DNA of 64,000 nt, from the NCBI GenBank assembly GCA_026988355.1, contig JALSLK010000071.1, positions 1-64,000 of the forward strand. The letters are read 5' to 3'. Position 1 is the stretch's first letter. Every line of letters begins with the position of its first letter. The notes beneath the pieces are model-generated. The model did no database searches and was not told where the DNA came from. It saw nothing but the letters and a program-made list of their open reading frames with translations. The position numbers and the translations under genes are program-made. The stretch is from Flavobacteriaceae bacterium (lineage in GTDB: Bacteria; Bacteroidota; Bacteroidia; Flavobacteriales; Flavobacteriaceae). Of this stretch, positions 1 to 64,000 are shown in pieces.

Positions 1-92
1 TTAATGCTAAAATAAAAGGGTTTAGAACACAATTAAGAGGAGTCAGAAAAGTGGATTTCTTCATGTTTAGATTACAAAAATTATTTGCCTAA
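1..92 (+). mobile_element. 3' end of an ISAon1-like (ISL3-type) transposase
   Basis: Reading frame 3 is open from the window edge to a TAA at 90-92 and gives 29 residues beginning NAKIKGFRTQLRGVRKV and ending FFMFRLQKLFA. The pattern NAKIKxFRxQxRGVRxxxFFxFRLxKLxA is what I recall as the C-terminus of ISAon1-type transposases common in Bacteroidetes. That assignment is from memory, not from a search. The N-terminal bulk lies outside the window. The IS end probably lies between about 93 and 140; I could not define the terminal repeat or target duplication because the other end is not visible. The frame downstream belongs to a gene interrupted by the element. Confidence 0.65.
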
Positions 93-116
93 ATATAAAA
101 ATCCCACAAGTTTTGA

Positions 117-1010
117 GACTGTTCCGTAACAACCTGCCACCCTGCATTAAACATCATTGACCAAGGCGATTCTAGTCACGGAGGAGGTACAACAGGAGAT
201 GGTTCATCAAATAGTAGCACTCCAAATACCGACAACTCAAACGATAGTAATGATATTGTAATTGGAACCTCTCCTTTTGAAGGAGAAGGGACTGGACGAA
301 GAAAAGAATGTAGGAAAATTAAAAAAATATTAGAGAATAATAATTCATTATATATGAATAAAGTTCGTGATTTAAAAAACAAAGACACTTTAACATACGA
401 AACTTCTGTCGCTATTTTTGATGATAATTCTATTGGAGAGTATCAAGGTGTGGCAAATAATTCAACCGTTCAAACATTACCTACCTCACCATCATCAGAT
501 TATATTTCTATGGCTCACGTACATAATGAAAATGCTACTATAAAATCATATTCTGTGCCTTCACTTGGCGATTTACAATGGATTGCAAGACGCTATAAAG
601 ATGGTTATTTAAACACCTCTGAATTTACTGCTTTTTTAGCAACCGCAGATGGCACGTATTTTGCTTTAACTATAAATAACCCAACAAAATTATGGAAATT
701 CTTTAGATATATGGATGCAGGAAATTTTAACATTACAATTCAAGAAAGAATAGAAGCTTCCAAAAAATTAAAAGAAGTATATAAACCTATTTTAAAAAAA
801 TATTATTACGACGAGCAATCTGCTTTAATACAAGAAAATGCACAAGGAGCAACTAACAATGAACAACAGCTTAGATATTTTATGCAATTCTTAAAAGAGG
901 CTGATATTGGTATAACAGTTTTTGAAAGCAATGAAAACTTTAGTACTTTTACAAAACTTAGTATAAAGGGCTTTGATGTTAAAAGAAGTACAACTCCTTG
1001 TACTTTATAA
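117..1010 (+). pseudogene. Uncharacterised protein, 5' end removed by the insertion sequence
   Basis: The frame is open from a TGA at 114-116 to the stop at 1010. The first ATG is at 354, but the codons before it read as real protein: a Gly/Ser/Thr/Asn-rich linker (about 183-290) and then a basic helix (about 297-335) that runs straight into the 354 ATG. The true start was therefore probably in DNA now replaced by the IS. The conserved-looking core has AHVHNEN followed about 15 residues later by SLGDL. Flavobacterial proteins with an AHVHP...S.xD pattern are, as far as I recall, uncharacterised. A 218-residue product could still be made from 354. No function is assigned. Confidence 0.6.
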
Positions 1011-1031
1011 TAAACTTAAAAATATAAAATA

Positions 1032-1520
1032 ATGAAAAATTTAATAATAATAACATTTTTAATATCAAGTATAGCTCTATTTTCACAAACACAAAGAGAT
1101 GATTTTTTAGGTATTTGGGAGTGGCAAAATAATAATCAAACTTTTAGAGTAAACTTTTTTAATGAACCTGATGGAGACGGAACATTTTCCTTAGCAGGAC
1201 ATTTTACTATGTTAGAGACAGATGTTAGTGGAAATGAAACTATTCTATATACTTCCGATAGATTTATAGAAACTACAAATGAAAGATTTATACCTATGAT
1301 TAATGGTGGTAGGTATTGTGATTGGATTGATAGTTTTAGATTTTCTTTAATGGATAATACAACAACAAAAACTCTTTTATTAGGGGTTTTAGATTTAAAA
1401 TTTATTAGTATCTCTCTAGGAAATCCATTACAAATTACTTGGAAATTAAGAGTTGATGGTATGGCTAGTGTAGGAGAAGTATTTAATGTTCCAACAGATA
1501 TTACTTTAACAAAACAATAA
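1032..1520 (+). CDS. Small secreted protein, possibly DUF6705/lipocalin-like
   Basis: The product is 162 residues with an N-terminal signal peptide that ends near FSQTQ at residue 20, so it is exported. The mature part alternates hydrophobic and polar residues (GIWEWQNNNQTFRV, ITWKLRVDGMAS), which suggests a beta barrel, and the opening 'GIWEW' resembles small lipocalin-like Bacteroidetes proteins of the DUF6705 type. I make that link from memory and hold it weakly. It starts 21 bp after the beheaded gene and is probably its operon partner, so it may have lost its normal promoter when the IS inserted. Confidence 0.55.
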   Translation: MKNLIIITFLISSIALFSQTQRDDFLGIWEWQNNNQTFRVNFFNEPDGDGTFSLAGHFTMLETDVSGNETILYTSDRFIETTNERFIPMINGGRYCDWIDSFRFSLMDNTTTKTLLLGVLDLKFISISLGNPLQITWKLRVDGMASVGEVFNVPTDITLTKQ

Positions 1521-1583
1521 TGAAATATAGTTCATCTTATTAAAAAAAGAATGTCAGCAATGGCGGTCTATAATTCCTTTGTT

Positions 1584-1633
1584 ATACCAATTCAATTATA
1601 AAATACGCAAAAGAGCACCAAGAAAATTTGGTA
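1584..1633. repeat. Short copy (A) of the ATACCAA...TTGGTAT dispersed repeat
   Basis: The left end reads ATACCAATTCAA and the right end AAATTTGGTA, an imperfect inverted repeat about 50 bp long. It lies between the small secreted protein gene and the end of trpA. Other copies are at 20991, 35899, 49329, 49452 and 58304. I see nothing else in this gap. Confidence 0.5.
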
Positions 1634-1643
1634 ATTCGTCTAA

Positions 1644-2411
1644 TTAGATTACAGATTGTACAAACGCTTTTACACTTCCTTCTAAATCGTTATTTTTTGA
1701 CAATGCTTTGATAAAGGCACTACCAATAATTGCTCCTTCTGCGTGTTTACATGCTGTATCAAATGTTTTTTTATTGGATATTCCGAATCCTATTAACTTT
1801 GGATTTTTAAGATTTAGTTTGTTGATATGTTCAAAATAATCCAATTGATTTTGTTGTATATCACTTTTTGAACCCGTAATAGCAAAAGACGATACTATGT
1901 ATAAGAAACCTGAACTTTCGTTGTCTATTAATCGTATTCTATCGTCGGTAGTTTGTGGTGTAATTAAAAATATAAAGTCCAAATCTAAATGTTGAAGTAT
2001 CTGTTTGTATTTTTCTTGGTAAATTGCTAATGGTAAATCTGGAATTATAAATCCGTCTACTCCTACAGCTTTTGCTTTTTCAAAAAAGGCTTTATCTCCA
2101 TATTGTAAAATTTGGTTATAATATCCCATCATTAGTATTGGAATGGTTACTGTTTTTCGAATTTCTTCAATTTGTTTAAAAATAAGTGCTAGTGTTATTC
2201 CATTTTCAATAGCAACTTCACTACTGTGTTGTATCGTTGGCCCATCTGCTAGTGGATCTGAAAATGGCATACCAATTTCAATCATACTCACTCCATTTTT
2301 TACCAACTCTTGTACAATAGGAACGGTATCATTTAATTTTGGAAATCCAGCTGTTACGTATATGTTTAGTATGTTTTTTTTTGTTCTAAATAATTCTTCT
2401 GTACGTTTCAT
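1644..2411 (-). CDS. trpA: Tryptophan synthase alpha chain
   Basis: TrpA cleaves indole-3-glycerol phosphate to indole and glyceraldehyde 3-phosphate; the indole passes to TrpB in the alpha2-beta2 complex. The 255-residue product is a TIM barrel of normal length, slightly shorter than the E. coli protein. It carries the signature EIGMPFSDPLADGP, placing the two catalytic acids at Glu45 and Asp56, and the phosphate-loop region GFGISN near residues 208-213. It is the last gene of the trp operon, 52 bp after trpB. The ATG at 2411 fits the family N-terminus. Confidence 0.97.
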   Translation of the reverse strand: MKRTEELFRTKKNILNIYVTAGFPKLNDTVPIVQELVKNGVSMIEIGMPFSDPLADGPTIQHSSEVAIENGITLALIFKQIEEIRKTVTIPILMMGYYNQILQYGDKAFFEKAKAVGVDGFIIPDLPLAIYQEKYKQILQHLDLDFIFLITPQTTDDRIRLIDNESSGFLYIVSSFAITGSKSDIQQNQLDYFEHINKLNLKNPKLIGFGISNKKTFDTACKHAEGAIIGSAFIKALSKNNDLEGSVKAFVQSVI

Positions 2412-2463
2412 TTTTTTATTTTATCAGTCAGCACTTCATTTAAAATGAAATTCTAACTATTTA

Positions 2464-3642
2464 TTAATCCATCCTGTTAATATAAGTCTCCATATCTTTA
2501 TCTCCTCTTCCTGAAAGATTTACAACGATATTTTCGTCTGGTTTACACGTTATTTTTTTTAGTACTGCTAATGCATGTGCCGACTCTAATGCTGGAATGA
2601 TACCTTCTAGTAGCGTTAATTCAAACGCTGCATCTAAGGCTTCTTTGTCTGTTGCTCCAATAAATTTACCTCTTCCTGTTTTAAATAAATGTGCATGTAA
2701 TGGTCCAACTCCTGGATAATCTAATCCTGCTGAAATGGAATATGGTTCGGTTATTTGCCCTTCGCTGTTTTGCATCAATAGGGTTTTACTTCCGTGAATT
2801 ATACCTTCGCTACCAACTTGTGTGGTTGCTGCGGTTTTACCTGTTGCTACACCTAAACCATCTGCTTCTACTGCTATTAATTCTACTTTTGTATTGTCTA
2901 AATAATGGTAAAATGCTCCTGCTGCATTGCTTCCTCCTCCAACACATGCGATAATTTTATCTGGATAATCTCGCCCTGTTTTTTCTTGTAATTGACTTAA
3001 CATTTCTTTACTTATTATCGATTGAAATCGCGCTACCATATCTGGGTATGGATGTGGTCCTACAACAGAACCAATCAAATAATAGGTATCTACTGGATTT
3101 GCAATCCAATCTCTAATCGCCTCATTTGTTGCATCTTTTAGCGTTTTACTTCCAGAAATGGCTGGTCTTACTTCTGCTCCTAACATTTTCATTCGTGCCA
3201 CATTTGGCGCTTGTCGTTTTATATCTACTTCGCCCATATATACAATGCATTCTAAACCCATTAATGCACATACTGTTGCTGTTGCTACTCCATGTTGTCC
3301 TGCGCCAGTTTCGGCAATAATTCGCTGTTTCCCCATCTGTTTCGCTACTAAAATCTGACCTATTGTATTGTTTATTTTATGTGCTCCTGTATGGTTTAGA
3401 TCTTCTCGTTTTAAAAATATATTGGTGTTGTATTTTTTAGATAAGCGTTTTGCATAATACAAAGGTGTTGGTCTTCCAACGTATTCTTTTAACAAATCTT
3501 TAAATTCTTTTTTAAATACTTTGGAGTTAATTATTTGTAAATAATTCTCTTTTAATTCATTGGTGTTATGGTATAACATTTCTGGGATAAATGCTCCTCC
3601 AAATTCGCCATAAAATCCTTGTTCGTTACCCTTGTAATTCAT
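2464..3642 (-). CDS. trpB: Tryptophan synthase beta chain
   Basis: TrpB is a PLP enzyme that condenses indole with serine to give tryptophan. The 392-residue product has the expected length. The cofactor lysine is Lys89 in HTGAHKINN, followed by the catalytic-glutamate segment [19 protein letters not shown] is the PLP phosphate loop. The N-terminal [11 protein letters not shown] motif is typical of TrpB1, so this is the complex-forming form, consistent with the adjacent trpA. Its start overlaps the trpF end by 17 bp, which indicates translational coupling. Confidence 0.98.
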
Positions 3643-4237
3643 TATAAAATGTTTTTATGTTTTTTATATTTTTTAGTGCTGGTTCTATTTCGAATCCGCT
3701 ATTTATATCTATTCCTATAAATTTTAGATGTTTTATTTTTCTTATTTCGGACGCCATTGTTGCGTCAATTCCGCCACTAAGTAAAAAAGGTATTTTTCCT
3801 TTATAATTTTGTAATAATTTCCAATCGAATACAACTCCATTTCCTCCTGCTTTTTTACCAAATGCATCAAATAAAAAAAGTTCGCAAGTAGGTTCGTATT
3901 TTTTTAATCGTTCAAAATCAAAACCTTCTTTTATATTAAATGCCTTTATTACTTTTAGATTTTTATTTTTAATTTTACGACAAAACTGTGGGGCTTCTTT
4001 TCCGTGTAATTGGATATAATCTAATTTAAAATTTTTTGTTTTTTGCAATATAAAATCTATCGTTTTATCTACAAATACGCCTACTTTTTTTATCGTTTTT
4101 GGTATTTCCACTTCTGGTTTTACGAGTACATTACGGCTTGATTCTTCATGAAATATAAATCCAATAAAATCTGGTTGAACTTGTATTAGTTCAACTATGT
4201 TGGTTTTGTTTCTCATGCCACAAACTTTTAATTTCAT
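3626..4237 (-). CDS. trpF: Phosphoribosylanthranilate isomerase
   Basis: TrpF catalyses the Amadori rearrangement of phosphoribosylanthranilate to CdRP. The 203-residue single-domain TIM barrel has the N-terminal KVCGMRN motif with catalytic Cys6. The [16 protein letters not shown] segment carries the general-acid aspartate region, and [13 protein letters not shown] binds phosphate. It is a separate protein here rather than fused to TrpC as in E. coli. It overlaps trpC by 4 bp (ATGA) and trpB by 17 bp. Confidence 0.95.
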
Positions 4238-5022
4238 TGTTTTTTTATTTTTCTAATAAACTCCATACACGCTTGTTCTGGCGATGTTGTTTTCATAAAA
4301 TTTTCGCCTATTAAAAAACCTTCAAATCCGTATTTTTTTAGTTCTATAATATTTTTATAATCGCTTATACCACTCTCTGCTATTTTTATTGTTTCTTTTG
4401 GCAATTGTTTACTGAGTTTAATGGAGTTTTCAAAATCCACTTCAAAAGTTTTTAAATTTCTGTTATTTATTCCTACTAAATTTATTTCTGGAATGTATTT
4501 TTCTAGTTCTTTTTCTGTGTGTACTTCTAATAAAACTTCTAATCTTAATTGATGTGCTAAATTGGTATATTGTTTAATTTCTTTTTTGCTTAATACTGCT
4601 GCTATTAATAATATTACATCTGCTCCTATTGCTTTTGCTTCCAATATTTGATATTCCGAAATGATAAAATCTTTTCTTAATATTGGACATGTATTTATTT
4701 TTCTAGCATTTAAAATATCTTCATTTCGTCCTCCAAAAAAATGGGTATCTGTTAATATAGATAATCCTGAAACGCCTGCTTTCTCATACCCTTTTATTAC
4801 ATCTTCTACTTTTGATGTTCCATTAATTAATCCTTTGGATGGTGATTTTCGTTTAAATTCTGCTATTATTCCGCTTTTATCTGTTCTTAATATAAATTCT
4901 TTTAAGGATTTTGTTTCGGATTTAAAATACTTACTTTTCTCCAATTCTTTTACGGAAAATATTGCTTTATTTTTTAGAACTTCTTTTCGTTTATATGCTA
5001 TTATTTTATCTAAAATTGTCAT
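4234..5022 (-). CDS. trpC: Indole-3-glycerol phosphate synthase
   Basis: TrpC closes the indole ring, converting CdRP to indole-3-glycerol phosphate. The 262-residue product is a stand-alone TIM barrel of normal length. Diagnostic segments are EFKRKSPSKG (catalytic lysine and substrate loop), CPILRKDFIISEYQ, GINNRNLKTF and AESGI (phosphate binding). It lies 23 bp after trpD and overlaps trpF by 4 bp, in the usual Bacteroidetes order. Confidence 0.96.
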   Translation of the reverse strand: MTILDKIIAYKRKEVLKNKAIFSVKELEKSKYFKSETKSLKEFILRTDKSGIIAEFKRKSPSKGLINGTSKVEDVIKGYEKAGVSGLSILTDTHFFGGRNEDILNARKINTCPILRKDFIISEYQILEAKAIGADVILLIAAVLSKKEIKQYTNLAHQLRLEVLLEVHTEKELEKYIPEINLVGINNRNLKTFEVDFENSIKLSKQLPKETIKIAESGISDYKNIIELKKYGFEGFLIGENFMKTTSPEQACMEFIRKIKKQ

Positions 5023-5045
5023 GCTCTATATTGTTTTATTCTTTT

Positions 5046-6032
5046 TCATTCAACTATTTTTTGTAATACTTGGTATGCATTTCCTGAGTCTATTGATTCT
5101 TTTGCTATTGCTGTACATTCTGCTAAAGTTTTGGTTGGTTCAAAATTTCTTATTGCAAAGGATGCATTTGCTAGTACTACATTTTTTTGTGCTGCGGTAC
5201 AGTTGTTCTTTAATATTTCTACAAATATTTTTGCTGAGCTCTTCACTGTTGAACCTCCATATATATCGGATTGTTTGTGTGTTTTAAATCCGATATCTTC
5301 TGGCGATAATAATGCTTCTCCTTCATTTGAAAACGCTTTAAACTTTCCTGTTAAGGAAATTTCATCATAACCGTCTAAACTATGCAAAATGGTATATTTT
5401 TTTTCAGAATCTTGTATCAAGTAATTATATATTCGTGCTACTTCTAAATTAAATACTCCTACCAATTGATTTTGTGGAAAACTTGGATTTACCAATGGTC
5501 CTAACATATTAAAAAAAGTTTTTATTCCTAACTCTCTACGTATTGGTCCTACATTTTTCATTGCTGGATGAAATAATGGCGCATGCATCATACAAAAATT
5601 TGCTTCATCTATTTGTTTTTTAAGAATGGTCTCATCATTTGTAAATTTGTATCCTAAATACTCTAATACGTTTGATGATCCACAAGACGATGACACTCCA
5701 TAATTTCCATGTTTTGCTACTTTATATCCAGCTCCAGCGATTACAAATGCCGATAATGTTGAGATGTTAAACGTATCTTTACCATCGCCTCCTGTGCCAC
5801 ACACATCAATGGTATTAAAATCGGATAAATCTATTTTTAGGCATAAATCTAAGAGTGCATTTCGGAATCCTTTTAATTCGTTTACCGATATATTTCGCAT
5901 CAAATATACCGTTAAAAAAGCAGCTATTTGCGATGGATTAAACTCTCCTTTTCCTATTCTTGTTAAAATTTTATATGCTTCTTTTTCAGAAAGTTCTTGA
6001 TGTTCAAATAATGTATTTAGTGTGTTCTTCAT
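5046..6032 (-). CDS. trpD: Anthranilate phosphoribosyltransferase
   Basis: TrpD transfers the phosphoribosyl group of PRPP to anthranilate. The 328-residue protein has the helical N-terminal domain and then the PRPP loop CGTGGDGKDTFNIST at residues 78-92. KHGNYGVSSSCGSSNVLE and NVGPIRRELGIKTFFNMLGPL bind anthranilate and magnesium in the family. It is not fused to trpG, and there are only 3 bp between the two genes. Confidence 0.97.
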   Translation of the reverse strand: MKNTLNTLFEHQELSEKEAYKILTRIGKGEFNPSQIAAFLTVYLMRNISVNELKGFRNALLDLCLKIDLSDFNTIDVCGTGGDGKDTFNISTLSAFVIAGAGYKVAKHGNYGVSSSCGSSNVLEYLGYKFTNDETILKKQIDEANFCMMHAPLFHPAMKNVGPIRRELGIKTFFNMLGPLVNPSFPQNQLVGVFNLEVARIYNYLIQDSEKKYTILHSLDGYDEISLTGKFKAFSNEGEALLSPEDIGFKTHKQSDIYGGSTVKSSAKIFVEILKNNCTAAQKNVVLANASFAIRNFEPTKTLAECTAIAKESIDSGNAYQVLQKIVE

Positions 6033-6035
6033 ATC

Positions 6036-6608
6036 TTATATTTCTAAAAAATTACGAATCATTTTTTTTCCGTGTTCGGTTAATATCGATTCTGGATGAT
6101 ATTGTACGCCATACAGTTGGTAATCTTTGTGTTTTAAAGACATTATTTGTCCATTTTTTTCTTTGGATGTTATCTTTAGTTCTTTTGGAAAATTTTCGAT
6201 TGCTACAACCCAACTGTGGTATCTTCCGACATTAAATTCTCTAGGTAAATCTTTGTATAATAGGTCTTCTTTTTCTATTACCTGAATTGGTGTTGCTACA
6301 CCATGAAATACTTTTTCTAGATTTTTTAATGTTCCGCCATAAACTTCTCCTATGGCTTGCATTCCTAGGCAAACTCCTAGTATTTTTTTTGTTGCCGCAT
6401 ATTTTTTAATGACTTCTTTTAATATTCCTGCATCTTTTGGTAATCCTGGTCCTGGCGATAAAATTATTGTATCGTATTTTGTTACTTCTTCTATGCTTAT
6501 TGCATCGTTTCTATATACTTCTACAATTGCGTCGGATTCTTCTTTTATATAATGTACCAAATTGTAGGTAAATGAATCGTAATTATCTAATACTAGTATT
6601 TTTTCCAT
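6036..6608 (-). CDS. trpG: Anthranilate synthase glutamine amidotransferase subunit
   Basis: TrpG releases ammonia from glutamine for TrpE. It is a class I amidotransferase of 190 residues with LDNYDSFTYN at the N-terminus, the oxyanion segment SPGPG, nucleophile Cys80 in LGVCLGMQA, and the His/Glu pair of the triad in QYHPESIL near the C-terminus. In some bacteria the same subunit also serves PabB; no pabB is visible here. It is 3 bp after trpE and almost certainly co-translated. Confidence 0.96.
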   Translation of the reverse strand: MEKILVLDNYDSFTYNLVHYIKEESDAIVEVYRNDAISIEEVTKYDTIILSPGPGLPKDAGILKEVIKKYAATKKILGVCLGMQAIGEVYGGTLKNLEKVFHGVATPIQVIEKEDLLYKDLPREFNVGRYHSWVVAIENFPKELKITSKEKNGQIMSLKHKDYQLYGVQYHPESILTEHGKKMIRNFLEI

Positions 6609-6611
6609 AAC

Positions 6612-8006
6612 TTATATTGTTTCTGCTAATTTTAATGCTTTTTTTAATGCGCCTAACTTGTTATTGACTTCTTGCAATTCATTTTCTTCATTAGAACTTA
6701 CTACTACTCCTGCTCCTGCTTGAAAGAATAAGGTATTGTTTTTACTTAAAAAACTACGGATTGTTATTGCGTGATTTATAGATCCATCAAATCCAAATAC
6801 ACCAATTGCTCCTCCATAAAACCCTCTATGTTGGTTTTCGTATTCGTTAATTAATTGCATGGCTCTATATTTTGGTGCTCCTGATAATGTTCCTGCTGGA
6901 AAGGTATCTGCAAAAATTTGTAGGGAATCGGAGTTGGATTCTAAATCTGCTTCTACTTCAGATACTAAGTGAATTACATGACTGTAAAATTGTGTTTCTT
7001 TATAGGTTTTGACCGTTACATTTTTTCCATGTCTACTCAAATCATTTCTTGCTAAATCTACAAGCATGGTATGCTCTGCATTTTCTTTTGGATCTTTTGC
7101 TAGTTCTTCTGCTAATTTCTTATCTTCTATATCATTTCCTGTTCTTTTAAATGTTCCTGCTATCGGATTTATAATTGCTTTTGCTTTACTCACTTTTAAT
7201 TGTGCCTCTGGCGATGAACCAAATAGTTTATAATTCCCAAAATCAAAATAAAATAAATATGGTGATGGATTTACCGATCGTAATGCACGATACACATTAA
7301 AATCATCTCCATTAAATTTTTGTAAAAATTGTCTTGACATGACTATTTGAAATACATCTCCTTGCTGACAATGTTCTTTCCCTTTGGTAATTAATTCTTT
7401 AAAATCATTGTCTGAAATATTTGTTGCTATCTCTCCTTGCAACTTAAATTGGTACTGTGGTCGACTATTACTGCTAACTAAATCTGTAATTTTATCTATG
7501 TTTGATACTTCTCCTTCTATCAAATTTTCTAAGATTGTCAACTCGTTTTTAAAATGATCTATTTGTATAATATATCTAAAAAAGGCATAATGCATTTCTG
7601 GTGTATGGTATTTTTTATCTTTGGAAATATTTATATCTAATGTTTCAAAATATTTTACTGCATCGTAATTTGTATACCCAAAAAGTCCATTTACTGCATT
7701 GTTATTTTTTATATCAAAACTACCTAACAAGGTTTGTAATTCTTTAATTACTTGTTTCCTTTTTGTTATTTGTATGGTATTTTCTAAAGTAAGTCCTTTT
7801 ATATTTATTGTTTTGTCTTCTACTATAAATGAGACTAATGGTTCTAAACAAATAAATGAAAAATTATTTTCGGTTGCATGATAGTCGGAACTTTCTAACA
7901 AGAATGAATTGTGAAATTTATCTCGTAATTTTAAATATAAACCTACTGGTGTAACCAAATCGGATAATGTTTTTTTTGTTTTTAGATTAATTTTAATTTT
8001 TTTCAT
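6612..8006 (-). CDS. trpE: Anthranilate synthase component I
   Basis: TrpE makes anthranilate from chorismate with ammonia from TrpG. The C-terminal chorismate-binding domain is intact (GDVFQIVMSRQF, NPSPYLF, PIAGTFKRTG, DLARNDLSRHG, FPAGTLSGAPK). The N-terminal LLESSD segment matches the LLES tryptophan feedback motif, so feedback inhibition is likely. The frame is open 13 codons further to 8045, but those codons run through the attenuator hairpin at 8025-8050. I therefore choose the ATG at 8006, giving 464 residues that begin MKKIKINLKTKK. Expression is probably controlled by the upstream attenuator. Confidence 0.95.
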   Translation of the reverse strand: MKKIKINLKTKKTLSDLVTPVGLYLKLRDKFHNSFLLESSDYHATENNFSFICLEPLVSFIVEDKTINIKGLTLENTIQITKRKQVIKELQTLLGSFDIKNNNAVNGLFGYTNYDAVKYFETLDINISKDKKYHTPEMHYAFFRYIIQIDHFKNELTILENLIEGEVSNIDKITDLVSSNSRPQYQFKLQGEIATNISDNDFKELITKGKEHCQQGDVFQIVMSRQFLQKFNGDDFNVYRALRSVNPSPYLFYFDFGNYKLFGSSPEAQLKVSKAKAIINPIAGTFKRTGNDIEDKKLAEELAKDPKENAEHTMLVDLARNDLSRHGKNVTVKTYKETQFYSHVIHLVSEVEADLESNSDSLQIFADTFPAGTLSGAPKYRAMQLINEYENQHRGFYGGAIGVFGFDGSINHAITIRSFLSKNNTLFFQAGAGVVVSSNEENELQEVNNKLGALKKALKLAETI

Positions 8007-8020
8007 TGTGTTTATTGCAT

Positions 8021-8102
8021 AAAAAAGGCTTGTCGTAATCGACAAGCCTTTATAGAGTATTATAATGGATTTTTAGATTACGTTTTTTAAGTAAAACGAA
8101 TC
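8021..8102 (-). promoter_or_regulatory. trp operon attenuator (segments 1-4)
   Basis: Read on the minus strand, four segments make mutually exclusive hairpins. Segment 1 (8093-8102, GATTCGTTTT) overlaps the end of the last Trp codon and the Ile-Arg-Phe codons of trpL. Segment 2 (8076-8086, AAAACGTAATC) is its complement with one bulge. CGTAATC of segment 2 (8076-8082) is perfectly complementary to GATTACG (8034-8040) at the tip of the terminator. The terminator stem is 11 bp (8025-8035 with 8040-8050) with a 4-nt loop and a run of U (8021-8026). A ribosome stalled at the Trp codons would cover segment 1, free segment 2 to pair with the tip of the terminator, and allow read-through into trpE. 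Confidence 0.85.
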
Positions 8103-8137
8103 CACCACCAGTTTGTATTTTTTGTTGTATTTATCAT
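8087..8137 (-). CDS. trpL: trp operon leader peptide with three consecutive Trp codons
   Basis: The ATG at 8135-8137 opens a 16-codon frame reading MINTTKNTNWWWIRFT and ending with TAA at 8087-8089. The codons TGG TGG TGG occupy 8102-8110. Three Trp codons in a peptide this short, 81 nt ahead of trpE and followed at once by a terminator with a matching antiterminator segment, identify a transcription-attenuation leader. Tryptophan shortage would stall the ribosome on these codons. The predicted transcription start is only a few bases upstream, so the message may be nearly leaderless. Confidence 0.85.
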   Translation of the reverse strand: MINTTKNTNWWWIRFT

Positions 8138-8179
8138 TTGTTTAAACAAATATATATAAAATTAATTAATTAATTCCAA
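8137..8179 (-). promoter_or_regulatory. Predicted trp operon promoter with overlapping palindrome
   Basis: On the minus strand TATATTTG (8147-8154) matches the Bacteroidetes -7 element TAnnTTTG, with a TTG at 8177-8179 as a possible -33 element at a slightly long spacing. The 14-bp perfect palindrome TTTGTTTAAACAAA spans 8137-8150, from inside the -7 element to the trpL start codon, and could be an operator. The promoter reaches into the end of the thioredoxin gene. Confidence 0.5.
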
Positions 8180-8469
8180 TTTTTTTCAATAATTGTTTTT
8201 AATTGTAATGCTGGTACAACTCCAGATTGTCTCCAGACTTGCTTTCCTTTTTTAAATAAAATTAAGGTTGGCACTCCTCTTACTTGGTATGCTGCCGATA
8301 CTGATGGGTTTTTATCTACATCTATTTTTATGATTTTAATTTTATCTTTTAACATGGACTTTATTTCCTTTAGAATTGGTAACATTGCTTTACATGGTCC
8401 ACACCACACTGCTGAAAAATCGACCAATACGGGTACTTCTTGATTTATTATTTCTTTAAATGAAGCCAT
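8170..8469 (-). CDS. Thioredoxin
   Basis: This is a cytoplasmic dithiol-disulfide oxidoreductase of 99 residues, close to the usual length. The active site is WCGPCK with Cys23 and Cys26, and the cis-proline loop is [13 protein letters not shown]. There is no signal peptide. It lies directly upstream of the trp leader in the same orientation, but trp has its own promoter, so co-regulation is unlikely. Its neighbour upstream is the metal chaperone of the sulfide cluster, and a role in low-molecular-weight persulfide reduction is possible but not shown. Confidence 0.93.
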
Positions 8470-8641
8470 TTTTATAATTATTTAAAATACGACGACTTAA
8501 GGAGGACAAATAAAAGGCAATTTTTTTGAATAATTTTTAATAAATAACAGGTTATTCCTTAAAATTTATTCTTCAAATCTCACCATTTCTTCATTTTCTG
8601 TAAATAGAAATCTTAGTCGAACTTTATTTTATATGCATTAA

Positions 8642-8911
8642 TTAATCGTTACTCATTTTACCTGTTGCACAACTTACAAATGATTTTGCTTTGTGCATCA
8701 CTGTATTGGCATCTCCAACTTCTGGATATCCCATTTTAGATAATTTTTCTTTTACTTCCATAAAAATTTCTTCTGATACCTCATTTATTTTTATTTCTGA
8801 TTTTTCTAAAGTTACTTCTACTTCATTTATACCTTCAAGAGAAAGTAATCCTTTTTTAATAGTATTTGCACATCCATTACATTTTAAATTTAATATATTT
8901 ATTGTAGTCAT
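8642..8911 (-). CDS. Heavy-metal-associated (CopZ-like) chaperone
   Basis: This 89-residue protein has an HMA ferredoxin-like fold, with the metal motif LKCNGCANTIKKGL (Cys11 and Cys14) close to the N-terminus and the fold closing near residue 68. It probably binds copper(I) and passes it on, or buffers it. A C-terminal tail of about 20 residues adds a further cysteine (SFVSCATGK), which is not typical of CopZ. It lies 70 bp after the 43-residue protein that follows the first SQR gene and may belong to that transcript; copper handling and sulfide chemistry are linked because sulfide precipitates copper. Confidence 0.85.
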   Translation of the reverse strand: MTTINILNLKCNGCANTIKKGLLSLEGINEVEVTLEKSEIKINEVSEEIFMEVKEKLSKMGYPEVGDANTVMHKAKSFVSCATGKMSND

Positions 8912-8981
8912 TTTTTTTATTTTTAGTTACTGTTTTTTTTGTTGTAAAACTTCTTTTGAGTTTACTACTGGTCAAATATAA

Positions 8982-9113
8982 TTAATTTCTTGTTCCGCCA
9001 TGTCCTTTTGCAACCACAAAAAGTATTTTTGTATTAAGGTATAGAAATCTAAAAAATTGCACTATCCAATTTTTCATCATAAATCGTTGTGTTTTTGTTA
9101 TTTTCTGAGCCAT
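8982..9113 (-). CDS. 43-residue basic small protein downstream of SQR
   Basis: A short frame starts at ATG 9113 (MAQKITKTQRF) and contains a hydrophobic stretch (WIVQFFRFLYLNTKILFVV) and a basic, glycine-rich end (AKGHGGTRN). The frame is open upstream to 9212, but that part overlaps the end of the SQR gene, so I take the internal ATG 20 bp after the SQR stop. It looks like a membrane-associated peptide that may anchor or assist the neighbouring SQR, a monotopic membrane enzyme. I know of no established function. Confidence 0.55.
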   Translation of the reverse strand: MAQKITKTQRFMMKNWIVQFFRFLYLNTKILFVVAKGHGGTRN

Positions 9114-9133
9114 ATTAAATGTTTTTACTTTAT

Positions 9134-10588
9134 TTATTCTGGTATTAACCACCAAAATGGTTTCATTTTTGCTTTGTATATAAACATATAGTGCAATGCT
9201 AATTTCACCCAATGTCCGGCCAATCCCATATCGCCAATTGTATCGTTTAGGTTTCTACCTGTTTCTGGATATTTTTGATAATCTGGTACAATTGGATTTA
9301 CGGTCATGGTAACTGCGGAACCTTTTCCTAATCCAAATCCAGAAGATGCAACACAAGCTGCTCCCATATTACCCATAGAACCTTTGTGTAATTTGGCATT
9401 CTCTCCATTTTTTATCAATTCGATTACGTTATCTACTACTACTTTTGCAGATATTCCAGATGGCATTCCTGTTCTTGGTGGTGCTGGAAATATAGCTGTT
9501 CCATTTTTACTTGTTCTCGGTTTAGATATGGTATGAGGTGGTGCAAATGCAATTCCTGGTGCAAAAATATTTTTGTACGAAGGGTTTTGATAGGTTTCCG
9601 GCCAATCTTGTACTGTCCACTCTTTGTATGGTTTTTTTGTATAATCTGCATCTACAATCATAAACCCTTTAAATAATTTTTCAGTAATATCTCCACCGTT
9701 TTTATCGTACGCTTTAAATCCATGTCCAGAAAATGCAGGAATTAACATTCCGAAATCAAATTTTTCTGTTTTGTATTCTCCTTCTAAAGTTTCGTAATGT
9801 ACAACACCATCTTCTATTTTATATACACCTGCTCTTTTAATCCATCTAATTCCTCTATCTTCAAAAAGCATTTCTGCTAAATCTTGCCCTGTCATTTTTT
9901 TACCACCAACTTTGAGTGTCATTCCATCCATTCCAAAATCTCCCAACTCATATTCGTTCGAAATCCATGTAATTTCTGCTTTATCTCTAACTTTATATCG
10001 GTTTAGTTCATGTTCTACATTTAATATATATTCAAATGCAGCTCCTTGGCAGGTTGCTTTGGCATGTCCTGTACCAATTAATATTTTTACATGTTCTCCA
10101 TTTTTCATTCTCGTTATTAACGCTTCAAGATCTTTCCAAGCATGTTGTGCATGGTCATAGGTACAAACGGAAACGGTTTTATTTGTTCCTGGCATTAAAC
10201 CTTCGGTAGCTCCAAAATTAAGTTTAGGACCTGTAGCATTTATTAAATAATCATAATCTATTTTAATCGTTTGACCTTTTTTACCTCCTAATACATATTC
10301 TGCTAAAACATAGCCTTTATTTATTTCATTATCTCCTTCTGGATAAAAAGCTGTACCCTTTGCTTGTATGTATGTAATTCCTTTTTTCTTATATAAAGGT
10401 GCTAATGGAAACACCGTTTGTTTTGCTTTCATTCGACCAACTCCTATCCATATATTTGATGGAATCCATTGGTAATTACTATTTGGTGACACTACAACTA
10501 TTTCGTGTTTGTTGGATAATTCTTTTTTAAGATAGGATACTGCAGTATGTCCTGAAACTCCTGCTCCTAATACTACTATTTTTGCCAT
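9134..10588 (-). CDS. sqr: Sulfide:quinone oxidoreductase-like flavoprotein (first copy)
   Basis: SQR oxidises sulfide to zero-valent sulfur at the membrane and passes electrons to quinone. The 484-residue product opens with the FAD-binding VLGAGVSG (residues 6-13). Three cysteines, Cys142 (VCTYDHA), Cys180 (ATCQGAAFEY) and Cys412 (GAACVASSG), are arranged like the redox cysteines of SQRs. NATGPKLNFG and FAPGIAFAPP are further flavin-binding regions. The aromatic C-terminus (KAMKPFWWLIPE-like end) fits membrane contact. It is distinct from the second, type II SQR at 41126. A GTAAC-N4-GTTAC palindrome lies 54 bp upstream of the ATG. Confidence 0.82.
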   Translation of the reverse strand: MAKIVVLGAGVSGHTAVSYLKKELSNKHEIVVVSPNSNYQWIPSNIWIGVGRMKAKQTVFPLAPLYKKKGITYIQAKGTAFYPEGDNEINKGYVLAEYVLGGKKGQTIKIDYDYLINATGPKLNFGATEGLMPGTNKTVSVCTYDHAQHAWKDLEALITRMKNGEHVKILIGTGHAKATCQGAAFEYILNVEHELNRYKVRDKAEITWISNEYELGDFGMDGMTLKVGGKKMTGQDLAEMLFEDRGIRWIKRAGVYKIEDGVVHYETLEGEYKTEKFDFGMLIPAFSGHGFKAYDKNGGDITEKLFKGFMIVDADYTKKPYKEWTVQDWPETYQNPSYKNIFAPGIAFAPPHTISKPRTSKNGTAIFPAPPRTGMPSGISAKVVVDNVIELIKNGENAKLHKGSMGNMGAACVASSGFGLGKGSAVTMTVNPIVPDYQKYPETGRNLNDTIGDMGLAGHWVKLALHYMFIYKAKMKPFWWLIPE

Positions 10589-10611
10589 CTGATGTTTCGT
10601 TTTATGTAATA

Positions 10612-10619
10612 CAAATTTA
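10612..10619 (-). promoter_or_regulatory. -7 element of the first SQR promoter
   Basis: TAAATTTG on the minus strand matches TAnnTTTG. Its centre is 33 bp downstream of the centre of the palindrome at 10642-10655. No TTTG -33 element is visible at the usual place, as expected for an activator-dependent promoter. Confidence 0.6.
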
Positions 10620-10641
10620 CATGGTATTTATATCGTTTGGA

Positions 10642-10655
10642 GTAACTTAAGTTAC
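10642..10655. promoter_or_regulatory. Operator GTAAC-TTAA-GTTAC (sulfide regulon site 1)
   Basis: This is a perfect 14-bp palindrome, extending to 16 bp at 10641-10656. It is centred 33 bp upstream of the centre of the -7 element and about 60 bp upstream of the SQR start. The same motif with the same spacing occurs before the rhodanese, CstB-like and SulP genes. The shape (two 5-bp half-sites, 4-bp spacer) is that of a Crp/Fnr-family site. Confidence 0.7.
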
Positions 10656-10820
10656 TTATAATTGAGTTCTGCCTAAAATTCAATTTACAGAAATTACATC
10701 TAGTTGAAATTTGAAGAACAAAATTATATTTGTTTATAAAAAAATCCATTCTAACTATAAACGAATTTTAGGTTGAAATCTGGTTTATAATGTTGTTCTT
10801 ATTATCCTTATTTATTCCAT

Positions 10821-10857
10821 AAAAAAATCCTTAAAATAAATATTTTAAGGATTTTTT
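10821..10857 (-). terminator. Intrinsic terminator after the heme lipoprotein gene
   Basis: A 17-bp AT-rich stem (10822-10838 with 10841-10857) has a 2-nt loop and an A/T run on each side. It lies 20 bp past the stop of the minus-strand gene at 10877 and before the first SQR promoter, so it separates the two transcripts. Confidence 0.8.
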
Positions 10858-10876
10858 ATTTTGTAGTATACTCCTA

Positions 10877-11446
10877 TTATTCGTTAAATGTAACAGCTAA
10901 AACTCCTCTTAAATTTCCTACTTTAAATCCTGTTGCTTTGTCATTAGGATACAATACTTTTAGTATACTATCTGTTTTGGAAGTAATTTGCTCTCCAACT
11001 ACTCCATGACACATTAAACATTTACCTTCTGCTATAATTGGCGCATAAAAATGCACTTTATTGTCCTTTTCTTTTTTAACTATTGGCTTTAATTTTTCTC
11101 CTTTAGTTACCAATGATAAATAGTGTTTAATAATAGCCTCCTCTTCTTGGTTTGGTTTGTTTTTTTTACTCCTAATTTTATGTGATGTTCTTTTTATAGA
11201 AACCTTATATTTATCTGCTATTTCTGTTGTTAATATATCTGCTTTCACATTACAAAAAGGTATTGCTTCTTTCGTACCTCCTGTTTTTATATGATACATC
11301 AAATTACTTCCTAATTTTTTTAGGGTTGCTTTTCCAATTTCTTTTCCTTTAACAATATATACTTGTTTTTCTTTTTCGGAAAATTTATCTGAATCACAAC
11401 TTGTTATTAATGCTACAATAAAACTCAATAGAAATAGATGCTTCAT
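10877..11446 (-). CDS. Tll0287-like (DUF3365) heme lipoprotein
   Basis: The 189-residue product has a lipobox (LITSC, Cys17) and one heme c motif, CLMCH at residues 143-147. Upstream segments such as AIPFCNVKA and VSIKRTSHKIRSKKNKPN resemble the Tll0287-like domain, a PAS-like heme-binding fold. It should be an outer-facing or periplasmic lipoprotein cytochrome that senses or carries electrons; no catalytic role is known. It lies 1 bp after the rhodanese lipoprotein gene, so the two form one operon under the palindrome at 11961-11974. Confidence 0.82.
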   Translation of the reverse strand: MKHLFLLSFIVALITSCDSDKFSEKEKQVYIVKGKEIGKATLKKLGSNLMYHIKTGGTKEAIPFCNVKADILTTEIADKYKVSIKRTSHKIRSKKNKPNQEEEAIIKHYLSLVTKGEKLKPIVKKEKDNKVHFYAPIIAEGKCLMCHGVVGEQITSKTDSILKVLYPNDKATGFKVGNLRGVLAVTFNE

Positions 11447-11447
11447 G

Positions 11448-11906
11448 TTATTTTACTGCTTTAAAACCTTTAGCAGACCATCCCATAAATCCGCCATCTA
11501 GGTTTACTACATTATATCCTTCTGCTTTTAATTTCTTTGCAGCTTTCATACTTCTTCCTCCTGATCGACAATATACATATACAGGAGTATCTTTTTTATA
11601 TTTTGCCATTTGCTCCATAAAATTTTTATCAAATACATTTACATTTTCTGCATTTTCAATATGTCCTTCATTAAACTCGTTTGGTGTTCTTACATCTACC
11701 AATTGTACCTCTTTTCCTTCTGTTTCTGTCTTAAATTCTGTTGCATTTACTCGTTTTATTGGATTCTTCTTTTGTACTGGTTTTACAGTAGTTTCTGCTA
11801 CTGAATTTGTTTCTGTAGTTTTTACTGTATTTTTTGCGCAACTAGTTGTTGTTACTATTGCTACTAATAACACTATTAAAATATTTAGATTTTTAATTTT
11901 CATCAT
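11448..11906 (-). CDS. Rhodanese-like lipoprotein
   Basis: The 152-residue protein has a lipobox at TTSC (Cys23), a Thr/Lys-rich linker, and one rhodanese domain (about residues 52-150) with active-site Cys113 in YVYCRSGGRS. Rhodanese domains carry sulfur as a persulfide, and here the enzyme would sit in the periplasm, tethered to a membrane. It is the first gene of a two-gene operon with the heme lipoprotein. A near-palindrome, GTAAT-ATTT-GTTAC, lies 55 bp upstream, placing it in the predicted sulfide regulon. Confidence 0.88.
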   Translation of the reverse strand: MMKIKNLNILIVLLVAIVTTTSCAKNTVKTTETNSVAETTVKPVQKKNPIKRVNATEFKTETEGKEVQLVDVRTPNEFNEGHIENAENVNVFDKNFMEQMAKYKKDTPVYVYCRSGGRSMKAAKKLKAEGYNVVNLDGGFMGWSAKGFKAVK

Positions 11907-11930
11907 TTCTTTTTTGAATTAATAATATTA

Positions 11931-11938
11931 CAAAAGTA
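11931..11938 (-). promoter_or_regulatory. -7 element of the rhodanese operon
   Basis: TACTTTTG on the minus strand matches TAnnTTTG. Its centre is exactly 33 bp from the centre of the operator at 11961-11974. Confidence 0.6.
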
Positions 11939-11960
11939 GCTTTTAAATAAGGTTTTTTAT

Positions 11961-11974
11961 GTAATATTTGTTAC
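11961..11974. promoter_or_regulatory. Operator GTAAT-ATTT-GTTAC (sulfide regulon site 2)
   Basis: This matches the GTAAC-N4-GTTAC palindrome with one change, 33 bp centre to centre from the -7 element of the rhodanese operon. It also lies in the region shared with the divergent subtilase gene, though 154 bp from that gene's start. Confidence 0.65.
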
Positions 11975-12046
11975 AATTATTTATTTTAATACATTTTTCC
12001 TCTCAATTTTTAAGTTATTATTTAGTGATTTATCAAATTTATTTTT

Positions 12047-12054
12047 TATATTTG
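12047..12054 (+). promoter_or_regulatory. Possible -7 element for the subtilase gene
   Basis: TATATTTG matches the Bacteroidetes -7 consensus and lies 74 bp upstream of the ATG at 12129. I see no convincing -33 element. Confidence 0.35.
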
Positions 12055-12128
12055 TGATATATCGATGCCTTCCTTCCCCTTACATCGTGTATTATTTAAC
12101 AAAATGTTTAACTTAACAAACCATTAAA

Positions 12129-13628
12129 ATGAAAAAAATGAAATTTATTTTAGGTGCATTTGTGCTGTTTTTTGCCGCATCGTGTACTCAAAACGATTCT
12201 ATCGAAGAAATTAATTCTAATGAATCATCACAACTCAAAGCATTAACTCTTGATGAAGTTAATAACCAGATTACCAAAATTATACTTGACAAAGGTTCTT
12301 TTGATTGGTCTGAAGCTAGCGACCATTTATTATGGAGTGCTTCCATTTATGGAGACAATCTTTTAACTGTAGGTTATGGAGATGAAGGAGAGAGTTTTAG
12401 GGCTGAAAAAACAGAAAGATTAACTTCTATGAAAGATGAAATTATTCAATCTATTAAAACTTCGCCATCTGAAAAAGGAAAAAAAGATGTTGTGGTTTTT
12501 GAAGACAATACATTGAACTTAATAGATGTTAAAGTAACTGGCATATCAACTATTAAAATGTTAAGAGAAAATCCTAATGTAAGGTATATTGAACCTGAAG
12601 GGTATGTTTATTCTGGCGAATTATTAGCACAAGACAAATCTGCTTCTGGTTGTGATAAATCTGGAGACAGTATTAGTGGATACGATTATAGCCATGTTTC
12701 TGGTTCTAATGCTCATTTTCCTTGGAATTTTTACGATCATAAAATTAACCAAGCTTGGAGTTATAGTAAAGGAAGAGGTGTTGGTGTTGGTGTAATCGAT
12801 ACTGGAGTTTCACAATACCAACAAAATTTAGGTTATAAATTTGATGATTTTTATTCTGGTAGATATATTGTTAAACGTGGAACTTATGTAGATTCTTGGA
12901 AATGGTGGGCTACTAATACAGATGGTTCGCACGATAAATGTGGTCATGGTACAAGTACTGCTGCTGCTGTTGGTGCTCCAAATAACAATAGCCATCAAAT
13001 GGTTGGTGTTGCTTACGAATGTAATTTAATAACTTATAGAGGTACTAGTGATGTTGTTTTAAATGGATACCACGAACGTAAAGGTGTTGCAAGAGCACTT
13101 ACGGAATTAGGTAATAGATCGGATGTAAAAATTATCTCTATGTCTATTGGTTATCCTTGGTCTATTGGTAGAATTAAAGATGCTGTAAGGTATGCTTATT
13201 CTAGAGGAAAAATGATTTTTGCTGCTGGTGGTACTTCTACAAGTTTTACAAATTGGTATGGTGTTATATTCCCTGCTTCAATGAGCGAAACTGTTGCTGT
13301 AACTGGTGTTGAAGAGAGAAGCTATTATAATGAATGTGATGTTTGCCATACAGGAAGTAAAATTGATTTTACTTTTGTAATGGAAAGAAGTAATAATCAT
13401 CATCAACCTGTTTTAGGTTACTACAACAATCAATCTTCTTATTTTGGTGGTTCATCTGTAGCGACTGCTTCAACTGCTGGTATTGCTGCTTTAGTTTGGT
13501 CAAGATATCCTTCTTGGTCAAGAGCGCAAGTATATGCTCGTTTAAGATATGCTGCTCATTTCTCTAGTAAGCATAGCGACTTTGGTTATGGTAATATTAA
13601 TGCTTTGAAAGCGGTTAGAGGTTACTAA
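12129..13628 (+). CDS. S8 subtilisin-like peptidase lipoprotein
   Basis: The 499-residue product has a lipobox (AASC, Cys19), a propeptide to about residue 160 that ends with NVRYIEPEGYV (typical of I9/fervidolysin propeptides), and an S8 domain. The triad is Asp224 (GVIDTG), His273 (CGHGTSTAA) and Ser443 (GGSSVATAS). Where most subtilases have AAGN, with the oxyanion-hole asparagine, this protein has AAGG at residues 365-368, so that residue may be missing or supplied elsewhere. There is no T9SS C-terminal domain, so lipid anchoring is the likely fate. It sits alone on the plus strand between two predicted sulfide-regulon units. Confidence 0.9.
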   Translation: MKKMKFILGAFVLFFAASCTQNDSIEEINSNESSQLKALTLDEVNNQITKIILDKGSFDWSEASDHLLWSASIYGDNLLTVGYGDEGESFRAEKTERLTSMKDEIIQSIKTSPSEKGKKDVVVFEDNTLNLIDVKVTGISTIKMLRENPNVRYIEPEGYVYSGELLAQDKSASGCDKSGDSISGYDYSHVSGSNAHFPWNFYDHKINQAWSYSKGRGVGVGVIDTGVSQYQQNLGYKFDDFYSGRYIVKRGTYVDSWKWWATNTDGSHDKCGHGTSTAAAVGAPNNNSHQMVGVAYECNLITYRGTSDVVLNGYHERKGVARALTELGNRSDVKIISMSIGYPWSIGRIKDAVRYAYSRGKMIFAAGGTSTSFTNWYGVIFPASMSETVAVTGVEERSYYNECDVCHTGSKIDFTFVMERSNNHHQPVLGYYNNQSSYFGGSSVATASTAGIAALVWSRYPSWSRAQVYARLRYAAHFSSKHSDFGYGNINALKAVRGY

Positions 13629-13668
13629 ACAAATTATAAATGATGTGAATTACATCGTTATCTATAAT

Positions 13669-13708
13669 AAAAAAGCCCTTAAATTTTAACAATTTAAGGG
13701 CTTTTTTT
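13669..13708. terminator. Bidirectional intrinsic terminator
   Basis: AAAAGCCCTTAAATT pairs with AATTTAAGGGCTTTTTTT across a short loop, with A and T runs on the two sides. It separates the convergent subtilase (+) and CstB-like (-) genes and can serve both. Confidence 0.85.
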
Positions 13709-13732
13709 ATTTATATCGTATTCTCAATGTAA

Positions 13733-15151
13733 TTACGAAAAAGTTGTTGGACATACAAAGTCTGTCATTGGTGCGTTAGTTTCTTTTAAATCTTTAAAAC
13801 CTCCTCTAACATCGGTTACATTTGCTACGCCATTTGCCATAAAAATAGAAGCTGCTATTAAAGAGCGATATCCACTTGCACAATGTAAGTAATATGCTTT
13901 ATTGGTATCTATTTCAGCAAAATTTGCATGAATTGAATCTAATGGGAAATTTGCTACTCCAATAACATGTTCGGAACGATATTCTGTATCTTTTCTTACA
14001 TCTGTTGGTTTTTCCATTTTTCCTGCTGCTAGTGCATCTACAAATTCCTGCGCTGACATTGATCCTATTTTATCAAAGTCAAAACCTTCTTTTTTCCATG
14101 CATCCATTCCTCCTTTTAAATATCCTGCTGTATTATCGTAACCTACTCTTGAAAAACGTGTAGCTACTTCTTGTATTCTATCTTCATCTGCAATAAAAAT
14201 AATTTTTTGCTGAATATTGGTTACTAAAGCTCCAACCCAAGGAGCAAAACTTCCATCAATACCTATAAACCATGCTCCTGGAACTGTACCGTGTTCTGTA
14301 TAGTCTTCTTTAGAGCGTGTATCTATTACTAATACGTCTTTTTGTTCGCTCATTTCTTTAAATGTTGCTGCATCTAAAGCTATTGTACCTTTACTTAACA
14401 CATCGTCTATATTTGCATTAATTGCTTTATTCATTTTTACATTATTTGGAAAATATTGTGGTGGCGGTTTTAAACCTGTAGTTACTTCATCAATAAATTC
14501 TTCTTTTGTCATATCTGCACGTAATGCATAGTTTGTTTTCTTTTGGTTTCCTAGAGTATCAAAAGTTTCTGAACTCATATTTTTACCACAAGACGATCCT
14601 GCTCCATGATTTGGATATACTAAAATATCGTCTGGTAAAGTCATAATTTTATTTCGTAAAGAATCAAATAAATGACCTGCTAAATCTGCTTCGGTAATTT
14701 TACCTGATTTTGTTGCTAAATCTGGACGACCTACATCTCCAATAAACAAACAATCTCCTGTTAATACATAAGGTGTTTTTCCATCTTTATCTGTTACAAG
14801 ATACGATGAAGACTCCATAGTATGTCCTGGCGTATGCAATAAGGTTAATGTACCATCTCCTATTTTAAAAACCTCTCCATCTTTACCATTATGTATTTCA
14901 TATTCGGTAACTGCATTTGGTCCAAAAACAATTGTTGCTCCTGTTTTTTGTGCTAAATCGTATTGACCTGAAACAAAATCTGCATGAAAATGCGTTAAGA
15001 ATATATATTTAATAGTTGCATTATCTGCTTTAGCCATATCAATATATGGTTGTGTCTCTCTTAATGGATCTACGATTGCTGCTTCTCCGTTTGACTCAAT
15101 ATAATAAGCCATTTCTGCAAGACAACCTGTAAAAATTTGTTCTACTTTCAT
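13733..15151 (-). CDS. CstB-like persulfide dioxygenase/rhodanese fusion
   Basis: The 472-residue protein has an N-terminal metallo-beta-lactamase domain (about 1-230) with THFHADF, giving His54, His56 and Asp58, the non-heme iron site of persulfide dioxygenases. Two rhodanese domains follow (about 255-355 and 365-470). The first has Asp at the catalytic position (FIADEDRIQ) and is a pseudo-rhodanese; the second has active Cys424 (LHCASGYRS). This order (MBL, dead rhodanese, active rhodanese) is that of staphylococcal CstB, which turns persulfides into thiosulfate. It would use the sulfur delivered by SQR. An operator, GTAAC-TGAT-GTTAC, lies upstream at 15224. Confidence 0.88.
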   Translation of the reverse strand: MKVEQIFTGCLAEMAYYIESNGEAAIVDPLRETQPYIDMAKADNATIKYIFLTHFHADFVSGQYDLAQKTGATIVFGPNAVTEYEIHNGKDGEVFKIGDGTLTLLHTPGHTMESSSYLVTDKDGKTPYVLTGDCLFIGDVGRPDLATKSGKITEADLAGHLFDSLRNKIMTLPDDILVYPNHGAGSSCGKNMSSETFDTLGNQKKTNYALRADMTKEEFIDEVTTGLKPPPQYFPNNVKMNKAINANIDDVLSKGTIALDAATFKEMSEQKDVLVIDTRSKEDYTEHGTVPGAWFIGIDGSFAPWVGALVTNIQQKIIFIADEDRIQEVATRFSRVGYDNTAGYLKGGMDAWKKEGFDFDKIGSMSAQEFVDALAAGKMEKPTDVRKDTEYRSEHVIGVANFPLDSIHANFAEIDTNKAYYLHCASGYRSLIAASIFMANGVANVTDVRGGFKDLKETNAPMTDFVCPTTFS

Positions 15152-15193
15152 TTTATGTTTTATTTAGTTATTTACTTTTAATTATTTGTCGTT

Positions 15194-15201
15194 CAAAGAT
15201 A
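15194..15201 (-). promoter_or_regulatory. -7 element of the CstB-like gene
   Basis: TATCTTTG on the minus strand matches TAnnTTTG. Its centre is exactly 33 bp from the centre of the operator at 15224-15237. Confidence 0.6.
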
Positions 15202-15223
15202 TAAAAAATTACACTTTAGCTTT

Positions 15224-15237
15224 GTAACTGATGTTAC
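15224..15237. promoter_or_regulatory. Operator GTAAC-TGAT-GTTAC (sulfide regulon site 3)
   Basis: Both half-sites are perfect. It lies about 80 bp before the CstB-like ATG with the same operator to -7 spacing as sites 1, 2 and 4. It also lies just past the end of the SulP gene, so SulP and the CstB-like gene have separate promoters. Confidence 0.7.
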
Positions 15238-15257
15238 TTTTCTTTGTTCTATTCTCG

Positions 15258-16988
15258 TTAACTGGTTTGCTCTATGTATTTATCGTATCTTTTTTCTGAA
15301 TTTTCATTTTTACAACTGTGTTTGTAACAGTCTACGGCTTCTTGAATACTCATAAAACAATGATCAAAACCTATTTTTTTAATTAATTCTGATTTTTTAA
15401 ACGTATCTCTAACTGGTCCTTTTAATCCAGAAAATACGATTTCAATATTTTGTGTTTTAAAATAATCTAAAATTTCATTTAATGCAAAAACTGCACTACT
15501 ATCTAAATTATTCATACTTTCTCCATCAATGATTATCATTTTTAGTTTTTCGCCTTTCTCTAAAGAAAATTCTTGTAATTTATCTTTAAAAAAGGTTGTA
15601 TTTGCAAAATGTAATTGTGCATCATAGCGAATAATTAAAATCTCATCATCTATTTCTACATCACTAAACCTATCTTTATTTCTATAAAAATGTGTGTTTG
15701 GTATTTTACCTAAAATGGCAATAAATGGTTTAGTACTTTTTTGTATTAACACTCCTAAAGATAGTAAAATTCCTGTTAATATACCTTCTTTAATTCCAAT
15801 TGTTGCAGTAACTAATAATGTAACATTTAATATTAATAAATCTCTTTTTGAATATTTTATGAGTTGTTTTGGTATTCTAAAATCCAGCAATCCAAATACA
15901 GCTACCATAATTATTGCTGCTAAAACTGCCTTTGGTAAATAATAAAAAACAGGTGTTAAAAACAAAAGTGTGATTCCTACAATGAAGGCTGAAATTATTG
16001 CTGCTAATGGTGTTTTTGCATTTGCTTGTTCGTTTACTGCTGTTCTAGAAAAACCTCCAGTCGCTGGATAAGTTTGAAAAAATGCACCTATGATATTTCC
16101 CATTCCTAATGCTATGAGTTCTTGATTTGGAATTACTTTATAATCGTTATGATTAATTTCTACTGCTTTAGCTACAGAAATTGCTTCTAAAAAGGCTATA
16201 AATGAAAGGGTTAATGCTATTGGAAAAAGTTTAATCATGATTTCTTTTTCGAAAGCTGGCATTTTAAAATCTGGTAATCCTTCTGGAATTTTACCAACAA
16301 TTTTTACACCATACTGTTCTAAATGAAATAATTTTACTGCCAATATACCAATTACAACAACGACTAGTGCTGCTGGAATATTTTTTAAATATTTTTTAAA
16401 TATTATTATAGTGATTATCGACAGAACGCCTATAATTAATGTTGCCCAATGTATTTCTCCAATATGTTTTCCTGCATCTACCACAATATTTTGGAGTTTA
16501 TTATTTCTAGCAATATTCATTCCTGTTAAATGCTTTAATTGATTTAAACCGATGATTAAGGATGCTGCTGAAGTAAATCCACTAATTACGGGTTTGGATA
16601 AAAAGTTAACTAAAAACCCTAATCGTAATACTCCAAACAATAATTGTAAAACACCCATCATAAATGCTAGAAGCACAGCAAACTCAATAAAATGTTCTGT
16701 ACCTATTTCTGCTAATGCGGCAACTCCTGTTGCTACAATTAATGAATCCATTGCTACTGGCCCAACTGCTAACTGACGTGATGTTCCGAATATTGCATAT
16801 ACTATTTGAGGAATCATTGCTGTATACAAACCGTATATTGGAGGTAATCCAGCAATCATTGCATACGCAATTCCTTGAGGAATTAACATAATTCCAACGG
16901 TTAAACCTGCGCTAATATCTCCTTTTAACCAATCTTTTTTGTAGTTTGGCAACCATTCTAATATTGGAAAAAGGTTTTTAATATTCAT
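15258..16988 (-). CDS. SulP family anion permease with STAS domain
   Basis: The 576-residue protein has 10 or more hydrophobic segments, opening with the SulP signature region DISAGLTVGIMLIPQGIAYA and GLPPIYGLYTAMIPQ, and a C-terminal STAS domain (about 440-560, IIIDGESMNNLDSSAVFAL). SulP proteins carry sulfate, bicarbonate or other anions in the inner membrane. Because it has its own copy of the sulfide-regulon operator, sulfate or thiosulfate/sulfite export or uptake is a reasonable guess; bicarbonate cannot be excluded. Confidence 0.9.
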   Translation of the reverse strand: MNIKNLFPILEWLPNYKKDWLKGDISAGLTVGIMLIPQGIAYAMIAGLPPIYGLYTAMIPQIVYAIFGTSRQLAVGPVAMDSLIVATGVAALAEIGTEHFIEFAVLLAFMMGVLQLLFGVLRLGFLVNFLSKPVISGFTSAASLIIGLNQLKHLTGMNIARNNKLQNIVVDAGKHIGEIHWATLIIGVLSIITIIIFKKYLKNIPAALVVVVIGILAVKLFHLEQYGVKIVGKIPEGLPDFKMPAFEKEIMIKLFPIALTLSFIAFLEAISVAKAVEINHNDYKVIPNQELIALGMGNIIGAFFQTYPATGGFSRTAVNEQANAKTPLAAIISAFIVGITLLFLTPVFYYLPKAVLAAIIMVAVFGLLDFRIPKQLIKYSKRDLLILNVTLLVTATIGIKEGILTGILLSLGVLIQKSTKPFIAILGKIPNTHFYRNKDRFSDVEIDDEILIIRYDAQLHFANTTFFKDKLQEFSLEKGEKLKMIIIDGESMNNLDSSAVFALNEILDYFKTQNIEIVFSGLKGPVRDTFKKSELIKKIGFDHCFMSIQEAVDCYKHSCKNENSEKRYDKYIEQTS

Positions 16989-17023
16989 ATTTCGTTTTTA
17001 GTAGTCTATATTTTTCTAGACTG

Positions 17024-17031
17024 CAAATATA
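17024..17031 (-). promoter_or_regulatory. -7 element of the SulP gene
   Basis: TATATTTG on the minus strand is a perfect TAnnTTTG. Its centre is exactly 33 bp from the centre of the operator at 17054-17067. Confidence 0.6.
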
Positions 17032-17053
17032 CTATCTTAACAAGCAAGTTAAT

Positions 17054-17067
17054 GTAATCTGTGTTAC
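17054..17067. promoter_or_regulatory. Operator GTAAT-CTGT-GTTAC (sulfide regulon site 4)
   Basis: One half-site has a C to T change. It lies about 72 bp upstream of the SulP ATG and 8 bp past the stop of the prolyl oligopeptidase gene. Confidence 0.65.
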
Positions 17068-17075
17068 GCAACGGT

Positions 17076-19187
17076 TTATTTTTCTTTCATATTATACAAT
17101 GTAAATGCAAAAATATCTGCGTATTGTTCTATTGTTTTGGATGTTGGTGTTCCTGCTCCGTGTCCTGCATTGGTTTCTATTCTAATCAATACTGGATTAT
17201 CTCCTGCTTGTTTTTCTTGTAGTTCTGCTGCAAATTTGAACGAATGTGCTGGCACTACTCTATCGTCGTGATCTCCTGTTGTTACTAATGTTGCTGGATA
17301 TTCCACTCCTGTTTTTACATTATGAACTGGCGAATATGCCTTTAGATATTCAAACATTTTTTTATTATCTTCTGAGGTTCCATAATCGTAAGCCCATCCT
17401 GCTCCTGCCGTAAATGTATGGTAACGTAACATATCTAAAACGCCTACTGCTGGCAGTGCTACTTTCATTAATTTTGGTCTTTGCGTCATTACTGCGCCTA
17501 CTAACAATCCTCCGTTTGAACCTCCTCGAATTGCTAAATAATCGGAACTTGTATATTTCTCTTTTATTAAATATTCGGCTGCTGCTATAAAATCATCAAA
17601 TACATTTTGCTTTTTTTGCTTTATTCCTCCTTTGTGCCATACTTTACCGTATTCTCCTCCTCCTCGTAAATTTGCTACTGCATATACTCCTCCATTTTCT
17701 AACCACACTGCATTTGCTATACTAAAATTTGGTGTGAGGCTTATATTAAATCCTCCATACCCATACAATATTGTTGGGTTTTTTCCATTTAACTCTATTC
17801 CCTTTTTATAGGTAATAATCATTGGTATTTTTGTACCATCTTTGGATGTATAAAAAATTTGTTTAGACTCAAATTCATCGGTATTAAAATCTACTTTTGG
17901 TTTTTTATATAATTTAGATTTCCCTGTTTTTGGTTCGTATTTGTATATTGTTGCTGGTGTGGTATAATTTGTAAAACTATAATACAAGTCTTTATCTTCT
18001 GTTTTACCATTAAAACCTCCTACACTACCTATTCCTGGTAGTTTTATTTCTCGTATTAGTTTTCCTTCGTAATCGTATTGTAATACTTTAGATGTCGCAT
18101 CTACCATATAATTTGCATAGATATATCCTGATCCTGTTGTTGGCGAGATTACTTCTTTTGCTTCTGGTATTACATCTTTCCATTTTTTTGGTTTTGCATT
18201 GGATGCATCTACGGTTACTATTCGTTTATTGGGTGCTTTAAAATTGGTTACTATATATAGTTTACTTCCTCTATTATCGATAACATAACTATCGCTTTCA
18301 AAGTTATCTACTATGGTTATTATTTCTTTATTTTCACTTTCTAAATCTTGGATATACAGTTCGTTTCCTGAAGTAGATTTTGATGCCGTAATAATTAAAT
18401 ATCTATTATCTTCTGTTACTCCTCCTCCTACATATCGTCGTTTTTGTTTTTCTCCAAAAATTACTTTGTCTTCGACTTGTTTTGTTCCTAATTTGTGGTA
18501 ATATAATTTATGTTGATCTGTTTTTGCAGAAAGCTCACTTCCTTTTGGTTTATCGTAACTTGAATAATAAAACCCTTCGTTTTTGTACCAAGAAATTCCG
18601 CTAAATTTCACATCTATAATCGTATCTTCTTTAATTTTTTTAGTTAAAGCATCTATTATTATTATTTTTCGCCAATCGGAACCTGCTTCGGATATGGAAT
18701 ATGCTACTAAATTACCATCTTTTGTAAAGCTTACTGCTCCTAATGATGTTGTACCGTCTTTAGAAAACTTATTTGGATCTAAAAAAATTTCTGGTGTTCC
18801 TTTTTCTTTTTGTCTGTATAATACATACTGGTTTTGCAAACCATCATTTTTATAAAAATAGGTGTATTTTCCTCTTTTTTTGGGTGAGGATACTTTTTCG
18901 TAATTCCATACTTTCTCTAACCTCTGACGAATACTTTCTCTATTTGGTATTTTTTTCAGATAATCGAAAGTTACTTTATTTTCTGCTTTTACCCAATTCT
19001 CTGTTTCGGCAGATCGGTCGTCTTCCAACCAGCGATATGGGTCGGGAATTTTGGTATTAAAATAAGTATCTACAACTGTTCCTTTTTTAGTTTCTGGATA
19101 GCTAATTTTCATGGCTTTTTTTTCTTTTTTACACGATATTGTAGTCAAGACAATCAATAAGATGTATAAATAGTTAGTGACTTTCAT
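17076..19187 (-). CDS. Prolyl oligopeptidase (S9A) lipoprotein
   Basis: S9A enzymes cut after proline in short peptides. An N-terminal seven-bladed propeller precedes the alpha/beta-hydrolase domain, where RGGSNGGLL holds the catalytic serine, GDHDDRV the aspartate and NAGHGAG the histidine. The frame is open to 19211, but the -7 element TATATTTG at 19209-19216 overlaps those codons. I therefore take the ATG at 19187, which gives 703 residues and an N-terminus with lipobox TISC (Cys19). The enzyme is therefore exported and lipid-anchored, unlike the cytosolic eukaryotic enzyme. Confidence 0.93.
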
Positions 19188-19208
19188 TGGTAGAATTTTA
19201 TATTCTTT

Positions 19209-19216
19209 CAAATATA
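19209..19216 (-). promoter_or_regulatory. -7 element of the prolyl oligopeptidase gene
   Basis: TATATTTG on the minus strand lies 21 bp before the ATG at 19187. It decides the start against the longer frame from 19211. Confidence 0.55.
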
Positions 19217-19251
19217 AACAAATCTTAAAGATTTTCTCCTTAAGATTTGTT
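19217..19251 (-). terminator. Hairpin after the lipase gene
   Basis: AACAAATCTTAA (19217-19228) and TTAAGATTTGTT (19240-19251) form a perfect 12-bp stem with an 11-nt loop. On the minus strand it is followed by TTATATTT. It lies 28 bp after the lipase stop and directly upstream of the next promoter. Confidence 0.6.
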
Positions 19252-19278
19252 AAAATGGTGCTAGTTTTTTCTGTAATT

Positions 19279-20898
19279 TTAATTAACTACTAGTTTCTGT
19301 ACAAAGGAACTTTTTGCCTCTTTTATTTCTAGAAAATAAATTCCTTTTTCTAAAGAAATTGGTATTCTTAATTCTGTATTTATATTTGTACTTGTTGTTT
19401 CTATTAGTTGTTGTCCATTTACACTATAAACAGATACATCTATTTTGGGATATTTAAAATTGTTATCTAATAGAATAATCAATTCGTTATGGATTGGATT
19501 GGATTTTAATCTGTATTTTTTTTGTAAAATATTATCTGAAATAGTTGCTACTTGATTTCTTATTTCTGGCAATAAAAAATCGACATTTTCTTGTGTTGGT
19601 GTTACGTGACTTTCGTTTGTACTTGGTATATACCATGCTACAAATGGAGATGTATGTGTGTTTGGAATATCTATATTTGCATACCAATCGTTCTCATTAC
19701 TTATTGCCATTGCGCTTATCGTTGGTATAAAACAAAAATTAGATTGTGTTATTGCATTTATTACATCTGTTAATAACGGATTTCCTTGTACTCCTCCTAT
19801 AAGCGTTTGTATATCTCTTGTTCCGCCTGGTGCGCTATCTACTCCATCTGTATATGCAAATGATTCTGAATTTGCTGTAAAGGATGCTTGCGTTGCTCCA
19901 AATACTCGTGTAATTGCTTTGGAAACTTCATTCGTTTGTCCTGCTGCTGGCGTAAAATGCAATGCTATTTCTACGGTTGTAAATGGTATATTTGGCACAT
20001 CGAATATATCGTTTAATACTTCGATTCCTGGCGAACCTGTCATTGTTCCTATGGCACTTCCATTAGAAATACTTATATTTCTTGTTTGCTGTGGAAATCC
20101 TAATGCATCTAATTCGGTTTGAAATGTGTTTCTAAAATTTGGCGCTCCTTCTGGTAATAATAATGTCGGATCTTGGAGAAATGTAGAACCATTTTGCAAG
20201 TGTGCTAAATAATGATCTAGTAACATTTCTTTGGATGCTGGACTATTTATTGTTGTAGCAATTGCGTCTTTTAAGTCTTGATTATTTTGTGATTCTGCAA
20301 AATAATTTAATAAATATTGTGTATTTATTGGTAAATTCGCTCCTTTATGTGGTGCATCCCAAGATACAAATAGTCTTGTTTGATGTGCTAAACTATTTTG
20401 TTCCATATAGCTCAATGCATATCGAGATATTAATCCTCCCATGCTTGGTCCTATTACAACTAGTTCTTCTGTTCCTACTTTTTGTGCATTTATTTGATTG
20501 ATTAGTTCTACCAATACCATGGCACTTCGTTGTATGTAATCTCCTCCTCCATTTACGACTACTTGATCGCTTATTCTTGTATAGGTTGGAAAATTTAGCA
20601 ATACAAAATCAAATCCTTCTGCTCGTAATTGATCTGCTATATTGTTTCCGTTATAATCTAACAAGGCATACATTTCTGCTATATTTCTTGAATCTACTGG
20701 ATCGAATCCATCTATTAATATAATTGGCTTGTCTAGTACATTATCTGTATTATCCATAAATATTTGATATTCGGCTTGTCCTAAATACGCTTGGGTTTCT
20801 TCATATCCTTGATAAGCGATTGTTGCTGTTATTGGAGTTTGTGTATATCCTATACATGCTAACAGCATAAAAATAATAATAAATAGTTCTTTTTTCAT
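19279..20898 (-). CDS. Secreted alpha/beta-hydrolase (lipase-like) with T9SS sorting domain
   Basis: The product has 539 residues from the ATG at 20898. A signal peptide ends near [19 protein letters not shown] is a nucleophile elbow (GxSxG) and follows a region describing a membrane-independent lipase fold (IILIDGFDP). The last 75 residues (starting SNPIHNEL, with [14 protein letters not shown] and GIYFLEIKE) are a type A T9SS sorting domain, so the protein is carried across the outer membrane and attached or released. The substrate is not clear. The longer frame to 20925 starts inside the -7 element at 20923-20930 and is rejected. Confidence 0.85.
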
Positions 20899-20922
20899 AA
20901 TAATAGAGGTATTGATTTGATA

Positions 20923-20930
20923 CAAATATA
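20923..20930 (-). promoter_or_regulatory. -7 element of the lipase gene
   Basis: TATATTTG on the minus strand, 25 bp upstream of the chosen ATG at 20898. Confidence 0.5.
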
Positions 20931-20990
20931 GGTAAATTAGGCTAATAAACGATGTAACTAATTGACTTCAAATTCCTCATAGCCATTTCC

Positions 20991-21152
20991 ATACCAAGTT
21001 GACGTCTAAATAAGTCATAAACTCGTTATCTTTTTCTAATTTTACTTCACTTAAAATTATAACCGCAGCAGAAGCTATACTTACAATTTTAAGATGGTAT
21101 ACTAAAAAATATATGTTGATTTTTTTGGCGTATCTTAAAATCAAATTGGTAT
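20991..21152. repeat. Dispersed inverted-repeat element, copy B
   Basis: The ends are ATACCAAGTT and AAATTGGTAT. The 162-bp element fills about half of the 342-bp gap between the lipase and glnS genes. Its interior (TTTTACTTCACTTAAAATT) is related to the TTTTACTGCACTTTAAATT part of copies C and E but is more diverged. The rest of the gap holds the lipase promoter and the glnS promoter. Confidence 0.65.
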
Positions 21153-21213
21153 CATTCCTAAAATATAATCAAAACTTCATTATCTCAATTCTCAAGGTTA
21201 TTTCTTTTTTACT

Positions 21214-21221
21214 TAAATTTG
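21214..21221 (+). promoter_or_regulatory. -7 element of glnS
   Basis: TAAATTTG matches TAnnTTTG and lies 19 bp before the ATG at 21241. Confidence 0.5.
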
Positions 21222-21240
21222 CGTTTCATATTATACTCTC

Positions 21241-23364
21241 ATGAGCGAAGAAAAAAAAGCCCTCAATTTTATTGAGCAAATTATTGAAAAAGATTTAGAA
21301 AACGGATTAGACAAAAAACAATTGCGTTTTCGATTTCCTCCAGAACCTAATGGTTATTTACATATTGGTCATGCTGCGTCTATTTGCCTTAATTTTGGGT
21401 TGGGCTTAAAATACAATGCTCCTGTAAATTTACGTTTTGACGATACCAATCCCGAAAAGGAAGAACAAGAGTATGTAGATGCTATCAAAAAAGACATTCA
21501 ATGGCTTGGTTTTAAATGGGATAAAGAACTGTATTCTTCCGATTATTTTGATACGCTTTACGAATGGGCTATTCGATTAATTAAGGATGGTAAGGCTTAT
21601 GTTGACGATCAAACTTCGGAACAAATTCGCGAACAAAAAGGCACACCAACCGAAGCTGGAGTTAATAGTCCGTTTCGCAATAGAAGTATTGAAGAAAATT
21701 TAGATTTATTCAAAAAAATGAAATCTGGAGAATCTCTTGAAGGTTCTCGTGTTTTACGTGCAAAAATTGATATGAAACATGTTAATATGCACATGCGTGA
21801 TCCTATTATGTATCGTATAATGCATAAAGCTCATCATAGAACTGGTACAACTTGGAAAATTTATCCGATGTACGATTGGACACATGGTGAATCGGATTAT
21901 TTAGAACAAATTTCGCATTCTATTTGTACTTTAGAGTTTAAAAGTCATCGTGATTTATACGATTGGTACGTAGATGAAATTAGAGATATTAATAAATTAC
22001 GTCCAAAACAACGTGAGTTTGCTAGACGTAATTTAAGTTATACTATTATGAGTAAACGTAAATTACTTAGACTAGTTGAAGGTAATTTTGTCTCTGGTTG
22101 GAACGATCCTCGTATGCCTACTATTTCTGGTCTTCGTCGAAGAGGTTATACTGCCAATGCCATTAAAAATTTTTCGGAAGTTTCTGGTATTTCTAAACGC
22201 GATAATGTTACCGATGTTGCTTTATTAGAACATTGTATTAAAGACGATTTAAACAAAACTGCTCCTAGAGTGATGGCTGTTTTAAATCCGTTAAAATTAG
22301 TGATTACTAATTATCCTGATAATAATGAAGAAATTATTGACGCTTCGTATAACGATTATGTAGAGAATTCTGGAAGCAGAAATGTACCTTTTTCTAAAGA
22401 AATTTATATTGAACATGAAGATTTTAGAGAGGAAGCTAATAAAAAATTCTTTCGTTTAAAACTTCATGGCGAAGTGCGTTTAAAGAATGCCTATATTATT
22501 AAAGCAAATTCGGTTATTAAAGGTGCTAATGGCAATATAACTGAAGTACATTGTACTTACGATGAAGATTCTTTAAGTGGAAGTGGTACCGAAGCTAGCA
22601 AACGTAGAGTTAAAGGAACCTTGCATTGGGTTTCTATTAATCATGCTATAAAAGCCGAGATTAGATTGTACGACAGACTATTTGTTGATGAAGCTCCTGA
22701 TTCGCATAAAAATAAAGATTTTATTGATTTTATCAATCCGAATTCTTTAACTGTTATCAATAATGCATTTGTTGAACCTAGTTTAAAAAATGCGAAAATT
22801 GGAGATAACTTTCAGTTTCAGCGTTTGGGTTATTTTAATGTAGATGATGACGCTACTAACGATAATTTAGTGTTTAACAGAACTGTGGCTTTAAAGGATT
22901 CTTGGGCTAAAAAAGAGAACAAAAACAAGTCGAATACGCAACCCAAAGTAGATACTACTTTAACCGAAATCATGACTTTTACTGGCAAATATTTAAAATC
23001 TAGAGAAGAAGAGGAAAGACTTTCGCTAATTGCTTCTGTTTTTGAATTAAGTAAAAAAGTTTCTTTTGAAAGTGTTTTAAATTCTATTAAAACTGCAAAT
23101 AGCAACAAAGAGTTTTTGACGTATTTGATGCTGCTTAATTCTCAAAATATTAATGTAGATTTTTCGACTAAAGCAAATTTTGATATCGTAGCTAAATTTA
23201 TTGGTACTGCGTTAAACATGAAAAATTCGTATGTTCGTTTTCAAGCGGTAGATTGTATTGGAAAGTATCCTGTTTTTAAGGATATTTGTTTAGATTTATT
23301 GAAAATTATGGCTGTTGAAGATAAGAATACGCATATTATTGAACGATTAAAAGAATATTTATAG
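21241..23364 (+). CDS. glnS: Glutaminyl-tRNA synthetase with C-terminal extension
   Basis: GlnRS charges tRNA-Gln. The class I signatures are PPEPNGYLHIGHA (HIGH at residues 41-44) and IMSKRKLL (KMSKS equivalent). The catalytic and anticodon-binding barrels end near residue 555, where E. coli GlnRS stops. About 150 further residues follow, beginning after a Lys/Asn-rich linker near 560-575. This tail is helical, rich in Leu, Asn and Lys, and includes HEAT-like phrases such as NSYVRFQAVDCIGKYPVF. It does not look like a YqeY domain to me. Its function is unknown. Confidence 0.95.
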   Translation: MSEEKKALNFIEQIIEKDLENGLDKKQLRFRFPPEPNGYLHIGHAASICLNFGLGLKYNAPVNLRFDDTNPEKEEQEYVDAIKKDIQWLGFKWDKELYSSDYFDTLYEWAIRLIKDGKAYVDDQTSEQIREQKGTPTEAGVNSPFRNRSIEENLDLFKKMKSGESLEGSRVLRAKIDMKHVNMHMRDPIMYRIMHKAHHRTGTTWKIYPMYDWTHGESDYLEQISHSICTLEFKSHRDLYDWYVDEIRDINKLRPKQREFARRNLSYTIMSKRKLLRLVEGNFVSGWNDPRMPTISGLRRRGYTANAIKNFSEVSGISKRDNVTDVALLEHCIKDDLNKTAPRVMAVLNPLKLVITNYPDNNEEIIDASYNDYVENSGSRNVPFSKEIYIEHEDFREEANKKFFRLKLHGEVRLKNAYIIKANSVIKGANGNITEVHCTYDEDSLSGSGTEASKRRVKGTLHWVSINHAIKAEIRLYDRLFVDEAPDSHKNKDFIDFINPNSLTVINNAFVEPSLKNAKIGDNFQFQRLGYFNVDDDATNDNLVFNRTVALKDSWAKKENKNKSNTQPKVDTTLTEIMTFTGKYLKSREEEERLSLIASVFELSKKVSFESVLNSIKTANSNKEFLTYLMLLNSQNINVDFSTKANFDIVAKFIGTALNMKNSYVRFQAVDCIGKYPVFKDICLDLLKIMAVEDKNTHIIERLKEYL

Positions 23365-23369
23365 ATTTT

Positions 23370-23447
23370 ACCACAAAGTTCACTAAGGTTGTACAAAATG
23401 CAATATAAATCTTAGTGAACTTTGCGAAAACTTTGTGCCCTTTGTGG
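23370..23447. repeat. Inverted repeat of the 'accacaaag' intergenic type
   Basis: The left arm ACCACAAAGTTCACTAAG and the right arm CTTAGTGAACTTTG...CCCTTTGTGGT are complementary, with a partial internal duplication (AACTTTGCG / AACTTTGTG). It fills the 90 bp between glnS and the polyprenyl synthetase gene and could form a large hairpin in the transcript. I recall very similar sequences scattered between genes in many Bacteroidetes genomes. Confidence 0.65.
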
Positions 23448-23454
23448 TTAAATA

Positions 23455-24432
23455 ATGAAAATAGTAGAACAAATAAAACAACCTATTAAACAAGAAATGG
23501 AACTCTTTGAAGAGAAATTCAAAGATGCCATGATTTCTAAGGTGCCTTTATTGAATAGAATTACACATTATATTGTTCGTCGTAAAGGAAAACAAATGCG
23601 ACCTATGTTTGTTTTTTTAGTTGCTAAAATGGTTTCGAATGGTAATTTTAACGAACGTACGTATCGTGGTGCATCGGTTATTGAATTGATTCATACGGCT
23701 ACTTTAGTACATGACGATGTTGTGGATGATTCGAACAGAAGACGTGGTTTTTTCTCTTTAAATGCGCTTTGGAAAAATAAAATTGCTGTTTTAGTTGGCG
23801 ATTATTTATTGTCTAAAGGCTTACTTTTATCTATTGACAATGATGATTTTGATTTATTAAAATTGATTTCTATTGCTGTTCGTGAAATGAGTGAAGGCGA
23901 ATTATTACAAATTGAAAAAGCACGTAAATTAGATATTACCGAAGCTATTTATTTTGATATTATCCGACAAAAAACCGCTACTCTAATTGCTGCTTGTACT
24001 GGTATTGGCGCTGCTTCGGTTGGTGCGAAACAAGACGAAATTGACATTATGCGTCAGTTTGGCGAATTTATTGGTATTGCGTTTCAGATTAAAGACGATT
24101 TATTTGATTATACCGACGATAAAATTGGCAAACCTACTGGCATTGACATCAAAGAGCAAAAAATGACTTTACCGCTAATTTATGCTTTAAATAATTGTTC
24201 TAAAAAAGATAAAAAATGGTTGATTAATTCTGTTAAGAACCATAATAAAAACAAAAAAAGAGTAAAAGAAGTTATTGCTTTTGTAAAACAACATGGTGGT
24301 ATTGAATATACCATTTCTAAAATGAAAAATTATAAAACAAAAGCTCTAGAAATACTAAATGAATATCCAGATTCGCCTTACAAAGATTCACTAATTAAAA
24401 TGGTGGATTATGTTATTGACCGTAAAATTTAA
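23455..24432 (+). CDS. Long-chain polyprenyl diphosphate synthase
   Basis: This all-helical trans-prenyltransferase has 325 residues. The first aspartate-rich motif is LVHDDVVDDS and the second is DDLFDYTDD. GKQMRP near the N-terminus binds isopentenyl diphosphate. It makes an all-trans polyprenyl chain (octaprenyl or similar), in Flavobacteriaceae most likely the side chain of menaquinone-6, the quinone that would take electrons from SQR. The residues before the first DDxxD are too few to fix the chain length by eye. Confidence 0.93.
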   Translation: MKIVEQIKQPIKQEMELFEEKFKDAMISKVPLLNRITHYIVRRKGKQMRPMFVFLVAKMVSNGNFNERTYRGASVIELIHTATLVHDDVVDDSNRRRGFFSLNALWKNKIAVLVGDYLLSKGLLLSIDNDDFDLLKLISIAVREMSEGELLQIEKARKLDITEAIYFDIIRQKTATLIAACTGIGAASVGAKQDEIDIMRQFGEFIGIAFQIKDDLFDYTDDKIGKPTGIDIKEQKMTLPLIYALNNCSKKDKKWLINSVKNHNKNKKRVKEVIAFVKQHGGIEYTISKMKNYKTKALEILNEYPDSPYKDSLIKMVDYVIDRKI

Positions 24433-24438
24433 TTAATT

Positions 24439-24897
24439 ATGAAAAAACAGATGATATCTATAATGATTTTAACTATGGTACTTTTTTCTTGTAACAGCAC
24501 TAAAAAATCATCTAAGAAAGAGATTAATGAAGTTATTAAAAAAGAGGATATTAATAAACCTAACATTGTAAAATTACAATCTACTACATATACTATTAAT
24601 CTATTAAATGGTAATAAATCTCTTGTTAAAAATCCAACAATGGTACTCGATTTTAAAAAAAATAGTATTCGTGGAAATACTGGCTGTAATACTTATGGTG
24701 GAAATATGAGTATTACAAACGATAAAATTAAATTTGAACGTTTGGCTGGTACAAAAATATATTGCAAGGATTTTATGGATATTGAAAAAGAATTTTTAAG
24801 TACTTTGACTAAATCGGATCATTTTAAAATAGAGAAAAATCAATTTTTCTTGTATGATAAAGCAGATAATTTGTTGCTAATTGGAAATGAAAAATGA
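24439..24897 (+). CDS. META domain lipoprotein
   Basis: The 152-residue product has a lipobox (LFSC, Cys18) and one META domain with the typical GNTGCNTYGGNMSI and a second cysteine (KIYCKDFMDIEKEF). META proteins such as HslJ are envelope proteins linked to stress or antibiotic tolerance. It starts 6 bp after the polyprenyl synthase stop and is its operon partner. Confidence 0.88.
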   Translation: MKKQMISIMILTMVLFSCNSTKKSSKKEINEVIKKEDINKPNIVKLQSTTYTINLLNGNKSLVKNPTMVLDFKKNSIRGNTGCNTYGGNMSITNDKIKFERLAGTKIYCKDFMDIEKEFLSTLTKSDHFKIEKNQFFLYDKADNLLLIGNEK

Positions 24898-24902
24898 TTA
24901 AA

Positions 24903-25292
24903 TTATTTTGATGAGGTATTTATTATTTCTATAATGGTAAGCAATCTATTATTTTCTTTTAACAATCTTTCTTTATCTATTTCTAACTGTTTAATGATTT
25001 TTTCAATATACTCTTTATTATCCTGATACAGATTTTCTACAATACCTACACTATAAGTATGATCTGCATTATTGTTAAAATTATTTATAGTTGTATTACC
25101 CTCTAATAAATCAATCATATCTATTTTTAAAATATCTGCAATTTTCGCTAACCTATCAGTATTTAATTTAGTCTCTCCATTTTCTAAATTTGCATAAGCT
25201 GGCTGAGAAATTTCTAACTGACTAGCCATATACTCTTGAGAGTATTGCATTTCATTTCTTCTTCTTTTAATTTTAAATCCTAAATCATTCAT
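24903..25292 (-). CDS. XRE-type transcription regulator with coiled-coil tail
   Basis: The 129-residue protein has an N-terminal helix-turn-helix (about residues 5-60, YSQEYMASQLEISQPAYANLE) and, after an Asn-rich linker, a C-terminal amphipathic helix (about 80-125) suited to dimerisation. It is divergent from the secreted-protein/lipoprotein/Lnt-like cluster that begins at 25460 and is the obvious candidate regulator. Its -7 element TATATTTG lies at 25313-25320. Confidence 0.9.
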   Translation of the reverse strand: MNDLGFKIKRRRNEMQYSQEYMASQLEISQPAYANLENGETKLNTDRLAKIADILKIDMIDLLEGNTTINNFNNNADHTYSVGIVENLYQDNKEYIEKIIKQLEIDKERLLKENNRLLTIIEIINTSSK

Positions 25293-25312
25293 TTTAATTA
25301 TATTTTTATAAG

Positions 25313-25320
25313 CAAATATA
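25313..25320 (-). promoter_or_regulatory. -7 element of the XRE regulator gene
   Basis: TATATTTG on the minus strand, 20 bp before the ATG at 25292. Confidence 0.5.
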
Positions 25321-25459
25321 ATAATTTATATCTTAAATATAAGTACACACTCATTAACTCTAACTATTTTTGACCAAAATAAATTGCTATAAATCTCCTC
25401 CATAAAATAAAATAGTGATTTACTTAAAAAAAGTAAATATTCATAAAAAAATCAAACTA

Positions 25460-26107
25460 ATGAAATTAACAAAATTTATATCCATTGTACTATTATTTTT
25501 ATTTCTTTTCACTTTAAAATTTACACTTTCTAGTTCAAATAAATGGGACGAACCTGAAACTCCAATTCCAACTGATTGTGATCGTGTAAACCATGACGAA
25601 GATGAAACGACAAATATTCACATAAACTTTAGAAATGAGGGCGGACATATAAATATTCCGTATAGAAATTCTGGTTACGACACATATATACCAACTAAAG
25701 ATCTCAGAAACGGTTACCCAAATCCTGAAACAAGTTTAGCTAATAATAACGATAGCTATTATTGTATTATAGAAGTAACTACACCAGATTGTAGCAATTG
25801 GGATTGGTCTACGAGAATACCAAATGGAGGTAGTGGTAATGTAGAAATACATTTACCACGTGGCGAAAATATTTGGGATGTACGACTTGTAATAAAATAC
25901 TATGAAAAATGTTCTAACGGAACATATTCAACTAATTATTCTACTTTACAATACGGCTATGAATCTTCTAATATTACCGGTTTTTTATATGGAAATCCTA
26001 CTACTTTTATTGAATTAATTCCGACACAAGAAAATAATTGTTACAGCTTTTTTGTTTATGATGATGAAGAAATAAGCCAATCTTTAGATAATATATATCC
26101 TTGGTAA
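25460..26107 (+). CDS. Uncharacterised secreted protein (cluster gene 1)
   Basis: I do not recognise this 215-residue protein. From the ATG at 25460 (the frame is open to 25415) it has an N-terminal signal or anchor segment (KFISIVLLFLFLFTLKFTLSS) and then an acidic, Asn- and Tyr-rich mature part. Five cysteines (TDCDR, SYYCI, TPDCS, YEKCS, ENNCYS) may form disulfides. Alternating patterns such as VEIHLPRGENIWDVRLVIKYY suggest a beta sandwich. It is the first of four tightly packed genes. Confidence 0.6.
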   Translation: MKLTKFISIVLLFLFLFTLKFTLSSSNKWDEPETPIPTDCDRVNHDEDETTNIHINFRNEGGHINIPYRNSGYDTYIPTKDLRNGYPNPETSLANNNDSYYCIIEVTTPDCSNWDWSTRIPNGGSGNVEIHLPRGENIWDVRLVIKYYEKCSNGTYSTNYSTLQYGYESSNITGFLYGNPTTFIELIPTQENNCYSFFVYDDEEISQSLDNIYPW

Positions 26108-26136
26108 AAAATAAACTTTTTAAAAAAAATAAAAAA

Positions 26137-26901
26137 ATGAAATCATTATATAAACAAATCATACTAATATTAACCATAGTAATATTAGCATCTTGCAACA
26201 ACGAAACTATAGACTTACAAGATGAAAAGGAAAATAAAGCTTTATCTATTCAAGAATATTTTAAAGTGTTAAAAATTAAACCAAAAGGTGGAAGAATTCT
26301 TTTAGAAAGTACTGCCTCTATCGATTTTAAAAACGATTCTAGAATAAGCTCTATTTCCTGTACTCAAATTCGAATAAAAAAATCATTTACTTTAGGCCAT
26401 AAAAAAACAAAAGTAGTTAATCAATTTAAAAATGGTTTTTCAAAAAATACGTCTAATTTATTTGGACAAACATTTGAATATAATATTGAAGGAACCGTTT
26501 TTCAAAAAAATGGTAATAATAATGAAGTTTATATTCCTGAATTACTAGATATTGATATCGACACTCCAACATTACAAGTAGGAACAGTAATAACTTGGAA
26601 TGTGGATATATTAAATACGAATGGATTGATATTATGGTATGAATACACTCCTATAATTCAAGATAAGATTGAGGTTTTAAACGATAATAAAAAACGTATT
26701 ACATCTGGAATTACCATTCCAGATGTAAATGGTTCATATACAATAACTGCTAATGATATTGTAAATTTACCTAATAATGCAAGAATTACTTTTCATGTTA
26801 CAAGAGCTGGATTTGACATTTCTAATAATACATCTGATGGTAATCAAATTGCATTTATTGGCATCACATCTGCGTCTAAAGAACTACGTATTAATAAATA
26901 A
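26137..26901 (+). CDS. Uncharacterised lipoprotein (cluster gene 2)
   Basis: The product has 254 residues from the ATG at 26137; the frame is open to a TTG at 26101, but that adds a basic tail before the signal. The lipobox is LASC with Cys20. The rest is Asn/Ile/Thr-rich and probably beta-structured, with no motif I know. Its stop overlaps the ATG of the Lnt-like gene by one base. A lipoprotein encoded next to an N-acyltransferase-like enzyme suggests that it could be that enzyme's substrate. Confidence 0.65.
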   Translation: MKSLYKQIILILTIVILASCNNETIDLQDEKENKALSIQEYFKVLKIKPKGGRILLESTASIDFKNDSRISSISCTQIRIKKSFTLGHKKTKVVNQFKNGFSKNTSNLFGQTFEYNIEGTVFQKNGNNNEVYIPELLDIDIDTPTLQVGTVITWNVDILNTNGLILWYEYTPIIQDKIEVLNDNKKRITSGITIPDVNGSYTITANDIVNLPNNARITFHVTRAGFDISNNTSDGNQIAFIGITSASKELRINK

Positions 26902-28253
26902 TGCTTAACTCACAAATTACATATTCAAAAAACCACCTTAACAAGTGGTTTTTTTTTATAAAATATCCATTATTTTTATTCATATCATTTTTATCTTGGA
27001 ATTTTTTTGGTCTATTATTTGTCCTAAATATTTATATTCTATTTAATTTTTTAGAAAAATCAAATAGAAAACCAACTCATTTTATTTCTTATTTTTTAGA
27101 AAGCTACTTTTTTATGCTTTTATGGCATTTGGGTGCAACTGGCTGGCTAATTACTATAGATAGTGGTGTATTTGCTATATTAGCTAATTCTATTATATTT
27201 TCAGTTCCTTTTGCAATTGTATTTATAAGTAAAAAAATACCTAAACAGATTTTGTTGATTTTTATTTGGGTACTATTTGAAATTTTAATCAATTCATTTT
27301 CTTTTTCTACTCCATTACTTACAATTGGCAATGCTCTTTCAAATCAAATCTATATTATTCAATGGTATAAATATACAAGTGTAATAGGCGGAAGTGTCTG
27401 GTTATTATTAATTACATATTTTATTTTTAATCGAAAAAAAAGTATCACTCTAATTCTTTTAGTCCTTCCTTCCTTTATTTCTATTGTCATTTTTTATAAA
27501 AGCAAAAATAACAACCTTCAATTAAAAAAACAGTTGACAGCTACAATCTTTAATCCTCAATATCATAAAGCCAATTCATCCTCAGATTTGAGTTTATATG
27601 TACAAAATAAATTGCAATATAAAACAGATTTACTTATTATGCCTGAATCTATAATACAATTTAATTCGATTAACTACACAAATACATTGACATATAAAAT
27701 ATTTCAAAAAATAATTTTAAAAAATAATTTACAAAATATATTCTTTGGCGTGGACATTAAATATAAAAAGAACAAAAGATTAAATGCAGCATTGTTTTTA
27801 TCAAAAAATCATTCATTATTAAAAGTAAAGAAAAAATTAGTGCCTTATAGTGAATATTTACCAAAAATATTTTCGTTTCTTAATTCTAAACCTTCTTATA
27901 TTTTTAATGTAAAAGATGATTCAAATAAAATAATATTAAATTATCATATTACACCTGTAATTTGCTATGAAGCCTTTTTTCCTTTTTATATTTCTAAAAA
28001 TTCTACTAATTCAAAATTAATTCTATTAATTGCCAGCGAACGATTTTTAAATGGTTCTTATTATGGTAAAAAACAATATAATAATATCTTAAAAATAAGG
28101 GCAATTGAAAATAACTTACCAATTATTAAATGTTCAAGTTATGGAAATTCTATGTTAATAAATGAAAAAGGTATAATTGTTGACGCATCAGATAATAAAG
28201 AATTTTACAATTTTAAAATACCAAATTATTTAATTAAAACCGACAAATTATGA
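26901..28253 (+). CDS. Short apolipoprotein N-acyltransferase-like membrane enzyme (cluster gene 3)
   Basis: The 450-residue protein has about six to seven N-terminal membrane segments (residues 15-200) and a C-terminal nitrilase domain with the Glu-Lys-Cys triad of Lnt: Glu249 (MPESI), Lys310 (KVKKKLVPYSEY) and Cys355 (VICYEAFFP). Lnt adds the third acyl chain to lipoproteins. At 450 residues it is shorter than the usual 500-540, and it lies in an accessory cluster rather than a housekeeping one, so it may be a specialised paralogue; whether another lnt exists in this genome cannot be seen here. An intrinsic-terminator sequence lies inside its first 20 codons. Confidence 0.78.
   Translation: MLNSQITYSKNHLNKWFFFIKYPLFLFISFLSWNFFGLLFVLNIYILFNFLEKSNRKPTHFISYFLESYFFMLLWHLGATGWLITIDSGVFAILANSIIFSVPFAIVFISKKIPKQILLIFIWVLFEILINSFSFSTPLLTIGNALSNQIYIIQWYKYTSVIGGSVWLLLITYFIFNRKKSITLILLVLPSFISIVIFYKSKNNNLQLKKQLTATIFNPQYHKANSSSDLSLYVQNKLQYKTDLLIMPESIIQFNSINYTNTLTYKIFQKIILKNNLQNIFFGVDIKYKKNKRLNAALFLSKNHSLLKVKKKLVPYSEYLPKIFSFLNSKPSYIFNVKDDSNKIILNYHITPVICYEAFFPFYISKNSTNSKLILLIASERFLNGSYYGKKQYNNILKIRAIENNLPIIKCSSYGNSMLINEKGIIVDASDNKEFYNFKIPNYLIKTDKL
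26927..26957 (+). terminator. Intrinsic-terminator-like hairpin inside the start of the Lnt-like gene
   Basis: A stem of AAAAAACCAC (26927-26936) with GTGGTTTTTT (26945-26954), an 8-nt loop and a run of nine T downstream makes a credible terminator 26 bp after the lipoprotein stop. It is read as codons 9-19 of the next gene. It could reduce expression of the two downstream genes relative to the first two. Confidence 0.6.
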
Positions 28254-29092
28254 AAAATTATTTATTCATTTTTACCCTTTTATTTTTTATAAATATAAAT
28301 TTACAAGCACAAAACAACAACACACAAACCGCCTTTTATAATATTGGCTTAGGTGGTGTTATGAGTAGTATTGGCGCTGCAATAAACAAAAAACCAAATG
28401 AAAAATTAGGGAAAGTAATGCTTAAAGGTTTTTTGCAAGGCGCCTTAGGTGGTACAGTAGTATATGGTAGTAAACAAATGGTATATCATTTTAATAAAAA
28501 AAACAAATTGGAGAATCTTTGGATGTCAAAATTAGTAAATTCCGCTGGTATTTCCATAATTGAAAATGCTTCATTAAATAATAATTTTTATGACAAATGG
28601 CATTTAAATATTGGTTTTAATCGGATTGAATTGGATACTAAAAATAAATTAAAATTAAGCTATAAATTGATGCCTACAGCTTTAATAGGAACATTTATAG
28701 CTGCAAACAATAATAAATTTAATTTTAAATATACTGTACAAACATTAACTCCTATTTTTATTTCTAAAAATACAGATAGACCAACCACTTCAGTCAATTC
28801 AATACATTTAAAGCAATCTGATGTGAGACGCAGTATGGCACACGAATTTATTCATACTTTACAATACGATGATTTTATGTCTGTAAATGTATTCTTTAAT
28901 AAACAAAAAATAAAATGGACAAATAAATATTCTTTTGTTCATAGTCAAAGCAAATGGTTATATATTGACCTTCCTGGAGGTATCACTTTAAGAAGTTTTT
29001 ATATCTTGGAGAATAATAATCAAAAGTGCTATTATGATAATTTTTTTGAAAACGAAGCTAACTTTTATTCTAATAAAAAACTATGCCCATAA
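28250..29092 (+). CDS. Secreted HExxH protein, possible zinc protease (cluster gene 4)
   Basis: The 280-residue product has a signal peptide ending near LQAQ (residue 21), a glycine-rich hydrophobic segment (about 33-75) and HEFIH at residues 198-202, with Glu267/Glu269 (FFENEANFYS) as possible third metal ligands. This is the gluzincin pattern HExxH...E, but I do not recognise the family and catalysis is not proven. It overlaps the Lnt-like gene by 4 bp (ATGA), so the two are translationally coupled. Its stop is 2 bp from that of the convergent HAD gene. Confidence 0.65.
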   Translation: MKNYLFIFTLLFFININLQAQNNNTQTAFYNIGLGGVMSSIGAAINKKPNEKLGKVMLKGFLQGALGGTVVYGSKQMVYHFNKKNKLENLWMSKLVNSAGISIIENASLNNNFYDKWHLNIGFNRIELDTKNKLKLSYKLMPTALIGTFIAANNNKFNFKYTVQTLTPIFISKNTDRPTTSVNSIHLKQSDVRRSMAHEFIHTLQYDDFMSVNVFFNKQKIKWTNKYSFVHSQSKWLYIDLPGGITLRSFYILENNNQKCYYDNFFENEANFYSNKKLCP

Positions 29093-29093
29093 T

Positions 29094-29495
29094 CTATTTA
29101 AACCCAAACCAGCCTTTTTTCTTTTTAGGCAATTGCGGTTCTTCATTTAATATATCTTGGTATATTTTTCCCCAATCTGGTAATTCGCCAAAATTACGAT
29201 CGTCTATAAAAATATCTGCATGTATTTTACGACTCATTATATCGTCTAAAATTTCTTCTGGATAACTTTTATTAACGGCATAAAACGCAATATCGTTTTC
29301 TTTGCAATACGCTACTGCTTCTTCTAATTTTCTTCCACTTCGATAGGTCCAAAGTATTAATCGGTGTCCTTTATTTTGCAATTTTCGTAAGGTCTCAAAA
29401 GCAAATAATCTTGGTTTTCCTATTTTTGGATACGCATCTTCTACTATGGTACCGTCAAAATCTACTGCTATTATTTTGGTGTTTTTTGGAAACAT
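29094..29495 (-). CDS. BT0820-type HAD-like hydrolase
   Basis: The 133-residue protein has HAD motif I, VDFDGTIVED (Asp12, Asp14), the conserved LILWTYRSG in motif II, and late acidic residues (ADIFIDDRNFG) in motif IV. It is a minimal HAD without a cap domain, like the Bacteroides BT0820 structure. The substrate is unknown, probably a small phosphate ester. It lies 1 bp after the decayed ORF6N gene on the same strand. Confidence 0.85.
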   Translation of the reverse strand: MFPKNTKIIAVDFDGTIVEDAYPKIGKPRLFAFETLRKLQNKGHRLILWTYRSGRKLEEAVAYCKENDIAFYAVNKSYPEEILDDIMSRKIHADIFIDDRNFGELPDWGKIYQDILNEEPQLPKKKKGWFGFK

Positions 29496-29496
29496 T

Positions 29497-29997
29497 TTAT
29501 TTTTTATATCCTATTTTGGTTCTTTGTTTTTCTTCTTTTTCTGGATTTTCTAATAGTTTTTGTAATACGTTATAAATCTCAGAAAACTGTTCGTTGTATT
29601 TAGATTCTAATTGCTTCATTTTTATTCTTATTTCTTCATGGTTACTAGATAGCTTTCTAAGTTCTACAAAGGTATCAATTATTTGGATACTCATCTTGAT
29701 TGCTATTTTACTGTTTAAAACACTAGATAACATTAAAATACCATGTTCTGTAAAGACAAAAGGCATATACTTTGTATGTCTTCCTCTCTTTAAGGTTGCA
29801 ATTTGCGATCTTAAAGAATTGTGTTCTTCTTCTGTAAGTTCAAACATAAAATGTTTAGGAAACCGTTCTATATTTCTTCTAACTTGTTCTTTTAATCTTT
29901 TTGTTTCAACACCAAAAAGTTCTGCTTAATCTTTGTCTAACATTACTTTTCGATTTTGTATTACGTATTTCTTATTAAGTATTATCTCGTTTGGCAT
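29497..29997 (-). pseudogene. ORF6N-domain DNA-binding protein with an in-frame stop
   Basis: The frame starts at ATG 29997 and reads normally except for a TAA at codon 24 (29926-29928), where the family has leucine (DLAELYGVETKRL; here D-stop-AELFGVETKRL). A single TTA to TAA change explains it. The rest is intact: VRRNIERFPKHFMFELTEEE, then FVFTEHGILMLSSVLNSKIA, then a coiled coil. ORF6N proteins are phage-related regulators. A 116-residue fragment could start at Met 29847 but would lack the N-terminal half of the domain. Confidence 0.85.
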
Positions 29998-30039
29998 TGT
30001 AATTTTGTTTTTTATACCATTTTTTTACTTTTTACTAAT

Positions 30040-31557
30040 TTATACTAAAGACTTCATATTCATTTCTTTTGGTTTTTTTATTTGCATTAAATCTAATATG
30101 GTTGGTGCTATATTTGCCAAAACTCCGTCTTGTATCTTTTTTATGTCTTTGTCTACTAAAATTAATGGTACTGGATTTATAGTATGTGCTGTATTTACAG
30201 AGCCATCTTCGTTTCGCATTTTTTCGCTATTTCCATGATCTGCTATTACGATACTTGTATACTCGTTTTCTAATGCTGTATTTACTACTTCTTTTAGACA
30301 TGCATCTACAGCTTCGGCTGCTTTTATTGCTGCTTTAAAATCTCCTGTATGTCCTACCATATCTGTATTTGCGAAATTTAGACACACAAAATCTGCTTCT
30401 TGTTTTTGTAATTCTAAGACAATCGCTTTTTTAATGTCGTTTGCACTCATTTCTGGTTGTAAATCGTAGGTTGCTACTTTTGGCGATGGACATAATATTC
30501 TTTTTTCTCCTTTAAATTCTTGCTCTCTTCCTCCTGAAAAGAAAAAGGTTACGTGTGGATATTTTTCTGTTTCTGCGATTCGTATTTGTTTTTTATTATT
30601 TCGTTCTAGTATTTCTCCAAGTGTATTGTTTAAATTATTACTTGGATATATTACTTTAATTCTTGTAAAAGAATCTTTATAGCTTACCATAGTTACAAAG
30701 TACAATTCCTTTTTTTGCATATCAAACTTTGGAAAATTTTCTTGTGATAAGACTTGTGTTAATTCTCGTCCTCTGTCTGTTCTAAAGTTAAAATAAATGA
30801 CAACATCTCCTTTTTCTATGGTTGTTATTGGCTTTTCGTTTGCATCTATTTTTACAATGGGTTTGATAAACTCATCGGTTATATTATTGGCATAACTTTT
30901 TTGTATACTCTCTTTTATATTTGTTGTTTTTTCTCCTTTCCCATGTACCAATAAATCGTATGCCAATTTTACACGTTCCCAGCGTTTATCTCTATCCATT
31001 GCATAATATCTACCTATAACTGTTGCTAGTTTTCCAGTCGTTTTTTGCATGTAATTTTCTAGCTCTGTAATAAAACCTTTTCCTGATTTTGGGTCGCAAT
31101 CTCGACCATCTGTAAATGCGTGTACATATACATTTCTTAGTTCGGATTTATGTGCTGCTCTTAATAAGCCTTTTAAATGATTTATGTGTGCGTGTATTCC
31201 TCCATCAGAAACTAATCCTATAAAATGTACATTCTTTTGATTCTTTTTTGCATATTGAAATGCTTTTTGGAGTTCTATTTCTGTATCTAATGTTTTTTCT
31301 TCTACTGCTTTATTTATTTTTACTAAGTTTTGATAGACTATCCTTCCTGCTCCTAGATTCGTATGCCCTACTTCCGAATTTCCCATTTGCCCTTCTGGCA
31401 AACCTACATGTAAACCATCGGTACGCAAACTTGCACTTGGATAGGTTTTTAATAAACTATCAAAAAAAGGAGTGTTTGCTTGATGTATTGCAGATACTTC
31501 TGGATTTTGTGTAATTCCCCAGCCATCTAATATTATTAAAATTACTTTCTTTTGCAT
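30040..31557 (-). CDS. gpmI: 2,3-bisphosphoglycerate-independent phosphoglycerate mutase
   Basis: GpmI interconverts 3- and 2-phosphoglycerate using two manganese ions. The 505-residue product has the usual length, with metal Asp11 (ILDGWG), the phosphoserine nucleophile Ser61 in GQMGNSEVGHTNLG, DGRDCDPKSG and the C-terminal metal sites NFANTDMVGHTGD and VIADHGN. It stands alone between the ORF6N remnant and the DUF4296 gene. Confidence 0.97.
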   Translation of the reverse strand: MQKKVILIILDGWGITQNPEVSAIHQANTPFFDSLLKTYPSASLRTDGLHVGLPEGQMGNSEVGHTNLGAGRIVYQNLVKINKAVEEKTLDTEIELQKAFQYAKKNQKNVHFIGLVSDGGIHAHINHLKGLLRAAHKSELRNVYVHAFTDGRDCDPKSGKGFITELENYMQKTTGKLATVIGRYYAMDRDKRWERVKLAYDLLVHGKGEKTTNIKESIQKSYANNITDEFIKPIVKIDANEKPITTIEKGDVVIYFNFRTDRGRELTQVLSQENFPKFDMQKKELYFVTMVSYKDSFTRIKVIYPSNNLNNTLGEILERNNKKQIRIAETEKYPHVTFFFSGGREQEFKGEKRILCPSPKVATYDLQPEMSANDIKKAIVLELQKQEADFVCLNFANTDMVGHTGDFKAAIKAAEAVDACLKEVVNTALENEYTSIVIADHGNSEKMRNEDGSVNTAHTINPVPLILVDKDIKKIQDGVLANIAPTILDLMQIKKPKEMNMKSLV

Positions 31558-31620
31558 GTTATCTATCGCTTAATTTATTACTATTTATTTTATGCGAAGA
31601 TACGATTTTTTGCTTGTAAT

Positions 31621-32079
31621 TTACATTCCTGCTGGACTTGGATTCGCTGAAGTTTTTCTTTTTTTTATTTTCTTTTTTTGTGAATTATTCATTCGTTCTT
31701 TAAGTAGTTTGTCTTTATCTACCTTTAATAATGAATCTATTTTTTTGCCTATTTTTTCGTATTTGGCTAATGAATCTTTTAGTCTTAGATGGACTTTTTT
31801 ATAAATTTCTTGGTATTCTTCTATATTGTTAACGTAATAATTATTATTTTCTCTGAATTGTGCGCTATCTATCTTATATTTTTCAAAAACTAAAGCCATA
31901 TAATTTTTGCCTTTTTGTAATTTTTTATTTTTAAAATTTTTTGTTTTTGCTGCTATTTTCATTGCTACCAACAAATCAACCATTTTTTCTTTTGGTATAA
32001 AATTAGCTGGTTTATCAACCACTTTTGGTTTACAAGAATATATAAGTACAAGCAGTAGTATGTATCGTATGTTTTTCAT
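31621..32079 (-). CDS. DUF4296 lipoprotein
   Basis: The 152-residue product has lipobox IYSC (Cys16). It then reads PANFIPKEKMVDLLVAMKIAAKTKN, the start of the DUF4296 domain. It is mostly charged helices (LRLKDSLAKYEKIGKKIDSLL) with a very basic C-terminus. The function is unknown. It lies 3 bp after the dihydroorotase gene; the pyrC/DUF4296 pairing recurs in Flavobacteria as far as I recall. Confidence 0.8.
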   Translation of the reverse strand: MKNIRYILLLVLIYSCKPKVVDKPANFIPKEKMVDLLVAMKIAAKTKNFKNKKLQKGKNYMALVFEKYKIDSAQFRENNNYYVNNIEEYQEIYKKVHLRLKDSLAKYEKIGKKIDSLLKVDKDKLLKERMNNSQKKKIKKRKTSANPSPAGM

Positions 32080-32082
32080 TTT

Positions 32083-33417
32083 TTATCGATTAAATAATAA
32101 TCTTTTTCCTTTAATAGTATCGTTAAATTTTCCTTGATTGTAGATTATTTCTCCATTTACAAAGGTAGTTAAAATTGTAGATGAAAATGTAGTTCCTTCA
32201 AAAGGTGACCATCCACATTTATAGAGTATATTTTCTTTGGATACTTTTTGTGATTGATTCAAATCTACCAATACCAAGTCTGCATAATAGCCTTCTTTTA
32301 TATAGCCTCTTTTTTCTATTTTATACATTATTGCTGGATTATGACATGCTTTTTCCACAATTTTTTCTATGGTTATTTTTCCGTCTTTAGACATCTCTAA
32401 TAGTGCCAATAATGCGTGTTGTACTAATGGTCCTCCACTTGGTGCTTTGGTATATACTTGCTGTTTTTCTTCTAAGGTATGTGGCGCATGATCGGTTGCT
32501 ATAATATCTATTTTATCTTCTAAAAGTGCTTGTAATAGTTTTTCTTTATCTTTTTTTGTTTTTACTGCTGGATTCCATTTTATCAAACTTCCCTTTGTTT
32601 TATAATCGCTATCATCAAACCACAAATGATGCACACATACTTCTGCTGTAATTTGTTTTTCTGCTAGCGGATTTTTATTGGTAAACAAGTCTATTTCTTT
32701 TGCTGTCGACAGATGATATATATGTAATCTTGCTCCTGTTCTCTTTGCTAATGCTATTGCTTTTGACGACGATAAATAACAAGCCTCTTCGCTTCGTATT
32801 ATTGGATGTAATTCCATCGGAATATCATCTCCATATTTCGCTTTGTATTTCGCTAAATTGTTTTGGATTGTCGTTTCATCTTCACAATGTACTGCGATAA
32901 GCATTTTTGTAGATGCAAAAATTTTCTCTAATACTTCTTCGTTATCTACCAACATATTTCCTGTTGACGAGCCTAAAAACAATTTTATTGCTGCCACATT
33001 TTTAGGATTTGTTTTTAATATTTCGTCTAAATTATCATTTGTTCCTCCAAACATAAAAGAATAATTTGCATACGATGTTTTGGATGCTATATCGAATTTT
33101 TCGGCTAATAATTCTTGTGTTGTTGCTTGTGGTATTGTATTTGGCATTTCGATAAATGATGTTATTCCTCCTGCTACTGCTGCTTTAGATTCGGTTTCTA
33201 TATTTGCTTTATGTGTTAACCCTGGTTCTCTAAAATGTACTTGGTCGTCTATTAGTCCTGGTAATAAATAGTTGTCCGACGCATCAATTATCTTTACTTT
33301 TTCTGTTATGGAAATTTCTTTTGCGATACGAATAATAATTCCTTCGTAAATTAAAACGTCTCGCTTATGTGTTTGCCCTTCGTTTACAATAGTTGCATTT
33401 TTTATTAAAATTTGCAT
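32083..33417 (-). CDS. pyrC: Dihydroorotase
   Basis: PyrC interconverts carbamoyl aspartate and dihydroorotate in pyrimidine synthesis. The 444-residue amidohydrolase has the metal region DDQVHFREPG (His61, Arg63) and IATDHAPHT with the catalytic aspartate. The first histidine of the usual HxH is Gln59; I recall this DQVHFREPG form in other Bacteroidetes, so it is probably a lineage trait and not a defect. It lies in a tight three-gene run with dpm (2 bp gap) and DUF4296 (3 bp gap). Confidence 0.93.
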   Translation of the reverse strand: MQILIKNATIVNEGQTHKRDVLIYEGIIIRIAKEISITEKVKIIDASDNYLLPGLIDDQVHFREPGLTHKANIETESKAAVAGGITSFIEMPNTIPQATTQELLAEKFDIASKTSYANYSFMFGGTNDNLDEILKTNPKNVAAIKLFLGSSTGNMLVDNEEVLEKIFASTKMLIAVHCEDETTIQNNLAKYKAKYGDDIPMELHPIIRSEEACYLSSSKAIALAKRTGARLHIYHLSTAKEIDLFTNKNPLAEKQITAEVCVHHLWFDDSDYKTKGSLIKWNPAVKTKKDKEKLLQALLEDKIDIIATDHAPHTLEEKQQVYTKAPSGGPLVQHALLALLEMSKDGKITIEKIVEKACHNPAIMYKIEKRGYIKEGYYADLVLVDLNQSQKVSKENILYKCGWSPFEGTTFSSTILTTFVNGEIIYNQGKFNDTIKGKRLLFNR

Positions 33418-33419
33418 GG

Positions 33420-34148
33420 TTAGGTTTGTTTTGTAATTCCTTTTAGTTTCATTTTTATCACTCCAAAAATTGCTTCCGATATTATAGATCCTGACATTTT
33501 AGACTCTCCTGCTATTCTATCGGTAAATACAATTTCTACCTCTTTAATTTTAAATCCATGTTTCCATGCCTTAAATTTCATTTCTATCTGAAAAGCATAT
33601 CCTACAAAATGTATGTTTTCTAAATTTATTGTTTCTAATACTTTTCTGGTATAACAAACAAATCCTGCTGTGGTATCGTAGATTGGCATTCTTGTAATAA
33701 AGCGTACATATTTTGATGCTAAAACGGATAGTACAATCCGTTTAAAATCCCAATTTACTACATTTATTTTTCCTTTTATATATCGAGATCCTATTGACAT
33801 ATCTGCTTTTTCTTCTTTACAAGTTTCATACAATCGTACTAGATCTTTTGGATTGTGCGAAAAATCTGCATCCATTTCGATGATATAATCGTATTTTTTT
33901 CGAATTGCCCATTTGAATCCATGAATATATGCTGCCCCTAATCCTTCTTTTTCTTTTCTATTTTCGATAAATAATCTTTCTGGAAATTCTTTTTGTAATT
34001 CTACTACAATTTTTGCAGTACCATCTGGAGAACTATCGTCTACTATTAATATATCAAATGCTTTTTTTTGCAAAAAAGTGGCTTTAATAATACGCTCGAC
34101 ATTCTCTTTTTCATTATACGTTGGTATGATTACAAGTGTATTGTTCAT
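33420..34148 (-). CDS. Polyprenol monophosphomannose synthase-like glycosyltransferase
   Basis: This 242-residue GT2 enzyme is of the DPM1 type, with IPTYNEKENVERII, the nucleotide site VDDSSPDGTA and the DxD-like MDADFSHNP. DPM1-type enzymes move mannose from GDP-mannose to a lipid carrier at the inner face of the membrane. There is no C-terminal membrane segment, as in Ppm1/DPM1 short forms. Its -7 element TACCTTTG is at 34167-34174. The downstream protein mannosylation could involve the DUF2723 protein at the window end, but the two are not linked. Confidence 0.9.
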   Translation of the reverse strand: MNNTLVIIPTYNEKENVERIIKATFLQKKAFDILIVDDSSPDGTAKIVVELQKEFPERLFIENRKEKEGLGAAYIHGFKWAIRKKYDYIIEMDADFSHNPKDLVRLYETCKEEKADMSIGSRYIKGKINVVNWDFKRIVLSVLASKYVRFITRMPIYDTTAGFVCYTRKVLETINLENIHFVGYAFQIEMKFKAWKHGFKIKEVEIVFTDRIAGESKMSGSIISEAIFGVIKMKLKGITKQT

Positions 34149-34166
34149 TAATTTAATTTATTATGA

Positions 34167-34174
34167 CAAAGGTA
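34167..34174 (-). promoter_or_regulatory. -7 element of the dpm-pyrC-DUF4296 operon
   Basis: TACCTTTG on the minus strand matches TAnnTTTG, 18 bp before the ATG at 34148. Confidence 0.5.
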
Positions 34175-34227
34175 AAACAAAATATTGCTAAATTTGTTAT
34201 TCGTTAATTTACATTTAACAAACCTTT

Positions 34228-34884
34228 ATGATTAGTTCTCTTGCCACCAATAATTGGGTTACTATTGTCATTATTTTAATGATTGGTATTTTGGTTGCTC
34301 TAAATTTTTTATATAAAATTCAGTTTTCTAAATTTATTTCTTTAACATTTATAAATCAATATTTTGCAGATTATGCAAATAAAACATCTTCTTTGTTTAA
34401 TCCTTTTAATTTATTTTTATTTTTATTTCAGATAAGTGCGTATACTTTACTCTTGTTAAAGGTAAATGTATTATTAACAGTAACTATTGAAAAAAATCAA
34501 TTATTTTCTTTTTTTAAAACTGCTTTATTATTAACTTCTATTTATGTTATTCGATATTTTATTGGTAAAGTTATTGCCGTAATTGTACAAATGGAAAAAG
34601 AACAAAATCTACTTACTTTTATTAAAATGAGTCATTTGTCTAAAATTTCCATTCTTATTTTTCCTGCAATTATTATTTTGTACTATTCACCATCTAATAG
34701 CGATCTATTATCTAAAATTATTATTGTACTAACTGGTATCATTTTATTGTTTAAATACCTTCAAATTTTATCTCAAAATCAAAAAATGATTTTTAGTAAT
34801 TTGTTTTATTTTATTTTGTATCTTTGCGCTCTCGAAATCACACCTTTATTATATTTTTTTAAGTTATTCATAAACAAGGTGTGA
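34228..34884 (+). CDS. DUF4271 membrane protein
   Basis: The 218-residue protein has about six hydrophobic segments, starting with WVTIVIILMIGILVALNFLY and followed by a loop with SKFISLTFINQYFADY, typical of DUF4271. It sits in the inner membrane and has no known function. In Flavobacteria it usually precedes hemD, as here. Confidence 0.82.
   Translation: MISSLATNNWVTIVIILMIGILVALNFLYKIQFSKFISLTFINQYFADYANKTSSLFNPFNLFLFLFQISAYTLLLLKVNVLLTVTIEKNQLFSFFKTALLLTSIYVIRYFIGKVIAVIVQMEKEQNLLTFIKMSHLSKISILIFPAIIILYYSPSNSDLLSKIIIVLTGIILLFKYLQILSQNQKMIFSNLFYFILYLCALEITPLLYFFKLFINKV
34819..34826 (+). promoter_or_regulatory. Possible hemD promoter inside the DUF4271 gene
   Basis: TATCTTTG matches TAnnTTTG. 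It would give hemD a leader of about 95 nt containing the inverted repeat TCACACCTT (34838-34846) / AAGGTGTGA (34877-34885). Confidence 0.35.
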
Positions 34885-34926
34885 GAACTTAAGGGTTATC
34901 CTTTTTAATATAAAAAAGTAGTACAA

Positions 34927-35676
34927 ATGATGAAAGTAAAAACTATTTTAGTTTCTCAACCGGAACCAACAACACAAAAATCTCCTTATTTCACCTTATC
35001 TGATAAGCAAAAAGTAAAAATCGATTTTAGATCGTTTATCCATGTTGAAGGTGTTGAACCTAAAGATGTAAGAGCTCAAAAAATTGATTTTTCAAATTTT
35101 ACAGCTGTAATTTTTACTAGTAGAAATGCTATTGATAATTATTTTAGACTTGCCGAAGAAATGCGTTATACTGTGCCTGATGACATGCGCTATTTTTGTC
35201 AATCGGAAGCTGTATCGTATTATTTACAAAATTATGTTGTTTATAGAAAACGTAAAATTTATGTTGGTACTCGTACTTTTGCTGAATTAATAAAGTTGAT
35301 TAAAAAGCATAAAACGGAAACTTTTTTATTGCCTTCTTCGGATAAATTAAAGCCTGAAATTCCTAAAACTTTAAATAGTTTGGGTATAAAATGGAGCAAA
35401 GCAACTATGTTTAGAACAGTAGTTAGTGACTTATCTGATTTAGAGAATGTTTTTTATGACATTCTTGTATTTTTTAGTCCTAGTGGAATTAAATCTTTAT
35501 TTGAAAATTTTCCTGGCTACCAACAAAAAAATACACGCATTGCTGTTTTTGGTAATACCACTATTAAAGCTGCAGAAGAATTTGGTTTAACTGTAAATAT
35601 TGCTGCTCCTACGAAAGAAACTCCTTCGATGACTTCGGCACTAGAACATTATATTATAGAAGCGAATAAACGATAG
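34927..35676 (+). CDS. hemD: Uroporphyrinogen-III synthase
   Basis: HemD closes and inverts ring D of the tetrapyrrole. The 249-residue product fits the two-domain fold of this weakly conserved family: VKTILVSQPEP at the start, FTAVIFTSRNAIDNYF (the usual 'iFTSxnav' strand), then DILVFFSPSGIKSLF and RIAVFGNTTIKAAEEFGL in the second half, which correspond to the standard 'FtSpsgv..f' and 'iGptTa..a...G' motifs. Confidence 0.9.
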   Translation: MMKVKTILVSQPEPTTQKSPYFTLSDKQKVKIDFRSFIHVEGVEPKDVRAQKIDFSNFTAVIFTSRNAIDNYFRLAEEMRYTVPDDMRYFCQSEAVSYYLQNYVVYRKRKIYVGTRTFAELIKLIKKHKTETFLLPSSDKLKPEIPKTLNSLGIKWSKATMFRTVVSDLSDLENVFYDILVFFSPSGIKSLFENFPGYQQKNTRIAVFGNTTIKAAEEFGLTVNIAAPTKETPSMTSALEHYIIEANKR

Positions 35677-35898
35677 TTATTCTTCTATTTCACTTTGTTG
35701 ATTTGTTCTTTTAATTGCATTTAGCCATCCTTTGTATTTTTTATTTCGTTCGTTTAACCCAAATTATTCACAGGTTTTCGTTATGAAGATGATTTTTGTA
35801 CTTTTGATAGTATTTTTTTTGGTATATCTAAGGCTTCTAAAATTACTTTATCCCATTTCAAATTAACAATATCTCTAGATGCATTTGTATGGTCTGTT
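35677..35898 (-). pseudogene. glpK: Glycerol kinase remnant
   Basis: Two pieces of GlpK survive on the minus strand. The 5' piece reads [16 protein letters not shown] then [19 protein letters not shown] and ends at a TAA; it matches the region of E. coli GlpK with TDYTNASR and LEVLDIPREMLPEV. The 3' piece, in another frame, reads LNERNKKYKGWLNAIKR and ends at 35677; it matches the GlpK C-terminus (ERNYRYAGWKKAVKR). About 200 codons between them and everything before TDHTNASR are gone. The 5' side abuts repeat copy C at 35899. This is a decayed gene, not a coding one. Confidence 0.82.
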
Positions 35899-36079
35899 AT
35901 ACCAATTCAACATCAAAATACGCTATAAATTATTTATCTTTTCACGGTTTTACTGCACTTTAAATTTAAACAAGTTGTCATTCTTTCTCTTTTCAAACTC
36001 CATTTCGCTACGCTTCATTGCGTTTGAAAAGAGAAAAACAAAACAACAACGTAGTGAAACTAATCAATTTAATTGGTAT
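35899..36079. repeat. Dispersed inverted-repeat element, copy C
   Basis: The 181-bp element has ends ATACCAATTCAA and TTTAATTGGTAT. Its first 72 bp are nearly identical to the reverse complement of the right part of copy E (49452-49612). The centre contains a different module with a long palindrome (CTCTTTTCAAAC ... GTTTGAAAAGAG). It truncates the glpK remnant and ends 3 bp from the stop of the outer-membrane barrel gene. Confidence 0.8.
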
Positions 36080-36082
36080 TAT

Positions 36083-38482
36083 TTAACTCGCATTTAATCT
36101 TTCTTTTTCTTTTATTTTCTTTTCTTTTTTATTTTCTTTTAATCTTTTATTTCCAAAATTATATATAAATCCTAATTTAATTGTTCTAGTTTCGTCTTTC
36201 TGAAAATAGCCATTATCTTGGTTTAAATATTTTGATCTTAAATCAACGTCATCGGTATTAAATATGTCGGATATGCTTAAAGTTAATGTTGCTTTATTTT
36301 TAAACATTTTTTTTTGAAAATCTAATCCTACAAAATTTCGATTTCCTTGTACGTAGGATCCTATTAAACTTGGAGAGGCATATCCAAAATTTCCTGACAA
36401 ATTTAAACTTTTATCTTTGAGTAACGCTACATTTGTATTTATACGAAGTATTTTTCTCCACAAATTATTACTTACTAATGTATTTAAATAAGTTTTAAAA
36501 TCTACTTGTTTGTAATACATAATCGCATTTATAGATGCTGTCCACCGTTTTGTAATAGAATAGTTTGTAAAAAAGCTAAAACCTGTATTTATTTTTTTAT
36601 CAATATTCGTTACAATAAATTGTATCTGTTTTGCTTGATTATCTTGAAAACTTAACTCTTCTGGTTTGTCTTTTTCAAGATTATAAAATACATTAAATCG
36701 GTATTTTTGTTTAAATATATAGGTAAAATCTAAATTATGAGAGATTGCTGGCTTTAAATTTGGATTACCAACATTTGCAGAAAAATCACTAAAAAAAGAT
36801 TGAAATGGATTTAACTGTGCATATTTCGGTCTATTTATTCGTTTTCCATAACTAATTGCAAAACTATTATTTTTTGAAAGTTCATAATTCAAATATGCTG
36901 TCGGAAAAACTTTTAAATAATTGTCCTTATTAATTTCATTAAGCGTGATAGAGTTTCCTTTTACATCTGTGTATTCTGTTCTTAATCCAAATTGAAAAGA
37001 CCATTTTTCGAAACTTTTATTGTAATTTATATATGCCGCATAATTTACTTCATCGTATAAAAAAGTATCTGATTTTAGTACATTTAATACGTAATTTCCA
37101 GATATAAAATCAAATTGTTGAAATTTACTTTCTGAATTAATAATCGAAATTTTTGCTCCTGTTTCAAAATTAACTTTTTTTGCTATTGGCAATGTATAAT
37201 CAATCTGAGCAGTATATATTTTTACTTTTTGATTTGTATCTACAAGAAATCTATTATTAGTTATAAGAATATTGTTTGGTAAGAAATAACTTGTATTTAC
37301 ATCTTGCTTATTATCTTCATCAAAATAATTAAAACTAATACCTGTTGTTATTTTTTCTCCTTCTTTTTTTAATTTTAAGGCATAATCCAATGCATAAGAT
37401 AAATTTTTATTGTCTTTATCTGAAAAATTATTTGCTAAAAAAGTATTTGTCGTTATGTTATTTTCGTTATTAATAATTCCATTAGTCTTATTATTTGTAT
37501 CTTCTTTAACCTTTATAAAATTTAATGTACTCAATGACAATGTACTTTTATCATGAAGTACGTAATCTATATTAAAAAGTAAATTGTGTGTGTTTGATTC
37601 TGTTATAATTTCTATATCTGACAAGTATGAACTACGTAAATTATTATCCATAAAATGAATGGATTCGTCTAAACTAACTACTTTTTTGTATGGTCGTAGA
37701 CTATAATTTCCAAAAATATCTATCTTTTTATTTTTATAAAAATGACTCATTCCTAAAGTATATTTGGAGTATTTTCCTTGTGTATAATCGCTATAAACAC
37801 TCCCTTTATATGCCAATGCTGTTTCTTTTATTACAATATTAATAATCGCATTACCTTGTGCATCGTATTTTGCGGATGGGTTTGCTATTATTTCTATTGA
37901 TTTTATCGTGTTTCCTGCAATATTTTCTAAGAAGGTTTTTAATTCTCTTGAGGTAAGTTGTATTTTTTTATTATTAATATATACATCTACTGTGGCGTTT
38001 CTTACAAACACATTATCTCCTGTTACAAAAACACTTGGTGTGTTTTTTAAAATTTCCCAAGCATTTTTATTGGATAGAATTGTATTTTTAATATTAAAAA
38101 TTAAACGGTCTTTTTTTTGTTCTATTATTGGTTTTTTTATTGCAAGTTCTACTTCCGATAATACTTCTGACGATACTTTTAATTGAATTGGATTTAATAC
38201 GACATTTTTATCTAATCTAATTTTCTGTATATAGTCTTCATATCCTAAATAAGAAATTTTTAATATATATTCTCCATCTTTAATTTGTGAAAAAACAAAA
38301 TGTCCTTCTTTATTTGCTGTAACTCCTTTTAGAAATAAAGCATCTTTAGATTGTAATGTTACATTTATAAATGTTATATTTTCTTTTGCAAAATCAATAA
38401 TTCTTCCCTCAATACTAAATTCTTGAGCGTGTACCACTATGGTACATAATATTAGGATAATTTTTAAATATTTTTTTTTCAT
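36083..38482 (-). CDS. Outer-membrane beta-barrel protein with carboxypeptidase-like N-terminal domain
   Basis: The 799-residue product has a signal peptide ending near VHAQEFS. It has a CarboxypepD_reg-like domain (about 22-110, FSIEGRIIDFAKENI...EGHFVFSQIKDGEY), a plug-like region with EILKNTPSVFVTGDNVFVRNA and SIEIIANPSAKYDAQGNAIINI, and a long barrel ending KLGFIYNFGNKR. This is the TonB-receptor-like family in which the plug is reduced (outer membrane beta-barrel family protein). The substrate is unknown. The C-terminus after the barrel is a Lys/Glu-rich tail of about 20 residues, which is unusual for a porin end. Confidence 0.85.
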   Translation of the reverse strand: MKKKYLKIILILCTIVVHAQEFSIEGRIIDFAKENITFINVTLQSKDALFLKGVTANKEGHFVFSQIKDGEYILKISYLGYEDYIQKIRLDKNVVLNPIQLKVSSEVLSEVELAIKKPIIEQKKDRLIFNIKNTILSNKNAWEILKNTPSVFVTGDNVFVRNATVDVYINNKKIQLTSRELKTFLENIAGNTIKSIEIIANPSAKYDAQGNAIINIVIKETALAYKGSVYSDYTQGKYSKYTLGMSHFYKNKKIDIFGNYSLRPYKKVVSLDESIHFMDNNLRSSYLSDIEIITESNTHNLLFNIDYVLHDKSTLSLSTLNFIKVKEDTNNKTNGIINNENNITTNTFLANNFSDKDNKNLSYALDYALKLKKEGEKITTGISFNYFDEDNKQDVNTSYFLPNNILITNNRFLVDTNQKVKIYTAQIDYTLPIAKKVNFETGAKISIINSESKFQQFDFISGNYVLNVLKSDTFLYDEVNYAAYINYNKSFEKWSFQFGLRTEYTDVKGNSITLNEINKDNYLKVFPTAYLNYELSKNNSFAISYGKRINRPKYAQLNPFQSFFSDFSANVGNPNLKPAISHNLDFTYIFKQKYRFNVFYNLEKDKPEELSFQDNQAKQIQFIVTNIDKKINTGFSFFTNYSITKRWTASINAIMYYKQVDFKTYLNTLVSNNLWRKILRINTNVALLKDKSLNLSGNFGYASPSLIGSYVQGNRNFVGLDFQKKMFKNKATLTLSISDIFNTDDVDLRSKYLNQDNGYFQKDETRTIKLGFIYNFGNKRLKENKKEKKIKEKERLNAS

Positions 38483-38702
38483 TAAGGGTAACCAAATAAA
38501 TCGTGTACAAAGTAAAGTAAATAGTTTCTATCATACAATACCTACAATTAGGTATTTTTTATAACCTAATTTCGACTACTAATTTGTTTACTGTTTAGGT
38601 AATTTTTTAGTTAAAATTGGGTTTACACCAAATTGTTATCAAAATAAATATTAAATATTTAGTTATTTATTAAAATATTATATTGACATTTGCATTCTAA
38701 TA

Positions 38703-38772
38703 AAAAGAGGTGCTAACTTTTAGCTGAGATTATACTCTACGAACCTGAACAGGTAATGCTGTTAAGGGATTT
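38703..38772 (+). promoter_or_regulatory. TPP riboswitch (THI element)
   Basis: The conserved core is present in order: GAGGTGC at 38707-38713, CTGAGAT (38724-38730), GAACCTG (38741-38747), AGGTAATGCT (38751-38760) and AAGGGA (38764-38769). These correspond to the THI-box segments that bind thiamine pyrophosphate. It lies on the plus strand ahead of the TonB receptor gene, in a 357-bp gap that otherwise holds the divergent barrel promoter. I infer repression of the receptor when TPP is plentiful. Confidence 0.93.
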
Positions 38773-38776
38773 TATT

Positions 38777-38809
38777 GATGACTTTGTTGGCAATATGTCA
38801 TTTCTTTTT
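38777..38809 (+). terminator. Expression-platform hairpin of the TPP riboswitch
   Basis: ATGAC (38778-38782) pairs with GTCAT (38797-38801), and the inner TTG with CAA, followed by TTTCTTTTT. It lies 5 bp after the riboswitch core and 31 bp before the receptor ATG, as expected of a transcription-terminating switch. The stem is short, so control of translation is an alternative. Confidence 0.5.
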
Positions 38810-38839
38810 ATTTACTATTATTAACATTAAATAAATAGA

Positions 38840-41011
38840 ATGAAATTACAATTTACCATTTTCTTTTTTCTTACGTACGTTTTATCCTTTTCTCAAACTG
38901 AAATAAAAAAGGATACTGTAAAATTAAATGAAGTATTAGTTACTGCTGTAAGATTATCTAAAAAAGCTCCATTTACACAATCTAATATTTCTAAAGAGAC
39001 TTTAGAAAAAAATAATTTAGGGCAAGATATTCCTCAATTACTTCGTTTTTTACCAAATGTAGTTACCACTAGTGATGCTGGTGCTGGAGTTGGTTATACA
39101 GGTATTCGAGTAAGAGGAAGCGATGCTACTAGAGTGAATGTTACCATTAACGGAATTCCACTTAATGATAGTGAAAGCCAAGGTGTTTTTTGGGTAGATT
39201 TACCAGATTTCGCTAGTTCTGTAGAAAGTATTCAATTGCAAAGAGGCGTTGGTACATCTACAAATGGCGCTGGTGCTTTTGGTGCCAGCTTAAGTTTGGC
39301 TACGGATGGATTCCAAAATAATAGTTTTGCTGAAATTTCCAATTCTTATGGCTCCTTTAATACGCACAAACATAATCTGAAATTTGGCACTGGAACCATT
39401 AACAATCATTTTACATTTGTTGGTAGAATTTCTAATATTCAATCGGATGGTTATATTGATAGAGCATCTTCCGATTTAAAATCTTTGTATTTAGAAGCCA
39501 ACTATTTTGATAAAAAAACTAGTATTAAGGCTCTTGCTTTTGGCGGAAGTGAGGTTACTTATCAATCTTGGGATGGTATTAATTTGGAAACACTAAACAA
39601 GGATAGAACATACAATCCTGCTGGTGAAATTAAAAATGAGTTTGGAACTGTTACTGGTTTTTACGACAATCAAGTTGATGATTACAAACAAGATCATTAT
39701 CAGTTACATATAAATCATCAAATTACTAATGACTGGATTGGTAATATTGCCTTTCATTACACTTATGGTCGTGGTTTTTATGAACAATTTAAACAAAATG
39801 AAGATTTTTCTGCGTATGGTTTTACTTCATTTTTTGTTAATGGCACCGAAATAAATCAAACGGATTTAGTTAGAAGAAAATGGTTAAAAAATGATTTTTA
39901 TGGCACTACATTTTCTATTCAAAATAAAAATAAAAAATATACTTTAATTATTGGTGGTGCTTATAACAAATACGAAGGTGGTCATTTTGGCAAAGTAATT
40001 TGGGCTGCAATTGGCAGTACAAATAATCAACAACGATATTATGATAATATGGGTATTAAAAAAGATTTTAATCTGTATGCAAAACTAAATTATAGCTTAA
40101 ATGACAAACTTAGTCTTTTTGGAGATTTACAATATCGAAACTTAAATTATACTGTAAATGGAATTGACGAAGGGCCATCTCCTATTATTAGAGATAATTT
40201 TAATTTTTTTAATCCTAAAGCTGGTATTAATTACGATTTTAATAAAAATAATAGTTTATACTTATCGTATGCTAGAGCTAATAAAGAACCTAAAAGATCG
40301 GATTATGAAGCACCTAAAAAACCAGAGCACGAACAATTAGATGATATGGAACTTGGGTGGCGTTATCATAAAAAAAACACCATAATCAACACTAATATTT
40401 ATTACATGTATTATAAAAATCAATTGGTTCTTACTGGTGCTTTAAATGATGTCGGATCTCCTATTGCTAAAAATATTGGTAAAAGTTTTCGTTTAGGTTT
40501 AGAAATTGATGCTAATTTTACCTTAATTCCTTCTAAATTATTTTTGCAACCTAACATTGCTATTAGCAAGAATAAGAATATGGATAAGTTCGAGAATATT
40601 GATGGGCGTTTACAAGATTTTGGTAATACAGATTTATCTTTTTCGCCTAATTTTGTTGCTAGTAATTTAATTCAATTTAAGGCTTTTACTAATTTTGAAA
40701 TTAATTTTCAAACGAAATATGTCGGCAATCAATTCATGAGTAATATTGAGCATACCAATTCTGAATTGAATGCCTATTCTTTATCAAATCTACAATTACA
40801 ATACCGTATCTTTCCTAAAAAAATAATTAAGGAAATGGTTTTAAAAATTTTAGTTAATAATATTTTTAATAAAGAATACGTCTCTAACGGTTATTTTTAT
40901 TCGTACGACGATACTTGGTCTGTTCCTAATCAAACAACTACCATTTTTGGTTCTGGTTTTTATCCTCAAGCTACTACTAATTTTTTATTGGGAGTCTCTT
41001 TTAAGTTTTAA
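38840..41011 (+). CDS. TonB-dependent receptor, predicted thiamine uptake
   Basis: The 723-residue outer-membrane receptor has a signal peptide (ends near SFSQT), a plug domain (about 30-150) with NEVLVTAVR, QLLRFLPNVV, GIRVRGSDATRVNVTINGIPLND and SIQLQRGVGTSTNGAGAFGASL, then a 22-strand barrel ending FLLGVSFKF with C-terminal Phe. No N-terminal carboxypeptidase-like domain is present. The TPP riboswitch makes thiamine or a precursor the likely cargo; TPP-regulated receptors of this kind are described in Bacteroidetes. No other thiamine gene follows. Confidence 0.9.
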   Translation: MKLQFTIFFFLTYVLSFSQTEIKKDTVKLNEVLVTAVRLSKKAPFTQSNISKETLEKNNLGQDIPQLLRFLPNVVTTSDAGAGVGYTGIRVRGSDATRVNVTINGIPLNDSESQGVFWVDLPDFASSVESIQLQRGVGTSTNGAGAFGASLSLATDGFQNNSFAEISNSYGSFNTHKHNLKFGTGTINNHFTFVGRISNIQSDGYIDRASSDLKSLYLEANYFDKKTSIKALAFGGSEVTYQSWDGINLETLNKDRTYNPAGEIKNEFGTVTGFYDNQVDDYKQDHYQLHINHQITNDWIGNIAFHYTYGRGFYEQFKQNEDFSAYGFTSFFVNGTEINQTDLVRRKWLKNDFYGTTFSIQNKNKKYTLIIGGAYNKYEGGHFGKVIWAAIGSTNNQQRYYDNMGIKKDFNLYAKLNYSLNDKLSLFGDLQYRNLNYTVNGIDEGPSPIIRDNFNFFNPKAGINYDFNKNNSLYLSYARANKEPKRSDYEAPKKPEHEQLDDMELGWRYHKKNTIINTNIYYMYYKNQLVLTGALNDVGSPIAKNIGKSFRLGLEIDANFTLIPSKLFLQPNIAISKNKNMDKFENIDGRLQDFGNTDLSFSPNFVASNLIQFKAFTNFEINFQTKYVGNQFMSNIEHTNSELNAYSLSNLQLQYRIFPKKIIKEMVLKILVNNIFNKEYVSNGYFYSYDDTWSVPNQTTTIFGSGFYPQATTNFLLGVSFKF

Positions 41012-41068
41012 TTTTTTTACAGGATAATGTTTTAGCCAACTAACAGCTATTTATCTAGAATTAAAACG

Positions 41069-41102
41069 AAAAAACCATTCGCTTCGTTGCGAATGGTTTT
41101 GA
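41069..41102. terminator. Bidirectional intrinsic terminator
   Basis: AAAACCATTCGC and GCGAATGGTTTT form a stem with a short TTCGTT loop and T/A runs on both sides, between the convergent TonB receptor (+) and second SQR (-) genes. Confidence 0.85.
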
Positions 41103-41125
41103 TTTATACAAAAGTATTTTTTGTT

Positions 41126-42439
41126 TTAAACTTCGATACCTTTCATCATTTTATTCCAATATAAATAAGGTAATAAATATTTTTTAAGTATCCATAAACG
41201 CCAATGTTCTTTAGACGAATCGCTAATCATTAATGGGAATTGTTTTAATTTTGGATCTGGTGCAAAAACACTTCCATAGGTAAATTCTGCTAATACCATT
41301 TTACCATAACCTGTAACTAATGGGCATGATGAATATCCATTATATTCTTTTCCTGTTAATGTTTGATTTGTTATTAATTGCAAGATATTTCCAACCACAA
41401 CTGGTACTTGTTTACGTATTGCTGCTCCTGTCTTTGCTGTTGGTAATTGTGCTGCATCTCCTAACCCAAACACATTATTATATTTTGTATGTTGCAATGT
41501 TTTATCACTAACACTTACCCAACCTCCTTCGTTTGCTAACGGAGATTCTGCAATAAATTTTGGTGCTGCTTGTGGTGGTGCTAAATGCATCATATCGAAT
41601 TTTATTCCAAAACGATTTCCTTCTTTTATTGTATCTACTTTTTTGTAATTGTATTGTATGGATTCATCTACTGTTTTACCTTCATTATCTCCAGACATTA
41701 TAACACATCCTCCTGCTTTTACATCTTTACCTATTTCATACCATGCTATTTGCTTCTCTCCATCCACTTCTACTAATTTATGATGAAACCGTAAATTAAT
41801 ATCTTTTCTATCGACTACTTCCATTAAAGTTTTTGCTATTGGTTTTACTCCAAAAATAACAGATCCTGCTGTTGCAAAAACAACTTTTGTTTTATCTCTT
41901 ACTCCTGATTTTACAAAATGATCTTCTGCCAAATACATTATTTTTTGAGGTGCTCCTCCGCACTTAATTGGTGTCGTTGGCTGTGTAAATAATGCAGTTC
42001 CTCCTTTAAAATTTTTAAGCACATTCCATGTGTGTTTTGGATCTGTATAATTACTACAAACCACTCCTTTATCCATCGCTTCGGTTAGTCCTTTAACCAA
42101 CTCTGGAGCCATTCTTAATCCTGGTGCTACCACTAAATAATCGTAAGTAAATTCATTGTCATCTTTCGTTGTTACTTTATTATTATCTGGATCTAAATTT
42201 GCAACAAATTCTTTAATCCAATTAACTCCTTTTGGCATTACCGAATCCATACTTCTCCCTGTCTTTTCATAATCAAATGTATTGGCTCCTACTAGTGTCC
42301 ATGCTGGTTGGTAATAATGCTTTTTAGCTGGTTCGAAAAGACCTATATCAATTTTTGGATTTTTCTTTAACATTTGTGAGGCTACCATTATTCCTGCGGT
42401 TCCTCCACCAATAATAAGTACTTGATGATGTTTTGACAT
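41126..42439 (-). CDS. sqr: Type II sulfide:quinone oxidoreductase (second copy)
   Basis: The 437-residue FAD enzyme matches the type II SQRs found in mitochondria and many heterotrophs. FAD site VLIIGGGTAGIM (residues 7-18), the redox cysteines Cys160 (IKCGGAPQKIMYLAEDHF) and Cys372 (SSCPLVTGYGKMVLAEF), and GLGDAAQLPTAKTGAA near 326-340. Type II SQRs usually pass sulfur to a small thiol, which suits the CstB-like enzyme elsewhere in the window. A near-palindrome, GTAAC-TATT-ATCAC, lies 66 bp upstream. Confidence 0.92.
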   Translation of the reverse strand: MSKHHQVLIIGGGTAGIMVASQMLKKNPKIDIGLFEPAKKHYYQPAWTLVGANTFDYEKTGRSMDSVMPKGVNWIKEFVANLDPDNNKVTTKDDNEFTYDYLVVAPGLRMAPELVKGLTEAMDKGVVCSNYTDPKHTWNVLKNFKGGTALFTQPTTPIKCGGAPQKIMYLAEDHFVKSGVRDKTKVVFATAGSVIFGVKPIAKTLMEVVDRKDINLRFHHKLVEVDGEKQIAWYEIGKDVKAGGCVIMSGDNEGKTVDESIQYNYKKVDTIKEGNRFGIKFDMMHLAPPQAAPKFIAESPLANEGGWVSVSDKTLQHTKYNNVFGLGDAAQLPTAKTGAAIRKQVPVVVGNILQLITNQTLTGKEYNGYSSCPLVTGYGKMVLAEFTYGSVFAPDPKLKQFPLMISDSSKEHWRLWILKKYLLPYLYWNKMMKGIEV

Positions 42440-42474
42440 TTTTAATATATTTAGTTAATATTTTTTTTCAGCGT

Positions 42475-42482
42475 TCAAGTTA
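42475..42482 (-). promoter_or_regulatory. Weak -7 element of the second SQR gene
   Basis: TAACTTGA on the minus strand is a poor match to TAnnTTTG, but it lies at the same 33-bp centre-to-centre distance from operator site 5 as in sites 1-4. Confidence 0.4.
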
Positions 42483-42504
42483 CAAAAAAAAAAATCTCTT
42501 TCCT

Positions 42505-42518
42505 GTAACTATTATCAC
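42505..42518. promoter_or_regulatory. Operator GTAAC-TATT-ATCAC (sulfide regulon site 5)
   Basis: One half-site is perfect and the other is the complement of GTGAT. The centre is 72.5 bp from the second SQR ATG, the same as site 4 from SulP. Confidence 0.55.
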
Positions 42519-42529
42519 ATAGTTATAAC

Positions 42530-42562
42530 GAAAAACATCCAAATACGATTGGATGTTTTTTA
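42530..42562 (-). terminator. Intrinsic terminator after the DUF2892 gene
   Basis: AAAAACATCCAA and TTGGATGTTTTT pair around a short loop (ATACGA). It separates the DUF2892 transcript from the second SQR promoter. Confidence 0.85.
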
Positions 42563-42571
42563 TTATTGTTT

Positions 42572-42775
42572 TTAATTTTTATTTGATTTCATACCTAAAG
42601 CAGAATAGATTGGACATGTTCCTACAATTGCTGTTAATAACATAATTGCTGCTACTGCGTAAAGTAAATAATTAACCCATGAGGCTTCAAATCCATGTGT
42701 TTTTGCAAAATAACCTGCTACAACTGCTATAATTATTCTTACTATTTTGTCGATACTTCCTACGTTTTTTTTCAT
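42572..42775 (-). CDS. DUF2892 (YgaP-like) membrane protein
   Basis: The 67-residue protein has two membrane segments (VRIIIAVVAGYFA and VNYLLYAVAAIMLLTAIVG) followed by TCPIYSALGMKS, the standard end of DUF2892 proteins. In YgaP this domain anchors a rhodanese in the membrane; here it stands alone next to an SQR and could serve the separate rhodanese proteins. A near-operator, GTGAT-TTTT-GTTAC, lies 60 bp upstream. Confidence 0.9.
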   Translation of the reverse strand: MKKNVGSIDKIVRIIIAVVAGYFAKTHGFEASWVNYLLYAVAAIMLLTAIVGTCPIYSALGMKSNKN

Positions 42776-42834
42776 GATAAAAGGTTTTATTTGATTTATA
42801 ATGTAAAATTAGCTTATTCATGCAGTAACTTCTT

Positions 42835-42848
42835 GTGATTTTTGTTAC
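42835..42848. promoter_or_regulatory. Operator GTGAT-TTTT-GTTAC (sulfide regulon site 6)
   Basis: One half-site is perfect, the other has two changes; its reverse complement has the same half-sites as site 5. A weak -7 element (TAATTTTA, 42804-42811) lies 34 bp away centre to centre. Confidence 0.5.
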
Positions 42849-42870
42849 AACTTAAATAACTATTTTCTGT

Positions 42871-43505
42871 TTATAAAATTTTTATTTGTCGTTGTGACAA
42901 CTTTATCTTTCCTTTTTTTTCTATTTTTTTTAATAATCTGGATATCACTTCTCTAGAGGATCCTAATTCGTTTGCGATTTGTTGATGCGATTTTAATATA
43001 GTATCTGAATTATTGAGTTTTGCTTTTCTCTTTAAATAATCTTCTAGGCGTTTTTCTTTATTTGAAAAAGTTAATATTTTTATCATTTCGATTACTTCTT
43101 CAAATTTATCATTAAATAGTTCGTAAACAAAAGCATTCCATTTTGGATGTTTTTTACGTATTTGATTTAATTTGTCTGTTGGTATTAATATAATTTTTGC
43201 ATCTTCTTCTACGACTCCTCTTACATTTATTGCTACATTTTTTCTGCTGCCATAATAGACATGATACAACTTTCTCCTGGTTTAATATAGTATAACAATA
43301 CTTCATTACCATTCTCTTCTTCTTTATATACTTTGACTAATCCTGATATTACTAGCGGAATAACTTTAACATAACTATCTTCTTTTAAGATAATTGTTTC
43401 TTTTTTGAACTCTTGTATTTGTGCAATCTGCTCTATTTCTTCTACTAATAAAAAAGATGCAGATAAGGTATTAAAATGTTTTTTTAGATTTGCTAGGACT
43501 TCCAT
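42871..43505 (-). pseudogene. Crp/Fnr-family regulator split by a frameshift at six A
   Basis: The N-terminal cNMP-binding-type domain runs from ATG 43505 (MEVLANLKKHFNTLS) to GESCIMSIMAAEKM and a stop. The other frame continues directly with NVAINVRGVVEEDAKIILIP and the C-terminal helix-turn-helix (HQQIANELGSSREVISRLLKKIE). Joining them needs one extra base in the AAAAAA run near 43238-43247, giving AAEKNVAINV. The two parts together have the normal Crp/Fnr length of about 210 residues. The recognition helix RExxSR is Fnr-like. It is next to the second SQR and the best candidate for binding the GTAAC-N4-GTTAC sites. Mutation, slippage/phase variation or sequencing error are all possible. Confidence 0.85.
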
Positions 43506-43602
43506 AAAATAAATAATAATCAATCAAATACCATCCATAATAAATAATACATTTATGGTAAACACATTTTATCTATGTAGCTTTAAAACAGTAATTTAAT
43601 TC

Positions 43603-46383
43603 TTATTTTAATTTCTTCTTCACTTCTATTTCGTGAAATGCTTCAATAATATCTAATTCTTTAATATCGTTATAATTTTTAATTTGCATTCCACATTCGT
43701 AACCTTTAGCTACTTCTTTTGCATCGTCTTTCTCTCTTCTTAATGAGGCTAATTCTCCTGTATATACAACAATATCTTCACGTATTAATCTAATTTTTGC
43801 TTTATTCGTTACTTTTCCTGTCAAGACCATACAACCTGCAATTGTTCCTACTTTAGAGATTTTATAGGTCATTCTAATTTCGGCTGTTCCTAAAATTTCT
43901 TCTACAATATCTGGAGACAACATACCTTCCATTGCATCTTTTACTTCATCTATTACTTTATAGATTATAGAATACGATCGTATATCTATTTCTTGTTCTT
44001 GTGCTAATGCTGATGCTTTTCCTTGTGGTCTTACATTAAATCCTATAATAATTGCATCGGAAGCCGAAGCTAATAACACATCGGATTCTGTAATTGCTCC
44101 AACTCCTTTGTGAATAATTTTAACTTGAATTTCTTCGGTAGATAGTTTTTGTAAGGAATCTGTTAATGCTTCTACTGATCCATCCACATCTCCTTTAAGG
44201 ATAATATTAAGTTCTTTAAATCCTCCTAGTGCTATTCTTCGCCCTATCTCATCTAATGTGATATGTTTCTGTGTTCTAACACTTTGTTCTCTTTGTAATT
44301 GATCTCTTTTATTTGCGATATTTTTTGCTTCTCGTTCATCTTCAAATACATTAAATTTATCTCCTGCTTGTGGTGCTCCATCCAATCCTAAAATTGAAAC
44401 TGGTGTTGATGGTCCTGCTAATTTTATAGTTTTCCCTCTTTCGTCATGCATTGCTTTTACTTTTCCACTATATCTTCCTGCTAATAGATAATCTCCTACT
44501 TTTAGTGTTCCTGCTTGTACTAAAACGGTAGTTACATATCCTTTTCCTTTATCTAACTGTGCTTCTACAACGGTACCTACTGCATTTTTATCTGGATTTG
44601 CTTTTAAATCTAGCATCTCTGTTTCTAATAAAATCTTTTCTAATAATTCACCTACTCCTGTACCTAGTTTTGCTGAAATATCGTGCGATTGTACACTTCC
44701 TCCCCAATCTTCTACCAATAAGTTCATTTGAGAAAGTTCTTCTTTTACTTTATCTGGATTTGCTCCTGGTTTATCTATTTTATTAATTGCAAATACAATT
44801 GGTACTCCTGCTGCTTGTGCATGACTAATTGCTTCTTTGGTTTGTGGCATTATGGCATCGTCTGCGGCTATTACAATTACTACGACATCTGTTATTTGTG
44901 CTCCACGTGCTCGCATTGCTGTAAATGCTTCGTGACCTGGTGTATCTAAAAATGTTATTTTATTTCCATCTTGTAATTCTACCGAATATGCGCCAATATG
45001 TTGTGTAATTCCTCCTGATTCTCCTGCTATTACATTCTCTTTTCGTATATAATCTAGTAAAGATGTTTTTCCATGATCTACGTGTCCCATTACGGTAACT
45101 ATAGGTGCTCTAGATTTTAAATCTTCTTCTTTATCTACTACTTCTTCTATTGCTTCTTCTACTTCTGCACTAACGAACTCTACATTATAATCAAATTCTG
45201 AAGCTACTATGGTAAGTGTTTCCGCATCTAATCGTTGGTTCATTGTTACCATCATCCCTAATGACATACATGCGGAGATAATTTGCGTTACTGAAACATC
45301 CATCATGGTTGCAATTTCGTTTACGGTAACGAATTCGGTTACTTTTAGAACTTTACTTTCTGATGCTTGTTTTTCTAAATCTTTTTCTGTTTGTTGGCGA
45401 TGTAAATCTCTTTTATCTCTACGATATTTTGCTCCTTTTCCTTTTTTTCCTTTTCCTTGTAGACGCTCTAATGTTTCTCTTACTTGATTTTTAACTTCTT
45501 CTTCGGTTGGCTCTACTTTTACGACTGGTTTACGTCCTCCTCCTTTTTTAAATCTTGATCTATTATTTCCAAATTTACTAAACGGTGTTCCTTCTTTTTT
45601 GTGGATTCGTTTTCGTTTTGGTCTTGCTCCTGATTTATCATTTGTTCTACTACTATTATCGCTCGTTTTCTTTTTTGGTTTGTTAAACTGCGACAAATCG
45701 ATCTTTTTTCCGACCGTTTTAAAACCTTTTAATTTTTGATATTGTGTGGTTATTTTTTCTGGCTCTGTAATTTTATTTTCAGATTTCTCTTCTTTTTTTA
45801 CCTCTTTTACTGGTTTTATTGTTTCTTTTACTTCTTTTTTAGCTTCCGTTTTTACTTCTTCTTTTGGTTTTACTACTTGTTTTTTGTCGATATCTACTTT
45901 TCCTACTTGTTTTATTCCTGAAAGTTTTTGAGGTTGCGCTTTTATTGTTTCAATTTTTTTCTCGACTACTTCTTTTTGTTTCTCTACAACAATCTTTGGT
46001 TTTGGTTCTTCTTTGACTTTTGGTTTTGGAGATAGGTCTATTGATCCTACTTGTTTTAATCCTGCAACTTTTTCAGATTCCGTTTTAAAAAGCGCTTTCT
46101 TTTTTACTTCTTCTGCTTGCCTTTTAAGTTCTTGCTCTTTTTCTAGTGCTTCTCGAATTGCCTCTTTCTCTTTTCTTTTTTCCTCTCCAATTTCTCTAGA
46201 ATTTACTTTTCTAGATTTATCAGATTGAAATTCTTCTGCAAGAGTTTCGTATATATCTATTGATATTTTTGTTGTAGGTCTTGCTTCGATACTTATATCT
46301 TTAGTTGCAAGAAATTCAACTGCTCTATCTAATGAGATATTGAATTCGCGTAAAACTTTATTTAGCCTTTGTTGCTTAGCCAT
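43603..46383 (-). CDS. infB: Translation initiation factor IF-2
   Basis: IF-2 is the GTPase that places fMet-tRNA on the 30S subunit. The 926-residue protein has an IF2_N domain (residues 3-52), a Lys/Glu-rich linker to about 345, a second IF2_N-like domain (about 347-398) and the G domain with G1 at 433-440 (GHVDHGKT), DTPGHEAF and NKID, followed by the beta-barrel and C-terminal tRNA-binding domains. The linker holds three copies of a GxKxVGxxDL-type motif (about 108-117, 156-165 and 220-230). It is last in the rimP-nusA-infB operon. Confidence 0.98.
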
Positions 46384-46507
46384 ATACTTATTTATTTATT
46401 CTTTTATTCTGTGTTTGATGATTATCATATAATCTTACAAATCTCCAATATTTGGTTATCTCTAAAAATACCATTTTTTTTTAGATTTTAATCTCTAAAA
46501 ATTCAAA

Positions 46508-47755
46508 TTAATTTTCAAATTCTTCTTTTAATATACGTTGTAACTCTACAATCGTTTCTTCTTCTAAATCGGTACGTTTCACTAAAAAGGCTACATCTTG
46601 TTCTAACACACTTTTTGCGGTATCAAATCCTGCTCCTTTTAATTCTGAAATTACCCATTCTTCTATTTCGTCTGAGAATTCTGTTAATTCTACATCTTCA
46701 TCGTCCATTCCTTCTCTTTGTACATCTAACTCGTATCCTGTTAGCATACTTGCCAATCGTATATTTACTCCTCCTCGTCCTATTGCTTTGGATACTTCTT
46801 CTGGTTTTAAGAACACATCTGCTCTTGGTTTTTTTCCTTCTTCTGGTTCTTTAAACTCTACTGTGATTACTTTTGCTGGGCTCAATGCTCTTGACACAAA
46901 TAATTTTTCATTTTTTGTATAATTAATCACATCTATATTTTCATTTCCTAGTTCTCTTACGATTCCGTGTATTCGAGATCCTTTCATTCCGACACATGCT
47001 CCAACTGGATCTATTCTATCGTCGTACGAATCTACTGCAATTTTTGCTTTTTCTCCAGGGATTCTCGCTACTCTTTCTATGGTTATTAATCCATCGAATA
47101 CTTCTGGTATTTCTTGTTCAAATAATTTTGTTAAAAACTCTGGTGATGTTCTAGACAATATTATTGCTGGTTTATTACCTCTTAATTCTACTAATTTAAT
47201 AATTCCTTTTACATTATCTCCTTTTCTAAAATAGTCGGAACGTATTTGCTCACTCTTTGGCAATACTAATTCGTTTCCTTCATCGTCTAATAATATTACT
47301 GCATTATGGCGTACATGATGTACTTCTGCGGTATATAATTCTCCTTCTAATTCTTTAAATTGTTTAAATATATTTGTGTTGTCGTGTTCGTGAATTTTTG
47401 AAATTAAGTTTTGACGTAGTGCTAATATTGCTCGTCTTCCTAAATCTACTAATTTTACTTCTTCTGACAAATCTTCTCCTACTTCAAAATCTGGCTCTAT
47501 TTTTTGTGCATCATTTAACGATACTTCTGCATTTGAATCTTCTACTTCTCCATTTTCTACTACAATTCTGTTTCTCCAAATTTCTAAATCTCCTTTATCT
47601 GGATTAATTATTATATCAAAGTTCCCGTCTGAACCATATTTTCTTTTTAATGCTGCCCTAAATACTTCTTCTAAGATAGACATTAATGTTGCTCTATCTA
47701 TTCTTTTATCATCTTTAAATTCCGAAAATGAATCAATTAATGCTATATTTTCCAT
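46508..47755 (-). CDS. nusA: Transcription termination/antitermination protein NusA
   Basis: NusA binds RNA polymerase and promotes pausing and hairpin termination. The 415-residue product has the N-terminal polymerase-binding domain, an S1 domain (about 135-200), and two KH domains with VGMKGSRIHGIVREL and GRGGVNIRLASMLTG. It ends near the KH region and lacks the E. coli C-terminal acidic repeats. It lies between rimP and infB. Confidence 0.97.
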   Translation of the reverse strand: MENIALIDSFSEFKDDKRIDRATLMSILEEVFRAALKRKYGSDGNFDIIINPDKGDLEIWRNRIVVENGEVEDSNAEVSLNDAQKIEPDFEVGEDLSEEVKLVDLGRRAILALRQNLISKIHEHDNTNIFKQFKELEGELYTAEVHHVRHNAVILLDDEGNELVLPKSEQIRSDYFRKGDNVKGIIKLVELRGNKPAIILSRTSPEFLTKLFEQEIPEVFDGLITIERVARIPGEKAKIAVDSYDDRIDPVGACVGMKGSRIHGIVRELGNENIDVINYTKNEKLFVSRALSPAKVITVEFKEPEEGKKPRADVFLKPEEVSKAIGRGGVNIRLASMLTGYELDVQREGMDDEDVELTEFSDEIEEWVISELKGAGFDTAKSVLEQDVAFLVKRTDLEEETIVELQRILKEEFEN

Positions 47756-47834
47756 TTTACTTAATTTATTTTATTATTTGCTTTCATAATTAAATATTTA
47801 CTTGTGTTAGTTCTTAAACTTTTATGGATTCTTT

Positions 47835-48296
47835 TTAAAACACTATTTTTACTTTAGCTTCCTTTATTATGTCTAATGCTATGGTTTTATTTTTTTGGAC
47901 TGTTATTTTTCCTTTTCCTATTGGTTTTGGTTCTCTTGCTTTCCATTCTAAAAGGATACTTTGTTCTTTTATTGCTACCAATGTTCCTTCATAATTTTCT
48001 GTCTCCGTTTTTACTTTTAAAATTTTTCCAATATTTTTATTATATTGTCTACTATTCTTAAGTGGTGCTGTTATATCTGGAGAACTTACTTCTAAAGAAA
48101 AATCTTCTTCTTCTCTATCTAAATTGTGTTCTATATGTCTACTTATACGAATACATTCTTTTAAATTAACTCCTTCATCTCCATCAATTATAACATTTAT
48201 CTTGTTTTTTTCTGAAAATTTTATATCAATAAGAAAAATAGAATCGTTCTCTGATAATGCTTCGTCTAATAAATCTAATACTATTTGCTGTTCCAT
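47835..48296 (-). CDS. rimP: Ribosome maturation factor RimP
   Basis: RimP assists 30S subunit assembly. The 153-residue product has the N-terminal alpha/beta domain with INVIIDGDEGVNLKECIRISRHIE and the C-terminal SH3-like domain (SSPDITAPLKNSRQYNKNIGK). It is first in the rimP-nusA-infB operon. An intrinsic terminator lies between its promoter and its start. Confidence 0.93.
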   Translation of the reverse strand: MEQQIVLDLLDEALSENDSIFLIDIKFSEKNKINVIIDGDEGVNLKECIRISRHIEHNLDREEEDFSLEVSSPDITAPLKNSRQYNKNIGKILKVKTETENYEGTLVAIKEQSILLEWKAREPKPIGKGKITVQKNKTIALDIIKEAKVKIVF

Positions 48297-48302
48297 TTTG
48301 CT

Positions 48303-48330
48303 ATAAAAAAAGAGGACTTTGTGTCCTCTT
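48303..48330 (-). terminator. Intrinsic terminator in the rimP leader (attenuator)
   Basis: Read on the minus strand: AAGAGGAC, loop ACAAA, GTCCTCTT, then a run of T (48303-48310) and AUAG just before the rimP ATG at 48296. The only gene upstream (uspA) is divergent, so the hairpin must lie in the operon's own leader, between the promoter at 48359-48389 and rimP. Because the operon encodes NusA, which strengthens hairpin termination, autoregulation by attenuation is a natural inference. Confidence 0.75.
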
Positions 48331-48358
48331 CAATTTCTACTCGTCGCTATTTCTGGTG

Positions 48359-48389
48359 CAAATATATAAAAACCTTTGATATTAACAAA
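48359..48389 (-). promoter_or_regulatory. rimP-nusA-infB promoter
   Basis: On the minus strand TTTG (48386-48389), 19 bp, TATATTTG (48359-48366). This is a textbook Bacteroidetes promoter. The predicted start is near 48353, giving a 57-nt leader that contains the terminator hairpin. Confidence 0.75.
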
Positions 48390-48490
48390 TATCACGTCAA
48401 ATAATTATTTAATTTTTGTACCTTTACACTATCTTCAATGATGTAATTTTCATTGATTTTTAATGTTAAATAACTAAATAAACCAAAAAT

Positions 48491-49318
48491 ATGAAACGCA
48501 TATTAGTTCCTATTGATTTTTCTGAGCAAGCAAAATGTGCTGCAAAAGTTGCTGCAAATATTGCGAAGCAAACGGATGCTGAAATTTATTTATTGCACAT
48601 GTTAGAACTTCCTGAAGGTATTGTTGATGCTATGTCTGGTGGCGATAATAGTACTCCTGCCTCTTTACTTTTCATGAAAAAAGTGCACGAGCGTTTTGAC
48701 GAATTAAAAGCGCAAGATTTTTTTAATGGCATTCATGTAATTGAGTCTGTTCATTTTCATAAAACTTTTGATGGCGTTATTAATGAAAGTAAAAAACAAA
48801 ATATAGATTTAATCGTAATGGGGTCTAGTGGCGCTACTGGATTAAAAGAAATTTTAGTTGGTTCGAATACCGAAAAAGTAGTTAGACACTCCGAAGTACC
48901 TGTTTTAGTTGTTAAAACTGGAAGTGCCGATTTAACTATTAAAAATATGGTCTTTGCTTCTGATTTTGCAAATAACAGTAAACTTAAATTTCAGAACATT
49001 ATCGATTTTGCTTCTATTTTTAATGCTAAATTACATTTACTTTATGTAAATACTGCTAGTAACTTTAATAGCACTAAAAAAATAAGCAATACGATTAACA
49101 GTTTTGTTGCCGATTTTGATATTCCAGATTTTGAAACTTATATTTATAATGATATTTCTGTCGAAAAAGGAATTTTAAATTATGCCAACGATATTAATAC
49201 GGATTTAATTGCTGTAAACACACATGGAAGAAGTGGTTTGTCGCAATTATTCAAAGCGAGTATTAGCGAAGAATTGACCAACCATGCTTTAAAACCTGTC
49301 ATTACGTTTAAAATATAA
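48491..49318 (+). CDS. Universal stress protein, two tandem Usp domains
   Basis: The 275-residue product has two Usp domains. The first (1-145) ends with the ATP-binding GSSGATGLKEILVGSNTEKVVRHSEVPVLVV. The second (150-275) has NTHGRSGLSQLFKASISEELTNHALKPVITF, with a less complete motif. The first domain probably binds ATP. The role is general stress survival; there is no partner gene. Confidence 0.93.
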   Translation: MKRILVPIDFSEQAKCAAKVAANIAKQTDAEIYLLHMLELPEGIVDAMSGGDNSTPASLLFMKKVHERFDELKAQDFFNGIHVIESVHFHKTFDGVINESKKQNIDLIVMGSSGATGLKEILVGSNTEKVVRHSEVPVLVVKTGSADLTIKNMVFASDFANNSKLKFQNIIDFASIFNAKLHLLYVNTASNFNSTKKISNTINSFVADFDIPDFETYIYNDISVEKGILNYANDINTDLIAVNTHGRSGLSQLFKASISEELTNHALKPVITFKI

Positions 49319-49328
49319 TTTTTTGCTA

Positions 49329-49373
49329 ATACCAAGTTGACATCAAAATAAGCCAAAAAAATCAAATTGGTAT
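49329..49373. repeat. Dispersed inverted-repeat element, short copy D
   Basis: The 45-bp element has ends ATACCAAGTT and AAATTGGTAT, the same ends as copy B. Its middle (GACATCAAAATAAGCC) resembles the first part of copies C and E. It lies 11 bp after the uspA stop. Confidence 0.65.
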
Positions 49374-49387
49374 AAATTTCTAAAACT

Positions 49388-49421
49388 AAAAAAGGCTTTC
49401 GAATACTCGAAAGCCTTTTGA
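49388..49421 (+). terminator. Intrinsic terminator after uspA
   Basis: AAAAGGCTTTCGA and TCGAAAGCCTTTT form a 13-bp stem with a 4-nt loop, between repeats D and E. Confidence 0.8.
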
Positions 49422-49451
49422 TTTTGATTATACCAATTTTGTGTAATACTA

Positions 49452-49612
49452 ATACCAATTCAATTTTGAAATGCGCTAAATAGATTTAAAATATTTTTAT
49501 GTTTTACAATCTTGAAATTTCAAGCATAGCATAGCTATGGTTTAAATTTAAAGTGCAGTAAAACCGTGAAAAGATAAATAATTTATAGCGTATTTTGATG
49601 TTGAGTTGGTAT
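49452..49612. repeat. Dispersed inverted-repeat element, copy E
   Basis: The 161-bp element has ends ATACCAATTCAA and TTGAGTTGGTAT. The reverse complement of its right half shares about 72 nearly identical bases with copy C; its left end (CAATTTTGAAATGCGCTAAA) matches copy F. The centre has the palindromes CTTGAAATTTCAAG and CATAGC/GCTATG. A further partial start of the same end lies at 49429-49438. Confidence 0.8.
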
Positions 49613-49623
49613 AAGATACATTC

Positions 49624-49656
49624 AAAAAAAAACTGCCTTTACAAGACAGTCTTTTA
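49624..49656 (-). terminator. Intrinsic terminator after the OmpH gene
   Basis: On the minus strand: ACTGTCTTG, TAAAGGCAGT, then a run of T. The stem has one mismatch. It closes the envelope operon. Confidence 0.7.
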
Positions 49657-49675
49657 TCTATTTTTAATACGTTTA

Positions 49676-50176
49676 TTATAATCCTAATTTTGCTTTTACT
49701 GCTGGCAACAAATCTTCTCCTTCAAAAACAATAAGTCCTTTTCCTGGAGCTGAGTCCAATACATATTTTATTCCTTTTTCTTTTGCTACTGCTTTTATTG
49801 CATTTTGTGCTTTATCGATAATTGGTTTTAATAAATTGAATTCTTTTTTTTGTAATTCTTCTCTTGCTGAAGATAAGTACAATTGCAATTTTTGTTGAAT
49901 TTCTCCAACTTCTTGTTGACGTTTTTCGTTTTCTTCATTTGTTTTTGTTGCAGCTTCTGTTTGATACTTTTGCAATTTTGCTTGTAATGCACTTGCTTGT
50001 GCTTTATATTCGGTATCAAAACTTTGCCCTGTCTTTTTCAATTCTTCTCCCATCGCTTTAGTTTCTGGCATTGCCGCTACTAATTCTTCGCTATTAATAT
50101 GTGCAACTTGTGCTTGTGTTGTATATCCAACCGTTACTAATATTATCGCTACCAAAAATTTTTTAATGTTGTTCAT
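49676..50176 (-). CDS. OmpH/Skp-family periplasmic chaperone
   Basis: The 166-residue protein has a signal peptide ending near TTQAQVAH and the OmpH pattern: a short N-terminal strand (INSEELVAAMPETKAMGEEL), a long coiled coil (about 45-125) and the C-terminal core (IKAVAKEKGIKYVLDSAPGKGLIVFEGEDL). It holds unfolded outer-membrane proteins on their way to BamA, encoded upstream. It is the second of two OmpH genes in the operon and has the normal length. Confidence 0.93.
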   Translation of the reverse strand: MNNIKKFLVAIILVTVGYTTQAQVAHINSEELVAAMPETKAMGEELKKTGQSFDTEYKAQASALQAKLQKYQTEAATKTNEENEKRQQEVGEIQQKLQLYLSSAREELQKKEFNLLKPIIDKAQNAIKAVAKEKGIKYVLDSAPGKGLIVFEGEDLLPAVKAKLGL

Positions 50177-50206
50177 CTTTATTTATTTAATTAATTAATT
50201 ATTGTT

Positions 50207-51505
50207 TTATTCTTTTTTCTCTAATTTCTTTTTTCTTGCTTCTATTTCTGCCATCTTTTTTGCTCGTTTTTTCAATGCCAATTTATGCAACGAATCTCGT
50301 TTTGTCTTCTTTGCACTCCTTCTTTCATTAAGCACTCTCATTTTCTCTGCTCTTATTTCTTGCTTCGTTTTTACCTTCTCTTTTGGCATTTCTTCTTTTA
50401 CCTCTTTCTTTACTTCTGACAGTACTTCGTCTACTTTCTCTTTATTTTCTTGTTTTTTCTTCTCTACTTCTGGTATTTTTTCTTTTTCCTTTTCTTCTTC
50501 ATTTTCTTTAATAATAGTTGCTTTTTTATTCTTTTGTAATCTGGCTTCTCGCTGTTCTTTTAAAGCTTTTTTTCTTTGTTCTCGTTCTTTTTGTTTCGCT
50601 TTTTTTACCGCTTCTCTCTTCGCTATTTTTTCTTCTCTTGCTTTTTTCAACTCTTCTTGCTTGGCTTTTCTTGCTTTTGTTCTTTCTGCCTTTGCATCAA
50701 TTATTTCTTTTCCGTTTTCTTTATTTTTTACCGCTATTTTTCCTTTATTTTTTTTCGCTTCTCTTTGCGCTTTTAATGCTGCTTTTCTTTTTTCACGTGC
50801 TTCTTGTTTTGCTTTTTTTAATGCTTCTCGTTTCGCTTTTTTTGCTTCATTTTGAACACGTACTCTTTCTCTTAATTGTTCTTGTTTTGTTAGACGTGTT
50901 TTGGCTTTCTCCTTTATTGCTTCCTTCTTCTTTGCTCTCGCCTCTTCTTTATCACTTTTCTTTACTGCGTTTTCCTTCTTTTTTCTTCCTTTTACAATTT
51001 TTTGTAATACCAACTCACTAATATCGTATTTTGGATTATTATATAACATTACCATATCTTCACTAGACTTATCGAATATGATATCGTATTTTTTCTTTAC
51101 TGATATTTCTTGTATTGCATTAAATATTTGATCTTGTATTGGTTTTACCAATTGTTTTCTCAACATAAATAAATCTCCCGAAGTTCCATAATATGCTTCT
51201 TGTAATCTTTTTAATTCGGTTTGTTTTATATGAATATCTTCTTCTCGTTCTGCAATTAAATCGGCTGTTAGCAATGCTTTTTCGTTACTCAATGTTAATT
51301 TTAATGCATTTATTTCATTTTTTAGTTTATCTAATCTTGCGTTCCAGTTTTTAATTCTCCCATCTAATTTAGATTGTGCCGTCGTATACTCTGGTACATT
51401 TTCTAATATGTAATCTCTATCAATATATCCTACTTTCTGTGCTTTTTGTGCATTAGTAACTTGCGTTAACAAAATAAATATTATTATTGAAATTTTCTTT
51501 ATCAT
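50207..51505 (-). CDS. OmpH-like protein with a very long charged extension
   Basis: Residues 1-20 are a signal peptide (ends TQVTNAQK) and about 20-170 are a normal OmpH/Skp domain (YIDRDYILENVPEYTTAQ ... KKYDIIFDKSSEDMVMLYNNPKYDISELVLQKI). The remaining 260 residues are almost only Lys, Arg, Glu, Ala and Gln, with repeated units of the type KREAxKKAKQxxREKRKxALKxQREAxxxK in at least two long copies. This must be a long single helix or coiled coil that could span the periplasm. The usual second OmpH of Flavobacteria is much shorter, as I recall. It is co-transcribed with bamA. Confidence 0.85.
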   Translation of the reverse strand: MIKKISIIIFILLTQVTNAQKAQKVGYIDRDYILENVPEYTTAQSKLDGRIKNWNARLDKLKNEINALKLTLSNEKALLTADLIAEREEDIHIKQTELKRLQEAYYGTSGDLFMLRKQLVKPIQDQIFNAIQEISVKKKYDIIFDKSSEDMVMLYNNPKYDISELVLQKIVKGRKKKENAVKKSDKEEARAKKKEAIKEKAKTRLTKQEQLRERVRVQNEAKKAKREALKKAKQEAREKRKAALKAQREAKKNKGKIAVKNKENGKEIIDAKAERTKARKAKQEELKKAREEKIAKREAVKKAKQKEREQRKKALKEQREARLQKNKKATIIKENEEEKEKEKIPEVEKKKQENKEKVDEVLSEVKKEVKEEMPKEKVKTKQEIRAEKMRVLNERRSAKKTKRDSLHKLALKKRAKKMAEIEARKKKLEKKE

Positions 51506-51589
51506 ATCTTCATTAGGTTAGTTAGAAATAATCGTGCCAAACTTTTATACTTAACTACAAATATACATAATATATTGTGTATATGCCAA

Positions 51590-54097
51590 CTAAAATTGTT
51601 GTCCGATTGTAAAGTGTGTTTGCCAACCTGCTTTTGTGCCTGGTGCTGTTGGAACATCATCAAACCCGTATCCAAAGTCGATACCTAACAATCCAAATGA
51701 CGGCATAAATAAACGCAATCCTAATCCTGCGGATCTTTTTAAATTAAAGGGATCGAATTTTACCAATCCTTCGTAAGAATTTCCTCCTTCTAAAAATCCG
51801 AGTACATAAATCGATGCATTTGGTTTTAATGTAATTGGATAACGCATTTCTAAGGTAAATTTATCATAAACGGTTCCTCCTCCTCCTGGTGATAAACTGG
51901 AATTTGGATAACCTCTAAGCCCTATACTTTGTCGTCCATCAAATTGTTGTCCTTGTAGACCATCTCCTCCTACATAAAATCGCTCGAATGGCGACACTTC
52001 TTTTTTTCCATAATCGCCTAACAATCCTATTTCTGCACTCGTTACTAATACTACTTTTTTGGTTATTTCGTTATACCATTTTCCTGAAAAACTTACTTTC
52101 CAAAATTCCAACCATTTGTATTTTTCTTCGTTCGATATATTTTCGTAATCTTTGTCTTCGAATAATGAAAATGGTGGTGTTAATTTTAGTCCTATATTAA
52201 ATTGGGATCCTTTTAGTGGATATATTGGACTTGGCCCTTGCGAACTTCGACTAAAATTTACTGCTACGGATAAATTATTTGATTTCCCATTATCGAAATT
52301 CAAGGTTGGGAATCGATAATTTTTAAGCGTATAACTTTGGTAATTTATAGATGTAGATAGGGTAAAATAATCGTCTGGCCAATTTAATCTTTGATTAACT
52401 CCTATCGAAGCTCCTAATATGTCTAATTTTTGACTTTTATCTACATCTCTTGTTGTAAAGTTATATCTGTATTGCTTTGAATTATATATTGAAAAAGATA
52501 ATGCTTTTGGTTTTTTCCCTCCTAACCAAGGTTCTGTAAAAGACAGGCTATAAGTACTTGAGTATTTACTTGCTTGTAATCGCAATGACATACGCTGTCC
52601 ATCTCCCATTGGTATTGGTTTATATGCTTTTTTATTAAATAAATTTCTTACCGAAAAATTAGAAAAGGACAGTCCTAATGTTCCTATAAAGGCTCCTCCT
52701 CCATATCCTCCTTGTAATTCTATTTGACTAGACCCTTTTTCGGCTACACTATACTCTATGTCTACTGTTTTTTCTGCATAATTCTGTTTTACATCTGGCA
52801 TAACTGCTTCTGGATCAAAAAATCCTAATTGACTTATTTCTCTAATAGATCGTATGATTGCTTCTTTGCTAAACAGGTCTCCTGGTTTTGTTCTTAATTC
52901 TCTATAGATTACATGATCGTTTGTTTTGTCGTTTCCTACAACTGTTACATTTTTAACTATTGCTTGTTCGTCTTCATGAATTCGGATTTCTATATCTATT
53001 ACATTATCTTTAACTGCTGTTTCTACTGGTGTTACATTAGAAAACATATAACCTCTATTAAAATAAGTATTAGCTATATCTTGCGAGTCTGGTGTTCCAT
53101 CTCCATTTACTCTTTCGCTTAACAATTTTCCGTTATAGGTATCTCCTTCATTAATTCCTAAAAATCTACTTAATTGTTCATCCGAAAAAACGGTATTTCC
53201 TAAAAATTTTATTTGTCCAAATTGGTATTTTTTACCTTCTGTCAACTTAATATCTAAATTAATTGTTTTGTCATTATTCCAAGATATTGAGTCGCTAATT
53301 ATTTGTGCATCTCTATATCCTTTTTCTTGATATTTTGTAATTAATTTATCTAAATCTCCTTCGTAATTATCTTGTACGTATTTGGATCGTTTCCAAAATC
53401 TCCAAAACCTTTTTTCTTTTGTTTTCTTTAAATACTTTCTTAATTTACTATCTTTTAATGCTTGATTTCCTTCAAATCGGATATTTTTAATTTTTACTCT
53501 TGTTCCTCGATCTACATTAACTATAACTGAAGATGTGTTATTTGTAGCTGTATCTAATTTTGTTTGTATGTTTACTTTTGTTTTTAAATATCCTTTCTCG
53601 GTGTATTTTTTTTTGATATAATTTTTTGTTGTTGTTATTAAATTTTCGGTAAGCATCGCTCCTTTTTTAAGCGCTGTTTCTTTTTGCAAATCTGCAATTT
53701 TAGATTTTTTTAATCCTCTAAAAGTAACGGTTCCTATTTTGGTTAATTCTTGTACTTCAAATTCTAAATAAATAGCATCTTTGTCTATTTTTACTGCATA
53801 AACGTCTACATTACTAAACAGATTTGACTCCCATAATTTTTTAATTGCACTTGATAATTTATCTCCTGGTATTTTAATCTCTGCGCCTTCTACCAATCCT
53901 GAAAAGGATTTTATAGACTCTTCTCCAAACTTTTGATTTCCTTTTACAGTTACTCCTCCTAATATATATTTTTTTGCTTTCGTTAAATTAATAATGGAGT
54001 CTTGTGGTTTTATATCTTCTACTTCTTGAGCTTGCACTACATATCCAAAAAAAACAACTAATGCTACTACTAATATACTACTTTTAATTCTATTCAT
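51590..54097 (-). CDS. bamA: Outer membrane assembly factor BamA
   Basis: BamA folds proteins into the outer membrane. The 835-residue product has a signal peptide (ends near VVQAQEVED), five POTRA domains (about 45-450; ILGGVTVKGNQKFGEESI, KIKNIRFEGNQALKD, IVKNVTVVGNDKTNDHVIYRELR) and the 16-stranded barrel with SPFERFYVGGDGLQG (lid-loop region) and a C-terminal aromatic end (HFTIGQQF). It lies 2 bp after uppS and before the two OmpH genes. Confidence 0.97.
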   Translation of the reverse strand: MNRIKSSILVVALVVFFGYVVQAQEVEDIKPQDSIINLTKAKKYILGGVTVKGNQKFGEESIKSFSGLVEGAEIKIPGDKLSSAIKKLWESNLFSNVDVYAVKIDKDAIYLEFEVQELTKIGTVTFRGLKKSKIADLQKETALKKGAMLTENLITTTKNYIKKKYTEKGYLKTKVNIQTKLDTATNNTSSVIVNVDRGTRVKIKNIRFEGNQALKDSKLRKYLKKTKEKRFWRFWKRSKYVQDNYEGDLDKLITKYQEKGYRDAQIISDSISWNNDKTINLDIKLTEGKKYQFGQIKFLGNTVFSDEQLSRFLGINEGDTYNGKLLSERVNGDGTPDSQDIANTYFNRGYMFSNVTPVETAVKDNVIDIEIRIHEDEQAIVKNVTVVGNDKTNDHVIYRELRTKPGDLFSKEAIIRSIREISQLGFFDPEAVMPDVKQNYAEKTVDIEYSVAEKGSSQIELQGGYGGGAFIGTLGLSFSNFSVRNLFNKKAYKPIPMGDGQRMSLRLQASKYSSTYSLSFTEPWLGGKKPKALSFSIYNSKQYRYNFTTRDVDKSQKLDILGASIGVNQRLNWPDDYFTLSTSINYQSYTLKNYRFPTLNFDNGKSNNLSVAVNFSRSSQGPSPIYPLKGSQFNIGLKLTPPFSLFEDKDYENISNEEKYKWLEFWKVSFSGKWYNEITKKVVLVTSAEIGLLGDYGKKEVSPFERFYVGGDGLQGQQFDGRQSIGLRGYPNSSLSPGGGGTVYDKFTLEMRYPITLKPNASIYVLGFLEGGNSYEGLVKFDPFNLKRSAGLGLRLFMPSFGLLGIDFGYGFDDVPTAPGTKAGWQTHFTIGQQF

Positions 54098-54099
54098 TT

Positions 54100-54840
54100 C
54101 TATTTTAATTGTTCACTGGTTTTACCAAATCTTCTTTCTCTTTGTTGATAATCGATTATAGCTTTATAAAATTCTTCTTTTCCAAAATCTGGCCAAAATA
54201 CAGACGTAAAATAGAGTTCTGCATAAGCTATTTGCCATAATAGAAAATTACTTATTCGTTTTTCTCCACTTGTTCTTATTACCAAATCGACATTTGGCAA
54301 ATTACGAGTATATAAATGGTTATTTATAATATTTTTATCAATTTCTTCGACCGACAGTTCATTATTAACAATTTTTTTAGAAATATTTTTGAATGCATTA
54401 ACAATTTCTTCTTTGGAACTATAACTCAATGCTAAATTTAAAATAAGATGGGTATTGCCTTTTGTTTTTTCGATTACTTCGTTAAGCATTTTTTGTGTTC
54501 TACTTGGTAGTGTTGTGATATCTCCTATTGCTCTTAATGAGATATTATTTTTTAATAGCAATTTTAATTCTTTTTTTAAGGAACTTACTAATAGGTTCAT
54601 TAACATTTCCACTTCTAATTTTGGTCGATTCCAGTTTTCGGTAGAGAATGCATATAATGTAAGTACTTTTATCCCTATTTCTGCTGCAGATTCTACGGTT
54701 TGTCTTACTGCTTTTACACCATTTTTATGCCCAAATACTCGCAATTTCCCTTTCTCTTTTGCCCATCGTCCATTACCATCCATAATAACGGCTACATGCT
54801 TTGGTAATCTCAAATTATCTATTTGTTCTTTTAATTGCAT
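54100..54840 (-). CDS. uppS: Undecaprenyl diphosphate synthase
   Basis: UppS makes the C55 lipid carrier for cell-wall and glycan synthesis. The 246-residue cis-prenyltransferase has VAVIMDGNGRWAKEKG (catalytic aspartate and phosphate loop), LTLYAFSTENW, and the IRTSGEKRISNFLLWQIAYAEL and FWPDF motifs. It sits between the PorG-like gene and bamA. Confidence 0.97.
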   Translation of the reverse strand: MQLKEQIDNLRLPKHVAVIMDGNGRWAKEKGKLRVFGHKNGVKAVRQTVESAAEIGIKVLTLYAFSTENWNRPKLEVEMLMNLLVSSLKKELKLLLKNNISLRAIGDITTLPSRTQKMLNEVIEKTKGNTHLILNLALSYSSKEEIVNAFKNISKKIVNNELSVEEIDKNIINNHLYTRNLPNVDLVIRTSGEKRISNFLLWQIAYAELYFTSVFWPDFGKEEFYKAIIDYQQRERRFGKTSEQLK

Positions 54841-54843
54841 GGT

Positions 54844-55524
54844 TTATAATTCTCCGCTATAGCAGCCTTTTCTTCCAAAGCCAAATACAATATTTATTCC
54901 TGTTGTAATGTACCAATCGTTACTGTCTGCATTTCCAAAGTTTAATGCCGGTATGTTTGTATTATTATAATCTAAATTATCTTTAAATGTATATCTAATT
55001 TTTGTTTCAAATCCTATACCTATATTTCCTGCTAATTTTGTTTTATATCCTATTCCAAACGGAACGGTAAATCCTGTTTTTTGTTCGGTTGCAAATTTTC
55101 TTGCTGCTGTTTGTTCTTTTGCTACATTATAATTAAATAATGCCATTTCTAAAATGATGTATGGTGTAGAATTCCATCCTTCTTTTACTAAAGAATAATC
55201 GTAATAATTAAATTCTATTCCTATTGCTGCTTCTTTTACTGAATTTTTAAAACTATATCCTCTTATTTTTCGAATTTCGTTTGACGAATCGGCATCGTTA
55301 TCTTTAATTTTAATATAAGATGCAGATACTCTAAAAGTTACTCTTGGATTAAAATTCCATTTGTATATTAATCCGTAAGAGAAGTCATTTGGATATAGAT
55401 ATGTTTCTCTCCCTACATCTCCTATATAATTACTTCCTCCTACATGTACTCCTAATTCATTTATCTGAGAATACGAGCATGTAGAAATTACCAAAAACAG
55501 AATGGTGAAAATTCGATTATTCAT
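54844..55524 (-). CDS. PorG-like (DUF6089) outer-membrane barrel protein
   Basis: The 226-residue product from ATG 55524 has a signal peptide (ends CSYSQINE) and beta-barrel strands, with the family start ELGVHVGGSNYIGDVGR and RVSASYIKIKDNDADS. DUF6089 proteins include PorG of the type IX secretion system, and this genome encodes T9SS cargo, so a secretion role is likely. The frame is open to 55593, but the -7 element at 55545-55552 overlaps those codons, so I use the later start. It is first in the run to uppS and bamA. Confidence 0.82.
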   Translation of the reverse strand: MNNRIFTILFLVISTCSYSQINELGVHVGGSNYIGDVGRETYLYPNDFSYGLIYKWNFNPRVTFRVSASYIKIKDNDADSSNEIRKIRGYSFKNSVKEAAIGIEFNYYDYSLVKEGWNSTPYIILEMALFNYNVAKEQTAARKFATEQKTGFTVPFGIGYKTKLAGNIGIGFETKIRYTFKDNLDYNNTNIPALNFGNADSNDWYITTGINIVFGFGRKGCYSGEL

Positions 55525-55544
55525 TTTTTTAAAAAAATTGGTTG

Positions 55545-55552
55545 CAAATATA
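55545..55552 (-). promoter_or_regulatory. -7 element of the PorG-like/uppS/bamA operon
   Basis: TATATTTG on the minus strand, 20 bp before the ATG at 55524. Confidence 0.5.
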
Positions 55553-55677
55553 CTAATTCTATATTTATTTTTTACTTTTAAAACAAAACACATAGAGAAT
55601 TAATATTCACGTTAATAAACTCTATATTAAACGTGCTTTAAAAAATATATTGTCTTTTCGATTTGTGAGCAGGTTTT

Positions 55678-56571
55678 CTAAATTCCTTTATTTCGAACGT
55701 CTTCACCCCAAAGCAATTTTTCTCGTAATGTTTTTACAAAACTTTGATTGTGCAATTGGATAATTTTTATTGTAAATGGTGCTTTTTCGATAAAAACATC
55801 TGTATTATTTGGAATTGTTGTTATTCGTGAATCTAGAGATAATAACGCATGTTTTTCTCTACCTATTACTTTTAGTTTTATTTTTGTTTGGTCTGGTATT
55901 ACCAATGGTCTTGCGTTTAAATTATGTGGTGCTATTGGTGTTAATACTACATTTTTTGCCGATGGTGTTATTACTGGACCTCCACAACTTAATGAGTATC
56001 CTGTCGATCCTGTTGGTGTAGATACAATTAGTCCATCTGCCCAATATGATGTTAAAAAGTCTTCATCTAAATGGGTTTCTACTGTTATCATTGCTGTTGT
56101 ATCTTTTCGCACTACGGTAACTTCATTTAACGCTATGTTCAAATCCTTAAAATTATTTATTTTTGGGTTTGTCGAAACTTGTAATAACGTTCTTTCTTTA
56201 ATAGTATATTCTTTTTTAACAATAGATTCTATTGCTTCTCGCATGTTTTCTTTTGCTACATTTGCTAAAAATCCTAAACGTCCTATATTTATTCCTAATA
56301 CTGGAATATTAGAATCTCTCACATACGTTATTGCTCTTAAAAAAGTACCATCTCCTCCTACTGTAAAAAACATATCAAATGTTTTATCTAAATCTTTATA
56401 GGTTGTATAGGTTTTGTACTTTTTTTCTAATGTATTTTGTTTTATTATGGAGTTATAAAATTCTTTCTCTACATTTATTTCTATATTATTCTCTTCTAAT
56501 ATATGAAATAAACTCTTTATATATTTGAATGTTTCTTCTTTATAATATTGTCCGTAAATTGCTATTTTCAT
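55678..56571 (-). CDS. nadK: NAD kinase
   Basis: NadK phosphorylates NAD to NADP. The 297-residue product carries the GGDGTFLRA motif (GGDG at 72-75), NIGRLGFLA, TPTGSTGYSLSCGGPV and APHNLNARPLVIP. It is 26 bp after the CBS gene, in the usual Flavobacteria order CBS-nadK-DUF6089-uppS-bamA. Confidence 0.96.
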   Translation of the reverse strand: MKIAIYGQYYKEETFKYIKSLFHILEENNIEINVEKEFYNSIIKQNTLEKKYKTYTTYKDLDKTFDMFFTVGGDGTFLRAITYVRDSNIPVLGINIGRLGFLANVAKENMREAIESIVKKEYTIKERTLLQVSTNPKINNFKDLNIALNEVTVVRKDTTAMITVETHLDEDFLTSYWADGLIVSTPTGSTGYSLSCGGPVITPSAKNVVLTPIAPHNLNARPLVIPDQTKIKLKVIGREKHALLSLDSRITTIPNNTDVFIEKAPFTIKIIQLHNQSFVKTLREKLLWGEDVRNKGI

Positions 56572-56597
56572 ATTTTATATGTCCTCAAAATAATATT

Positions 56598-57257
56598 TTA
56601 GATATTCAAATATTTTTGTAGATATGCTGACCTTGCTTTTAAGTCATTTAAGTACGCATCTTCTTTAATTCCTAAAACAATTCCATAATTATACCTTCTA
56701 AAGGTATGAATTACATCGTTTATATTATTACTCATTACTTTAATGGTAAGTTCTACATCATTGCCTTGTATTTTTGATATAAATACGCCGAGTAGTTTCG
56801 CGTCATTACTTTCTATTATCTGTGCTATTTCGCTTATGGAATAATCGTTCTTATTTTTGGAAACTATCAATACTGTGCCTTGCTCTTGCAAAAATGGTGT
56901 TTTATTAAAAAAATGTAATATATCTACCAATTCTAAATAACCAACATACTTTTTTTCTGCATTTAATACTGGTAAAATATTTGCTTCGTTTGTTGCATAT
57001 TGTTTTAATATTTCTATCCAATTATCTTCTTCAAACACAAAAAAAGCGTGTAACATGTACTGTACATTTTCTAACTTTACGGTATCGTCGTCAAAACTTA
57101 ACAAATCACTTTCTGCAATTAATCCATATAAGTTATTTGCTTCTACTATTGGAAGATGTGTAAAAACCAATTCTTTAAACATTGCTTTAGCTTTACCAAT
57201 AGTACTTGTTAATTTTAATGCTTGTACATCGGATGTTATATAGTCTTTTATTTGCAT
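56598..57257 (-). CDS. CBS domain protein with C-terminal ACT-like part
   Basis: The 219-residue product has a CBS pair (about 1-130; FTHLPIVEANNLYGLIAESDLL and LPVLNAEKKYVGYLELVDIL) and a C-terminal part (about 135-215) with EQGTVLIVSKNKNDYSISEIAQIIES that looks like an ACT domain. CBS domains bind adenylates. It is divergent from pdxJ. Confidence 0.85.
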   Translation of the reverse strand: MQIKDYITSDVQALKLTSTIGKAKAMFKELVFTHLPIVEANNLYGLIAESDLLSFDDDTVKLENVQYMLHAFFVFEEDNWIEILKQYATNEANILPVLNAEKKYVGYLELVDILHFFNKTPFLQEQGTVLIVSKNKNDYSISEIAQIIESNDAKLLGVFISKIQGNDVELTIKVMSNNINDVIHTFRRYNYGIVLGIKEDAYLNDLKARSAYLQKYLNI

Positions 57258-57369
57258 TTGTTCTGTTAATATGTACGCAAAATAAGCGAATTTTAATTAC
57301 AATGCACTAATTTTGCCAATAAATATAATTTTGAATCTATTTAATTAAAATACGAAGTATTTCTACTCC

Positions 57370-58083
57370 ATGACTAAACTTAGCGTTAATATTAATAAAA
57401 TTGCCACTTTACGTAATTCTCGTGGTAGCGACACTCCTAATTTGGTACAAACTGCTATCGACATACAAGAGTTTGGTGCTCAAGGTATAACTGTACATCC
57501 AAGACCTGATGAACGACATATTAAATACCAAGATGTTTACGATTTAAAACCGATTGTTTCTACAGAATATAATATTGAAGGAAATCCCATTCCAAAATTT
57601 GTAGATTTAGTTTTAGCCAACAAACCTACTCAAGTTACTTTGGTTCCTGATACTATTGATACACTAACCTCAAATGCTGGTTGGGATACCATTACTCATT
57701 TGGACTTTTTAACAGATGTTGTTACCGAATTTAAACGAAATAATATTCGCACTTCTATTTTTATGAATACCGATTTAGCTCGCATCGAAGCTACTGCTAA
57801 AATTGGTGCTGATAGGATTGAGTTATATACTGAAGATTTTGCTTCTCAATATAAAAAAGGCTATAAAAAGGCTATAAATCCTTATATTGAGTCTGCTTTA
57901 TTTGCGCACAATTTAGGATTAGGAATTAATGCTGGTCACGATTTAAATTTAGATAATATTGCTTTTTTTGCAGACAATATCCCTAACTTACTCGAAGTTT
58001 CTATTGGCCATGCCTTAATTTCGGAATCTTTGTATTTGGGCTTGCATAATGTAATTAATATGTATCTTTATCGATTAAAATAA
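57370..58083 (+). CDS. pdxJ: Pyridoxine 5'-phosphate synthase
   Basis: PdxJ joins aminoacetone phosphate and deoxyxylulose phosphate to make pyridoxine phosphate. The 237-residue TIM barrel has LSVNINKIATLRNSRG, GITVHPRPDERHI, ITLVPD-type (VTLVPDT) and GLGINAGHDLN motifs, with the expected length. It supplies the cofactor of TrpB, among others. Confidence 0.96.
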   Translation: MTKLSVNINKIATLRNSRGSDTPNLVQTAIDIQEFGAQGITVHPRPDERHIKYQDVYDLKPIVSTEYNIEGNPIPKFVDLVLANKPTQVTLVPDTIDTLTSNAGWDTITHLDFLTDVVTEFKRNNIRTSIFMNTDLARIEATAKIGADRIELYTEDFASQYKKGYKKAINPYIESALFAHNLGLGINAGHDLNLDNIAFFADNIPNLLEVSIGHALISESLYLGLHNVINMYLYRLK

Positions 58084-58157
58084 TCTACGTTGTCTCAAAG
58101 TTTCTGGATTAAATGTTGAATAATGAATGCTAGGTGTTAGTAACTAAAAATTAAATT

Positions 58158-58283
58158 ATGTCTCAAACCACACAAACTATTCTTACTTATGTTGTTCTAG
58201 GATTTGCTATTTTATTTTTGTTTCGAAAATTTATTTTTAAATCTAAAAAGAAAAATGATTGCGATACTGACTGTAATTGTTAA
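58158..58283 (+). CDS. Small Cys-rich membrane protein (FeoB-associated type)
   Basis: A 41-residue frame not long enough for usual ORF cut-offs: one membrane helix (YVVLGFAILFLFRKFIF), a basic stretch (KSKKKND) and the cysteine end CDTDCNC. This matches the FeoB-associated Cys-rich membrane protein family in layout. There is no feo gene nearby, so the role here is uncertain. It lies 75 bp after pdxJ. Confidence 0.7.
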   Translation: MSQTTQTILTYVVLGFAILFLFRKFIFKSKKKNDCDTDCNC

Positions 58284-58303
58284 ACTCAATATTAATCCGA
58301 ATT

Positions 58304-58361
58304 ATACCAATTCAATTTTAAAATGCGCTAAATTTGTGAATAATTCGAGTTTAAATGGTAT
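58304..58361. repeat. Dispersed inverted-repeat element, short copy F
   Basis: The 58-bp element starts ATACCAATTCAATTTTAAAATGCGCTAAA, almost the left end of copy E, and ends AAATGGTAT. It lies 2 bp from the dtd stop. Confidence 0.65.
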
Positions 58362-58363
58362 TA

Positions 58364-58816
58364 CTATTCTCTATTTTTAGAATCTATACTAATCGTTACT
58401 GGCCCATCATTAACTAATGCTACTTTCATATCTGCCCCAAACACTCCTGTTTTTATTTTTTTATTTAATTGTTGCTCTAATTTTTCTACAAATTGCTTAT
58501 ACAATGGTATGGAAATTTTTGACTTTGCAGCTTTCATATAACTTGGCCTATTTCCTTTTTTTGTACTCGCCATTAAAGTAAATTGACTAACGACCAATAC
58601 ATCTCCATCTATATCTTTTAATGCTAAATTCATGGTCTTATTTTCGTCTTCAAAAATTCGTAATTTTACTATTTTATTACTTAGCCAATTTATATCTTCT
58701 TGTGTATCGCTATTTCCAATTCCAAGTAAAATTAAAAAACCTTTATTAATTGCACTAACTTTTTTTTTATCTACAACCACAGATGCCTCACTTACTCTTT
58801 GAATTATTATTTTCAT
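58364..58816 (-). CDS. dtd: D-aminoacyl-tRNA deacylase
   Basis: DTD removes D-amino acids (and Gly from tRNA-Ala) from tRNA. The 150-residue product has the SQFTLMAS motif and the GPVT motif (NDGPVTISIDS) that form the active site, and the N-terminal IIQRVSEASV. The start is 30 bp after the rsgA stop, so it is in one run with rsgA. Confidence 0.95.
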   Translation of the reverse strand: MKIIIQRVSEASVVVDKKKVSAINKGFLILLGIGNSDTQEDINWLSNKIVKLRIFEDENKTMNLALKDIDGDVLVVSQFTLMASTKKGNRPSYMKAAKSKISIPLYKQFVEKLEQQLNKKIKTGVFGADMKVALVNDGPVTISIDSKNRE

Positions 58817-58846
58817 CCTAAATTATTTCGTTGCTTTTCCTTTTTA

Positions 58847-59785
58847 TCACAAAGCATATTCATCCACACGATAACTCTCATCATCTTCTTTTAAGATTTG
58901 TACATAACTTTTATATCTTGATATTGCTATTTCATCATTTTCTATGGCTTTTTTTATGGCACATTTTGGTTCGTTGGTATGCAAACAGTTATTAAATTTA
59001 CAATGCGCTTTTATTTTGAAAAATTCAGGAAAATAATCGGTTACTTCGTTTGGTTCAAAATCAACAACTCCAAAGCCTTTAATGCCTGGCGTATCTATTA
59101 AAAACCCTCCAAATGGTAGTGTAAACATTTCTGCAAAAGTAGTTGTATGTTGCCCTTGTTTGTATTGCAATGAAATTTCTTTTGTAGCAAGGTTTAAATT
59201 TGCATCAATTGCATTTGCTAATGTCGATTTTCCGACTCCAGAATGCCCTGCAAACATACTTACTTTATTTTTCATTAAAGTTCTAAGTGTTTCTATATTT
59301 TGCTTTTTTTCTGCCGAAATTGCAATACATTTATAGCCAATTTTAGTATAAATTTCTTCCAATTTGTTTTTTGCTACAATTGTTTTTTCATTGTAAGTAT
59401 CTATTTTATTAAATACTAAAATTACTGGAATTTTATATGCTTCTGCGGAAGCCAAAAAACGATCTATAAAGTTTGTAAATGTCGGAGGGTTATCGATTGT
59501 TATTAATAAAAAAACTTGATCGAGGTTCGATGCAATGATATGTGTTTGTTTTGAGAGATTAACCGATCTGCGAATGATGTAATTTTTACGTGTATATATA
59601 CGATGAATTACTCCTGTTTCTTGTTTTTTTTCCAATTCAAATTCCACATAATCTCCTACCGTTATCGGATTTGTGCTTTTTATTCCTTTAATTCTAAATT
59701 TTCCTTTTAGCCTACATGTAACCACTTCTTTATTGTGCATTACCTCATACCATGAACCTGTAGATTTTATTACTAATCCTTTCAT
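58847..59785 (-). CDS. rsgA: Ribosome small subunit GTPase RsgA
   Basis: RsgA checks late 30S assembly. The 312-residue protein is a circularly permuted GTPase: OB domain (1-70), then NKID (G4), GHSGVGKSTLANAI (G1) and DTPGIKGFG (G3), and a zinc-binding end (CKFNNCLHTNEPKC). Its start is divergent from the T9SS protein. Confidence 0.96.
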   Translation of the reverse strand: MKGLVIKSTGSWYEVMHNKEVVTCRLKGKFRIKGIKSTNPITVGDYVEFELEKKQETGVIHRIYTRKNYIIRRSVNLSKQTHIIASNLDQVFLLITIDNPPTFTNFIDRFLASAEAYKIPVILVFNKIDTYNEKTIVAKNKLEEIYTKIGYKCIAISAEKKQNIETLRTLMKNKVSMFAGHSGVGKSTLANAIDANLNLATKEISLQYKQGQHTTTFAEMFTLPFGGFLIDTPGIKGFGVVDFEPNEVTDYFPEFFKIKAHCKFNNCLHTNEPKCAIKKAIENDEIAISRYKSYVQILKEDDESYRVDEYAL

Positions 59786-59870
59786 TATGGCAAATTTAGG
59801 TTAATTTTTAGTATAAATCGAAATAAATACATATCTTTGAATGTTTATTCAACCATGTAATATATTTTTT

Positions 59871-61874
59871 ATGAAGAAATCTATTTATTTTTCGATTATT
59901 TTTATACTAATTTCTCTAGTTTCGTTTGCTCAAATTGTAAATGAAGGGGTTTTAAAAATTAAAGATGGAACTACGGTCTATTTTGGAGAAGAATATACAA
60001 ATAAAGTCGGTGCAACACACGATAACGAAGGGAATTTACACCTCAATAGTAACCTTATTAATAACGGTTTAATTAATGAGTCTTCAAATGCTGATTTAGC
60101 GAATGGAATTACCTATTTTGATAGCCCTACAAATGGTAGTGCAACCACAAATGCCATTCAAACTATCTCTGGAAGTTCTAACAAAGTTGCTTTTGAAAAT
60201 ATGGTGGTAAGTAATACAACTGGAGTTTCTGTTGCCGATGGTATGGAATTAATTGTAGAGAAAGGTGTCACACTAACTAGTGGCGATTTACGAATGGTAG
60301 GCGAATCGCAATTAATACAAAAACATACTGGTGCAAATTCTAATTCTGGAAACACTAAATTATTAATAGATCAACAAGGAACAACAGATACTTACAATTA
60401 TAATTTTTGGTCTTCTCCTGTTAGTGGAGCTACTGCTGGAAGTTATACTGTTGGTGCTGTTTTATATGACGGAACGGATTCTTCTATAAATTCTTTTACA
60501 CCATCTATTGCAACCTATACTACAGGTGCTCCTTGGAATGGAACGCCATCTACTGTAGTTGGCGGAAGTGTGACTACTGCTTTAAATTTAGAATCGTATT
60601 GGCTTTGGAAATTTGAAAATGGCAATATTGACGATGGTAACGATTGGTTTTTAATACGAAATACAACAGCTATAAGTCCTGGATTAGGTTATACGATGAA
60701 AGGGTCTGGTGCTGCAAGTGCAAATCAAAATTATGTTTTTAAAGGCAAACCAAACGATGGTACTTATAATTTAGTTCTTGGTGCAAATAAATCGTCTTTG
60801 GTTGGTAATCCATATCCTAGTGCTATAGATGGAAATAGTTTTATTACTCAAAATGCTGCTGTATTAGCAGATATTACTGTGCCTTCCGCAACTTTAGGTG
60901 CTCTTTATTTTTGGGAACATTGGGGAGGGAATTCTCATTTTCAAAATAATTATCAAGGTGGTTATGCTACCTATACTTTAGTTGGTGGAACGCCTCCTAC
61001 ATCGCATCCTGATGTAAACGGTGGCGGTACAAGTAGTGGTATTAATGGTGCTAGATATATTCCTGTTGGACAAGGATTTTTTGTAGAGACCGCAACTGGT
61101 GGAACTATTACTTTTAATAATAACATGCGTATATTCCAAACCGAAGGTGCTAACTCTCATTTTTTTAGACCTGCAAATGGCTCTAATAAAAATGCTACGG
61201 AAGATTTAACACAAAGAATACGATTAGGATATAACAATTCAACTGGTTTTTATAGACAAATTATGACTGCTTTTGTGCCTGAATGTAGTGATGGTCATAA
61301 TACTGCTTATGATGCTAGAATGGTAGATGTTAATCCAGAAGATTTATATTGGATTACAAATAACAAAGAATATGTAATTGATGCTAGACCATTTAGAGCG
61401 GATTTACAAATCCCTCTAGGTTTAAAAGTTACTAATAGCGGCATACAATCTATTTTTGTAGAGGCTACTGACAATTTTGATGATGCCATTTATATTTTAG
61501 ATACGGATACTGGTTTTACACACGATATTAGACAATCTAATTTCGAAGTAAATTTAGAACCTGGAGTTTATAACAATCGGTTTAAATTGGTTTTTCAACC
61601 AGCGAGTACTGTTAGCGTAGATGATGTTGTTACTAGTTCTCTACAAGTATATTTTACTAAGAAAAATAAAGAAATTACCATTACTAATTTGGATAAATTA
61701 ACTCTAAAGAGTGCTAAAGTATATAATACTATTGGACAATTAATTAAAATTGTTTCTAAGTCCGAATTATTACAAAACGAAATTAAAATTCCATTTCATG
61801 TTGCTTCTGGAACGTATCTAATTAATATTGAAACAACTATTGGAAAAGGCGCATTTAAAATAATAGCATATTAA
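59871..61874 (+). CDS. Secreted T9SS type A cargo protein
   Basis: The product has 667 residues from ATG 59871, with a signal peptide ending VSFAQIV (the frame is open 10 codons further, but MKKSIYFSIIF is the natural start). The middle is Gly/Thr/Asn-rich beta structure, including GLGYTMKGSG and YIPVGQGFFVETATGGTITFNNNMRIFQ, typical of large Bacteroidetes surface proteins of unknown function. The last 80 residues (SLQVYFTKKNKEITI ... GTYLINIETTIGKGAFKII) are the type A sorting domain. Confidence 0.82.
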   Translation: MKKSIYFSIIFILISLVSFAQIVNEGVLKIKDGTTVYFGEEYTNKVGATHDNEGNLHLNSNLINNGLINESSNADLANGITYFDSPTNGSATTNAIQTISGSSNKVAFENMVVSNTTGVSVADGMELIVEKGVTLTSGDLRMVGESQLIQKHTGANSNSGNTKLLIDQQGTTDTYNYNFWSSPVSGATAGSYTVGAVLYDGTDSSINSFTPSIATYTTGAPWNGTPSTVVGGSVTTALNLESYWLWKFENGNIDDGNDWFLIRNTTAISPGLGYTMKGSGAASANQNYVFKGKPNDGTYNLVLGANKSSLVGNPYPSAIDGNSFITQNAAVLADITVPSATLGALYFWEHWGGNSHFQNNYQGGYATYTLVGGTPPTSHPDVNGGGTSSGINGARYIPVGQGFFVETATGGTITFNNNMRIFQTEGANSHFFRPANGSNKNATEDLTQRIRLGYNNSTGFYRQIMTAFVPECSDGHNTAYDARMVDVNPEDLYWITNNKEYVIDARPFRADLQIPLGLKVTNSGIQSIFVEATDNFDDAIYILDTDTGFTHDIRQSNFEVNLEPGVYNNRFKLVFQPASTVSVDDVVTSSLQVYFTKKNKEITITNLDKLTLKSAKVYNTIGQLIKIVSKSELLQNEIKIPFHVASGTYLINIETTIGKGAFKIIAY

Positions 61875-61933
61875 AAAATATTAAAATAAAATACTTTTGA
61901 TTTCATTGCATAGTTATGTATGTAATCAAATAA

Positions 61934-62242
61934 ATGAAAAATAGTATGACAAAATTTGGCGAAATAATAAGTTCTTCTTCTCCAACTTTAATTGATTTTT
62001 TTAATGAAGAAAACTCTGAAAAATCTTTAGTTCATCGTGTTTTGCGAGATGTTGCTTCTGCATTAGGTGATAAAGCTAAAGTAATTAAAATTGATATTGC
62101 AAAAAACGAAAAACTTGTAAATGCCTTGCGTATTAAAGGAAGTCCTACTTTTATTATCTACAAAGATAGTGAAATGAAATGGAGACAATCTGGACAACAA
62201 GATGCCAATACTCTTATTAATTTAGTAGAACAGTTTGTTTAG
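61934..62242 (+). CDS. Thioredoxin-fold protein without active-site cysteines
   Basis: The 102-residue product aligns with thioredoxin (KVIKIDIAKNEKLVNALRIKGSPTFIIYKDSEMKWRQSG matches [38 protein letters not shown] of the thioredoxin at 8170). At the active site it has NEENSEKS instead of WCGPCK, and the protein has no cysteine. It cannot do dithiol chemistry and may be a chaperone or scaffold. The cis-Pro is kept (GSPTF). Confidence 0.8.
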   Translation: MKNSMTKFGEIISSSSPTLIDFFNEENSEKSLVHRVLRDVASALGDKAKVIKIDIAKNEKLVNALRIKGSPTFIIYKDSEMKWRQSGQQDANTLINLVEQFV

Positions 62243-62260
62243 TTTTACTTGAGGGCAAAA

Positions 62261-62902
62261 TTAATTTATAATACCAAAACTATATTTTTTTTCTACATAG
62301 TATGCCAAGACTTTTGGCAATACATATTCTAGCTTTTTAAATGCTTTTACACTATCATGAAATACAATAATACTTCCATTACTTGTGTTTTTTAATACAT
62401 TTTCCAAACATTTTTCTTTGGTTATTTTTGTATCAAAATCCGCACTTAAAACAGACCACATTATTATTTTGTATTGTTTTTTAAGTAGTTTTTTTGCTTG
62501 CTTCTTCGTAATTTTTCCATAAGGTGGTCTATATAGCTTTATACCCTTACTTTCGATATGATTATTTATTACTTTTTGGCACTGTTCTATGTTTGCAACA
62601 TACTCACTTACATTTGTTTTCCAGCCATTTACATGATTTTGTGTATGATTTCCTATTGCATGTTTTTCGGATACTATTTGATGGAATATATCTGGATTAT
62701 TTTCAATATTTTTACCTAAACAAAAAAAAGTTGCTTTCGCATTGTATTTTTTTAATATTTCTAAAACAAATTGTGTTATTTCTGGTGTTGGTCCATCGTC
62801 AAAAGTAAGATAAATTTCTCGTTTATTTTTTTCGTTATACCAGATATATTTTTTAAAATAGGAAGCTATAATTTTTGGGGTTTTCACAAAATACGTCTTC
62901 AT
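62261..62902 (-). CDS. Polysaccharide deacetylase (NodB domain)
   Basis: The 213-residue protein is one NodB domain with the metal and catalytic residues TFDDGP (Asp35, Asp36), His86 and His90 in GNHTQNH, and RPPYGK. CE4 enzymes remove acetyl groups from peptidoglycan, chitin or other glycans. No signal peptide is evident; the N-terminal segment could be a weak anchor. It lies 19 bp after the DUF2723 protein on the same strand. Confidence 0.9.
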   Translation of the reverse strand: MKTYFVKTPKIIASYFKKYIWYNEKNKREIYLTFDDGPTPEITQFVLEILKKYNAKATFFCLGKNIENNPDIFHQIVSEKHAIGNHTQNHVNGWKTNVSEYVANIEQCQKVINNHIESKGIKLYRPPYGKITKKQAKKLLKKQYKIIMWSVLSADFDTKITKEKCLENVLKNTSNGSIIVFHDSVKAFKKLEYVLPKVLAYYVEKKYSFGIIN

Positions 62903-62921
62903 ATCTATTCCTTTTTATTTT

Positions 62922-64000
62922 CTAATCCATTGCTTTTTCTAACATCTTAAATGCCTCTTCGTACCCTTTTCTCAATTCTTTATAGTAAACGGTATCTTTC
63001 TTTTCACTTTCGTTCATTACATATTGATAAAATTCTATGGTTGGTTTAATATTATTAAACTGTGCCATGATATTATTTTGCCCTGAAATTGTCATACTAA
63101 ACGCTTTAATCTTTTCGGTATATGCACTAATTAGCTTATTAGATAATATTTGTGCTTTTTTTGGCTTTCCTATTTCATAATAACTCTCAATAGCAGTTAA
63201 CGCGAGTCCTTCTTGCGCATACGCCTCGAACGGAATCGTTTCTAGCGCATAATCTATTTGCTCTTCTGCATATTTTTTATCGTATTTTGCTGCCGAATCT
63301 ATAATATTGCCGTACATCAATAAATCGGTTTCAATGCCATCGTAATACATTACTTTTTCATCGCCTTCTAATGAGGCATAATACCTTACATTTTCTTGAA
63401 ATATATGTATTAATTCATTTGCTACTTTTTGTGCTTTTTTTGTTTTTCCAATCTTATAGTAATTTTCTATAAGACCTAATGCTAAACTATAATGTTTATA
63501 CATTTTTATAGGTAATTTTTCTACCGATAAATCTAATATTTCTTCTGCTTTAGCAAAATTATTTTCTTTTATAAAAGTTTCTGCCAATCGTGTTAACATA
63601 TTTCGAAATGAAATACTATTTCTTCTTGTTTCAACATCAATATATAAAGAGGAGTCGTTAGAATTTTTCCAATCTATTTTTTTGATATTGGCATACATAA
63701 CATCGGAATTAATTCTTCCTAAATCTAGCATATTTTTTTTATTGGATGCTGTTTTTATTGGCACTAATTTATAAGACATTCCGTCTACTTGCAAATAATC
63801 TTTTAACCATAGATATTCTTCATCTGCAAATGCTCCTCCTGTAAAATAAATTGGTCTTTCCCAATTGTTATTTGCTAAAATATCCAACATTAAAATTCTA
63901 TTTTTTGTCAATGCTGTTTCATCGATATCAATATCGATATATGGCACTATCAAATCTGCATCTTTCTGAGCTACAATACCGTTTTTTAATACTGCTTCTT
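62922..64000 (-). CDS. DUF2723 protein, C-terminal part (cut by window end)
   Basis: The frame is open to the window edge, so the N-terminal membrane part is missing; the TTG at 63951-63953 is not a start. The visible part has ILDILANNNWERPIYFTGG, typical of the end of DUF2723 proteins, and then repeated helical hairpins of TPR type (NNFAKAEEILDLSVEKLP; GKTKKAQKVANELI; GKPKKAQILSNKLI). DUF2723 proteins are large membrane proteins, related to O-mannosyltransferases. Confidence 0.82.
   Translation of the reverse strand, partial: EAVLKNGIVAQKDADLIVPYIDIDIDETALTKNRILMLDILANNNWERPIYFTGGAFADEEYLWLKDYLQVDGMSYKLVPIKTASNKKNMLDLGRINSDVMYANIKKIDWKNSNDSSLYIDVETRRNSISFRNMLTRLAETFIKENNFAKAEEILDLSVEKLPIKMYKHYSLALGLIENYYKIGKTKKAQKVANELIHIFQENVRYYASLEGDEKVMYYDGIETDLLMYGNIIDSAAKYDKKYAEEQIDYALETIPFEAYAQEGLALTAIESYYEIGKPKKAQILSNKLISAYTEKIKAFSMTISGQNNIMAQFNNIKPTIEFYQYVMNESEKKDTVYYKELRKGYEEAFKMLEKAMD

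What the first reader, a model, noticed from the sequence alone, without database searches (positions are those of the whole stretch)
24903..29092. Unrecognised cluster: XRE regulator, secreted protein, lipoprotein, short Lnt-like acyltransferase, HExxH protein
Four genes packed with 1-4 bp overlaps or short gaps encode a Cys-rich secreted protein, a lipoprotein, an Lnt-like enzyme with the Glu-Lys-Cys triad but only 450 residues, and an exported protein with HEFIH and a candidate third ligand. A divergent XRE gene may control them. Inference: a dedicated lipid-modification and processing system for one or two lipoproteins, possibly for a surface structure, signal or competition factor. I know of no described system with this composition.
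Basis: partly seen in the sequence, partly recalled or inferred. Interest (0 to 1): 0.72.

Follow-up and report, generated by a model that had tools for sequence, protein, structure and literature searches.

The report
Mobile cassette with dedicated lipoprotein acyltransferase
A four-gene cassette, found scattered among Flavobacteriales, carries its own specialised version of the enzyme that attaches a fatty acid to lipoproteins, together with a lipoprotein, a small exported protein and a metal-site protein, so these bacteria seem to lipid-tag particular surface proteins separately from their normal lipoprotein pathway.

Summary
The cluster is real, and its four co-directional genes form a conserved cassette. 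All four families lie together in five genomes of at least four genera (window genome, G198, Aquimarina aggregata, two Chryseobacterium), with lipoprotein plus Lnt at a contig edge in a sixth. Gene order and flanks differ, so it moves as a unit. The XRE gene is not part of it.

The short Lnt keeps the Glu-Lys-Cys triad. It forms one clade (100/100 support) on a long branch from 32 housekeeping Lnts of the order. It is the only Lnt in the window genome, but that does not make it housekeeping: that genome encodes an Lnb candidate. In 62 searched genomes full-length Lnt and Lnb never co-occur (38 Lnt, 24 Lnb). The cassette is found in both backgrounds.

Best reading: a horizontally moving, dedicated N-acylation system for its own client(s), the predicted surface lipoprotein and/or the small exported protein. 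The closest precedent is enterobacterial AatD, a dedicated Lnt homologue that acylates the N-terminal glycine of CexE/Aap. The HExxH protein has an invariant HExxH, two invariant Glu, no Pfam family and no significant PDB fold match; it also occurs alone. Its role is unknown, most likely client processing. Client identity is untested.

The parts
25460..26107 (+). Small exported protein: one N-terminal hydrophobic segment, no lipobox, Ser/Gly-rich just after it; conserved 'YYC' motif. (GTG start at 25415 also possible.)
   Evidence: family alignment of 5; hydropathy; no Pfam/NCBIfam/PADLOC/PHROG family
26137..26901 (+). Lipoprotein: lipobox ...VILASC, polar then acidic residues after Cys (CNNETID), C-terminal beta-sandwich domain, FN3/Ig-like (low-confidence model)
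   Evidence: model mean pLDDT 59, most of the C-terminal half 69-92 per block; best PDB match an FN3 domain, E 0.014
26901..28253 (+). Cassette Lnt: short apolipoprotein N-acyltransferase family member, triad E249-K312-C355 intact, no C-terminal TM helix
28250..29092 (+). Exported HExxH protein, family found here only in Flavobacteriales; invariant H198 E199 H202 and E267/E269; no known fold found
24903..25292 (-). Divergent XRE-type HTH regulator: neighbour, not a conserved part of the cassette
   Evidence: PF01381; no counterpart at the other cassettes

Best explanation
A horizontally moving cassette that encodes a dedicated Lnt-family N-acyltransferase with its own client protein(s). Proposed steps: the lipoprotein and the small protein are exported by Sec. 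The lipoprotein gets diacylglycerol from the host's Lgt and is cut by LspA; the small protein is cut by signal peptidase I. The cassette Lnt then transfers an acyl chain to the free N-terminus of one or both, independently of the host's housekeeping N-acyltransferase (Lnb or full-length Lnt). The acylated client(s) are displayed at the cell surface as a pair. The exported HExxH protein is a predicted metal-site protein that most likely processes a client. Shown: co-occurrence, linkage, shared ancestry, intact catalytic residues, separateness from housekeeping lnt, lipobox. Inferred: acyltransferase activity, client identity, surface display, and any role for the HExxH protein.
For: Four families together in five genomes with different gene order and flanks; lipoprotein-Lnt pair in a sixth. 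The five strong lipoprotein homologues outside the window genome all sit beside a cassette Lnt. Cassette Lnts are one clade, 100/100, against 32 housekeeping Lnts. Gene trees of Lnt, HExxH and the small protein share the split {window, Aquimarina | G198, Chryseobacterium} with support about 1.0; the lipoprotein tree agrees at 0.87. Triad, second Glu and CYE motif intact in all six. Purifying selection in the Chryseobacterium pair, dN/dS about 0.1 or less with dS saturated. A full-length Lnt exists elsewhere in A. aggregata (G775) and in G052; Lnb exists in G000 and G198. Precedent: AatD is a dedicated Lnt homologue for CexE/Aap (PMC7478709, PMC7943197).
Against: No activity data. One G000 copy (contig C7) has lipoprotein and HExxH without a visible Lnt, though the contig is only 4.9 kb. 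HExxH occurs alone in three genomes (G272, G931, G964), so it may not act on the cassette client. Distant lipoprotein relatives occur without Lnt. No export machinery is in the cassette, unlike Aat. Only six cassettes are known.
Confidence: 0.62

Rival explanations
1. The cassette Lnt acylates the non-Cys N-terminus (Gly or Ser) of the small exported protein, as AatD does for CexE/Aap; the lipoprotein is only a surface partner already handled by the host enzyme.
For: The small protein has a signal peptide but no lipobox and Gly/Ser right after it: SSSGGGKGG (G198), ASSGRTK and ATSGRSK (Chryseobacterium), SSSNK (window), SSKS (Aquimarina). CexE homologues have a Gly/Ser mix there and one Gly sufficed (PMC7943197). 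Like AatD (about 400 aa) the enzyme is short.
Against: In the window and Aquimarina proteins the N-terminal residue would be Ser or Asn rather than Gly. The cleavage site was not computed. In the sixth cassette only lipoprotein and Lnt are seen (the contig ends there).
Confidence: 0.3
2. The short Lnt is the housekeeping N-acyltransferase of this species, or a recent replacement for a lost one; the neighbours are accidental.
For: It is the only Lnt found in G000 and in G198.
Against: Both genomes have an Lnb candidate. The five congeners have Lnb and no Lnt at all. The same cassette clade coexists with full-length Lnt in other genomes. The neighbours are conserved.
Confidence: 0.05
3. A competition (toxin-immunity-like) or adhesion locus: the exported protein and lipoprotein are an effector or adhesin pair, the enzyme activates or anchors them, and the HExxH protein protects or processes.
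For: Patchy distribution, horizontal spread, orphan and fragmentary HExxH genes, different loci in each genome.
Against: No match of the four proteins to known toxin, immunity or defence families. The HExxH protein has no immunity-like similarity.
Confidence: 0.2

Closest known systems
AatD of the Aat system (AatPABCD with Aap/CexE), Enterobacterales
   Same: Short Lnt homologue with Glu-Lys-Cys triad, extra to housekeeping Lnt, encoded in a restricted, variable operon and dedicated to a small exported client (PMC7478709, PMC7943197)
   Different: Aat carries an ABC transporter (AatP, AatC), an outer-membrane channel (AatA) and AatB, all absent here. The cassette adds a Cys lipoprotein and an HExxH protein. 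Direct sequence relation to AatD was not tested.
Apolipoprotein N-acyltransferase Lnt (TIGR00546)
   Same: Same two-domain architecture (PF20154 + PF00795), triad, second Glu, CYE motif
   Different: About 440-500 aa instead of about 530; below the TIGR00546 cut-off; deep separate clade; 'TND-WW' signature replaced by 'SE-F'; C-terminal TM helix missing in 5 of 6
Lnb (PF13387, formerly DUF4105), the lipoprotein N-acyltransferase of Bacteroides
   Same: Performs N-acylation in Bacteroidota lacking Lnt (cited in PMC13103446 and PMC12994826); present as the presumed housekeeping enzyme of the window genome
   Different: Unrelated superfamily (NlpC/P60, PMC12994826), not in the cassette

Membership tests
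Lnt (apolipoprotein N-acyltransferase) superfamily | LNT_N plus CN_hydrolase domains | tested here: met
   PF20154 35.0 bits (cut-off 27.1), PF00795 43.3 bits (cut-off 23.2)
Lnt (apolipoprotein N-acyltransferase) superfamily | Glu-Lys-Cys catalytic triad | tested here: met
   E249, K312, C355 aligned with housekeeping Lnts, invariant in all six cassette members
Housekeeping Lnt (TIGR00546 equivalog) | Score above the curated cut-off | tested here: not met
   115.5 vs 132.9 bits; cassette members in G052, A. aggregata and G198 score 109.9, 125.2 and 100.8
Housekeeping Lnt (TIGR00546 equivalog) | Groups with the Lnts of related genomes | tested here: not met
   Six cassette Lnts form one clade, 100/100, apart from 32 Flavobacteriales Lnts
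AatD-type dedicated N-acyltransferase | Extra to the housekeeping enzyme and linked to a client gene | tested here: met
   Lnt or Lnb present elsewhere in G000, G198, G775, G052; linkage to candidate clients
AatD-type dedicated N-acyltransferase | Small client with N-terminal Gly after signal peptidase I cleavage | tested here: inconclusive
   Gly plausible in 3 of 5 small proteins, Ser/Asn in 2; cleavage not computed
AatD-type dedicated N-acyltransferase | AatP/A/B/C export components in the operon | tested here: not met
   No transporter or outer-membrane channel gene is conserved beside the cassettes
AatD-type dedicated N-acyltransferase | Sequence clade with AatD | not tested
   AatD sequences of pathogen virulence plasmids were not fetched (referred step)
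Surface lipoprotein with lipoprotein export signal (LES) | Lipobox Cys followed by polar and acidic residues | tested here: met
   CNNETID, CEEES, CSEES, CSNEN, CNNDKD, compared with SDDFE/SDDDD of PMC5080379; surface location itself not testable
Zinc metalloprotease (HExxH) | HExxH with a third metal ligand | tested here: inconclusive
   HExxH and E267/E269 invariant in 9, but no Pfam family above cut-off and no fold match below E 0.001; metal and activity not testable

The most novel reading that the evidence does not exclude
A Bacteroidota lipidation system in which a specialised Lnt N-acylates a non-cysteine N-terminus (Gly/Ser) of a small exported protein, working with a surface lipoprotein and an HExxH enzyme of a new fold. 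It would be a second, independent origin of glycine/serine-acylated lipoproteins, spread by horizontal transfer.
Probability: 0.27. Interest if true: 0.8.

Novelty: new variant of a known kind. Interest (0 to 1): 0.6.

Why it matters
Lipoprotein N-acylation is usually treated as one housekeeping step per genome. Here is a mobile cassette bringing its own N-acyltransferase into cells that use Lnt or the unrelated Lnb for the bulk of their lipoproteins. If confirmed, it shows that client-specific acylation is not an oddity of enterobacterial pathogens. It also supplies a natural test of why N-acylation of one protein should be separated from the rest (surface display, a different acyl chain, release). 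Three of the four families have no known domain, and the HExxH family has no matching solved fold.

Tried and rejected
Housekeeping-lnt reading: rejected (Lnb present, separate clade). XRE as part of the system: rejected (absent elsewhere). Phage or plasmid origin: no HExxH match in the plasmid or phage collections or viral contigs, no cassette-like Lnt in plasmids or viral contigs. Known defence system: no PADLOC hit for the four proteins. PDB by sequence: only the Lnt has relatives below E 0.001. Fold search of the HExxH model: nothing below E 0.001. Lipoprotein and small protein as paralogues: no (hhalign probability 1.3). Second Lnt-like proteins of G030 and G027: different nitrilase-family proteins; that of G007 is an Lnt paralogue whose triad Lys aligns to Val. 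A first tree was discarded because reverse-strand loci were read wrongly; one search replaces it.

Full report
OBSERVATION. With the likely ATG starts the order on the + strand is small exported protein (25460-26107), lipoprotein (26137-26901), Lnt-like enzyme (26901-28253) and HExxH protein (28250-29092), with a 29-bp gap, a 1-bp overlap and a 4-bp overlap. The Lnt-like protein hits PF20154 and PF00795 above their cut-offs, but TIGR00546 (lnt) only at 115.5 bits against a cut-off of 132.9. The exported protein and the HExxH protein have no Pfam family and the lipoprotein none above cut-off.

CO-OCCURRENCE. A search for lipoprotein relatives, followed by inspection of neighbours, found the block elsewhere. 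Aquimarina aggregata has HExxH - small - lipo - Lnt (L070). Chryseobacterium sp. SSA4.19 (L072) and G820 (L113, taken for a Chryseobacterium from its close similarity to L072) have small - lipo - HExxH - Lnt, preceded by a PLCC-type lipoprotein. G198 has small - lipo - Lnt - HExxH. An Ichthyobacteriaceae MAG (G052) has lipo - Lnt at the contig edge. tblastn from the window proteins: Lnt E 1e-43 to 1e-69, HExxH E 1e-49 to 1e-66, lipoprotein E 1e-17 to 1e-23. Flanks differ: dksA/lspA in G198, lipase/tig in Aquimarina, unrelated genes in the two Chryseobacterium, between which homology covers about 8932-13067 of L072. The families are rare. The lipoprotein search had 5 hits in 396 order genomes, of which G000, G198 and G052 are clear. 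HExxH was found in 3 of 396 order genomes, 4 of 173 genomes of the genus of G272, 3 of 69 of the Aquimarina genus and 2 of 375 of the phylum. HExxH also stands alone in G272, G931 and G964, and as fragments in G796 and G819. The window genome has a second, Lnt-less lipo-HExxH pair on a 4.9-kb contig. The XRE gene has no counterpart in any of these.

NOT HOUSEKEEPING. The window genome (94% complete) has no other Lnt; neither do its five congeners nor G198. PF13387 (Lnb), however, is found in exactly those genomes: among 62 genomes searched for both, 38 have full-length Lnt, 24 have Lnb, none both. The displacement of Lnb (DUF4105) by Lnt has been reported (PMC12994826), and Lnb is cited there and in PMC13103446 as the N-acyltransferase of Bacteroides. 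That the Flavobacteriales Lnb works the same way is inferred. The cassette Lnt is therefore additional in both kinds of genome. In a maximum-likelihood tree the six cassette Lnts are one clade (100/100, all bootstrap trees) on a long branch. The triad, E318 and C-Y-E are invariant. The housekeeping 'TND.WW' is 'SE.F' in the clade, and the C-terminal TM helix is absent in five of six.

ONE UNIT. Trees of Lnt, HExxH and the small protein agree on {window, Aquimarina} versus {G198, Chryseobacterium} with support 0.999-1.0. The lipoprotein tree agrees at 0.87. G198 is in the window's family while the Chryseobacterium-type genome G820 is in another, so this split argues for transfer between families. 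The Chryseobacterium pair shows dN/dS of about 0.1 or less with saturated dS.

PROTEINS. Lipoprotein: lipobox and then polar/acidic residues, resembling the F. johnsoniae and B. fragilis LES (PMC5080379). The AF2 model is confident only in the C-terminal half, with FN3-like matches. Small protein: hydrophobic leader, no lipobox, Gly/Ser-rich start. HExxH: model with pLDDT 83 and pTM 0.83, helical with a small beta region, no solved fold below E 0.001. H198, E199, H202, E267 and E269 are invariant.

MECHANISM AND PRECEDENT. AatD is a dedicated Lnt homologue with the same triad that palmitoylates the N-terminal Gly of CexE/Aap (PMC7478709, PMC7943197). By analogy the cassette Lnt acylates the cassette lipoprotein (Cys) and/or the small protein (Gly/Ser). 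This is inference. It may work like AatD, but membership was not tested by sequence, and one defining feature, the export components, is absent.

Noticed in passing
G000:C122:4009-4455 and 62 genomes: Full-length Lnt and Lnb (PF13387) are mutually exclusive in 62 Flavobacteriales genomes (38 versus 24, none with both), with a split inside the window's own family.
   Followed up: partly
L087 (G000:C7), 3047-4823: Second, diverged lipoprotein-HExxH pair in the window genome on a 4.9-kb contig beside an IS3-type element, with no Lnt visible.
   Followed up: partly
L088 (G198), 6160-11773: The cassette sits between dksA and lspA, next to the gene for the lipoprotein signal peptidase.
   Followed up: no
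L114 7718-7984, L115 6974-7171: Fragments of HExxH genes in two genomes of the genus of G272, suggesting frequent decay.
   Followed up: no
L072 8809-9297, L113 9737-10225: A PLCC-type (PF14466) lipoprotein gene conserved directly upstream of the cassette in both Chryseobacterium.
   Followed up: partly
L090 (G771), 6528-7917: A distant lipoprotein relative with a short exported protein upstream and no Lnt: the pair may be an older unit.
   Followed up: no
window 29497-29847: Truncated ORF6N-domain gene (only domain positions 44-86) beside the cassette, possibly a mobile-element remnant.
   Followed up: no
hits H6-H11, H14: Small Psychrobacter plasmids carry an annotated lnt gene.
   Followed up: no
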